Assembly (NCBI GenBank): GCA_025055115.1
Contig: JANWYJ010000009.1
Span: 1-38,356 of the forward strand
Reading direction: 5' to 3'
From: Gemmata sp.
GTDB taxonomy: Bacteria > Planctomycetota > Planctomycetia > Gemmatales > Gemmataceae
DNA length: 38,356 nt
Of this stretch, positions 1 through 38,356 are shown in pieces (the stretch's first letter is position 1; every line of letters begins with the position of its first letter). The notes under the pieces are model-generated. The model was given only the letters and a program-made list of their open reading frames with translations, searched no databases and was not told the DNA's origin. Position numbers and translations under genes: made by a program.

Positions 1-34
1 CTCACGGTACCCGGACGCCTAGCGCATCCCACAA

Positions 35-104
35 TGTGGCATGCCATGATTGTTCGGTTGAACCGGAACTGTGGCATGCCATGATTGTTCGGTTGAACCG
101 GAAC
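35..104. repeat. Perfect 35-bp tandem duplication
   Basis: Two identical 35-bp copies abut at 35-69 and 70-104 (each begins TGTGGCATGCCATGATTG). They lie downstream of the DUF1559 gene on the minus strand. Nothing else was recognised between 105 and 179. This is the tight-tandem class of the intergenic repeats that recur in this window. Confidence 0.9.
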
Positions 105-179
105 GACGGCGAACGCTCCCAATAGCGGCGGCGTGTCTCAATAGCGAGAATGTGATGCGTGTTAGAGGGCCTGAAAGAC

Positions 180-229
180 ACAAGCCGCCCGGGATGATCC
201 GTGGCGGCTTGTCGTCGAGAAATCTCGAC
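180..229 (-). terminator. Paired hairpins after DUF1559 gene
   Basis: Downstream of the minus-strand stop at 243 there are two perfect inverted repeats: GTCGAGA/TCTCGAC at 214-229 with a 2-nt loop, and a 10-bp stem ACAAGCCGCC/GGCGGCTTGT at 180-212 with a 13-nt loop. On the minus strand the second stem is followed only by a short T-containing stretch, so this is terminator-like rather than a classical intrinsic terminator. Confidence 0.4.
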
Positions 230-242
230 TATCTTGATTGAA

Positions 243-1223
243 TTAGTCGATATTAGTGATTTCCCCACTGCTGGGTGTCATCAGGGCCAGCCAGTTGGTG
301 CTGCCGTTGCTGCTGGTGGCCGCTGCGGCCGACGCGGTCAGAATGCGAACGCTGCCATCGCCCAGAGCTACGAGGATGATATTGGCATGGGGGCTGCTGG
401 GGCGGGTGCGATCGCAGCTGCTAGGAATTCCACCGAAATTGGCGGCAATAGGAACGCCGGTGGGCAGGATGGCGGGGTCGAAGTTGGTTCCGGCGGTGTT
501 GTAGCCAAACCACGGGTTGAACCGACCGCCGCAGTTCGCCAGGCGTTCACCAAAGGCTAGCGTATTCGAGGTACCGTCGGCGATGCGTTGCCAGTTCATG
601 TTCGCGATGAACAATTGGGAGTTCCACGCATAACTGGCCAGGCCGGCCCGAGCCGATGCGGTTGTGGCGCGGCTGATGGTTGTTGCCGCGACCGGACGGA
701 TCGTCAGTTGCGCCACTTCCAGATCGACTGGCAACGCCATCAGTGCGGTGAGCAGAGCCTGCTGTTCGGCTGTGGTCATGCCGGCCCACACCGCGTCGAT
801 GGTGTGGGGGGGCGTGGGGGTGTGGCTGATCGCCGTGGGGGCGACGGCGACGGCTGACAGCAAGCTCCAGGTGATGGTCGCGACATACTCGGGGTGGCTG
901 ATGTCGGCCGGGTTGGTGAGGGTTTTGATGATCATCGGTTGCGCAGCGGCCCCCAGATTGAACACCGCATCTTGTTCCATGAACGGCAGCAATTGGAAAA
1001 ACACCCCGTTGTTGGCCGATTGATTCGGCAGCAGATTCGAGTTGGCACTGGCATAGGAATGGACCGCCAACCCCAACTGCTTGAGGTTGTTCATACTGCT
1101 GGTCCGCGCGGCGGCTTGGCGCACCTTCTGAATGGCGGGCAGTAACAGGCCAATCAGAATGGCAATGATAGCAATGACCACAAGCAACTCAATCAAGGTG
1201 AAAGCGCTACGACGACGAGGCAT
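243..1223 (-). CDS. DUF1559 prepilin-like protein
   Basis: Predicted 326-residue surface or secreted protein of the DUF1559 family, which is greatly expanded in Planctomycetes and has no settled function. The start at 1223 is preceded by GGAGG with an 8-nt gap and places the class III (type IV pilin) signal at the N terminus: MPRRR, then the cleavage motif and helix [16 protein letters not shown] at about residues 8-23. The conserved [13 protein letters not shown] block follows at about residue 45. The C terminus carries the H-x-G-type region with DGSVRIL and ends in SGEITNID, as is usual for the family. A longer in-frame ORF upstream has no ribosome site and would bury the pilin signal. A second DUF1559 gene lies upstream on the same strand, but the 373-bp gap suggests separate transcription. 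Confidence 0.9.
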
Positions 1224-1596
1224 GGAACGTCCTCCAGATGAAGAGGGGGTAGGGGGGAGGGATTCCGCAGGAGCGAAGTTGACCATTTTGGGGCCAAAAC
1301 TTCACTTTTCTGCCGGACTGATCAGATCGTAGCTGAAAAGTTGTGCGTCCCACCAGTGAGAAATCTGTAACAAACCGCTGGCGGCGGTCTTTGTGAGAGC
1401 CGTTTTCCGTTTTCATCCTGCGAATGCCCGTGCGGGGTGGCTTGCGCGGGGGGCGGCGAGTGGGAAAAATTAATTCTTTTTGTCTCGCAATGGCTGGCGG
1501 GAGGTGACGTTTTCGGGGGACGGTGAACAAGACCAGCCGCGAGGGACCGCCCCTCGCGGCCGCGACGGAGTCTCGCACACTCGCGTCGTGATCGGG
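1224..1596. other. Intergenic gap between two DUF1559 genes
   Basis: No gene was recognised here. Apart from the hairpin at 1537-1559 there is an AT-rich imperfect inverted repeat near 1457-1490 (CGAG and CTCG ends around AAAAATTAATTCTTTTT). It could belong to the promoter or 5' leader of the DUF1559 gene starting at 1223. Confidence 0.5.
1537..1559 (-). terminator. Strong GC hairpin after DUF1559 gene
   Basis: Perfect 9-bp stem CCGCGAGGG/CCCTCGCGG with a 5-nt loop, 38 bp beyond the minus-strand stop at 1597. There is no T tract, so function as a terminator is inferred from position and stem strength only. Confidence 0.45.
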
Positions 1597-2709
1597 TCAG
1601 TCGAGGGTGACCACTTCTCCGCCATCGGGCGTTTGCAGGGCATAGAACGCAGTTCCACCGCTGGACGAGGGGGTAACGTTGACGGTGGGGTTTAAGGTTC
1701 GCACGCTCCCATCGGCAAATACGGTGGGCATTCCGCCGGGGTGGGGCGTTTGTGGGCTGCCCGGGGTGCAAGTCGCTTCCGTGGGCACGACCTCGAAGGG
1801 CACACCAAGATCAAACACCGGTCCATAGACTTCCATCCGGGAGTGTGTGCGGAAGTAACTGTAACCCCATGCGGTCGGCAGTTCTTGACACTGGCGGTAG
1901 CGTTCAACCAATAGGAGGGTATTCGAGGTGCCGTCGGTGTATGTGGCGTCGAGCCGGGCCCCGAAGCTGGGCAGGGCCAACGAATTGCCGGCGTAGTTGG
2001 TCAGGGCGTAGGGAATGTGGCCTCCGTTGGCATCGTCGCGGGCGGCGTCCGCGGCAGTGAGGCTGACAGCGGTCAGGCGGCTACCGGCGGGGTTGGGGAT
2101 GCTTGCGCTTTCCACGTGGGAACGGTCGGATGGGCATAGATACAGCCGGACGATAACGGTTGAACCGTCGCTGGGGATGTTGGCGGGCGAAACTTTGTGG
2201 ATGTATTCCGAGAAATCGGCATACCACACGAGAATACCCCCGGGCGTGCCAAAGGGATCGGTACCGGGTGGGTAATAGACTGCGGCGAATTTCTCGGCGG
2301 GCCAGTGATGGCCATCAGGATCGGTGTAGTCGCCAGGTATCCGATAGCCGGCCCAGCCGCCCACACGCTCACCATAAACGCCATACACAAAGCCTGCCAG
2401 CCCGCCACTGGTTTGGACATTCCCTTGCTCGATGAATGGCAGGATCGCAGCGAACAGTGTGCCGCTTTGGCCGAAGCGGTTTGCGTTGGCTATCGCCCCG
2501 GGAAAGCGGTGGTGCACATCGTGGTAGTTGTGTAACGCCAAACCGATTTGCTTGAGGTTGTTCTGGCACTTCACGCGGCACGCCGCTTCGCGGACTTTCT
2601 GGACCGCCGGCAATAGCAAGCCCACCAGAATCGCGATGATCGCGATGACAACCAACAGTTCAATGAGGGTAAAGCCCAAGCGGGCACGGACGGAGAACGG
2701 GGAAGCCAT
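1597..2709 (-). CDS. DUF1559 prepilin-like protein
   Basis: Predicted 370-residue paralogue of the gene at 243-1223. The start at 2709 has GGAG about 7 nt upstream (CTGGAGCGATC) and gives the short basic leader [12 protein letters not shown] before the type IV pilin-like motif [16 protein letters not shown]. The helix is followed by [13 protein letters not shown] and the [15 protein letters not shown] block, both family hallmarks. The middle of the protein is longer than in the neighbour (tyrosine- and glycine-rich, about residues 90-180). The C-terminal region has [11 protein letters not shown] and ends DGGEVVTLD. The upstream in-frame extension of 68 residues lacks a ribosome site. Exported and cleaved by prepilin peptidase by analogy; the role is unknown. 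Confidence 0.9.
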
Positions 2710-2970
2710 GATCGCTCCAGGAATGAAGGAAGGACTCCGAGAACACCGCCGGTCACGACCACCAGCGGCCAGCGACAACACCGGGGTCACGTCCGGCGAC
2801 ACAGCCGCCGGCCCTGACCCACCGCAACACCGCCCCCACAGGACAGCGACAACACATCGGCCACTTCGGGCCCCAGGCAGGATGGGACGCGACACAACGT
2901 CAGCGTCCTGCACAACAACCTAGCCCACCGACGATGAAAACCCGATGACCGAACGATGAGTTCCTGAGGA

Positions 2971-3075
2971 GTTGGTTCCCGGTGCCTTTCAGAATTCGGG
3001 ATCCGCCACGACACTGCGAGCCCAGCTGAGGACAACACGATAGTTGGTTCCTGGTGCCGTGGAGAATTCGGGATC
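2971..3075. repeat. 33-bp direct repeat pair, 72-bp period
   Basis: Copies at 2971-3003 and 3043-3075 match at 29 of 33 positions; both start GTTGGTTCC and end AGAATTCGGGATC. The 39 bp between them are unique. The pair sits in the 553-bp gap between divergent genes (DUF1559, minus, and the epimerase, plus). No gene was recognised in 2710-2970. Confidence 0.85.
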
Positions 3076-3133
3076 AGCGGGGTCAGTGGCTTGCTCTGAG
3101 GCAATCCTCTGCTATGTCATTGAGGTGAGGGAA

Positions 3134-3216
3134 CTAGAGCCTGTTTCCAAACGTCGGGTCGGTCGTCGAAAGAACGTTGCTCGCCGGCGTTTTTCGAGTT
3201 TTGGAACCACCTCTAG
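3134..3216. repeat. Imperfect palindromic element, 83 bp
   Basis: The ends CTAGAG (3134) and CTCTAG (3211-3216) form an inverted repeat that continues inward through TTTCCAAAC and GTTTTGGAA with mismatches (14 of 19 positions pair). It may be a MITE remnant or a structured leader of the epimerase gene that starts 47 bp downstream. No flanking target duplication was seen. Confidence 0.35.
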
Positions 3217-3262
3217 CCTCTGATTGACCGGGTTTTTCCCCAGCTGACATAGGACTTCCAAC

Positions 3263-4198
3263 GTGCGGACTCTCATCACCGGCGGCGCGGGCTTTATCGG
3301 CTCGCATCTGTGTGAACGCTTTTTAGCCGAAGGCCATGAGGTGATCGCGGTCGATAACATGATCACTGGTGATTTGGCCAACCTCGATCATTTACGCAAC
3401 AATCCGCGCTTCCGCTTCATCGGTCACGACATTTCCAATCCGCTGAAAGTCAAGGATAAGCTCGATAACGTGCTGCATTTCGCCAGCCCGGCCAGCCCGG
3501 TGGATTATCTCGAACACCCCATTCCCACGCTCAAAGTCGGGGCGTTGGGCACCCACAACACGCTCGGGCTGGCCAAAGCCCATGGAGCCCGCTACCTGCT
3601 GGCCAGTACCAGCGAAGTGTACGGCGACCCGCTCGAACATCCGCAAAAAGAAACATATTGGGGCAACGTCAATTGCATTGGTGTTCGGGGCGTCTACGAC
3701 GAAGCCAAACGCTACGCCGAATCGCTCACGATGGCCTACCACCGCGTCCATGGGCTGAATACCCACATCGTCCGCATCTTCAATACCTATGGAGAACGGA
3801 TGCGGCTCAACGATGGCCGGGTGCTGCCCAATTTCATGTATCAAGCTCTCATGGGCCAGCCGCTGACCGTCTACGGCGATGGTCAGCAAACCCGTAGCTT
3901 CCAATATGTCTCGGATTTGGTCGAAGGGGTGTGGCGGCTGTTGCACACCGATTTTCATGAACCGGTCAATCTGGGCAACCCGGAAGAAATCACCATTCTG
4001 GAGTTCGCCCACGAAATTTTGCGGCTCTCCGGCAGCCAAAGTGGCATCGTCTTCAAACCCTTACCCCAAGACGACCCCAAGGTCCGCCAACCCGATATTA
4101 CCCGAGCGCGGCAACTATTGGGGTGGGAGCCGGTGGTTCGCCGCGAGGAGGGATTGCGGCGGACACTGGAATATTTCAAGCGGAAATTAGGAAAATGA
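3263..4198 (+). CDS. UDP-glucuronate decarboxylase-like epimerase
   Basis: Extended short-chain dehydrogenase of 311 residues, the usual length for UDP-glucuronate decarboxylase (UDP-xylose synthase) and related NAD-dependent sugar-nucleotide epimerases. It probably makes UDP-xylose from UDP-glucuronate in the cytoplasm for envelope polysaccharide. The Rossmann motif [10 protein letters not shown] is at residues 6-15, and D31 is placed to bind the adenosine ribose. The catalytic motif is STSEVYGDP at 115-123 with Y145 and K149 forming YxxxK. The segment [16 protein letters not shown] (176-191) and the C-terminal [13 protein letters not shown] are typical of the decarboxylase branch. The start is GTG at 3263 with AGGA 8 nt upstream; there is no room for a membrane anchor, so it is the soluble bacterial form. 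It stands alone between divergent and unrelated genes. Confidence 0.85.
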
Positions 4199-4303
4199 CA
4201 CGGATTGTGAGGCGAGCTGGGCGAGGGAAAGTCCGGCGCTCGTTGAATCATCCGATTTTGCTGGCTCCCGTCGCGTTGCCGCGAAAAATTCGTCACTTCC
4301 GAC

Positions 4304-4332
4304 TTGACGCGCCCGCCGTTGTGTCATCCTAT
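4304..4332 (+). promoter_or_regulatory. Candidate sigma-70 promoter of exb operon
   Basis: TTGACG (4304-4309), a 17-bp spacer, then TCCTAT (4327-4332). This leaves a leader of about 190 nt before the ExbB start; the leader contains a small hairpin, CTGCCGGCGTGGCGGCAG, near 4373-4390. The rest of the 4199-4531 gap shows nothing recognisable. Confidence 0.45.
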
Positions 4333-4531
4333 TAGTGAGCAGGTAACTCGCCGAACGCCGGTGGTGAAAGCGGCTGCCGGCGTGGCGGCAGTTCGACTCG
4401 CTGGTCAGCGATGGTTGCGATAGTCACGCCAACAATTGGGAACTAATCGAGGGTCGGCCGCGTCCAAGTGAGAACATGTCACGAGGCGATGCCAGCGCTC
4501 GAAGTCGGTTCGCCCTTCTAGGACTGGTGGT

Positions 4532-5383
4532 ATGAGGCATTCTCCGTACCGGTATCTCCCCGCCATGCGGTTTTTGACGCAAGTCGTTATTGCGCTGGCA
4601 TTTGTGTTGTTGATCGTCAATGTGGCCCAGGCCCAAGACACGGCCCCGGATGAAACGGCCCCCGCGCGGACAAACCTGGTCGTCTTCATGCTGGAAGCCC
4701 TCGGCTGGGTGTTCGGTCCCCTGCTGTTGGCTGTTTCGGTGACCCTCTTGGCTCTGGTTGTCTTACTGGCGCTGGACCTGCGCATGATCGCCGCCATCCC
4801 TCCCGGCTTTGTGGATGAGTTCACCGATATTGTCAACAAACGGAAGTTCAAAGAGGCGTTTGATATGGCGCGCAACGACCCGTCCTTCCTCGGACAGGTT
4901 CTCACCGCGGGCATGAGCCGGTTGCAATACGGCCTCGAGGATGCCCGCGAAGCGGCGGCCAACACCCTCGAAAGCATCAAAAGCGACAAAGAACAGAAGA
5001 ATAACTACACCGCGGTGATCGCGACGCTCGGCCCGATGTTCGGGTTGGTGGGCACCGTCTACGGGATGATCAAAGCCTTCTCGGTTCTGGCAACGGCCAA
5101 GCAAGTCAATCCCGGTGAACTGGCCGACGGAATCGCCCACGCCTTGGTGGTGACGCTCTTTGGTGTCGCAATCTCAGTTCCAGCGATTTTCTTCAATGCG
5201 TTTTATCGCAACCGGATCACGCGTGTGTGTATGGATGTGGGCCACATCGCCGACGACTTGCTGACGCAGATGTACCACAACTCGAAGAAACCAGCACCAC
5301 CCATGCCGGCGGCCCCCCCGGGGGCGGCTTCTCCGGGGGCGGCCCCCACCCCGGCGCCCCCTCCCCAGCCCGGCCCTCGTTAG
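4532..5383 (+). CDS. MotA/TolQ/ExbB proton channel protein
   Basis: Predicted 283-residue inner-membrane subunit of an ExbB/TolQ-type proton channel, which uses the proton gradient to drive a periplasm-spanning partner. AGGA 8 nt upstream supports the start. An N-terminal hydrophobic segment (about 13-34, ending VAQAQ) looks like a signal peptide, which is common in planctomycete members. Next come a long membrane helix (about 48-82), a cytoplasmic loop, and the conserved pair of helices with LGPMFGLVGTVYGMI (about 167-181) and LADGIAHALVVTLFGVAISVP (about 197-217). The tail (about 250-283) is Pro/Ala-rich. It is followed by two ExbD genes on the same strand, and the gene order supports one complex with them and with the two proteins after them. 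Confidence 0.9.
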   Translation: MRHSPYRYLPAMRFLTQVVIALAFVLLIVNVAQAQDTAPDETAPARTNLVVFMLEALGWVFGPLLLAVSVTLLALVVLLALDLRMIAAIPPGFVDEFTDIVNKRKFKEAFDMARNDPSFLGQVLTAGMSRLQYGLEDAREAAANTLESIKSDKEQKNNYTAVIATLGPMFGLVGTVYGMIKAFSVLATAKQVNPGELADGIAHALVVTLFGVAISVPAIFFNAFYRNRITRVCMDVGHIADDLLTQMYHNSKKPAPPMPAAPPGAASPGAAPTPAPPPQPGPR

Positions 5384-5456
5384 GGTTCGGGCCAGGGCGC
5401 AGCGGCTACGACACCCCGGGGCGTCGTCTTCGTGAAGCTTTCGGCTGAGGAGGCGT

Positions 5457-5951
5457 ATGAGTCACGGCGCAGCTTCGTCAGACAAGTGTGAGCCGAATTT
5501 CGTCCCGTTGCTCGACCTGGTCTTGCAACTGGTGATGTTTTTCATGCTCTGCGCCAATTTCGTCATCGAGCAAACCAACGTGACGATCGAATTGCCGCAC
5601 GCAGCGGCCGCCAAAATACTCGATAAGGGCATCGAATATGCAATTTATCTGAATGTGAATAGTGAGGGGGTGGTGCTGTTGGCCCCCAGCGATCAATACA
5701 CCGATTCCCAAGGCAACGTCATCAGTACCCTGAACAACCCCGACCAGGTCGAGACATTCCTGAAGCGGCGCGCCCGCGACGACATCGCGGCGGCCGGCCC
5801 CGGCGGGGCCGACAAACCCCTCCGCTCGGTCATTATTCTGCGGGTCCACAAAAATTGCCCCTTTGAGAAAACTTATGGGATTATGAAAGCCTGCCGCCGA
5901 GCTGGTTATCACCGGGTCCAATTGCGAGCGCTGTTGGTTCAACCCGACTGA
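5457..5951 (+). CDS. ExbD/TolR family protein (first copy)
   Basis: Biopolymer-transport ExbD/TolR-type subunit of 164 residues with a single N-terminal membrane helix (about 14-37). The proton-path aspartate is in PLLDLVLQLVMFF (D20). The periplasmic domain follows, beginning TIELPHAAAA. GAGGAGG lies just upstream of the start. The periplasmic domain is more diverged than in classical ExbD, with an inserted acidic/glycine stretch at about 103-120. The gene lies 73 bp after ExbB and 32 bp before the second ExbD. Two non-identical ExbD proteins suggest a hetero-oligomeric stator. Confidence 0.88.
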   Translation: MSHGAASSDKCEPNFVPLLDLVLQLVMFFMLCANFVIEQTNVTIELPHAAAAKILDKGIEYAIYLNVNSEGVVLLAPSDQYTDSQGNVISTLNNPDQVETFLKRRARDDIAAAGPGGADKPLRSVIILRVHKNCPFEKTYGIMKACRRAGYHRVQLRALLVQPD

Positions 5952-5983
5952 CGACGGTCATCCGCGGCGAAGGGACGGCACTG

Positions 5984-6487
5984 ATGCTCACCCACAAGCG
6001 TAAAAAAGTACCCGAACACGTCGATCCCGATTTGCCCATCGTCCCCATGCTGGACATGACCTTCCAGCTGTTGGCCTTCTTCATCATGACCTTCAAACCG
6101 GCTCCCACCGAAGGGCAAATCGCCCTGGCTTTGCCCAAAGAAGAAGGGGGCGGTATCAGCAGCCCCAGCCCCATCGACGAAAACAAACCTCTCGAATACG
6201 TGGTCCGGGTGGAAGCTACCGACGACGGCCGTATCGCCAGCATGAGCTTGATCGAAAAAGGTAGCGCCGCGGCCCTGCCCAAAGACCTCAAAGCGGATGT
6301 CCAAACTTTCAGCAATGAGCTGTCGAAAATTTCCCAACAACTGACACAACAAAACAAAACAGGGAAACTGACGCTCGAAATCGACGATAAACTGGTTCAG
6401 GCGTACGTTGTGCAGCTGGTGGATCAGGCGATCCGCATTGGCTTCAGCGACATTTCGCCAGTTCCGATCGACCCGAAAAAACGCTAA
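5984..6487 (+). CDS. ExbD/TolR family protein (second copy)
   Basis: Second ExbD/TolR-type protein, 167 residues. A basic N terminus (HKRKK) precedes the helix with the key aspartate in PIVPMLDMTFQLLAFF (D24). The periplasmic domain starts at about residue 40 with the typical IALALPKEE. Its sequence differs clearly from the first ExbD, so the two are old paralogues rather than a recent duplication. A GGGACGG-like ribosome site precedes the start. It is co-directional with ExbB and the first ExbD, and the next gene begins about 310 bp later with no strong terminator between. Confidence 0.88.
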   Translation: MLTHKRKKVPEHVDPDLPIVPMLDMTFQLLAFFIMTFKPAPTEGQIALALPKEEGGGISSPSPIDENKPLEYVVRVEATDDGRIASMSLIEKGSAAALPKDLKADVQTFSNELSKISQQLTQQNKTGKLTLEIDDKLVQAYVVQLVDQAIRIGFSDISPVPIDPKKR

Positions 6488-6796
6488 TCGCTCCGTGCAG
6501 GCTCTCTGCGCCGACGATGGGGTGCGAATTCTCCTCCACTTTTCCTTGGGGAGACCAACGTCGCGAGACTCTGGCGAGAAAAAGCTGCAAATTTTGCCTC
6601 CCGGTGCCGGCCGTGGCGTCGTTGTGGCGGTAGCCGCGACATAAAGTCTGATAGGGAAAGAACATCTGTTCGATTGACCGTGAGCGAGGAGGCGGCCACA
6701 ATACACAAGGCAAGAAGGCCGTAGCGCAGAAACAGAAGCGTTTCTGAGGAACTTCCGGCGGGTGTGACTCATCTAATGAGTATTGGAGGGATGGGC

Positions 6797-8335
6797 ATGC
6801 GGAATCCCTGGCGACAGTCTGATAGCCCTTGGCGCGGCCGTGGCGTCGCGCGGGGAGCGATTGTGGGCTGTGCGCTGGGGGGGCTGATGCTGGGATGGGT
6901 TGCAGGCGTGGTCGCACAACCGCCGCTGCCCCCTCCGACGACGTTGCCCGCGCCGCCGGCGGTGGATCACAGAAGCCCCGTGCCGGCCGATGCCCCCCAC
7001 AAGCCAGCTCGCGAACGCTTCGCCATTCCCAACCCGGATCGTAACCTCTTCACCGCCATTGAAGATTTCAAACCGGTGGCTTCCGAGGCCGACAATGCCT
7101 TGGAGTATTTGGCGTGGTGCGAATTTTTGCTGCACGCCCGTCAATTCACCGCCGCCGAACTCGAAGAGGCCGGGCTGCGCAGCCTGTACGCGATTGATCT
7201 GATCAAGCCGCTGCGGGGCGTTTACCGCCAACAACTGATCCGCTTCGACGGTCGGCTGACGAGTCTGCGCCGCCTCGAAGCCCCGCAGTTTCTCACCGAC
7301 GTTCCTGAGGTGTACGAGGCCCGGTTCGTCCCGTTGGGGGAATCGCCCCTGACGCCGGTCGCCATTGTCTTTTTCGATCTGCCCGAAGCTTGGGCCGCCC
7401 TGCGCCGCCACAATTTCCGCGAATGGATGCCCGCCGACGCCTGGATTCAAGCCGCGGGCTACTATTTCAAAACCATGACCGTACCAGGTCCCAACGGCGA
7501 CATCTTCGTGCCCCTGCTGGCCGGCAAAAGCATCACCCCCCTGGCCCACGAACCGGTTGCCCCCGGCAGCGACCCTACCAAAATCGACAAAAACAAGAAA
7601 ATCTTCAGTTTCATTCGCGACAAAGTGAAGATCGCCAACCGGCCCCAACTCAACGACTTCACCAGTCCCTGGGAAGAAGCCGCCGCCTACGACCGAGTCC
7701 TTCTCCATGCCGCCCGGTTTTCGGCCGAAGAATTGGAAAAATATGCCCAAACTGGAGTCAGATACGCGGACCTGTTTTTGGACAGCTCTGCGGCCGGCTA
7801 CCGACTGGACCTGATCAAATTCGAAGGCCGGCTCATCTCGCTCCGCCGTTTTGAAACCGGCCCCGAAGTGCAGGCCGCGGGCATCACGCATTACTACGAG
7901 GGGTGGCTGATTCCCGCGGATGAATACGGCGGCTATCCGCTGTGTATTGTCTTCACAGAACCCCTGGAGGGTTTACAACCCACCGGTCGTGTCAATCAAT
8001 GGGTGACCTTCGCTGGTTATTCATTTAAGAAACTCCGCTACGAATCGGCGGAAATCGACCCTGAGAACCCCGAACGTCGGCTCGACAAATACGCCCCGTT
8101 GCTGATCGGCAAACGGCCGATTGCTCGGCGCGATCCGAGCCAAACGTCCCCCTTCACCTGGGGCGCGTTTCTGAATACCTCGGTTGTGTTTGCGGTGGTG
8201 TTAATTGCCGCTGGTGGCGGGTTGGCGTGGTGGTATCGGCGCGGGGATCGCCAGGCCAAAGCCGCGGTCAACCACGCCCGCAACCGCAACCCCTTTGAAA
8301 CCCCCGTCAGCCCTTCGGCCGACTGGCAATCATAG
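6797..8335 (+). CDS. Membrane-anchored two-domain protein, unknown
   Basis: Not assignable to a family I recognise. The start at 6797 is chosen because GGAGGG lies 6 nt upstream; in-frame GTG/ATG codons at 6764, 6776 and 6791 are less well placed. The 512-residue product has an N-terminal signal or anchor (about 15-40), a proline-rich linker, and two similar domains (roughly 70-255 and 270-440). Each domain contains a helix ending LLHARQFTAAEL or LLHAARFSAEEL, then IRFDGRLTSLRR or IKFEGRLISLRR, then an I/VVF-type strand, a Y-rich AGYxFK strand and PLLxGKxI. A C-terminal membrane helix (about 465-485) is followed by RRGDRQAK. It sits between the ExbD pair and the TonB-like protein, so a periplasmic role in that complex is likely but inferred. 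Confidence 0.8.
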   Translation: MRNPWRQSDSPWRGRGVARGAIVGCALGGLMLGWVAGVVAQPPLPPPTTLPAPPAVDHRSPVPADAPHKPARERFAIPNPDRNLFTAIEDFKPVASEADNALEYLAWCEFLLHARQFTAAELEEAGLRSLYAIDLIKPLRGVYRQQLIRFDGRLTSLRRLEAPQFLTDVPEVYEARFVPLGESPLTPVAIVFFDLPEAWAALRRHNFREWMPADAWIQAAGYYFKTMTVPGPNGDIFVPLLAGKSITPLAHEPVAPGSDPTKIDKNKKIFSFIRDKVKIANRPQLNDFTSPWEEAAAYDRVLLHAARFSAEELEKYAQTGVRYADLFLDSSAAGYRLDLIKFEGRLISLRRFETGPEVQAAGITHYYEGWLIPADEYGGYPLCIVFTEPLEGLQPTGRVNQWVTFAGYSFKKLRYESAEIDPENPERRLDKYAPLLIGKRPIARRDPSQTSPFTWGAFLNTSVVFAVVLIAAGGGLAWWYRRGDRQAKAAVNHARNRNPFETPVSPSADWQS

Positions 8336-8444
8336 CAAGACGATACCCCAAGATGGATGGGAACAACGATTTCCTGAGAATTGACCGAATCCGAATTCTC
8401 CCGCGACTATCCAATACCAAGCCCACGACCTGGAGGCGAAAAAA

Positions 8445-10085
8445 ATGACCACTCCCAACGCTTCGTCGGCTCCTGCCCCCCCGGCCCCGCCGCCGGTCAC
8501 TTCGGGAGCTGTCATTCGCCGCATTGAAGCTGCGGAAGAGACACCTCAAGAGCGGCTGTTGAAAAAGCACATTCCCGCCTGGGTGGTCAGCGGTGCGATG
8601 CATGTTGTCATCATCGCCCTGATGATTCTTGTGTTGGGCACCCGCGGTACCGTGGCGCAGAATACCGATAAAGTCCTCAACACCACCGCGGCCAAAACCG
8701 ACGAACCCGCCGACCCCGACCTGACCAACGACGATCTGGGGCTGCAATCGAATTTTGACGCCGCCTTGCCCCACATTGAAGAAGTGGCCGAACGCACCGT
8801 CGAGTTTATCGAAACCAACGATGCGTTGGGCCGCCCGGATGTCACCGAGCCGAACCCGACCACTTATGCTCCGCCCGGCCTGGTGGCCAGTGACTTCAAC
8901 ACCGCCGGCACCACCGGTTTAGAGGGGGCCATGAAACTGGGCGATGGCGGTGCCGGCGGCCACTTCGAGGGTGGCTTGAATGGCCGCAGGGGAGCGACCA
9001 AATCCCGTTTGCTCCGTGAAGGTGGTGGGAACGAAGCCAGCGAGCAAGCCGTGGCCCTGGCATTGGCGTGGCTGGCCCGGCAACAGAAAAACGATGGTAG
9101 CTGGGAATTCGACATGGGCCGTAAGGACGAACGCGCCGCCGCCACGGGCCTGGCCCTGCTGCCCTTCCTCGCCGCCGGGGAAACCCATAAGAAAACCAAA
9201 GATCGCGTCAAAGATTACTCGCAAACGGTTTCTAAAGGGCTGGGCTATCTCATCAAAATCTGCCCCTTGGGTGGCGCCAACGCCGGACGCATGAGCGGGA
9301 ATATGTATGCTCAAGGCATCGCCACCATCGCTTTGTGCGAAGCCTACGGCATGACCAAAGACCCCGCCTTACGCCCCTACGCCCAAGCCGCCATCAACTA
9401 CATCCAACGCGCCCAAGGGCCGAATGGTAGTTGGGGCTACAGTGCCGGTACCGATGGCGATACCTCGATTGTCGGTTGGCAAATTCAAGCCCTGCAAGCG
9501 GCCAAGCTCACCAAAGACCTTGTCGTCAACGATCGCGTCATCAAGAAAGCCATCGACTTCCTCAACTTTGCCTCGGCCGGTTCCCGGAAGGCGATGTATG
9601 GCTACCGCAACAACGTCGGAGCTAGCCCCGGCACCGCTTTGACCGCCGTCGGTCTCCTGTGCCGCTACTATATCGACTCCAACTGGGGACCCAGCAGCCC
9701 TGGCATGATCGAAGGCGTTGCCGGCTTGATGCGCAACCCGCCGGTGGGCAGTGGCGAATTGAAGAACATGTACTACTACTACTACGCCACCCAAGTTGTT
9801 CACTTCTACGAAGGCGAAGAGTGGAAGACGTGGAACGAAGGCCCCAAACAACCCGACGGTACCCGCAAAGGTGGCATGCGCGATTGGCTGGTTCAAACCC
9901 AAGAGAAGAAAGACACCAATAACCGCGGCAGTTGGAACCCGGAAAATGGCTGGTTTGGTCGGGAATGCGGCCGTCTGGGCACCACCGCCATCGCCGCCCT
10001 GACACTCGAAGTCTACTACCGGCACCTGCCGACCTACAAACGCGGTGCCAACGGGAACGACGTCCGGATTCTCGAAGATAAATAG
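8445..10085 (+). CDS. TonB-like anchor fused to terpenoid-cyclase toroid
   Basis: Predicted 546-residue protein of the prenyltransferase/squalene-oxidase repeat class. GGAGG lies 9 nt before the start. A Pro/Ala-rich cytoplasmic N terminus (1-45) is followed by one membrane helix containing S49 and H53 (about 45-66), the layout of TonB and TolA anchors. A flexible Asp/Pro-rich stretch (about 75-185) leads into an alpha/alpha toroid (about 195-535) with QW-like motifs ARQQKNDGSW (211-220) and QRAQGPNGSWGY. A triterpene-cyclase DxDD motif was not seen, so catalysis is doubtful and a binding or structural role is more likely. It ends the ExbB-ExbD-ExbD operon, suggesting that it is the energised partner of that motor. 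Confidence 0.85.
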   Translation: MTTPNASSAPAPPAPPPVTSGAVIRRIEAAEETPQERLLKKHIPAWVVSGAMHVVIIALMILVLGTRGTVAQNTDKVLNTTAAKTDEPADPDLTNDDLGLQSNFDAALPHIEEVAERTVEFIETNDALGRPDVTEPNPTTYAPPGLVASDFNTAGTTGLEGAMKLGDGGAGGHFEGGLNGRRGATKSRLLREGGGNEASEQAVALALAWLARQQKNDGSWEFDMGRKDERAAATGLALLPFLAAGETHKKTKDRVKDYSQTVSKGLGYLIKICPLGGANAGRMSGNMYAQGIATIALCEAYGMTKDPALRPYAQAAINYIQRAQGPNGSWGYSAGTDGDTSIVGWQIQALQAAKLTKDLVVNDRVIKKAIDFLNFASAGSRKAMYGYRNNVGASPGTALTAVGLLCRYYIDSNWGPSSPGMIEGVAGLMRNPPVGSGELKNMYYYYYATQVVHFYEGEEWKTWNEGPKQPDGTRKGGMRDWLVQTQEKKDTNNRGSWNPENGWFGRECGRLGTTAIAALTLEVYYRHLPTYKRGANGNDVRILEDK

Positions 10086-10100
10086 TCGCTGGGGAATCCT

Positions 10101-10124
10101 CCCCCCGCTCCGGCCCGCGGGGGG
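10101..10124 (+). terminator. GC-only hairpin ending exb operon
   Basis: CCCCCCGC (10101-10108) pairs perfectly with GCGGGGGG (10117-10124) across an 8-nt loop, 15 bp after the stop codon. There is no T tract. The right arm runs into the first copy of the repeat pair at 10119. Confidence 0.5.
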
Positions 10125-10231
10125 AATCCTTCGTGGGCCACACTCGTGGCGGGAACGGCTCGACTTCAGGGCGGCTCTCGTCCGAGAGACCTAGGGGGGA
10201 ATCCTTCGTGGGCTACGCTCGCGGTGGGAAC
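10119..10231. repeat. 38-bp direct repeat pair, 75-bp period
   Basis: Copies at 10119-10156 and 10194-10231 agree at 34 of 38 positions and start GGGGGGAATCCTTCGTGGGC. A perfect small hairpin GCCAC-ACTC-GTGGC occurs inside the first copy. The 37-bp spacer is unique. It lies immediately downstream of the toroid gene. Confidence 0.88.
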
Positions 10232-10292
10232 CGTTGGCGGTTCGCGCTGCGAGCGTTTTGCGTTGTCTGCCGCCACCATCCCGTTCTGCCCC

Positions 10293-10400
10293 CGTCGCAG
10301 TTGTTCATCCCGCGGCGCGTGTCAGCAACCCAGAACCGACAAGAACGTTTCTGTATCCCTTGACCGTCGCAGTTATTTCTGCCGCGGCGCGTGCCAGCAA
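10293..10400. repeat. 36-bp direct repeat pair, 72-bp period
   Basis: Copies at 10293-10328 and 10365-10400 match at 31 of 36 positions (start CGTCGCAGTT, end CAGCAA). The 36-bp spacer shows no similarity to the repeat on either strand. Confidence 0.85.
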
Positions 10401-10480
10401 TCTTGCTCGTCCTAGCGCGGAAATAGGCCACCAAGAAACGCTAAACACGTCCGGGGGGGATTTCGACAACCATTCAAATA

Positions 10481-10524
10481 ACCATGTTCGTTCGAGTGCG
10501 GAACCATGTTCGTTCGAGTGCGGA
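10481..10524. repeat. 22-bp tandem duplication
   Basis: Two identical 22-bp units (ACCATGTTCGTTCGAGTGCG plus GA) abut at 10481-10502 and 10503-10524. The remaining DNA to 10780 holds only short scattered repeats (for example CTGGCC-x-CAAC-x-GCCGGTG at 10629 and 10716) and no convincing gene. Confidence 0.85.
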
Positions 10525-10780
10525 AATACGCCACCGGGGTTGGCCAGAATGGGGTTTGCCCCCAAGGGCTGGCCAAGGTCGATGATGGTAGGTATTCACC
10601 GGGGCTTGGGGTTGGGGCATTAGCCCTCCTGGCCACAACCGCCGGTGAAGGGGCTTCGTGAGGTTCGGGGAAAGACGATGGCGGTTCGGGGTAATGGTGC
10701 GGGCGTTGTCCACATCTGGCCGCAACGGCCGGTGCCTCGTGCGTGCCGAACGCCTGGTGCCTGATTCTGGCCGGGGTGTG

Positions 10781-11656
10781 TTATAACCACCCTTCAGCTA
10801 CCAGCGCGAAAATCACCAGACCCAGTCCGATGCGGTAGAGTACAAATACCGCCATACTGTACCGCTGCAAGTAATTCATGAGAAAAGCGATGGCGTAGTA
10901 GCCGACGACAGCCGAAACCACTGTACCCACTATCAAGGCGACAAGGTCATCTCCTGAGGCGAACAAGCTCGTCGCTTCGCCTGGCTGTGGCGCGTGCAGT
11001 TTCTGGTATTCGTCGTACAGTTCTTTGAGACCTGCGCCCAAGATGGTGGGCAAGGAGAGCAAGAACGAGAAACGGGCCGCGGCCGGTCGGGCCAGTCCGG
11101 CCCAAAGGCCCCCGGTGATCGTCGTTCCGGAACGGGAACCGCCGGGCATCAGGGCCAATGCCTGCCAAAGCCCAATCCAGAGAGCATCGAACCAGCGGAT
11201 GTCATCTTCGCCGCGGCGGCGATAGCCGCGCCGGGTTCGATACTTCGCCCAACCTTCCGCCGCGGCCATCAACAGGGCAAAGACAATAGCCACGACGGCG
11301 ATCGGTCGCGGTTGGAAGAAATTCTCCTTCAGCCACGTTTTGAGAAAATACCCGGTCGCTATCGCTGGGAGGGTGCCCAGTGCGATCAGCCAGGCTAGCC
11401 GGGAATCGGCGTTGGTTGCGAATCGCCCTTGGCGCAGATCACTGCCCAGCCCGTGGACCAGCCGGATCAGGTCGGGGCGGAAGTAGACGAAAACCGCCAC
11501 CAGGGTTCCCAGTTGAATGACGACGGTGAAGGCGTCTTCCGGGTAGGGGTGGCCGAGCAATCCACGGGCGACCAACAGATGTGCGGTGCTGCTGATGGGC
11601 AAAAATTCCGTCAATCCTTGAATGACGCCCAGCAAGACCGCTTGCCAGATGGGCAT
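10781..11656 (-). CDS. uppP: Undecaprenyl-diphosphatase UppP/BacA
   Basis: Integral membrane phosphatase of 291 residues that recycles undecaprenyl diphosphate to the monophosphate carrier for cell-wall and polysaccharide synthesis; loss or overproduction of the family changes bacitracin tolerance. The first family motif is QGLTEFLPISSTAHL (13-27), containing E17, S22 and H26. The second is ALMPGGSRSGTTITGGL, with the conserved arginine, near residue 180. About eight hydrophobic helices fit the family topology. The start at 11656 has GGGGGGAAGG just upstream and matches the family's N terminus; the upstream extension of 56 residues does not look like coding sequence. It is transcribed divergently from the gene at 11705, with only 48 bp shared between them. 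Confidence 0.95.
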   Translation of the reverse strand: MPIWQAVLLGVIQGLTEFLPISSTAHLLVARGLLGHPYPEDAFTVVIQLGTLVAVFVYFRPDLIRLVHGLGSDLRQGRFATNADSRLAWLIALGTLPAIATGYFLKTWLKENFFQPRPIAVVAIVFALLMAAAEGWAKYRTRRGYRRRGEDDIRWFDALWIGLWQALALMPGGSRSGTTITGGLWAGLARPAAARFSFLLSLPTILGAGLKELYDEYQKLHAPQPGEATSLFASGDDLVALIVGTVVSAVVGYYAIAFLMNYLQRYSMAVFVLYRIGLGLVIFALVAEGWL

Positions 11657-11704
11657 TCCCTTCCCCCCAAGCTTACAATGACTGTGCCTTATCCGGAGTG
11701 AATC

Positions 11705-12181
11705 ATGCCATCCGTGCGTGGGTTCGTTGTAGGAATTGTTGCGGTTACTGGCGTGCCTCTGACGGCTTCCGTCGCGCAGGCGCACAAGTTGTTTGCCGAT
11801 GTGAAAGTCGGCCCGAGCATTCAATTGCTCGCGTATTTTGAGGAAGACGCTCCGGCGGAGTACGCCCAGGTGACCGTCACAGATGCCACCGGCCAGACCA
11901 TTTTCACCGGCCAGACCGACGAACGCGGGCTGCTACAGTTTCCCAAGCCAGCGCCAGGGGCGTACACGCTGCGGGTCCAGTGCATCGGTCATACGGCGAA
12001 AGTCCTCTTAGAAGTGCCGGCGGAGTCGGGACCAGAAGGTGCTGCTGCGGAGCCGGTGCCACAACTGTTCACGGAAAAGCGCGTGGATTCCGCGGCCCGT
12101 CTGGCGCTGGGGGTGGGAATTCTGTTGGGTGTTTCGTGGTTCAGTTGGCTGATGCTTCGGCGTCGCCGCCGCGCCATCTGA
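11705..12181 (+). CDS. Small exported protein, NikL/DUF4198-like
   Basis: Predicted 158-residue protein with a signal peptide cleaved near SVAQA-HK (about residue 26), a single beta-rich domain (about 27-105), a short linker, and a C-terminal helix (about 132-150) followed by LRRRRRAI as a stop-transfer sequence. The new N terminus HKLFADVKV, the middle TVTDATGQTIFTGQTDERG and the end YTLRVQCIGHTA resemble the small periplasmic component found with some nickel/cobalt ECF-type transporters and DUF4198 proteins. No transporter genes lie nearby, so the assignment is only by resemblance. GGAG is placed about 7 nt before the start. Confidence 0.7.
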   Translation: MPSVRGFVVGIVAVTGVPLTASVAQAHKLFADVKVGPSIQLLAYFEEDAPAEYAQVTVTDATGQTIFTGQTDERGLLQFPKPAPGAYTLRVQCIGHTAKVLLEVPAESGPEGAAAEPVPQLFTEKRVDSAARLALGVGILLGVSWFSWLMLRRRRRAI

Positions 12182-12291
12182 TGGGCAGCCGATCCGTGGG
12201 CGACGAAGCAATCCCGACTCGTCCCACCGAACGCCAGCCAAGGATCGTCGCGATCGGTTGACCTTGCCGGGGAGTCGATCATCCCCTGCGC

Positions 12292-12398
12292 TCCGGTGGT
12301 GGGAGTGGAAGAATCCATCGGGGCGTTGTGATCATCTGGATAAGAGAGGACAAACGGTGGTCTGGTGCTGGGAGTGGGGCAATCCATCGGGGCGTTGT
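12292..12398. repeat. 38-bp direct repeat pair, 69-bp period
   Basis: Copies at 12292-12329 and 12361-12398 match at 33 of 38 positions and share AATCCATCGGGGCGTTGT. The 31-bp spacer is unique. It lies in the gap between the NikL-like gene and rnpB. Confidence 0.85.
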
Positions 12399-12479
12399 TC
12401 GGGCTTCGTGGGCCAGTACCGAGTTGTGGTGAACCCGCGGGGGGGCGCGGCTCTCAACTCTTTCGAAGACTCCTCATCG

Positions 12480-12550
12480 CCAGGCGAAGGCTTCTGATCC
12501 AGGAACCTGACACAGAGGCCAGGCGAAGGCTTCTGATCCAGGAATCTGAC
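12480..12550. repeat. 32-bp near-tandem repeat, 39-bp period
   Basis: Copies at 12480-12511 and 12519-12550 differ at one base (start CCAGGCGAAGGCTTCTGATC). The second copy ends 17 bp before the RNase P RNA stem, so the pair covers the place where an rnpB promoter would be expected. Confidence 0.88.
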
Positions 12551-12566
12551 GCATAAAATGGGGTAG

Positions 12567-13038
12567 CGAGACGGTTGGTGGGCCGGACGGTCGCCGCCGG
12601 TGTGGAACCGGGGGAGGAAAGTCCGGGCTTCGTAGGGCGCGGTGGTGGATAACGTCCACCCCCGGCAACGGTGGCGAGACTCCCGGCTCGCCCCGCCAAC
12701 GGGCGGGAAAGTGCAACAGAAAGGATACCGCCGGGAACTGGTGGCGGGCGCTATCCATGGGAGGGGTGGATTGTGGCCGCAACAGGCATCGGTTCCCGGT
12801 AAGGGTGAAAAGGTGCGGGGCGCAAGCCCTTAATGTAAGAGCGCACCAGCGGCGGGGTGACCCGCCGGCTCGGCAAACCCCACCGGAAGCAAGGTCAAGC
12901 AGGGGACAGGCTCGGCCCGGGCCGCGATGATCCCCGGGTAGACCGCCAGACCCCGTTGGCAACAGCGGGGCTAGAGAAATGACCGTCGCTCGCCGTAGCG
13001 AGAACAGAACCCGGCTTACAAGCCCACCAACCGCCTCG
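12567..13038 (+). ncRNA. rnpB: RNase P RNA, bacterial class A
   Basis: Catalytic RNA subunit of RNase P, which trims the 5' leader from precursor tRNAs. The terminal P1 stem is visible: CGGTTGGTGGGC (12572-12583) pairs perfectly with GCCCACCAACCG (13022-13033), with further pairing outwards. The universally conserved parts occur in order: GAGGAAAGTCCGGGCTTC near 12615, GGGTGAAAAGGTGCGG near 12802, TAAGAGCGCACC near 12835, GGCAAACCCCACC near 12873, AGAGAAATGACCGTC near 12973, and ACAGAACCCGGCTTACA near 13005. The length of about 470 nt is somewhat above the common 350-420. Exact ends are estimated from P1. Open frames crossing this region are spurious. A strong repeat pair begins 40 bp downstream. 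Confidence 0.95.
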
Positions 13039-13077
13039 ACCGGGACGACCCGCGTGATGGTTCCAGCCCGCCTTTCT

Positions 13078-13195
13078 AGCGCTGCCAGCTTATCTTCCAT
13101 TCCCCGCTTCCAGGGGCATCAGGCCGTAAACCGAGTGCCGGTAGTGGCCCAGCGCTGCCAGCTTATCTTCCATTCCCCGCTTCCAGGGGCATCAG
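13078..13195. repeat. Perfect 45-bp repeat pair, 73-bp period
   Basis: Copies at 13078-13122 and 13151-13195 are identical over 45 bp (start AGCGCTGCCAGCTTATCTTC, end GGGGCATCAG) and are separated by 28 unique bp. They directly follow rnpB. Complete identity suggests that this is one of the youngest duplications in the window. Confidence 0.93.
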
Positions 13196-13248
13196 TAGGA
13201 TGACAGACGCGATCACGGCACACTCAGCCGCGTGCCGCGCAGCGGCTG

Positions 13249-13323
13249 TCCAGCCGAAACTTTCTGCGGTCAAACATCGTCTTGCCGTTCTCCAGCCGAA
13301 ACTTTCTGCGGTCAAACATCGTC
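13249..13323. repeat. Perfect 33-bp repeat pair, 42-bp period
   Basis: Copies at 13249-13281 and 13291-13323 are identical (start TCCAGCCGAAACTTTCTGCG) with only 9 bp between them. The DNA from 13330 to 13853 holds no gene I can support; a 10-bp repeat GGTAACGTGG occurs twice near 13744. Confidence 0.9.
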
Positions 13324-13853
13324 CTCCGGGCGAAAGTGTCCGCACGCCGATTGCAGCTCTCTTGGCGCAAGCTTTTCCTACCAAAAAGCCATCTTCCTCA
13401 GACTGCCGTTATCATCGTCCGGTGCCGTCATTGTCGCAGTCCGTCCGAAACGTCTTCCCCTGGGAATTGTCACCGATTCTCCTTCCGATCCTGGTAATCG
13501 TCGCGGTGGAGGGTGCCCACAGCCACCGGGGGCTTCAAACCCGACGCCTTTTTCCGAAGGTCGGGGTAGCGACGGTGTGAAGCCATCGGAAGGCTAGCGT
13601 TGTGAGGGGATTTTTCTTCGGTTTCGGCCAGTGATGGATTAGACCGGTTCGTTACAGGCGGCGTAATCGTTAGATTGGCCTGGCGGCTTCTTGCCCTCTT
13701 CACAACCCGTTGGCTTGGGATTTGACCGCGCGGGCGTTGGCGCGGTAACGTGGAGTGTGGTAACGTGGTGGATGCTGGGGTTGCCTCTTCCCCCCAGTAC
13801 CGCGACCTGCGAAGGTCCCTTTGCGGGGCGCGCCGGTGCAACACGAGGCTGCC

Positions 13854-14153
13854 ATGTCTGTCCGCCCTCCATTCCGGCGGAATGACCGTTGGAGTGTTCC
13901 GACTCCCGGTCCGGCTGTTCCTCCCCGCCGGTTCAAAGTGGTTTTGCACAAAGCGGCCGACAAGGATTTGATGTTTGTCGCCCGAGTGGTGATGGAACTG
14001 ACTCGGTTTGGGACAGCGGAGGCCGAATACCGGATGTGGGAAGCGTATCACCGCGGCCGCTCGCTGATCGTGGTGACGCATTTGGAGCGGGCCGAGTTGT
14101 TTGTCGAGCAATTTGCGGCCCGGGGCTTGCCGGCAAGCATTGAACCGGCTTAG
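13854..14153 (+). CDS. ClpS-like adaptor with altered binding site
   Basis: Predicted 99-residue protein with a proline-rich N-terminal tail (1-25) and a ClpS-type core (26-99): RRFKVVLHKAADKDLMFVA, the helix pair TRFGTAEAEYRMWEAYHRG, and the strands SLIVVTHLERAELFVEQFA. ClpS delivers N-degron substrates to the ClpA/ClpC unfoldase. In the canonical protein the substrate pocket is built from the NDD segment after the first strand. Here that segment reads KAA (33-35) and only the histidine in AYHRG (H66) remains. N-degron recognition is therefore probably lost or changed. ATG at 13854 with GAGG upstream is preferred over the longer frame. The stop overlaps the end of the convergent DJ-1-like gene by 4 bp. 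Confidence 0.75.
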   Translation: MSVRPPFRRNDRWSVPTPGPAVPPRRFKVVLHKAADKDLMFVARVVMELTRFGTAEAEYRMWEAYHRGRSLIVVTHLERAELFVEQFAARGLPASIEPA

Positions 14154-14695
14154 CTGCGCGGCGCGTTGCCGTTTTTCACCTTCAGCTTGCGTGGTGTGCC
14201 TAGGTGGGTCATCAGGGCGTGGGTGAAAGCGGGCAGATCGTCGGGTCCGCGGCCGGTCACCAGGGGGCCGTCGATGATAGCGGCTTCGTCGCTGTAGATG
14301 GCACCCGCGGCGCGGACATCGTCGCGAATGCCGGGGGCACAGGTGACGCGGCGGCCATCGAGGGCGCCAGCGCTGAGGAGGACTTGTAGCCCGTGGCCAA
14401 TCGCTGCAACTTTCATGCCATCTTCGACAAAAGTCCGCACCACATCAACCGCTTCTTCTCGTAACCGCAACCGTTCGGCCGCCGGACCATCCGGAATCAG
14501 CAGCCCATCGAAGTCCGCGGGGTTGATCTCATGAATCACCGCGTCCGGCTCGACCACATAGCCATGCGTCCCGCTGACCGCATGCAACAGCGGCGCGGCA
14601 ATCGTAACTGCCACTTCCTCTTCCCGCAGCCGATACCAGGGCACAAAGAGCGTTAAATCGTCAAACCCATCCGCGACCAGAATGAGAACTTTCAT
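14150..14695 (-). CDS. DJ-1/PfpI-like protein lacking nucleophile
   Basis: Class I glutamine-amidotransferase-like fold of the DJ-1/PfpI family, 181 residues. MKVLILVADGFDDLTL opens the fold, and PDGPAAERLRL and the nucleophile elbow AAIGHGLQVL follow. In active PfpI-type proteins the elbow reads AICHG; here the cysteine position is Gly100, while His101 and the glutamate at 74 are present. The usual Glu of the N-terminal DGFE motif is Asp. This points to a non-catalytic paralogue, perhaps a binding or chaperone-like protein. The start at 14695 is chosen by homology; no strong ribosome site was seen. Its 3' end overlaps the ClpS-like gene. Confidence 0.82.
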   Translation of the reverse strand: MKVLILVADGFDDLTLFVPWYRLREEEVAVTIAAPLLHAVSGTHGYVVEPDAVIHEINPADFDGLLIPDGPAAERLRLREEAVDVVRTFVEDGMKVAAIGHGLQVLLSAGALDGRRVTCAPGIRDDVRAAGAIYSDEAAIIDGPLVTGRGPDDLPAFTHALMTHLGTPRKLKVKNGNAPRS

Positions 14696-14910
14696 GGGAG
14701 TGGCTCGAACCGGATGTTGAATGAACACAACAGCACCATTTTAACCACTATTCCGGTTTTGCGAAAGCCCGAACGGTCTCGCCGCCTCGGCCAGACCGTC
14801 GGCGAGGTTGCATCACGACCGAATTCCCGTTGTTCTGAAGCGCGCCGAGACACCGATACAGTTGCGCAGGCGGGGCCATCGACCAGTTCTGACCAGATGG
14901 CGTCCTTGGC

Positions 14911-14944
14911 ATCCACGTTCGACATGGATCCACGTTCGACACGC
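14911..14944. repeat. 17-bp tandem repeat
   Basis: ATCCACGTTCGACA occurs at 14911 and 14928 in two 17-bp units. It lies in the 498-bp gap between the divergent DJ-1-like and AsmA-like genes. Otherwise that gap holds only the promoter near 15081. Confidence 0.7.
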
Positions 14945-15080
14945 ATGGTCTATCCTGTCGGGCGGGGTCGTCGTCGCGGGGTGGCCCACGGCGAAGGACA
15001 CGCGATTGCGATTGGCCGTGCGGCCAAGTGCAGGGATTGTGGAGCTTGGCCGGGGTCACGAGCCATCGGCACACTCGGAA

Positions 15081-15109
15081 TTGACCAAATCCGCGCTTCG
15101 GCGTATGGT
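15081..15109 (+). promoter_or_regulatory. Candidate promoter of AsmA-LptF operon
   Basis: TTGACC (15081-15086), a 17-bp spacer and TATGGT (15104-15109), about 85 bp before the AsmA-like start codon. The spacing is ideal and the -35 box is one base from consensus. Confidence 0.45.
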
Positions 15110-15193
15110 TCCGCTGCTTGCGAGGCCTGACTAGCCGTTGCCAAGCGCACTGGATGAGCAGCACCGACACCATCTCCACCAGGACGGGCACGG

Positions 15194-18100
15194 ATGCGCG
15201 TTCGTAGTTGGCTTATCCGCGGGTTGATCCTCGCTGGCGTGGCAGCCATTGTCGCGCTGGCGTGGTTGGCCAATTCGTGGGTCAGCCCCGAGCGGGTGCG
15301 CGCCCAGGTGATTCAAACACTCGCCGCGCAATTTGAGGATGTCGAAATTCATGTCGGATCGGCCCGATTGCGGATTTTGGGCGGAATCGCCGTGACCGAC
15401 CTCCGCCTCGGCCGCCGGGGCGATCCGCCTGATCAGCCGTTGCTCGTGGTACCGCAGGCCATCCTTTATCACGACAAAGAGAAGCTCAACCACGGCCATT
15501 TGGTCATTCGCAAAGTGGAATTAGAAAGCCCCACGCTGCGCGTCGAGCGCAGCCCCAGTGGGCGGTGGAATTGGGCCGATGTCATGAAACCCGGGCCAGC
15601 CGATCGGCCGATTCCGTCATTTGTCATCAAAAATGGCACTCTGGCTCTGATCGATCACACATCGGGGGCCTTGCCGGCAATCACCTTCACCGAGGTGCAA
15701 GGTACCCTGGTGAACGATCCTCTACCCACCCTCACGGTTCAGGGGGCGGCGGTCACCGCTACGTATGGAGCGGTGAGCTGGCGCGGTCGATTCCATCGCC
15801 TGACCCACCATCTGGCCTTGTCGGTGGAAGTCAGCGCCTTGCCGTTGGGCGAAACCGCTTTGGCGATGGCGGCCCGCTATGCCCCGGAGCTGGTGCCCCA
15901 TCTCGACAAACTGACCGCCACGGCCAAAGTGCGGGCCGACCTGACCTACACCCCCGAGACTGGCGCCTGGCGGCACAAAGTGACCTTGCACGTGACCGAC
16001 GCCCGCTTTGAACATCCCGACTTGCCGTGGCCCCTCGAAAACATCACCGCCACCGTCCAGAGTGAAAATGGCTTCATTTCCGTCGATCGGGCTACGGCCC
16101 GCATTGGTGCGGCGAAGGTGACACTCTCACTGGAAACACGCCCCGACCTGCCCGCCGCCAGCCGGACCAGCAGTGGACATCTGGCCGCTGGGACCACCCC
16201 AACCGACGATCCTCTGCGCAAGCTCGAAAACAACCTGCAACGCCTCGAGGTCACCGCGACCGACATTCCCTTGCGTGATAGCCTCTTTGAACGCTTGCCG
16301 GACAAGCTCCAGCGTGTCCGGCGCATGTTCAACCCCACCGGCGTGGTGGATGTCAGCTACAAGTTTCACCGCGATGGCGCCGGCTGGCGGCGGGAACTGG
16401 AAGTCCGACCCAAGCAAGTGGGGATGATGTATGAGAAATTCCGTTATCCGGTCGCGGATGTTCGCGGAGTTGTCAAAAAATTGAACACCCACACGGGCAG
16501 CGAAACCATCACGCTCAATCTCGTCGGCAGCGCTGCGGGGCAGTTGATCACCGTGACCGGCACCATCGACGGCGATGGCGACGATCCGGCCATCAATATC
16601 AACGTGGCTGGGTCCAACATGCCTTTGGATGAGCAGGTCTATGCTGCCCTGCCGGTGAAGTACGCGGCGATGGTCCGCAAATTCAATGCCACGGCCCGCG
16701 GTGATTTCCTGGTGAAAATCACCCAGCCCCACGGCGTCAATCTCTGTGAAAACGAAATCCGCATCGACGTCAAGGATGGCCACCTCCATTACAGCGAATT
16801 TCCCTACACCCTGCAAAAACTCAAAGGCCGCCTGGTCATTCGTACCACGATGACTGACCCCGCCCGGCCATTGCGACCTGGGGAACCGCGGCAACCGCTG
16901 CCCGACCGCGACGAAATCCTCTTCGATCACTTCACCGCCCTCCATGGCGCGGCCCCCGTGTGGATGCACGGTTCCAAGCGAATCGCCCCCAATGGCCACG
17001 ACCATGTCGTGGTGCTGCACATTGGCGGTACCATGGTGCCGCTTGATGACGAATTGAAAAAGGCCCTGGCGACAGTACGGATTGATGAATGGTGGGACGC
17101 CCTGGCACCGCGGGGCCACATCACGTTTGAAGCCGATGTCGAAGTGATCGACCGGGCACCCGACCCACGCACCCCGCAACGCATCCCCCCGCTCGACCCT
17201 GCCAACGACATCCAATTATCGCTCAAATTCAGCGGCCCAACCATCACCCCCACCTTCTTCCCCTACGAATTGACAGAAACTTCCGGTGTGCTGGACTATC
17301 ACAAAAACCGCCTTCAGTTCACCCATCTGGCTGGGCGGCATGGCACTTCGCGGGTGAAGCTGGCAGCCGGGGAGGTACGCTTCTTCCCCCAAGGGATGGT
17401 GTGGGCCAATCTGGGTGGCTTGGAAGCCAAGCCGTTGGTGGTCGATGAGGCCTTGGTAAAAGCTTTGCCGGGAAAATTGGGGCCTGCTGTGGCCGAGTTG
17501 CAACTGCAGGGTCCGATGGAGCTGCTTGTCAAACATCTGGTGGTGTTGAGTCCGCCGGAGGCCCCCGCGGCGGCAGTGCCCAACCCACCGGCGCTAGGAC
17601 CTGTGGCGGCGACCTCAGAACCACGGCCCGACCCGGTCGTGTATTGGGATGGCGAATTGCGGTTCTTGGGAGCGTCGTTCGACACGGGTATTGCGTGGGA
17701 GGAGGTGGTGGGGGCGTGGGCTTGCCGCGGACGCTATGAAGGCACCCACCTGGGCGCAGTGCGGGGGAATGTCTGGCTGGAACGCGCTACGGTGTCGGGG
17801 GTACCGGTGAAGGCCTTGACCTGTCAGCTCAAGACCGAAGCGCAACTTCCTGATCCGGCCCGCCCCGGCCAGTACCTGCCCCCCACGCTGCAATTTCTCC
17901 AGGCCACCGGCGACGTGTTCAGCGGGGCGTTGGTCGGCCAGGCCCGCGTCGTGCCGACCACCCCCCCCCGTTACGAAGTCTGGCTGACCCTGACCGATGC
18001 CAAACTCGAAGAAGTGGCCAAACACTACAAACTCGGCTCCGATGCCGACCTCAGCGGCATCGCCCAGGCCCAGTTGCTCGTGTACAACCGCTGCGACCCG

Positions 18101-18586
18101 AAAACCGGGCAATGGCTCGTCGAAGGCGCAGGCAAAATCGATGTCCCCCATGGCCGCATGTACAATCTGCCCATCATCCTGGATTTGGTCAAAGTTCTCA
18201 AACTCCAAACCCCCGACAAAACCGCCTTCGAACAAGCCCATGCCGTCTTTCGCCTTCAGGGCGACCGCATCAAAGTCGATCAGTTGGATTTAGTCGGCAA
18301 AGCGATTTGCGTCGGCGGTTCCGGTGAGCTGGATACCCAAGGGGATTATGTGAAGTTCGACTTTTATACGATTTGGTCGAAAGTTCTTCACGAAATGAAC
18401 CCGCTGGGAGACATTACAGCGTTTTTGAGCAAAAACCTCTTTACGATCAAACTGGTGCGGGAAAACGGCGAACTGAAGTACAAGCCCGAGCCGGTACCGT
18501 TGGTGACCGAACCGGCCAAAGCCGTCGTCAATCGCTTGAAACGAGGCGTTGGGCAACTGATGGGCCGACAGGCCCCTTCACGCTAA
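15194..18586 (+). CDS. AsmA-like envelope protein, 1130 residues
   Basis: Very large exported protein of the AsmA/TamB/YhdP type, thought to bridge the inner and outer membranes and carry lipids. One N-terminal membrane helix (about 7-27) is followed by an almost wholly beta-strand periplasmic region with repeats of the amphipathic strand pattern typical of the family. An AsmA-type start (QTLAAQFEDVEIHVGSARL, about 42-60) and a C-terminal AsmA-type block are seen; the latter includes GRMYNLPIILDLVKVL, KTAFEQAHAVFRLQGDRI and CVGGSGELDTQGDYVKFDF (about 990-1060). The middle has low-complexity Pro/Ala linkers near 315-330 and 795-815. GGACGG lies close upstream of the start. An LptF/LptG permease follows after 41 bp, which supports a job in lipid or lipopolysaccharide transport. 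Confidence 0.8.
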   Translation: MRVRSWLIRGLILAGVAAIVALAWLANSWVSPERVRAQVIQTLAAQFEDVEIHVGSARLRILGGIAVTDLRLGRRGDPPDQPLLVVPQAILYHDKEKLNHGHLVIRKVELESPTLRVERSPSGRWNWADVMKPGPADRPIPSFVIKNGTLALIDHTSGALPAITFTEVQGTLVNDPLPTLTVQGAAVTATYGAVSWRGRFHRLTHHLALSVEVSALPLGETALAMAARYAPELVPHLDKLTATAKVRADLTYTPETGAWRHKVTLHVTDARFEHPDLPWPLENITATVQSENGFISVDRATARIGAAKVTLSLETRPDLPAASRTSSGHLAAGTTPTDDPLRKLENNLQRLEVTATDIPLRDSLFERLPDKLQRVRRMFNPTGVVDVSYKFHRDGAGWRRELEVRPKQVGMMYEKFRYPVADVRGVVKKLNTHTGSETITLNLVGSAAGQLITVTGTIDGDGDDPAININVAGSNMPLDEQVYAALPVKYAAMVRKFNATARGDFLVKITQPHGVNLCENEIRIDVKDGHLHYSEFPYTLQKLKGRLVIRTTMTDPARPLRPGEPRQPLPDRDEILFDHFTALHGAAPVWMHGSKRIAPNGHDHVVVLHIGGTMVPLDDELKKALATVRIDEWWDALAPRGHITFEADVEVIDRAPDPRTPQRIPPLDPANDIQLSLKFSGPTITPTFFPYELTETSGVLDYHKNRLQFTHLAGRHGTSRVKLAAGEVRFFPQGMVWANLGGLEAKPLVVDEALVKALPGKLGPAVAELQLQGPMELLVKHLVVLSPPEAPAAAVPNPPALGPVAATSEPRPDPVVYWDGELRFLGASFDTGIAWEEVVGAWACRGRYEGTHLGAVRGNVWLERATVSGVPVKALTCQLKTEAQLPDPARPGQYLPPTLQFLQATGDVFSGALVGQARVVPTTPPRYEVWLTLTDAKLEEVAKHYKLGSDADLSGIAQAQLLVYNRCDPKTGQWLVEGAGKIDVPHGRMYNLPIILDLVKVLKLQTPDKTAFEQAHAVFRLQGDRIKVDQLDLVGKAICVGGSGELDTQGDYVKFDFYTIWSKVLHEMNPLGDITAFLSKNLFTIKLVRENGELKYKPEPVPLVTEPAKAVVNRLKRGVGQLMGRQAPSR

Positions 18587-18627
18587 ATACAGGTGTCATC
18601 GGGTGTGATGTCTCGTAGGAGTTGTTT

Positions 18628-19863
18628 GTGCTGGGCACGACGCTCAATCGAATGATCTTCTGGGAACTGGTGCGGGTGTTTTTGCTGTCGTTGGGCACCC
18701 TGACCAGTTTGTTCCTCATTGCCGGGGTTGTCGATCAGGCTTCCAAGCAAGGCCTGTCGATCGGCCAGATTGTCCGGATTGTCCCCCTTTTGATTCCCAG
18801 CATGCTGCCCCTGACGATTCCTGCGACGACCTTATTCGCCTCGTGTGTGGTTTACGGGCGATTGGCGCACGACAACGAAGTCATTGCCCTCAAAGCTGCC
18901 GGCGTGCATCTGTTCGGCATTGTCAAACCGGCGTTGCTCTTGGGCCTCATCACCACGGGCACCACGCTCTATCTGTCCCATTCGGTCATTCCCAACACGC
19001 AAAAGTTGCTCTACGTTCAGGTCCTCTCCGACCCTGAGGAAGTGATCTACAACATGCTCCGCCGCGACCGTTGCTTACGCCACCCCAATCAGCCGTATGT
19101 GGTGTATGTCCGCGATGTCCAAGGCCAGCGCTTGATCGACGTAGTGATTAAACAGCGCGAAAAAGCGGAAGATAAAACCACCGGCGCGACGGTTTACACC
19201 GGCTACGGCCTGGTTTTCCGCACTCCCGAAGCGCAAATCCGCGTCGACCGCGACGCCGGCCTCATGACGATCATTTCCAATCACTTCGTCATCTACGATA
19301 AAGCGGCTATGGGAACGACGACCCAAGCCGGGCCTATCACCCGGCCGTTGCCCGATTCGGTCAGCGGCAAAGACGCCATGCAGAAGATCAGCGTCATTCC
19401 CTGGGATCAGTTGCCCCGCCGGATTGCGCAAGTGGAACTCGAACTGGCCGAAATCCTCCGCCAACGCAGCCAAACCCAAGCCGCGGTGGATCAGGTGGAA
19501 GATGCGCAATTGCGGCTGGTTCTCCAGAACGAAATGCGCAACTATCAGTATCAGATCGACATGAAATCGCGGCAGATCCGCAACCTGCAAGCGGAAATCC
19601 ACATGCGGCCCGCGATCGCCGTCAGCTGTTTGGTATTCGCCCTGATCGGCTGTCCGGTGGGGATTTGGGCCAATCGGGCCGATTACCTGAGTACCTTTGT
19701 GATGTGCTTTTTGCCCACCCTGGTGATTTACTACCCCCTTTTGCTGGCCGGGGCCGATTTGGGCAAAAACGGCCGCATCCCCATTGCCCTCGGCTGTTGG
19801 CTGGCCGACATCGTTATGGGGCTACTGGCGGTGCTACTGCTGTGGCGACTTCTCCGCCGTTAG
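18628..19863 (+). CDS. LptF/LptG family permease
   Basis: Membrane subunit of the LPS-export ABC transporter type, or a related lipid exporter, 411 residues. The first helix contains MIFWELVRVFLLSLG; two further helices cover about 45-70 and 95-115, with SMLPLTIPATTLFASCVVYGRL, a family hallmark. A periplasmic jellyroll spans about 120-260, a helical linker about 265-322, and three C-terminal helices follow (about 325-408), including FALIGCPVGIWA. GTG at 18628 is chosen because AGGAG is 6 nt upstream; the TTG at 18622 would abut the ribosome site. Only one such subunit is encoded here, so its partner and the LptB ATPase must lie elsewhere. It is probably co-transcribed with the AsmA-like gene. 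Confidence 0.88.
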   Translation: MLGTTLNRMIFWELVRVFLLSLGTLTSLFLIAGVVDQASKQGLSIGQIVRIVPLLIPSMLPLTIPATTLFASCVVYGRLAHDNEVIALKAAGVHLFGIVKPALLLGLITTGTTLYLSHSVIPNTQKLLYVQVLSDPEEVIYNMLRRDRCLRHPNQPYVVYVRDVQGQRLIDVVIKQREKAEDKTTGATVYTGYGLVFRTPEAQIRVDRDAGLMTIISNHFVIYDKAAMGTTTQAGPITRPLPDSVSGKDAMQKISVIPWDQLPRRIAQVELELAEILRQRSQTQAAVDQVEDAQLRLVLQNEMRNYQYQIDMKSRQIRNLQAEIHMRPAIAVSCLVFALIGCPVGIWANRADYLSTFVMCFLPTLVIYYPLLLAGADLGKNGRIPIALGCWLADIVMGLLAVLLLWRLLRR

Positions 19864-19954
19864 GGGCGTTTCCGGGAAATGGGCCAGCGTGGGGGGGGCC
19901 GACCGGGAGGTATTCGGCCCGTCGTGGGTGGCCGAGGAATCGCACCGGGAGCCA

Positions 19955-20061
19955 GTGCGCGGTTCAGCCTCGCCGCAATGGTCTGCGCTTTTGTGGACAC
20001 TGATTTCGACCAACAGGTCGTCTTCGTGCGTGCGGTGTAGCCTCGCCGCGATAGTCTGCGC
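19955..20061. repeat. 34-bp direct repeat pair, 73-bp period
   Basis: Copies at 19955-19988 and 20028-20061 agree at 28 of 34 positions, with AGCCTCGCCGC in both. The 39-bp spacer is unique. The second copy runs into an inverted repeat CGCCGG/CCGGCG at 20059-20078, which could terminate the FKBP gene arriving from the right. No gene is supported in 19864-20113. Confidence 0.8.
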
Positions 20062-20113
20062 CGGACGAACGCCCGGCGGCGCTGGAACCCCGCAATGGCA
20101 GTACGTGTGGTGG

Positions 20114-20557
20114 TTATTTGACTTCAAACAGTTCGATTTCAAAAACGAGGGTGGCATTGGGGGGAATGACCTTGCCTGCGCCGCGTTCACCGTAGGCCAG
20201 ATGAGCGGGGATTTTCAGGCGGCGAATACCGCCGGGTTTCATGCCGGGGATACCTTCTTGCCAGCCCTTGATGAGTTTGCCCAGGGGGAATTCGGCCTTC
20301 TCGCCGCGGTCGTAGCTGCTGTCGAACTTGGTGGCTTTATCGTCGGTCAGCCAACCGGTGTAGTGAATCACCACGGTGGCCCCCGGTTTCACCGCAGCCC
20401 CTTGCCCTTCCTTGACATCCCAAATTTCCAAGCCGGAGTCGGTTTTCTTCCATTCCTTGGCATCCAAGGGGGGCCGGACCGGTTTTTTCTCCTCCCCCGC
20501 GGCATACGACATCATCAGGAATACTCCAACAAGTGTACAGATTCTGAACCGGCCCAT
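20114..20557 (-). CDS. FKBP-type peptidyl-prolyl isomerase, exported
   Basis: Single-domain FKBP prolyl cis-trans isomerase of 147 residues with an N-terminal signal peptide (about 1-26, MGRFRICTLVGVF), so it probably works in the periplasm on protein folding. The FKBP core runs from about residue 50 to 147: GATVVIHYTGWL, KFDSSYDRG, FPLGKLIKGWQEGIPGMK, and IPAHLAYGERG before the last strand TLVFEIELFEV. The active-site aromatic and aspartate positions appear intact. The start at 20557 has GGGGAGAG about 8 nt upstream. The longer frame starting at 20581 would add eight residues ahead of the signal peptide and lacks support. Confidence 0.92.
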   Translation of the reverse strand: MGRFRICTLVGVFLMMSYAAGEEKKPVRPPLDAKEWKKTDSGLEIWDVKEGQGAAVKPGATVVIHYTGWLTDDKATKFDSSYDRGEKAEFPLGKLIKGWQEGIPGMKPGGIRRLKIPAHLAYGERGAGKVIPPNATLVFEIELFEVK

Positions 20558-20592
20558 TGTCGATCTCTCCCCGAGAACCATTCGCTGCCAGG

Positions 20593-20751
20593 GCTTTCAT
20601 CACCGCGGCTTTCATCACTGCGGCGAGGACTGCGAGCTGGTGGCCACTTCGTGTCGGTTGAGACACCCGTCGGTTACGACCACGCCGCGCACAATTCCCA
20701 GCTTGCAGCCAGTGTAACCAACCTATCTTGCAGCCAGTGTAACCAACCTAT
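20593..20751. repeat. Two tight tandem duplications
   Basis: A 15-bp unit GCTTTCATCACCGCG is repeated at 20593 and 20608 with one change, and a 25-bp unit (CTTGCAGCCAGTGTAACCAA plus CCTAT) is duplicated exactly at 20702-20726 and 20727-20751. They lie upstream of the FKBP gene and far downstream of the methyltransferase. Confidence 0.82.
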
Positions 20752-20806
20752 CCGCGACCAAGCTATTGGCCAGAGCTGTAGCGACCAAAGACGGTATTGG
20801 CTGTGG

Positions 20807-20955
20807 CCGTGGGGAGAACGACCGTGCCTGGGGCATCGCCGTTCGACCGAGATATAACCGACCAGGGTATCACCACCTGTCGTACAAATACGTGGCCATG
20901 GGGAGAACGACTGCGGTCATGGGGAGAACGACTCCGCCTGGGGCATCGCGGCCTA
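20807..20955. repeat. Three copies of GGGGAGAACGAC unit
   Basis: Copies begin at about 20807, 20896 and 20917. The first and third continue into GCCTGGGGCATCGC and are about 34 bp long; the second is truncated and sits 21 bp before the third. There is no coding content. Confidence 0.7.
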
Positions 20956-21015
20956 GCGGGGCAAACTCATCGGGACCGATGGGGCTGGTGGTCAGGAGTT
21001 GATGCCATTTCCGCC

Positions 21016-21210
21016 GCATTATTTTTTCGCACTAGCCAGGTATTCTGCGCCGGGTCGTTCACCCGGTTATCGCTTTCTGAAGAGGTTGATTGTTCATGGT
21101 CTTGCTCGCCAAGCATCCTGCGATGGGTTGTTTATCCGGTGCTGGCGCTGGCCGCGGTGAGGGCATTATTTTTTTCGCACCAGCCAGGCATCCTGCGGCG
21201 GATTGCCGGT
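21016..21210. repeat. Three-copy repeat spilling out of gene end
   Basis: A unit centred on GCCAGGCATCCTGCG occurs at 21035, 21108 and 21183, intervals of 73 and 75 bp. The outer copies share a longer stretch from GCATTATTTTTTCGCAC. The right-hand copy covers the last codons and the stop of the methyltransferase gene; the other two lie downstream of it. Copies 1 and 2 also resemble each other to the right of the core (GGGT-GTT-A-CCGG). Confidence 0.78.
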
Positions 21211-22011
21211 GGCCCCTTGGGGGAGAAAGTCGAGAATTTCAAAGCGGGGTGTGAGCATGGCGCGGACGCACGCCGGCGGGTGGAAGGCGGCACAATGATT
21301 CGTCCCTGCCAATCCGGGGAGCCGAACTACCAACCGCCCAGCGCGGTAATCGGCGCGTTCGGCCCAACTCAATTCGGGGAGCAATGCATCCCCATGCAAC
21401 GACAGCAACAGCACCCCCCCGGGTTTCAGTACCCGGTGCAGTTCATCGAGCCAATGCTGCTGCAAGGGCTGCGGCAGATGGGTGAAGACGGAGAAAGCGC
21501 AGATCACGTCGAAGGAATCGTGGTCGTAAGCGAGGGGTGATTCGAGGGCATTGACGGTGCAGCGTGCGAAGGGCAGATGGTCAGCGCACCACTCAATAGC
21601 CAGCGGGTTAGCGTCGCACCCATGCAGTTGCGCTGGCGTGTGCCGCCAATGACGCAGGACGCGGCCACAACCGCAGCCGAAATCGAGAAGGTGGGTCGAT
21701 TCCTCCAAGCGAATACCGTGGCGGTGCAGCAGGGCTGTGAGCATGGTCGCCGCCCGCTGCCCGCTGGCGAGAAACCACGCGGCATCGTCGGTCCCGGCGA
21801 CCCAGCGGCGCAATAGCTCCGGGGGCAGTGGCGGTTCGTCGTCGGGGCGGGGGGCGGGGCGGTCGCGGCGCGGGCTTTTGAGGCGGTAGTTTTCGTAGGC
21901 CAGCCGCTGGCATTCTGCCAGCAGCAGGTGGTTTTCTCGTTCACGGGCTTCCAGCCGCTGGAGAAGCGGCGTCAAACCAGGAACCCACCGCAACAGGTTG
22001 CGTGTGCGCAT
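21166..22011 (-). CDS. SAM-dependent methyltransferase
   Basis: Class I methyltransferase of 281 residues. A helical N terminus (1-45, ERENHLLLAECQRLAYENYRL) could be a short coiled coil. The SAM-binding motif I is LLDFGCGCGRVLRHW (108-122), followed by GCDANPLAIEW (acidic residue for the ribose), FDVICAFSVFTHLP (167-180) and LHRVLKPGGVLLLSLHG. This resembles methyltransferases found in glycan clusters. Its ATG is separated by a single base from the stop codon of the upstream glycosyltransferase (TAATATG on the minus strand), so the two are translationally coupled. The substrate is unknown, perhaps the glycan made by its neighbour. The 3' end is the source of a downstream repeat array. Confidence 0.88.
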   Translation of the reverse strand: MRTRNLLRWVPGLTPLLQRLEARERENHLLLAECQRLAYENYRLKSPRRDRPAPRPDDEPPLPPELLRRWVAGTDDAAWFLASGQRAATMLTALLHRHGIRLEESTHLLDFGCGCGRVLRHWRHTPAQLHGCDANPLAIEWCADHLPFARCTVNALESPLAYDHDSFDVICAFSVFTHLPQPLQQHWLDELHRVLKPGGVLLLSLHGDALLPELSWAERADYRAGRLVVRLPGLAGTNHCAAFHPPACVRAMLTPRFEILDFLPQGATGNPPQDAWLVRKK

Positions 22012-22012
22012 A

Positions 22013-23023
22013 TTACGCCTTCCAAAATCGTAACAACTCGTAGCGCAGAAACGCCCACAATCCGCGCACCGCCAGCAGGCTCTTCTGGGCTTTCTGCCGC
22101 CGCCCTGTGACGAAGCGACCGGCTGCTTCGAGCAACTTCAGCCCGATTTGCACCGGGGTATCGAGTGTGACCAACAGCTTGTAGAGAAACAGTAACGCGG
22201 GGTGGCTGCCGGTTTTGCGGAAGTAACGAACATAGCCAATGGCGACGTTGGGCGCGGCAAAATGGATGTTGGCACGCCCGGCGGCGCGCCCGTGGTGGAC
22301 AATTTCCACCTCGGATACAAACAACAGTGGACCGCGGCGGTTCACCTGCGTCGAGAGATCGATATCTTCCACGCCGAAGGGATAGCCTTCATCCCAGCGG
22401 CCCGCCTGCTCAAAAACTTCGCGCGATAAAAACACCGCCGCGCCCATCAGGACTTCGACCGAGCGGATTTGCGTGGGGTCGAAGGTCGCTCGGCGGTAGT
22501 CGTAGTAGGCTCGGCGGAACAAGCGCGTCCAGCGGAGAAGACTCAGTTTGTGGAACAGGGCGGCCAGCGTGGGTCGCCGCCGGTACGACACCTGAAACAG
22601 CCCATCGCTGCCACGCAGTCGGGGGCCGAACATGCCGGCCCGGGGATGCGCTTCGGCCCAAGCAAGCAGTTGCTGCAGGGTATTCGGAGGAACCAGGGTA
22701 TCGTTATTGAGAAACAGCAGAAAACGACCCCGGGAGGCTGCCGCGGCCTGGTTGCTGGCCGAGGCGAAGCCGCGATTGTCGGCATTGCGGATGAGCAGCA
22801 CCTGCGGGAACTCCGCCGCGACCATTTCCGCTGCGCCGTCGGTGGAGCCGTTGTCGGCCACAATCACTTCAAACGACACACCTTGCGGCTGATCGAACAA
22901 CGATTGCAAGCAGCGCCGCAACAACGTCGCACAATTCCAATTGGCAATACACACCGAGACATCCGGCACTGGCAGTAAACTGCGGCTAGCCGGAGGTTTG
23001 GGTGCGGCGCGCACCTGAGCCAT
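22013..23023 (-). CDS. Family 2 glycosyltransferase
   Basis: GT-A fold glycosyltransferase, 336 residues, similar to rhamnosyltransferase-like family 2 enzymes of envelope polysaccharide synthesis. The nucleotide-binding start is VSVCIANWNCATLLRRCLQS (23-42), then VIVADNGSTDGA (54-64), NRGFASASNQA (83-92) and the metal motif FLNNDTLVPP (104-113, D108). GVEDIDLSTQ is placed as the catalytic-base region. No membrane helix is apparent apart from a hydrophobic C-terminal part. The start at 23023 has AGGAT about 9 nt upstream; the longer frame includes unlikely sequence. It is coupled to the methyltransferase downstream. Confidence 0.9.
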   Translation of the reverse strand: MAQVRAAPKPPASRSLLPVPDVSVCIANWNCATLLRRCLQSLFDQPQGVSFEVIVADNGSTDGAAEMVAAEFPQVLLIRNADNRGFASASNQAAAASRGRFLLFLNNDTLVPPNTLQQLLAWAEAHPRAGMFGPRLRGSDGLFQVSYRRRPTLAALFHKLSLLRWTRLFRRAYYDYRRATFDPTQIRSVEVLMGAAVFLSREVFEQAGRWDEGYPFGVEDIDLSTQVNRRGPLLFVSEVEIVHHGRAAGRANIHFAAPNVAIGYVRYFRKTGSHPALLFLYKLLVTLDTPVQIGLKLLEAAGRFVTGRRQKAQKSLLAVRGLWAFLRYELLRFWKA

Positions 23024-23150
23024 GATCGCATCCTGCAGGCAGCAGAAATTCGAAACCGAGCGGAGGTTGTACCACGCTCGCCATTGACCGGTCAATGGCG
23101 ACCCGCGGGCCACCACCGCGACCACCCAGCCGGTGAGATGGACGGCAACC

Positions 23151-23226
23151 GTGCGACCGAGTTAAATGCGACTTCTCACGGGGGATAGGATTGGAAAGCT
23201 ACTGTGCGACCGAGTTAATGGCGACC
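23151..23226. repeat. 22-bp repeat duplicating a gene end
   Basis: GTGCGACCGAGTTAA occurs at 23151 and 23204 (53-bp period, 20 of 22 bases shared). The right copy contains the stop codon of the lipoprotein gene; the left copy is just downstream of it. Confidence 0.75.
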
Positions 23227-23679
23227 AGCCCCTTCCGGGGTTTCGACAAGGAAAGCGAAGTCGTGGTCGGTGCCGGGAAGCACTTCCCGCAGAATGCCGG
23301 ATTGATCCGGGCGAGCCAACCGCGCCGGGAAAGACGGTTCCGCCGAAGCCGAGAGCGGCTGTGGCCATGCTGCGGCCGGAGCTAAGGCCACGCGATACCA
23401 ACCGGGGGGGATGTGGGTCGAACCGTCGAACTGCAATTGGAAGCGGCCGTCGGGACCGGTTTCCCCATAGGCCGGTTTTCCCCGGCCACCTCGCTGCGGG
23501 TCCGGAGCAAAAACAACCAGCCCCCCCACCACCGGTTGGCCGTTGAAGATCAGGCGTCCACGGACCGTGGCCGGCTCCGGCGCGGGCGATGCAGAACCAC
23601 AACCGCTACTAGGACAAAGACTTGCGAATAATACTAGGACTGCGACCAGCCCCACAACCCCCCACCGGCGTGACTTCAT
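23215..23679 (-). CDS. Small lipoprotein with transthyretin-like domain
   Basis: Predicted 154-residue lipoprotein of a type very common in Planctomycetes. A basic start (MKSRRW), a hydrophobic helix and a loose lipobox ending SSGC (cysteine at about 27) are followed by a beta-sandwich resembling carboxypeptidase-regulatory or transthyretin-like domains: ATVRGRLIFNGQPVVGGLVVFAP, then GETGPDGRFQLQF and PPGWYRVAL. No catalytic residues were seen. The start at 23679 is chosen over the ORF start six codons upstream because it gives a standard signal peptide. The last codons and stop have been duplicated downstream. Confidence 0.8.
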   Translation of the reverse strand: MKSRRWGVVGLVAVLVLFASLCPSSGCGSASPAPEPATVRGRLIFNGQPVVGGLVVFAPDPQRGGRGKPAYGETGPDGRFQLQFDGSTHIPPGWYRVALAPAAAWPQPLSASAEPSFPARLARPDQSGILREVLPGTDHDFAFLVETPEGAGRH

Positions 23680-23907
23680 AACGTACCATCCTGCCATCCG
23701 TGACAGCGGCTCAAAGCCCCCCGGCCCGTCTCACTTCGTCATCGGCTAATGGACGCCAGCAGATTCAATACCGCTGGGCAACTCCATGCAGCGTTGTAGG
23801 AAAATCAACGCTTCTTCGATATTCGCTACCACCGACTGTGATCCGGCGGTTCCACAGCTCCGCGGCACAACCGGCCTATTTTCATCATTCTCTCACCATT
23901 CTCCCCC

Positions 23908-23936
23908 TTGATTCTCTAGACTGGTCAGACTAGTAT
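23908..23936 (+). promoter_or_regulatory. Candidate promoter of tetR-efflux operon
   Basis: TTGATT (23908-23913), a 17-bp spacer, TAGTAT (23931-23936). It lies in the least GC-rich part of the gap, about 100 bp before the TetR start. Confidence 0.5.
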
Positions 23937-23984
23937 AACCACACTTACGACTAGTCCAATCGGTCTATTGGGTGGCGACTAGAA
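23919..23984. promoter_or_regulatory. Cluster of GACTAGTC-like operator boxes
   Basis: The palindrome GACTAGTC is exact at 23949-23956, with near matches GACTGGTC at 23919, GACTAGTA at 23928 and GACTAGAA at 23977. Two boxes overlap the promoter spacer and -10 box, as expected for autoregulation by the TetR protein encoded just downstream. Binding is inferred from position only. Confidence 0.45.
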
Positions 23985-24033
23985 CGGAAATTGAGAATTT
24001 ATCGAAACTTAGGAGAATTCTCGCGGGTAGCGA

Positions 24034-24822
24034 ATGGAGAAATCGCGGTCAGCTCCGAATCCTTGTGAAGCGACGCACGAACAACACAACGGTTCGCGTT
24101 GTCCGCCGTGGGCCGGACTGAGCGACCCGGTGGAAGGATTGTCCGAAATTGCCCAGATTCGCCGCGAGCAAATTCTCGACGCCGCGGAAACCATCATCGC
24201 CCGCCACGGTATTCAAATGCTGTCGTTGGGCCGCATTGAATCCGAAGCCGGCATGAGTCGGGGGCAACTGACCTACTACTTCCCAACCAAGGAGTCGATC
24301 CTGCTGGCGGTCTACGACCGCATGCTGCGGCGCATGATTCGGCAGGCGCTGGCATCGGATGGCCCCAAGCCGATGACCGGCCAAGCCTGGCAATGCCTGC
24401 AACATGGTTTGAAGAAACATCTGGCGGCCGATTGGCCCCCGCCTGGAGGCCAAGAACTGTTCAGCCTGCTGTATACGTTTCTGGCCCAGATGGGTCACCG
24501 CGACGACTATCGGAAGCGCCTGTCGCAATGGTATGCGGAATGGCGGTCCTTTATTGCCCGCGACATTGAAACCAGCGTACCAGAACCCCGGGTGGTCTCG
24601 CCGCAGGTGTTGGCGGCACTGATCCAAGCCCTCGTCCACGGGCTGGACATGCAGATGATGCTCGACCCTAACGCCTTTGATCGCCACGAGATGTTCGCGG
24701 CCTGCGTGCGCTTGTTGGCCCCGCTGTTTGCATCCTCTTCTCCTGCCGGGCTGGAGAATTCTCAACCGGTTGGAGAGATGGCCCCTTCTCCCCCTGCGGG
24801 GAGAACTTCTGAGGAACCCTGA
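24034..24822 (+). CDS. TetR family transcriptional regulator
   Basis: Predicted 262-residue DNA-binding repressor. The N-terminal 36 residues are a non-conserved tail; the TetR helix-turn-helix occupies about 42-90: REQILDAAETIIARHGIQMLSLGRIESEAGMSRGQLTYYFPTKESIL, read here as segments around RRIESEAGMS-type recognition helix and the YYFPTKE signature (81-87). The C-terminal ligand domain (about 95-235) is helical. The stop overlaps the HlyD start (TGATG), so it heads the efflux operon and probably senses a compound exported by it. Palindromic boxes upstream suggest autoregulation. Confidence 0.92.
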   Translation: MEKSRSAPNPCEATHEQHNGSRCPPWAGLSDPVEGLSEIAQIRREQILDAAETIIARHGIQMLSLGRIESEAGMSRGQLTYYFPTKESILLAVYDRMLRRMIRQALASDGPKPMTGQAWQCLQHGLKKHLAADWPPPGGQELFSLLYTFLAQMGHRDDYRKRLSQWYAEWRSFIARDIETSVPEPRVVSPQVLAALIQALVHGLDMQMMLDPNAFDRHEMFAACVRLLAPLFASSSPAGLENSQPVGEMAPSPPAGRTSEEP

Positions 24823-26156
24823 TGGCGACGACAACCGAATCGCGGCTGAACGCCTCCGCCAACGGAGATTTGGTGAATCGCGTTCAGGCTCTGCGCCTCG
24901 ATAGCCAACTGGCGGCGGGCCAATCCCGCACCAGCGGTTCGCTGCTACCGTGGATTCTCTGTGCCCTTTTGGCGATCACGTGGGTGGGTGTAGGGGTGCG
25001 GTGGTACAAATCGGCCCCACAACCGGCCTTCGCCCCCACCGCGTCACCCACAGCTGGCAGCGGGCTGACTCCCGGCACGCCCCCACCCAGCAGCGGCTCC
25101 CAACCTGTTGTCGCTTCTGGGGAAATGGTCATTCAGCTCAAGGGCATCGTCATTCCGTCGCTACAAGTGACCGTCAGCCCACGCGATGTGGGCGCGGAAA
25201 TCACCAACATCTACTTCTCGGAAGGAAAACGGGTCAAAGAGGGGGACATTCTCGCCACGTTGGTCGATCACCAATACGCCAACCGGCTGAAAACTGAAGA
25301 AGCCGCAGTCAAAGCCGCCGAGGCCATCAAAGCCCGCGCCGTGGCCGCGGAGGTAGCCGCGCTGGCCCGTGTGGCGAAAGCCAAAGCCGCCTTGAGTGTC
25401 GCCGAAGCGCGCCTCACCCGCGCGCTGAAGATCAAAGACCGGGCCGATAAAGACTATGAAGCGGCCAAGATGAATCCGAGCGTTGTACCCGCACAAGAAT
25501 ATCGCCGCTACGAAGCGGACAAACTCGTCGCCGATGCCGACAAACTCGCCGCGGATGCCGAGGTCCTGGCTGCGCAGCGCGAAGTGGAAGCCGCCGAGGC
25601 GGATGTCGTCACCGCCAAAGCGAATGTGGCTTCCGCCAGCGCCGACCTCAACGCCGCCATCGCCCGCCGCGACGAAGCCCGGCGGTTGGTCGACAATTGC
25701 ACCGTCCGTGCCCCGATCGACGGCACGATCCTGACCAAATCCGCCGATAAAGGCGCACTGGTCAGCCCCATGTCGTTCAATGTGGCCGCCGGCATCTGCA
25801 CCATCGCCGACTTGGCCAAGTTGGAAGTGGAAATCGACGTGCCCGAACGACAAATCACCCGCCTTAAGCCCGGCCAAAGCTGTGTCCTGCAGGCCGACGC
25901 GGACCCAACCCGGGAATATCGTGGCGTCGTCGATCGCATCATGCCCATCGCCGACGATACGAAAAACGTCGTCAAAGTTCGCGTTCGCGTCTACCTGAAA
26001 AAAGACGAAGAACAGGGAACCTTTCTGAAACCGAAAATGGGTATCACCGCGACGGTGTACGAAAATCGCTTTCAGTTCAACCCCGAACTCGACTACCCCT
26101 GGGGCGACGAAGCCGAACGGCAACTCCTGTGGGATGCAGCGTGGAAAAAGAAGTGA
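24822..26156 (+). CDS. HlyD-type periplasmic adaptor protein
   Basis: Membrane fusion (adaptor) protein of 444 residues linking an ABC efflux pump to the outer envelope. A cytoplasmic tail (1-40), one membrane helix (about 42-58) and a Pro/Ser linker precede the half lipoyl domain around VTVSPRDVGAEITNIYFSEGKRVKEGDILATL (about 110-142). A long Ala/Glu/Lys/Asp-rich alpha-helical hairpin follows (about 150-290), then the returning lipoyl half with CTVRAPIDGTILTK and a beta-barrel with LKPGQSCVLQAD. GAGGAA lies just before the start, and the ATG overlaps the TetR stop. The ATPase gene follows after 71 bp. Confidence 0.92.
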   Translation: MATTTESRLNASANGDLVNRVQALRLDSQLAAGQSRTSGSLLPWILCALLAITWVGVGVRWYKSAPQPAFAPTASPTAGSGLTPGTPPPSSGSQPVVASGEMVIQLKGIVIPSLQVTVSPRDVGAEITNIYFSEGKRVKEGDILATLVDHQYANRLKTEEAAVKAAEAIKARAVAAEVAALARVAKAKAALSVAEARLTRALKIKDRADKDYEAAKMNPSVVPAQEYRRYEADKLVADADKLAADAEVLAAQREVEAAEADVVTAKANVASASADLNAAIARRDEARRLVDNCTVRAPIDGTILTKSADKGALVSPMSFNVAAGICTIADLAKLEVEIDVPERQITRLKPGQSCVLQADADPTREYRGVVDRIMPIADDTKNVVKVRVRVYLKKDEEQGTFLKPKMGITATVYENRFQFNPELDYPWGDEAERQLLWDAAWKKK

Positions 26157-26227
26157 TCCTGCCGCCGGGGCGGCTCAGCGCAAGCCCCCCGCTGGCTCAC
26201 ACGACCATTTGTTATCCGAGGGTATCT

Positions 26228-26929
26228 ATGGCACGTCCGTTGGTGCAGGTTCGCAACTTGCACAAATCCTTCACCCGGGGTACGGAGTCGATTCACGTTC
26301 TCCGCGACCTGACGCTCGATGTGGCCGAGGGCGAATTCCTCGCCCTCATGGGCCCCTCGGGCAGTGGAAAAACCACCCTCTTGAACCTGATTGCCGGTCT
26401 CGATCAACCGACCGCGGGAACCATCATTGTCGGCGACAATGTCATCTCCGAGATGTCCGAAAGCGAATTGGCCCGCTGGCGCACCCGGCATGTGGGCTTC
26501 GTCTTCCAGTTCTACTACCTTCTGCCGGTGCTGACGGCCTACGAGAACGTCGAGCTGCCACTTCTGCTTCTGCCGCTGACCAAAGAACAACGCCGCAAGC
26601 AAGTGGAAAATGCTCTGGCGTTAGTGAATCTGTCGGACCGGATGGACCACCGCCCCGGGCAACTCTCCGGCGGCCAACAGCAACGCGTCGGCATCGCCCG
26701 AGCGATGGTCACCGACCCCGAACTGATCGTGGCCGACGAACCCACCGGCGACCTCGACACCAAAAGCGCTGACGAGATTCTCCGCCTGATGGAAATTCTC
26801 TGCGAGCAGCTGAACAAAACCATCATCATGGTCACGCACGACCCCAAGGCCGCCGCACGGGCGCAGCGAACCTTGCACCTGGAGAAAGGCCAATTGGTCC
26901 TAGATACTGCGACGGCCAACGTGATGTAA
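26228..26929 (+). CDS. ABC transporter ATPase, MacB/LolD type
   Basis: ATP-binding subunit of 233 residues that powers the two FtsX-like permeases encoded downstream. All motifs are present: Walker A GPSGSGKTT near residue 42, Q-loop VFQFYYLLP, signature LSGGQQQR near 145, Walker B LIVADEPTGDLD near 165, and the switch histidine in MVTHD. The length and sequence match the MacB/LolD/DevA group, which drives mechanotransmission rather than direct transport. The start at 26228 has GAGGG upstream and removes 33 residues of unlikely sequence from the longer frame. A 140-bp gap separates it from the first permease. Confidence 0.95.
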   Translation: MARPLVQVRNLHKSFTRGTESIHVLRDLTLDVAEGEFLALMGPSGSGKTTLLNLIAGLDQPTAGTIIVGDNVISEMSESELARWRTRHVGFVFQFYYLLPVLTAYENVELPLLLLPLTKEQRRKQVENALALVNLSDRMDHRPGQLSGGQQQRVGIARAMVTDPELIVADEPTGDLDTKSADEILRLMEILCEQLNKTIIMVTHDPKAAARAQRTLHLEKGQLVLDTATANVM

Positions 26930-27069
26930 CCACCGGCAAGAAACCCACTGCCGGCGCTTGTGGTGGGAACCGGCCTTCATCAGGCAACCGGCATTCATGA
27001 GTGCTGGCATGAGTGATCGACCGTGAGCTGGAATTGCTACTGGAGTCATCAATAAAGTGAGGAATTCCG

Positions 27070-28566
27070 ATGTTCGGTCTGCCTCCCGAACTCAGCAGTG
27101 CCGGGTTCGGCTTCGATACCTCGATGTTCATGTTGACCGGCTATCTGTTCGCGGGGCTGGTCGGGATTATCGTGGGGGCCATAGCGCTGGGGTTACTCAC
27201 GTTGCCGGCGTTTTTCGTCATTTTGTGGGGGGCCGATCGTGTCGCGGGGCTTCTGGCGTCGGCGACCGGGTGGTTCCCGATCAAGTTGGTGCTCATCATG
27301 TTCCGCGGCTTGCGACGCAACATGCTGCGGACATCGCTAACGTACCTGGCGATCTTTGTGCTGACGCTCGTGTTGTGCCTTATCTACGCCGTGTTGTGGA
27401 TGATAGGCAAAGCCACCACCGAGAAAGAAGCCAACTTCAAGGCGATTGTGACGCACAAAACCACCATTCCCAGCCAAATGCCGCCGGGTTACTACGAGGA
27501 GTTCAAGCGGATTTGCATTGAAGAAGTGCCGAAAGTCTACGCCCAGAACCACCCTGGCGAGCCACCACTGGTCATTCGCGAATCCGACATCATGAGTTGG
27601 TCGTTTGTGCTGGGCACAACCGACAAAGTCAACCAACGCAAGGAGAATATGGTGTTTCTCTTTGCGCTGGAACCCGACAAAGTGCTGACGATGATGGACG
27701 GTCTCGATGACCTGACCGGGGAAGAACACGAGATGCTCAATAAGGCCTGCGACATCATGAAGCAGAACGAACGGGCCATTGTCATGAGCAAAAGCCGGCT
27801 GAAATCGTTGAACATGGAAGTGGGGCAGAAAATCAAGCTGCATGGGGTGAACTATCCGGGGCTGACGTGGGAGTTGGAAATCATCGGCACCTTGCCGGAG
27901 GGCAAGTACGAAGGGGTTTCCTTCATGAACAAATCGTACTTGCTCCGCAGCCTGGAAGCCTATCCGCGTGACCGCGAGGCCAACCCCCAAGGCCTGACAC
28001 ACCCGATGATGGAGAAGTGCATCAACCTCATCTGGGTGCGGCTGCCCAATAAAGAAGCCTTCGAGATTCTCAGCGGCATGGTCAACGACCGCGCTCGCTT
28101 CAACAAAGTCCCGATCAAGTTGGAAACCGCCTCCAGCGGCATCGGGACATGGTTGGGGGGGTTCAAAGATATCTTCTGGGGGATCAAATACATCCTGGTG
28201 CCAGCGATGATCGGCATTATGAGCCTGGTTGTGGCCAATGCCCTGTCGATCTCCGTGCGTGAGCGGCGGACCGAAATGGCCGTGCTGAAAGTTCTCGGTT
28301 TTCAGCCGCGGCACGTCATGTTCCTGGTGTTGGGCGAAGCTTTGCTCGTCGGCTTGATGGGCGGGGCGATGAGTACGTTTCTGGCCTGGCGGCTACTGGG
28401 CCATTTCAAGTTCCAGATTATGTTCTTCGGGGCGTTTTTTGTGCCGGCGATCGCTATGCTCTACGGCACGCTGCTGGGTATGGCGGTGGCCCTGGCCGGC
28501 AGTATCGTGCCGGCGTGGACCGCCAAGGATGTGAAGGTGGCGGAGGTGTTCGCCCGCGTCGCCTGA
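27070..28566 (+). CDS. FtsX/MacB-type ABC permease (first)
   Basis: Predicted 498-residue permease of the MacB/FtsX class. Unusually, an N-terminal pair of hydrophobic segments (about 18-60) precedes the standard first helix (about 90-112, LTYLAIFVLTLVLCLIYAV), giving extra membrane helices. The large extracytoplasmic domain is at about 115-370. Three C-terminal helices include VVANALSISVRERRTEMAVLKVLGF, the typical FtsX coupling segment near 392-416, and TLLGMAVALAGSIVPAW near 465-485. GAGGA lies about 7 nt upstream of the start. It probably pairs with the 790-residue permease downstream as a heterodimer. A CRISPR-like repeat cluster separates the two genes. Confidence 0.9.
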   Translation: MFGLPPELSSAGFGFDTSMFMLTGYLFAGLVGIIVGAIALGLLTLPAFFVILWGADRVAGLLASATGWFPIKLVLIMFRGLRRNMLRTSLTYLAIFVLTLVLCLIYAVLWMIGKATTEKEANFKAIVTHKTTIPSQMPPGYYEEFKRICIEEVPKVYAQNHPGEPPLVIRESDIMSWSFVLGTTDKVNQRKENMVFLFALEPDKVLTMMDGLDDLTGEEHEMLNKACDIMKQNERAIVMSKSRLKSLNMEVGQKIKLHGVNYPGLTWELEIIGTLPEGKYEGVSFMNKSYLLRSLEAYPRDREANPQGLTHPMMEKCINLIWVRLPNKEAFEILSGMVNDRARFNKVPIKLETASSGIGTWLGGFKDIFWGIKYILVPAMIGIMSLVVANALSISVRERRTEMAVLKVLGFQPRHVMFLVLGEALLVGLMGGAMSTFLAWRLLGHFKFQIMFFGAFFVPAIAMLYGTLLGMAVALAGSIVPAWTAKDVKVAEVFARVA

Positions 28567-28624
28567 AATCCGCACCGGCCAACTGGCCGTAGCTGAGAAC
28601 TGGCATGGCCCGTGGAGAGACGGG

Positions 28625-28811
28625 GCCGCAACGGCCATCCCACCGATGAGATCGTTGCGACGAAAGATGTTGATAAGGCGAGAATCGCGTTTGCGATGCC
28701 GCAACGGCCATCCCGCCGATGAGATCGTTGCGACTTCCTGCAGTTTTGTCAAAAACATCACCGCCGAGGACTAAGCCGCAACGGCCATCCCACCGATGAG
28801 ATCGTTGCGGC
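28625..28811. CRISPR. CRISPR-like mini-array, three 37-bp repeats
   Basis: Repeats at 28625-28661, 28698-28734 and 28775-28811 start GCCGCAACGGCCATCCC and end GATCGTTGCGAC. Copy 2 differs at one base; copy 3 differs only near its right end (GCGGC). Spacers are 36 bp (28662-28697) and 40 bp (28735-28774) and unrelated to each other. The repeat has terminal dyad symmetry (CGCAACG with CGTTGCG) and a small inner dyad (CATC with GATG), and GTTGCGAC resembles the ends of many real CRISPR repeats. Against a functional array: only three units, no cas genes within the window, no AT-rich leader, and many other repeats here with the same geometry but different sequences. It ends 16 bp before the next start codon. 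Confidence 0.45.
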
Positions 28812-28827
28812 GGGAGTTTGCGACCGG

Positions 28828-31200
28828 ATGAACGCGACCAACCTGAGCCTGCAGCGTGTGGCTCCGCCCCGAGGGCCGGGACGGTTCGTCAAAACCGTCG
28901 GCCAATTCGTCCGCACCCTGTTCCGCCTCATCGGCACACTTTTTGTCATTGGTTTTTCCCTTTTGCCACTGTCGGCCTTGTTGGTGGCTTTGCCGGCGGT
29001 ATCGCCCCATGAAGCGGTTTTGACTGATTCGGTCCGTCCGTTGCCCTCGTGGTGGGCACGTACCCGGCGGCGGCTTTTAGCGGCTATGGCCGGGGTGGTG
29101 GTTCTTGTCGCCCTCATCGCGTTTGCGATGGAGGTGGTGGCGCGGGCGCCGTTGCCCAGCGGCGGGCAGATGGCCACATTGGCCAAAAAGGTTCTCAGCT
29201 ACTCGGTGGCGGATTTTCCGGTCGTCTCGTGGTTCATCTTCCCCGAAGACCCCCGACCGGCCGACATCGAACCCCTCAAGAGTTTCTTAGACAAGCGGGA
29301 TAACGCACGCAAAGAACTCATCAACCCCGACCTTTCACCCGAACAGCGCCGTGCGTACCAAAACGAACTGGCCGAAGCCAACGCCGCGATTGCCAATTGG
29401 GCCGAAGAACCGGCCAACCGCTGGATCGTGCCTGCGGAATTGTTCGCCCAACGGCAGGCCGCCAGCCCCACTGGCAGCGACATGCGCCGGACCCTGGTCG
29501 ACGAGGCCATTGCGGAGCGCGTGGCCGACGTGACCAAACGCTGGCTGCCGGCCGACGAGCTTCTCAAAAGCCGCGATTCGTTCCGCAAAGCCGCCAGTCG
29601 TCCCAACCTGAATCCCCGCGATCAAAGGGAAGCCGAAAAGCGCCTGGCCGAGGTCGAACGCGAAATCGCCGAACGCACCCCCCACTCGCCCAAGCTCCGC
29701 TTGCTTCAAGACCCCGACCTGCAACCCCTTCTTGGCGTGCCGCTGTGGACCCTGTTGCCTCCGGTGTTGGTCGAACAGTGGCCCTTCGTTTTCCTCATCG
29801 TTTATGGGACCGATCTCATCTTGCTGCTGCTGATCGGCAAAGTTCCCCTCAGTTATAACTGGCGGTACTTGTGGGTCCGCAAGCGCGATACCGCGCTGAC
29901 GGCTGTGGCTTTTACTGTGGTCGTGGCCCTGGTGGTGGTGCTTCTGGCCTTCGTCAATGGCATGTACAAGCTGAACGAAACGACGGGAGTTCCGGGCAAT
30001 GTCCTCGTGTTGTCGGAAGGTTCCACCGACGAACTTTTCAGCAACCTGGCCCGCGGTGGCGATATCGAAAATGCCATCAAAGCCACAGTCATGGCCGATG
30101 CCATGGGGCGGCCCATCGGCCCCAATGGCCAAGGCGTCAGCGTCGCCCGTGGCACCTTCGGCCCCGATGGCCGCTTCCAACGCTTCCCCGTCGGGACACC
30201 CAAAGATACCCCCGGTGAATACCTCAAGAGCTTCGAATCGTACGTGGTTCTCAATCAAGCCATCCCCACCAAACCCGGCGAACCGCCCAAACGTCGCTTC
30301 CTCCAACTGCGCGCCTTCGACGATATCCGCATCGGAGCCATCGTCCACGATATTACGCTCGAAGAAGGCGGCCGATGGTTCAATACCAATGCCGTCGAAC
30401 CAGGCGAGAAAGCCCCGGATGGCCTGGAATACCTGCAATGCTGCCTGGGTGAAGGGGTCGCTGTCACCTTGGGAGAAGACCAGGGCAAAGCCCGCCTGAC
30501 GGTCGGGGATACTTTCGAATTGGGCGACCGTTGGTGGAAAGTGGTGGGCCTGATGAAAACCCGCGGCACCACCTACGGCTCCGAAATCTGGACCGGAATT
30601 CAAAACCCCGTGGTGCGGGCCAGCGGCAAGGGGGATAAGTTCAGTACCCTCGTTCTGCGGATGGAAGACGATTCCGACGAATCCGCCCGCGCTATGGCGT
30701 ACTTCCTCAACGAAATTTACACCCAGGCCAAACTCAAAGCCTTCGCAGAATCGGACTACTACAAAGAATTGACCAAAACCAATGAACAATTCCTCACCGC
30801 GATTGTGCTGATGGCGGTGATTATGGCCGTCGGCGGCATTTTCGGCGTGATGAACACGATGTTCGCCTCGATCGCCGCCCGGATTCGCGAAGTGGGCGTG
30901 TTACGAATTCTCGGCTTCAAACGTTGGCAAATTCTCATTTCCTTCATGCTGGAATCACTCACGATTGCCTTCGTCGGCGGTTTTCTCGGCTGCCTGATCG
31001 GCTATTGCGCCAACGGCTTTGAAGCGGCCAGTACCCTCTCGGGGGGTCAGGGCGGCGGCAAAAGCGTAACGCTGACGATGCAAGTTGATACCCCCATCAT
31101 TGCGACCGGGTTGCTATTCACCCTAGTGATGGGCCGCTTGGGCGGATTGGTGCCGGCGCTATCGGCCATGCGCATGGAGATTCTCGAATCTCTCCGCTGA
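28828..31200 (+). CDS. FtsX/MacB-type ABC permease (second, extended)
   Basis: Predicted 790-residue permease, roughly twice the usual size. Two N-terminal helices (about 36-58 and 85-105) are followed by a charged, helical region (about 135-295) rich in Arg/Glu/Ala (DKRDNARKEL, AYQNELAEANAAI), which may be a coiled coil. A helix at about 315-335 comes next, then the canonical permease: a helix near 355-375, an extracytoplasmic domain (about 380-640) and three C-terminal helices. The FtsX segment is MFASIAARIREVGVLRILGFKRW (near 675-697). GGGAG lies about 12 nt before the ATG. It is the partner of the preceding permease in an exporter served by the shared ATPase and HlyD adaptor. Confidence 0.9.
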   Translation: MNATNLSLQRVAPPRGPGRFVKTVGQFVRTLFRLIGTLFVIGFSLLPLSALLVALPAVSPHEAVLTDSVRPLPSWWARTRRRLLAAMAGVVVLVALIAFAMEVVARAPLPSGGQMATLAKKVLSYSVADFPVVSWFIFPEDPRPADIEPLKSFLDKRDNARKELINPDLSPEQRRAYQNELAEANAAIANWAEEPANRWIVPAELFAQRQAASPTGSDMRRTLVDEAIAERVADVTKRWLPADELLKSRDSFRKAASRPNLNPRDQREAEKRLAEVEREIAERTPHSPKLRLLQDPDLQPLLGVPLWTLLPPVLVEQWPFVFLIVYGTDLILLLLIGKVPLSYNWRYLWVRKRDTALTAVAFTVVVALVVVLLAFVNGMYKLNETTGVPGNVLVLSEGSTDELFSNLARGGDIENAIKATVMADAMGRPIGPNGQGVSVARGTFGPDGRFQRFPVGTPKDTPGEYLKSFESYVVLNQAIPTKPGEPPKRRFLQLRAFDDIRIGAIVHDITLEEGGRWFNTNAVEPGEKAPDGLEYLQCCLGEGVAVTLGEDQGKARLTVGDTFELGDRWWKVVGLMKTRGTTYGSEIWTGIQNPVVRASGKGDKFSTLVLRMEDDSDESARAMAYFLNEIYTQAKLKAFAESDYYKELTKTNEQFLTAIVLMAVIMAVGGIFGVMNTMFASIAARIREVGVLRILGFKRWQILISFMLESLTIAFVGGFLGCLIGYCANGFEAASTLSGGQGGGKSVTLTMQVDTPIIATGLLFTLVMGRLGGLVPALSAMRMEILESLR

Positions 31201-31277
31201 CGGACAAGCCAACCCCCCGCCCGTGACGAACCCCCGAGCATCGAAGGGCCGTTCGATGCACCACCGGAGAAACCGCA

Positions 31278-31454
31278 ATGCGCTTCGAGGCCATCCAGAA
31301 GTACTTCATCGCCCTTTCCGAGGGTGATCCGGTTGCTGTCGGCTTTACGGCCATCATCGGCGCCATCGCGCTGATTTTGGGGCTTTGGGTCTGGATCACC
31401 CAACGGCAACTCGATGCCGAAGACCGGCAGATCAAGAAACGCCGCGGATATTAG
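31278..31454 (+). CDS. Small single-helix membrane protein, 58 aa
   Basis: Short ORF with a good ribosome site (GGAGA 7 nt before ATG at 31278) and a clear protein-like composition: an amphipathic N terminus MRFEAIQKYFIALSEGD, one membrane helix (about 19-40, ending ALILGLWVWI), then a charged tail ending KKRRGY. It lies 77 bp after the extended permease on the same strand, so it may be a small accessory subunit of the exporter, by analogy with other small transporter-associated membrane proteins. No family was recognised. Its stop codon is the first base group of a 16-bp tandem repeat. Confidence 0.7.
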   Translation: MRFEAIQKYFIALSEGDPVAVGFTAIIGAIALILGLWVWITQRQLDAEDRQIKKRRGY

Positions 31455-31484
31455 CGAACGCGAATAAGAGCGAACGCGAATAAG
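31453..31484. repeat. Perfect 16-bp tandem duplication
   Basis: AGCGAACGCGAATAAG occurs twice without a gap (31453-31468 and 31469-31484). The first copy overlaps the stop codon of the small membrane protein. Confidence 0.9.
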
Positions 31485-31519
31485 CGGCTGCTGTGCCGAC
31501 GTTTTGTTGTGAGAATCGC

Positions 31520-31548
31520 GTGACAGTGGTGGGAATTCGCGATACACT
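31520..31548 (+). promoter_or_regulatory. Candidate promoter of EF-hand gene
   Basis: GTGACA (31520-31525), a 17-bp spacer and TACACT (31543-31548), about 84 bp before the start codon. Both boxes are imperfect, so this is tentative. Confidence 0.35.
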
Positions 31549-31631
31549 TCTTCATAACCTACCTGGCGTCCCGCCAACTGCCTTCCCCGTGTGAATCGCT
31601 TCGTCGTCGTTATCCCGATCGAGGGCGCACC

Positions 31632-32573
31632 ATGACTCATCTGGGGTCTGCTCGTGGGGTCACTGTGGCCGTTGCTGTGTTCTGGTTAGGCGTGATTCTG
31701 GGTTCATCCACCACCGCGGCCGAACACGATCAGTACGAGGAACGCTCCCTGATGCAAACGGCGCAGCGCTGGGCCGAACGGATGACCCGTGCCGCCCGCT
31801 CCGACCGAACCCTGTGGGTCAAAGCTCTTGTCGAAGTCTTCCCCGAGAAGGCCACCGAAGGGCTGCTGGCAGCCAGCAAAGACGAGGAATACGAAGCCTG
31901 GTTCGACCTTGTGACTGCAGGAAAAGATGAATGGCGGCGCGACGAATTGAAAAGCCCGCTGCTCATCGAGGTGTACGACAAATTGTTGCAGCGGCTCGAA
32001 CTGGGTCCGGTGCCGTCCATCCAGCGGGAAGAATTCCGCCGCTACTGCAAGCGCCATCTGGTTCCCAGTACCCCCGCCAACGCCCTGATGCTGGATACAA
32101 AAGACGATGCCGACAAAGTCTTTCGCGTCCTCGATAAAAACTCCGATGGGGAATTATCTCACGAAGAATTGACTATTAGCCTCAAAGAAGACAAAGTCCG
32201 CACCGACCTCGACGGCAACGGTCAGATCAGCAAAGACGAATACCGCGCCTACTTTCACCGCAAAGTCGCGGCCAAAGCGGAAGAAATCCGTGGCAAAATG
32301 ACCGAACATTCTGGCGGCCGCTCGTCGCCTTCCCCCGTCGGAAACACGAAGCCCGCCACCGGTAGCATGCCCGATTGGTTCACCGCCCTCGATGAAAATG
32401 CCGACAAGCAAATCTCCCTGTTCGAGTGGCGAGCCGGTGGCAAACCATTGGAGTTATTCCAAGAAATGGACCTCAACGGCGATGGCCTGCTGACCGAAGA
32501 CGAATACAAACGCTACTTGAGGCTCAAACAAATCGAAGCGGATCAAAAACGTCGTGAAGAGAAATTCCCCTAG
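31632..32573 (+). CDS. Exported EF-hand calcium-binding protein
   Basis: Predicted 313-residue secreted protein. GAGGG lies upstream of the start, and a signal peptide (about 1-29) ends near STTAA. A helical region (about 33-155) has no recognised motif. Four EF-hand loops follow: D168-E179 (DKNSDGELSHEE), D192-E203 (DLDGNGQISKDE), D254-E265 (DENADKQISLFE, with Lys instead of Gly at loop position 6, so probably weak) and D280-E291 (DLNGDGLLTEDE). A disordered Ser/Pro linker (about 225-248) separates the two pairs. EF-hand proteins are abundant in Planctomycetes; the partner is unknown. Confidence 0.9.
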   Translation: MTHLGSARGVTVAVAVFWLGVILGSSTTAAEHDQYEERSLMQTAQRWAERMTRAARSDRTLWVKALVEVFPEKATEGLLAASKDEEYEAWFDLVTAGKDEWRRDELKSPLLIEVYDKLLQRLELGPVPSIQREEFRRYCKRHLVPSTPANALMLDTKDDADKVFRVLDKNSDGELSHEELTISLKEDKVRTDLDGNGQISKDEYRAYFHRKVAAKAEEIRGKMTEHSGGRSSPSPVGNTKPATGSMPDWFTALDENADKQISLFEWRAGGKPLELFQEMDLNGDGLLTEDEYKRYLRLKQIEADQKRREEKFP

Positions 32574-32602
32574 ACCGTCAACGACGGCCGGGGGGAACGA
32601 AT

Positions 32603-32894
32603 CTTGTGGTTGCCGCCGTCGCCGTGGTGCAGCACAGCCGCGACGGTAGTCGGGGACACAAGCAGCCGCCGGGGCACGAACCGCGCAGTTGCCGTCGTGG
32701 TGCAGTGGTCGCTTCCACGCATTCCATCGTGCGGTTGCCGTCGTGGTACAACCGTTGCTCCCACGAACTCCATTGTACAACCGTTGCTCCCACGAACTCC
32801 ATTGGGGTAAGCGATGCAGTTCTTGGCCCCGAATTCCTTCACCGGGCGAATGAGTATGTTGCTCCCACGAACTCCATTGGGGTAAGCGATGCAG
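32603..32894. repeat. Composite repeat array downstream of EF-hand gene
   Basis: A perfect 37-bp pair (start GTTGCTCCCACGAACTCCAT) lies at 32783-32819 and 32858-32894 (75-bp period, 38-bp spacer). A perfect 29-bp tandem lies at 32746-32774 and 32775-32803 (start GTACAACCGTTGCTCCC). A degenerate 46-bp unit (GTTGCCGTCGTGGT at 32688 and 32734) extends the array leftwards. No gene is supported in 32574-32975. Confidence 0.88.
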
Positions 32895-32975
32895 GGGAAA
32901 CGGACGACGCGGTGGCCGTCCCGAGTGTTCTCTGCCGCCAGGGCGTCGGCGGCAGGGGGCGCATGGGTGCGGGCT

Positions 32976-33341
32976 TCACCACCGCCGGCCCAGATGGAAG
33001 GGGTGCGGCGTGACCCAGCCGTAGTTGTAACCGTAGTTGTAGAAAGGAGTTACCAACGGGCTGACCGTGCCGGAGCCAATGCTGAAACTCCAGGTGGGCC
33101 GAACCACGGTCAAGCCGAAGGTGTTGTAATTCCAACCCCACGCCGGTTGCAGCACGGGGGGGCATACCGGCGCTATCGGGACCACCGGGGTCAGCGGAAC
33201 AATCGGTGAGACGCGATAAAAGTTGTATTGGGAAAAGCCCCCCGTGGGCACTACAACCACAGGACCCGGCTGTGCCGACGCGGTGCCAACCGAGAGGGCT
33301 ATCACCGCCATTGCCGTCCCAGAAAGCGTTGCCATTCTCAT
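32976..33341 (-). CDS. Secreted Tyr/Pro-rich small protein
   Basis: Predicted 121-residue protein. GAGGAG about 8 nt before the ATG at 33341 fixes the start and gives a clean signal peptide (about 1-24, ending GTASA-QP). The mature part is rich in Pro, Val, Tyr, Asn and Gly, with strings such as PIVPLTPVVPIAPV and FYNYGYNYGW, and has no recognised domain. This is consistent with an exported structural or surface protein. The longer upstream frame is antisense-like and crosses repeats. It is convergent with the EF-hand gene; the repeat array lies between. Confidence 0.75.
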   Translation of the reverse strand: MRMATLSGTAMAVIALSVGTASAQPGPVVVVPTGGFSQYNFYRVSPIVPLTPVVPIAPVCPPVLQPAWGWNYNTFGLTVVRPTWSFSIGSGTVSPLVTPFYNYGYNYGWVTPHPFHLGRRW

Positions 33342-33461
33342 GAAGTGTCTCCTCGAAGTGGAAGTGAGCGGGTGGTGCAGCGGCCTTCGTCGCACATCAC
33401 TCACAGCACAAACGCTCGCGGCGGTCGAGCTTGCGCCGCACCACCGAGGGGATTCCAGCAC

Positions 33462-33633
33462 CCCCCCGCCAAGCCGACTGTTCCTCTCGGCCGACCAGAT
33501 AATTTGACGTCGCCATTGTGGCTGAAGCCAACTAACCCCCCGCCAAGCCGACTGTTCCCCTCGGCCGACCAGATAGCACATAACATGTCAAGCGTGATTT
33601 CAGCACCCCCTCCGCCGATCCGACTGTTCCCCG
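33462..33633. repeat. Three-copy CRISPR-like array, 74/72-bp periods
   Basis: Copies at 33462-33501 and 33536-33575 are identical at 39 of 40 positions (CCCCCCGCCAAGCCGACTGT start, CGACCAGATA end). A third, partial copy from 33608 keeps 23 of the first 26 positions. Spacers are 34 and about 32 bp and unrelated. The array is downstream of the sigma-like gene read from the right. Confidence 0.9.
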
Positions 33634-33641
33634 GGGATTGC

Positions 33642-33806
33642 GACGAACTTCGCAGCGCAACCCGTCAGGCCGCGGCCCAGGCCCTGCTCGACCCTTGCGC
33701 GCAAGCAATGAGAGTGGTGACGAACTTCTTGGACTTAGAGTGGTGACGAACTTCTTGGACTTAGAGTGGTGACGAACTTCGCAGCGCGGCCGGTGAGGCC
33801 GCGGCG
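33642..33806. repeat. 26-bp triple tandem inside a 36-bp pair
   Basis: GACGAACTTCGCAGCGC opens 36-bp copies at 33642-33677 and 33771-33806 (31 of 36 match). Between them, AGAGTGGTGACGAACTTC heads a 26-bp unit at 33711, 33737 and 33763, the third truncated where it merges with the outer repeat. This suggests successive duplications of the same stretch. Confidence 0.88.
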
Positions 33807-33852
33807 GAACGGGCCTCCCGCCGCCCCTTCGTGGAGACACTTTGGCCACTTT

Positions 33853-34467
33853 CTAGGAGCGGACACCCAAGGCGTGCTGGAGTTTCTTGATCGCTTTGTA
33901 TTTTTCGTCGCTGACCCGTTCGACCGTAGTTCCCAGTTCCGCGGCAATCTCGGGAACCGGCCAACCGTCGGCGGTCAATTCCAGAATGCGGCGCTGCCGG
34001 GGGCTGAGGTGAGCGGCGGCCGCTTGGGCGACCACTTCGCGGTCGTCGCGGAGTGTGTTGGCTACGACGGTCCGTTCGGGTAGGTCCGGCGTTAAACTGC
34101 TGAACTTCCGCGCCCGTTGCGTGCGTTTCTTGACCGCGTCGATAGCGCGGAGAAATTCGCGGCGTTCGGCGGTTTCGCGATCGTGCAACACACTGTCCCA
34201 TTTGTCGGCATCGACCCGTTCAAGCAGGCGAACAAAGACCGCTTGCGTGCAGTCGGACCAGCGATCCGCTGGCAGGCGCGCGTTCCGCCAGCAGGTTTGA
34301 CAGTATTTGGTGATGTCGGCCACCGCCTTGGGGGTGGGGGTGGGGCTGGTTTTGCCGGCAACGGCGGCTTTGGCCGGAGTGGCGGCTAGCGCCGTGCCCA
34401 GAACCACCGCGACCATCACCTGGCGTGAGGAGCGTTGCGAAGGCAGATAACGGGTCATGCGATTCAC
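33853..34467 (-). CDS. Sigma-70-like protein with N-terminal export signal
   Basis: Predicted 204-residue protein that looks like an ECF-type sigma factor attached to a signal peptide or anchor. The C-terminal part (about 154-200, LSPRQRRILELTADGWPVPEIAAELG) is a sigma region 4/LuxR-like helix-turn-helix. A region 2-like segment is at about 50-85 (DITKYCQTCW, then DCTQAVFVRLLERV). The N terminus is basic (RYLPSQRSSR), then hydrophobic (about 17-29), then TPAKAA, an AxA-type cleavage site. AAGGA 6 nt before GTG at 34467 supports this long start; a GTG near residue 49 would give a cytoplasmic form. Two small genes precede it on the same strand. Confidence 0.72.
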   Translation of the reverse strand: MNRMTRYLPSQRSSRQVMVAVVLGTALAATPAKAAVAGKTSPTPTPKAVADITKYCQTCWRNARLPADRWSDCTQAVFVRLLERVDADKWDSVLHDRETAERREFLRAIDAVKKRTQRARKFSSLTPDLPERTVVANTLRDDREVVAQAAAAHLSPRQRRILELTADGWPVPEIAAELGTTVERVSDEKYKAIKKLQHALGVRS

Positions 34468-34495
34468 GGGGAATCCTTCAGTGGGTCATTGCGAA

Positions 34496-34840
34496 CTACT
34501 GACCAAGCTCACCAGCTCGGCCGCGACAAACTAAGCCTTTCAAGACAACTCGTGAGCTACCAAAATCCCTCACGCTGGCCGGGTCGGCTGCAGCGGCAGG
34601 TTCGGCCTCTGTCATCTCTGCCGAGTAGCCGTGCGAGAATAATCGCGTGACCTGCCACCAATACCGCACGCCCTCGGGAGCTTGGGCATTGAGCCGATTC
34701 ACTTCGGCCTCGGCTAGCTCACGGCTGCGGACGATCTCTTTGACGATGACGGACACTTCGGGACCGGCATCCGAGCCGTGAAAGCCGTCGTGCCGTAGCA
34801 CCGCGTACACTTCCTCCTGCTCCCGATAAGCGCGACTCAT
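34496..34840 (-). CDS. Small uncharacterised protein, 114 aa
   Basis: Not assignable to a family. The N-terminal part (about 1-75) looks like a folded, cytoplasmic alpha/beta domain: REQEEVYAVLRHDGFH, PEVSVIVKEIVRSRELAEAEVNRLN and VRYWWQVTRLF. The remainder is Ala/Glu/Pro-rich and then read-through of a repeated sequence. The ATG at 34840 is preferred over a TTG nine codons upstream, but no strong ribosome site was seen for either. The last about 35 codons lie in a 110-bp segment also present at the end of the gene upstream, where an indel puts the stop earlier. It ends 28 bp before the sigma-like gene. Confidence 0.6.
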   Translation of the reverse strand: MSRAYREQEEVYAVLRHDGFHGSDAGPEVSVIVKEIVRSRELAEAEVNRLNAQAPEGVRYWWQVTRLFSHGYSAEMTEAEPAAAADPASVRDFGSSRVVLKGLVCRGRAGELGQ

Positions 34841-34978
34841 TGGTCGATTACTCGCTTTTTCGCCCAACGACCAAGCTCATCGGCCCGGCCGCGACACACC
34901 AACCCTACTGAGACGACCCGTGAGCTACTAGGAATCAGAAACCGCAGCCGGGTCCGGTGCAGCGCTTGGTTCGGCACC
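34501..34978. repeat. About 110-bp duplicated gene tail, 368 bp apart
   Basis: 34501-34609 and 34869-34978 align over their whole length at roughly three quarters identity with one 1-bp indel (both begin GACCAAGCTC and share CGTGAGCTAC and GGTTCGGC). Each covers the 3' end of a minus-strand gene and its downstream DNA, so one gene's tail was probably copied onto the other. Confidence 0.82.
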
Positions 34979-35155
34979 GGCTGGCCCACTGGGCCTAGCG
35001 GACGCCGCGTACAAACCACCCGACAGGACCGCCAGAAGTGCCCCAAGACCGCAGCCCGCCGCCTGCCATCCGCCCGTCAGCAGCGATAACGATACCACGA
35101 TTGACAGTGTACACCCCATGAGGCTGAGGAAACCCCACCCTTCGAGATGCGACAT
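34928..35155 (-). CDS. Small two-helix membrane protein, 75 aa
   Basis: Predicted 75-residue membrane protein with an excellent ribosome site (GGAGGAGG about 9 nt before the ATG). Two hydrophobic helices (about 8-27 and 31-51) are joined by a short GGW-containing loop; the tail is Pro/Ala-rich (EPSAAPDPAAVSDS). No family was recognised. It is first in a three-gene minus-strand run ending with the sigma-like gene. The tail shares a duplicated segment with the next gene. Confidence 0.7.
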   Translation of the reverse strand: MSHLEGWGFLSLMGCTLSIVVSLSLLTGGWQAAGCGLGALLAVLSGGLYAASARPSGPAGAEPSAAPDPAAVSDS

Positions 35156-35369
35156 ACGTTGATCCTCCTCCCGCTTGACTGAGCCTCCGCTCTAGTCTTC
35201 GCACGAACGCAGGCTCCCTTTGCTGCCCAACGGCGCATTATACCGACAGCGTTATGGGAGAATCTCGCCGAATCGCCGCGGAGAATACCGAAAAAGCGGG
35301 AAAATCTTTGCCCCAGAAGGCGATTGTTTCTTGAAGTTGTTGTGATTGAAGAAGTTACAGCGTTTTTCA

Positions 35370-35464
35370 TCCCAAGGCGCAACTATTTCCCGGGGCGTAA
35401 CTATATCCCAAGGTGTAACTATTTCCCGTTCCCGAGCCGGAACTATATCCCAAGGTGTTAGTAC
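35370..35464. repeat. 18-bp tandem array, about five units
   Basis: Units TCCCAAGGYGTAACTATW start at 35370, 35388, 35406, 35424 (this one expanded to 24 bp by an insertion) and 35448. It lies in the 384-bp gap between the small membrane protein gene and the end of the PVC-type gene. Nothing else was recognised in that gap except the pair at 35471. Confidence 0.85.
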
Positions 35465-35470
35465 TTCGAG

Positions 35471-35571
35471 TGCGGGGCTGGCTCGGGCGGGTGTTGGGCC
35501 GCCGATCCGTAATCACTGCCGATCGGCCTGTTCGGTATTTCATTGCGGGGTTGGCTCGGGCGGGCGTTGGG
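35471..35571. repeat. 28-bp pair copied from gene end, 73-bp period
   Basis: TGCGGGG-TGGCTCGGGCGGG occurs at 35471-35498 and 35544-35571. The right copy is the last coding stretch of the PVC-type gene (encoding PPEPTP); the left lies downstream of it. Similarity continues weakly upstream of the copies (about 40 bp in all). Confidence 0.83.
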
Positions 35572-38356
35572 TCAGCAAATAGGCCAAAAGATGGTACAAT
35601 TCCGCTTCTGGGATCGTATCGACGAAGTTAGCCGGCATCGCCGACAGCGAGGTTTCGCGGTTGCTTGCGATGTCGGACAGCGGGATGCGGCGTTCCTTGC
35701 CTTCGAGGTCGGCGACAACCAAAACTTGCCCTTCAACACGCAACAGGAGGGCGGTGAGCGTTTGTTCGTTGGTGAGTGTGATGACGCGGGCGCGGAACGC
35801 GGCATCGACATTGCGGTTGGGGTCGAGGATGTCTTCGAGCAACCGTTCGACCCCGCGAACGCCGATGCCATCGAGTTGGGGGGCGATTTTCCCGCCTTGC
35901 TCACCGATCTTGTGACAGGCGGCACAATGTTTGCTGAAGATTTTGGCCCCTTCGGCGACATCGGTTTTCGCCCGGGCAAAGCCGGTGATGCGGTCTTGGA
36001 TGGCTGCGGCGATCCGCTGGTCGGCGGGGGGGAGGTTTTGGGTCAGTGCCGCGACGCGTTTCTGCCAACCGTCCACATTTGTGGCTCGTAAGCGTTCGAG
36101 GATGGTCCGTTCTTGCAGGAGGCGCGCGGGGGCTTTGCCGGCCCGGACGGCCTCGAGGAGGACTTCCGCTCCCCCTTTGGTACTGGCGAAGCTAGTGGCA
36201 ATCGGTACGGCGATCCGATAGGGCACCGTGGCCAAGGCGTCGCGGGCGTCGAGCTGGGCGTCGGTGTAGTTGGACGCGGCACAGGCCAACAGCAGCCCGG
36301 TGCGAACACCTTCGGGGGTTGTGGTATCGGCCAATTGCCGGCGGATTGCCTTGACGGCCGTGGCGGGGGCATAGTGGAGTAGCACTTCAGCCGCCCCTAC
36401 GCGGACTTCGTCCAGGGCTTGGGTATGGCCCAGCCACTGCTCGAGCCGTTGCACGGCTGCGGGGCGGAGCTGGCGTTCCTGGGGCGCAGTCAGCGGCGGC
36501 AAGGCGTTCAGCAGACGGATGACCCAGCGTAGGGTGGGGACTTCGTCAGAGCGTGGTTCAGCTGCCAGAGCGGTTTCCGCTGCGCGCAGAAGAGTTTTCG
36601 TGCGTTCGGCGCTGAGGGGTTGGCCGCGCGCTTGCACGCCCCGCAGCGCTGCCACCAGGGCCTCGCTGTTGCGGTTCTGGAGCAGGGCAGCAAAGAGGGT
36701 GTCTTCATCCGCCGCGGTCCCGTAGCGGGCGATGTGTTCGGCGGTGGCGGTCCATTTGTCTGCAGGGAATGTTGGCGTGTTGATGCGGGTTGCCAGATAG
36801 TGCGCGGCTTGCGGATTCGCGATTGCCAGGGCGATGTCGACGAAGAGCGGTTCGGTGCTTTCCGGCCAGGTTTTCAGATCGCGCAAACTATTGCGCAGGG
36901 CCACCTTGATCGCATGGCGCAGGTGGGTGTCGGTGGGCAGGGCGGTGTTGAACAGCTTGACAAGTGGAGCGATGAAGTCGGGGTGAGGGTGAAGGATCAT
37001 CGCGTCCACGCAGGCCCGTGTTTCATGCACCGATGCCGCTGCGGCCAGCCGTTCGAGCAGGAAGCGGCGTTCATCGTCGCCCCAGCGGGTACGACTGGCG
37101 ACCATGCGGGTCAGATGGCCGGTGATCTGCTCGGGCTTCAGCCCAACACGCTGGGGCGACGTAACGACTTTCAGGATCGCCCGATAGTCGTCCATCGATG
37201 GGGGAGGGGTGCGGCGGCGGGCTTCTTCCATCCCCACCACCCAACCGAGAAACTCGGAAACCCGCTCGGGATGGGCCGCGAGCTTCTGGACCATGGGTTC
37301 GCCCCACTCCCCCTTCGGTCCTTGGCCGTGGGCGATACGGTGGAGCAGTTGATGCCCGGCGAGGAAGCGGACGGTGCGATTGGGGTGTAACAGATCGTCG
37401 AGCAGTTCGTCGGAGCTGGCCTTAGTGAAATCATTGCGGTGGAAGCGGGGATTGGGGGCTTGACCATCCCGACCCTTCCAGACGATACGCCAAATCCGGC
37501 CGCGGTCCTTGTCCCGGCGTGGGTCTCTCAAATCGACTTCATAATGACCAATGATCTTGTTGTAAAAGTCGGCCACATACAACGCGCCATCGGGGCCGAG
37601 TTGAAGATCGACCGGGCGGAACCACCGATCGGGGCTGACGAGGAAATCTGGCAGCTCCTTCGCCACTGGGCTGGCTCCGTGCCAGACGATGCGGTCGAAA
37701 TTGATGCGATTGGTCACCACATTGCCGACGAACATGGTTCCGCGGTACTCGGGGGGGAAGTGGTCGGCATCGTACCAGGTCACACCGCACAGACCGGTGC
37801 TGCCGTGGGCGTGCGCGGTGACGTGGGGGGCGAAGCCGAGACCATCGTGCGGTTTGGCGAAGCTCTGATACGTTGCCCCGGGGATCAGTTGCGTGATGGG
37901 TTTGGAATGACAATCGGCGGTGTAGAGATTGAACCACGGGTCGATGGTCATGCCGAAGGGGTTGACCTGTCCGCGGGTCCACACTTCGATTCGCGAACCG
38001 TCGGGCCGGAAGCGGAAGGTGTTGCCGCTATTCATCTTCACTTCGTGGCCATCGCGGCCTTTCACGGTGCTATCGTTGCGGAAACCGTGGCAGGCGTAGA
38101 CCCAGCCATCGGGCATCAGTGTGAACGAGTTGGTCATGCCGTGGGTGTCGTCAGAGCCGAAGCCGCGGAAGAGAACTTCCATCGTATCGGCCTTGCCGTC
38201 GCCGTTGGTGTCGGTGTAGAGGCGAATTTCCCCCACGCTGGAAACCAGTGCGGAGCGGCCGTCGGGTAGGGGGAGAAGGCCGATAGGAATGTTCAGGTCC
38301 GCCGCGAATGTCTGGATTTTCCGCGCTTTGCCGGTGTGCGGGTCGAAGTCGGAGAG
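35540..38356 (-). CDS. PVC-type haem-binding CxxCH protein (partial)
   Basis: The frame stays open to the right edge, so the start lies outside the window; 938 residues are visible. The N-terminal part is a beta-propeller like that of membrane-bound dehydrogenases or NHL proteins: GEIRLYTDTNGDGKAD, PDGWVYACHGF, NPFGMTIDPWFNLYTADC and LGPDGALYVADFYN. A long HEAT-like helical region follows. The C-terminal cytochrome c domain has the haem motif CAACH (35912-35926 on the minus strand) with GGKIAPQLDGIG after it, and ends PANFVDTIPEAELYHLLAYLL. Such proteins are typical of Planctomycetes and are thought to oxidise sugars or other substrates in the envelope. Substrate unknown. Confidence 0.93.
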   Translation of the reverse strand, partial: LSDFDPHTGKARKIQTFAADLNIPIGLLPLPDGRSALVSSVGEIRLYTDTNGDGKADTMEVLFRGFGSDDTHGMTNSFTLMPDGWVYACHGFRNDSTVKGRDGHEVKMNSGNTFRFRPDGSRIEVWTRGQVNPFGMTIDPWFNLYTADCHSKPITQLIPGATYQSFAKPHDGLGFAPHVTAHAHGSTGLCGVTWYDADHFPPEYRGTMFVGNVVTNRINFDRIVWHGASPVAKELPDFLVSPDRWFRPVDLQLGPDGALYVADFYNKIIGHYEVDLRDPRRDKDRGRIWRIVWKGRDGQAPNPRFHRNDFTKASSDELLDDLLHPNRTVRFLAGHQLLHRIAHGQGPKGEWGEPMVQKLAAHPERVSEFLGWVVGMEEARRRTPPPSMDDYRAILKVVTSPQRVGLKPEQITGHLTRMVASRTRWGDDERRFLLERLAAAASVHETRACVDAMILHPHPDFIAPLVKLFNTALPTDTHLRHAIKVALRNSLRDLKTWPESTEPLFVDIALAIANPQAAHYLATRINTPTFPADKWTATAEHIARYGTAADEDTLFAALLQNRNSEALVAALRGVQARGQPLSAERTKTLLRAAETALAAEPRSDEVPTLRWVIRLLNALPPLTAPQERQLRPAAVQRLEQWLGHTQALDEVRVGAAEVLLHYAPATAVKAIRRQLADTTTPEGVRTGLLLACAASNYTDAQLDARDALATVPYRIAVPIATSFASTKGGAEVLLEAVRAGKAPARLLQERTILERLRATNVDGWQKRVAALTQNLPPADQRIAAAIQDRITGFARAKTDVAEGAKIFSKHCAACHKIGEQGGKIAPQLDGIGVRGVERLLEDILDPNRNVDAAFRARVITLTNEQTLTALLLRVEGQVLVVADLEGKERRIPLSDIASNRETSLSAMPANFVDTIPEAELYHLLAYLLTQRPPEPTPQ

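Follow-up and report, generated by a model that had tools for sequence, protein, structure and literature searches.

Off-target spacer integration is known from E. coli, and to our knowledge most observations of it so far come from over-expression or in vitro work. Nivala, Shipman and Church are said to have described non-canonical integration in 2018 (Nat Microbiol), together with a small number of putative natural examples from Yersinia pestis and Sulfolobus islandicus; they reportedly call such loci “neo-CRISPR”. Over-expressed Cas1-Cas2 is stated to integrate spacers outside arrays, and IHF-like motifs to favour such integration (PMC9456107, PMC11788318), the Cas1-Cas2 of Streptococcus thermophilus acts in vitro on off-target sites with a guanine preference (PMC6895254), and S. 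thermophilus CRISPR3 shows ectopic spacer acquisition inside arrays (PMC7999890). The accessible part of a further paper (PMC12216489) contains nothing on off-target integration. Among the matches listed in a literature search, which consisted of titles and the starts of abstracts and covered few subscription journals, none dealt with genome-wide natural off-target integration or with loci of this kind in Gemmata. Here we describe a three-copy array in a Gemmata genome which, with a probability that we put at roughly 85%, is the product of off-target spacer integration by CRISPR Cas1-Cas2, the same process having acted genome-wide.

The window, that is, the whole stretch of 38,356 nucleotides analysed, is one entire contig (C15) of an assembly that comprises 4.93 Mb in 100 contigs. 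The array consists of three 37-bp copies of a repeat at 28625-28661, 28698-28734 and 28775-28811, with start-to-start distances of 73 and then 77, and of two inserts, or spacers, of 36 bp (28662-28697) and 40 bp (28735-28774); none of these features is assigned a strand. Copies 1 and 2 agree at 36 of 37 positions, as do copies 1 and 3, and copies 2 and 3 agree at 35 of 37; position 36 is A in copies 1 and 2 and G in copy 3, and position 18 is G in copy 2 alone. The original prediction of three near-identical 37-bp repeats around unrelated spacers of 36 and 40 bp is borne out by the coordinates and the comparison of copies, and it was right to call this geometry CRISPR-like. The terminal dyad symmetry that it described is real, and in copy 3 it extends without a mismatch over 8 bp (GCCGCAAC/GTTGCGGC). 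That copy had also been called degenerate at one end: the end does differ, but merely by the A-to-G change at position 36. Not one match to the array pattern arose in 100 dinucleotide shuffles of the window, which excludes a chance origin.

As had been proposed, the array lies inside an apparent operon, with permease genes on both sides, and stops 16 bp short of a start codon, the ATG at 28828. Upstream is a gene for an FtsX-type ABC permease (27070-28566, plus strand; Pfam PF02687) and downstream one for a MacB/FtsX-type ABC permease (28828-31200, plus strand; Pfam PF02687 and PF12704); with an ABC ATPase and an HlyD-type protein encoded further upstream, the cluster reads TetR - HlyD - ATPase - FtsX - MacB/FtsX. 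The nearest named relative at this locus is a metagenome-assembled genome labelled “uncultured Gemmata sp.”, with 95% protein identity. Between the two permease genes of the closest relative (L051) lies unrelated DNA free of the array repeats, and the array is therefore no conserved component of the operon. At this site in G017, the closest congener, the array repeat is absent and the intergenic DNA does not align.

The array had been assigned to a 73-bp family, which does exist: several further loci of the window have the same geometry and different sequences, namely pairs of 28-45 bp copies at offsets of 69-75, each locus with its own sequence and without an assigned strand. A second three-copy locus occupies 33462-33647, with copies at 33462, 33536 and 33608 (spacings of 74 and 72), the first two of which agree at 36 of 37 positions and the third at 25-26 of 37. 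Identical copies are found at 32783-32894 (37 bp each, at 32783 and 32858, around a 38-bp insert) and at 13078-13195 (45 bp, spacing 73), and 38-bp copies with a spacing of 75 at 10119-10231. The remaining pairs are eroded: 10292-10400 (37-bp copies, spacing 72), 2970-3075 (34 bp, 72), 12295-12398 (35 bp, 69), 35471-35571 (28 bp, 73) and the weak pair at 19959-20061 (30 bp, 73). The array is not the best-preserved member, as had been thought, since 5 of the 76 pairs counted below are identical over a span of 37 bp. Three-copy loci number two in the window, with perhaps a third on C7 (L014); independent hits on random sites would not be expected to produce them. The window also contains exact tandem repeats of the ordinary type, of 26 bp (33711-33788) and 35 bp (35-104).

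Genome-wide, we sampled 37 stretches totalling 690,962 bases, or 14% of the genome, a non-random set taken mostly from contigs C1-C17 with the addition of C86 and C95. Intergenic direct-repeat pairs at offsets of 69-79 numbered 73; there were 11, 5 and 11 at offsets of 40-49, 50-59 and 60-68, and 4, 10 and 3 at 80-89, 90-99 and 100-109. A first-order Markov null of 210,840 bases gave no pair at 69-79. The set of pairs analysed further started from 79 at these offsets, or 78 without the canonical pair of the CRISPR array on C95, and 76 once a contig-end pair and a low-complexity coding pair had also been set aside. These 76 pairs lie at 73 loci, a density of 11 pairs per 100 kb, and the repeat differs from locus to locus; by extrapolation from the non-randomly sampled stretches, the whole genome would hold about 520 loci. 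Of the 78 pairs, 77 lie mainly in intergenic DNA, compared with 16.7% of random windows, the exception being the low-complexity coding repeat. Offsets of 71-76 account for 70 of the 82 pairs in the range 68-80. Under a model with a single duplication length, the 47 best-preserved pairs are best described by 37 bp (36 is worse by 11.7 and 38 by 22.6 log units), and all 76 pairs by 36 bp (37 is worse by 6.4). A duplication of 36-37 bp matches the canonical CRISPR repeat lengths of 37 and 36 bp, and, if it is 37 bp, the inserts of the 70 pairs at 71-76 measure 34-39 bp, which is also the range of the canonical spacers of this genome and of G017.

One explanation for such pairs is replication slippage, or tandem duplication of a unit of about 73 bp of which one half then diverged, so that all would be plain repeats; the window does, after all, contain tandem repeats of the ordinary kind as well (periods of 15-35 bp). 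However, the inserts show 27.0% and 23.7% identity (n = 76), that is, no resemblance, to the adjoining flank expected to recur in a tandem duplication of 73 bp, and the pairs are therefore not tandem duplications. The inserts also differ from the repeats in G+C content: over the 63 of 76 pairs with copies of at least 29 bp, it is 54.2% for inserts and 60.8% for both repeats and 60-bp flanks (paired t, P = 3.4e-5 and 6.9e-6, respectively), the intergenic mean being 58.4%, and the values become 53.8%, 60.7% and 60.7% when 65 rows, the canonical pair among them, are used. For comparison, canonical spacers have a G+C content of 54.9% (ten from G017) and 47.6% (four from the source genome). Finally, slippage predicts no fixed offset, and the peak is missing from the sampled relatives. 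The original prediction would have regarded the array as a plain repeat if the genome had neither cas genes nor another copy of the repeat; a further copy is indeed lacking, but cas1 and cas2 genes are present. Altogether, we consider plain repeats very unlikely.

The intergenic location and uniform size would equally suit a non-autonomous mobile element of small size or a set of related regulatory elements acting as DNA or RNA, but the chance of this is close to negligible: no repeat is common to the loci, a second place within the 691 kb was found for one of 79 inserts only, and a search of Rfam at the array gave no family at its threshold and a single match far below it. The first two of these observations also dispose of any family defined by a common repeat or insert sequence. 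The one insert with a second place lies on C3 (L010:17372-17407) and matches a stretch of C12 (L117:12011-12046) at 94% over 36 bases, the match stopping where the insert ends. This insert was present in none of the 18 congeners, and its counterpart on C12 has no flanking duplication (best agreement 16/37). The C12 stretch is about 40 bp away from another stray pair. When the 79 pairs were compared with 395 kb of G017 in search of empty sites, none that was clean emerged: 18 gave matches, and the three of these aligned over their full length are strongly diverged.

The sources of the array repeat and its spacers were sought more widely. With as many as 3 mismatches allowed, the genome contains the repeat only as the three copies of the array. 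It had been suggested that this might be an ectopic array of a CRISPR repeat used elsewhere in the genome; two CRISPR repeats were found there, and neither is that of the array. A functional CRISPR array has its repeat in common with a CRISPR-Cas system, and no such system was found for this repeat. A true orphan array, inherited or transferred, whose cas genes were lost or lie elsewhere, would still account for the terminal dyad, the GTTGCGAC end and the spacer lengths. Yet the repeat is absent at up to 3 mismatches from all 391 other genomes of the phylum sample and has no exact match among viral contigs, and the other 72 loci, each with a repeat of its own, would be left unexplained, which makes an orphan array extremely unlikely. 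An orphan array of a known repeat is rejected on the basis of the searches of the genome, the phylum sample and the viral contigs. The spacers had been proposed for comparison with viruses and plasmids, and for neither was a phage, plasmid or viral-contig source found. Spacer 1 occurs once in the whole genome at up to 3 mismatches and matched nothing among phages and plasmids; spacer 2 gave weak and partial matches, the best covering 27 bases at 92.6% (E 0.01). The cores of both spacers, and those of three other family inserts, had no exact match among viral contigs.

The array repeat, of which copy 1 is read as a duplicated target site, is thus best read as native DNA duplicated by CRISPR adaptation enzymes. 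Off-target integration of this kind would begin with Cas1-Cas2 joining a captured fragment of about 36 bp to both ends of a native intergenic segment of about 37 bp, one end on each strand, and gap filling would then turn the segment into two copies on either side of the captured fragment. A second event at the array site would yield three copies and two spacers, resembling a young CRISPR array, or neo-CRISPR. The same reaction at many intergenic sites (73 loci in 691 kb) would produce a family held together by a common mechanism and not by sequence. The enzyme would likely be the Cas2-Cas1 pair of C95, a pair with an array of its own in which 37-bp repeats are spaced at 73 bp, and the type I-G module may contribute. 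We infer these enzymatic steps and the choice of module, as well as a foreign origin for most inserts and the lack of function of most loci.

The candidate enzymes are encoded on contigs other than that of the array. The original prediction had noted the absence of cas genes nearby, and this agrees with the position of both genomic cas1 genes, the only cas genes compared in this respect, on other contigs. The genome carries two cas1 genes, and cas2 was found as well; judged from their sequences, they appear to be intact, and the adaptation modules lie on C86 and C95. The module on C86 is of type I-G and consists of a Cas4g/Cas1g fusion with Cas2. The nine frames tested around these genes (L006:3159-9483) include those for a HerA-like ATPase and a protein kinase but no recognised interference gene, and C86:1-20000 showed no array. 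An array on C20, with four 36-bp repeats and spacers of 38, 36 and 37 bp, presumably belongs to this module; the corresponding repeat of G017 differs by one change. On C95, a Cas2-like frame (TIGR01573, E 1e-5, a weak match at 25.7 bits against a cut-off of 24.5) accompanies a 364-aa Cas1, which is followed by an array of two 37-bp repeats at a spacing of 73; a further 37 bp separate the second repeat from the end of the contig. This Cas1 keeps the glutamate, histidine and aspartate aligned with those of Cas1g, which we take to be the catalytic residues. A search for Cas3-HD gave matches above the cut-off on C55 and C65. The C95 repeat is found in none of the 18 congeners, whose top matches to the C95 Cas1 reach no more than 33% identity. 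A Cas1 that matches the C95 protein with an E value of 1e-40 or lower is encoded in five other genomes of the phylum sample, and arrays with repeats of about 37 bp were present at three of these five loci (G136, G117 and G412), the fetched loci being short. The G412 locus (L189:221-3873) has two CRISPR-like stretches with variant repeats of about 37 bp, one of them more degenerate.

Sequence preferences at the insertion sites were analysed on the 66 edges of the 33 pairs with 35-39 bp copies, the junctions of canonical arrays being left out of the derivation. The junction CC|(G/C)T is enriched, with P values of 0.0014, 0.0085, 0.00098 and 0.0089 at positions -2, -1, +1 and +2 (uncorrected, 12 positions tested). 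The left junction of the C95 array, GCC|GTC, falls at the 99.9th percentile of window 6-mers for this edge motif, and that of the C20 array, GCC|CTC, at percentile 99.6 if its leader end is as assumed; the opposite ends of these canonical arrays do not fit (percentiles 32.8 and 78.0). At the three-copy array, the outer junction of copy 3, read on the minus strand, is CCC|GCC, consistent with the family motif. Guanine occurs at 31 of the 66 edges compared with 31% expected, and cytosine at 25 of 66, a weak preference. A search of the edges for a leader-like motif of 12 bases gave no support, as 122 of 300 shuffled motifs did equally well. Folding energy was the same for targets and flanks (n = 20). 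The 8-mer GCCGAATG stands directly after three stray pairs (L014:2903, L111:16185 and L115:8580) and has 8 intergenic occurrences in the 691 kb.

As the canonical repeat lengths are one base apart, the length of the duplication does not settle which enzyme acted. The stray integrations might be due mainly to the type I-G Cas4/Cas1-Cas2 and not to the C95 module: the spacers of I-G-type arrays span the same 34-39 bp as the inserts, a length of 36 does slightly better than 37 for the full set of pairs, the edge motif is matched by the left junction of the C20 array too, and G017, which has type I-G only, possesses one clean pair. However, the best-preserved pairs favour 37, and the relatives argue in the same direction. 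G017 is 88% identical at the array locus, has one cas1 match, a type I-G Cas4/Cas1 with 88% protein identity and a canonical array, yet outside that array its 394,984 bases contain one clean stray pair (38-bp copies around a 36-bp insert) and one weak one. Moreover, other relatives whose Cas1 frames are fusion-like by length lack a comparable peak. We regard a mainly type I-G origin as unlikely, although less so than the explanations dismissed above. The clean G017 pair (L079:2487-2598, on its contig C24) is a perfect 38-bp duplication about 9 kb from the Cas4/Cas1 fusion, and is perhaps a recent stray integration by the type I-G module.

In another 15 relatives, represented by 41-80 kb each and by 1.15 Mb altogether, 20 pairs were found at offsets of 69-79, of which 13 sit in G005 and G014 and look like coding repeats as far as their sequence can be read. 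Two pairs in G012 (L134:18437 and 15308), with offsets of 73 and 74 and lengths of 28 and 33 bp, could be stray integrations. The raw rate in these relatives is 1.7 pairs per 100 kb versus 10.7 in the source genome with the same filter, the latter value including the canonical and the coding pair (74 pairs) and the comparison having one positive genome. Off-target integration has its likely agent in the C95 pair, a link drawn from one genome.

From a broader perspective, it is quite probable that a CRISPR adaptation module has worked in this Gemmata lineage as a genome-wide mutator, leaving some 500 heritable intergenic spacer insertions, a few of which grew into multi-spacer neo-arrays. If so, CRISPR adaptation would contribute substantially to new intergenic sequence, and this genome would be a natural laboratory in which to follow how CRISPR arrays are born. 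The loci would form a fossil record of the reaction that shows which sites it prefers, how long the duplications and the inserts are, how ages are distributed and how a stray spacer grows into a small array, so that the origin of new CRISPR loci would become directly testable. Some “orphan CRISPR” calls could turn out to be scars, and the genomic cost of keeping an adaptation module would be laid open.

Compared with the described systems, the in vitro sites of the S. thermophilus enzyme (PMC6895254) are likely half-site events with a strong guanine preference, whereas the preference seen here is weak. Acquisition is likewise misplaced in S. thermophilus CRISPR3 (PMC7999890), but there it occurs inside an array of the canonical repeat, and here in unrelated chromosomal DNA. 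What is new in the proposed natural off-target integration is its density, and its genome-wide scale is more striking than the single array. Among the closest described systems are the loci of Nivala and colleagues, in which a spacer-sized fragment was reportedly also inserted outside an array with duplication of the chromosomal target; however, those arose with over-expressed Cas1-Cas2, whereas here 73 loci, stable and in part eroded, are found in the 14% of a single natural genome that was sampled.
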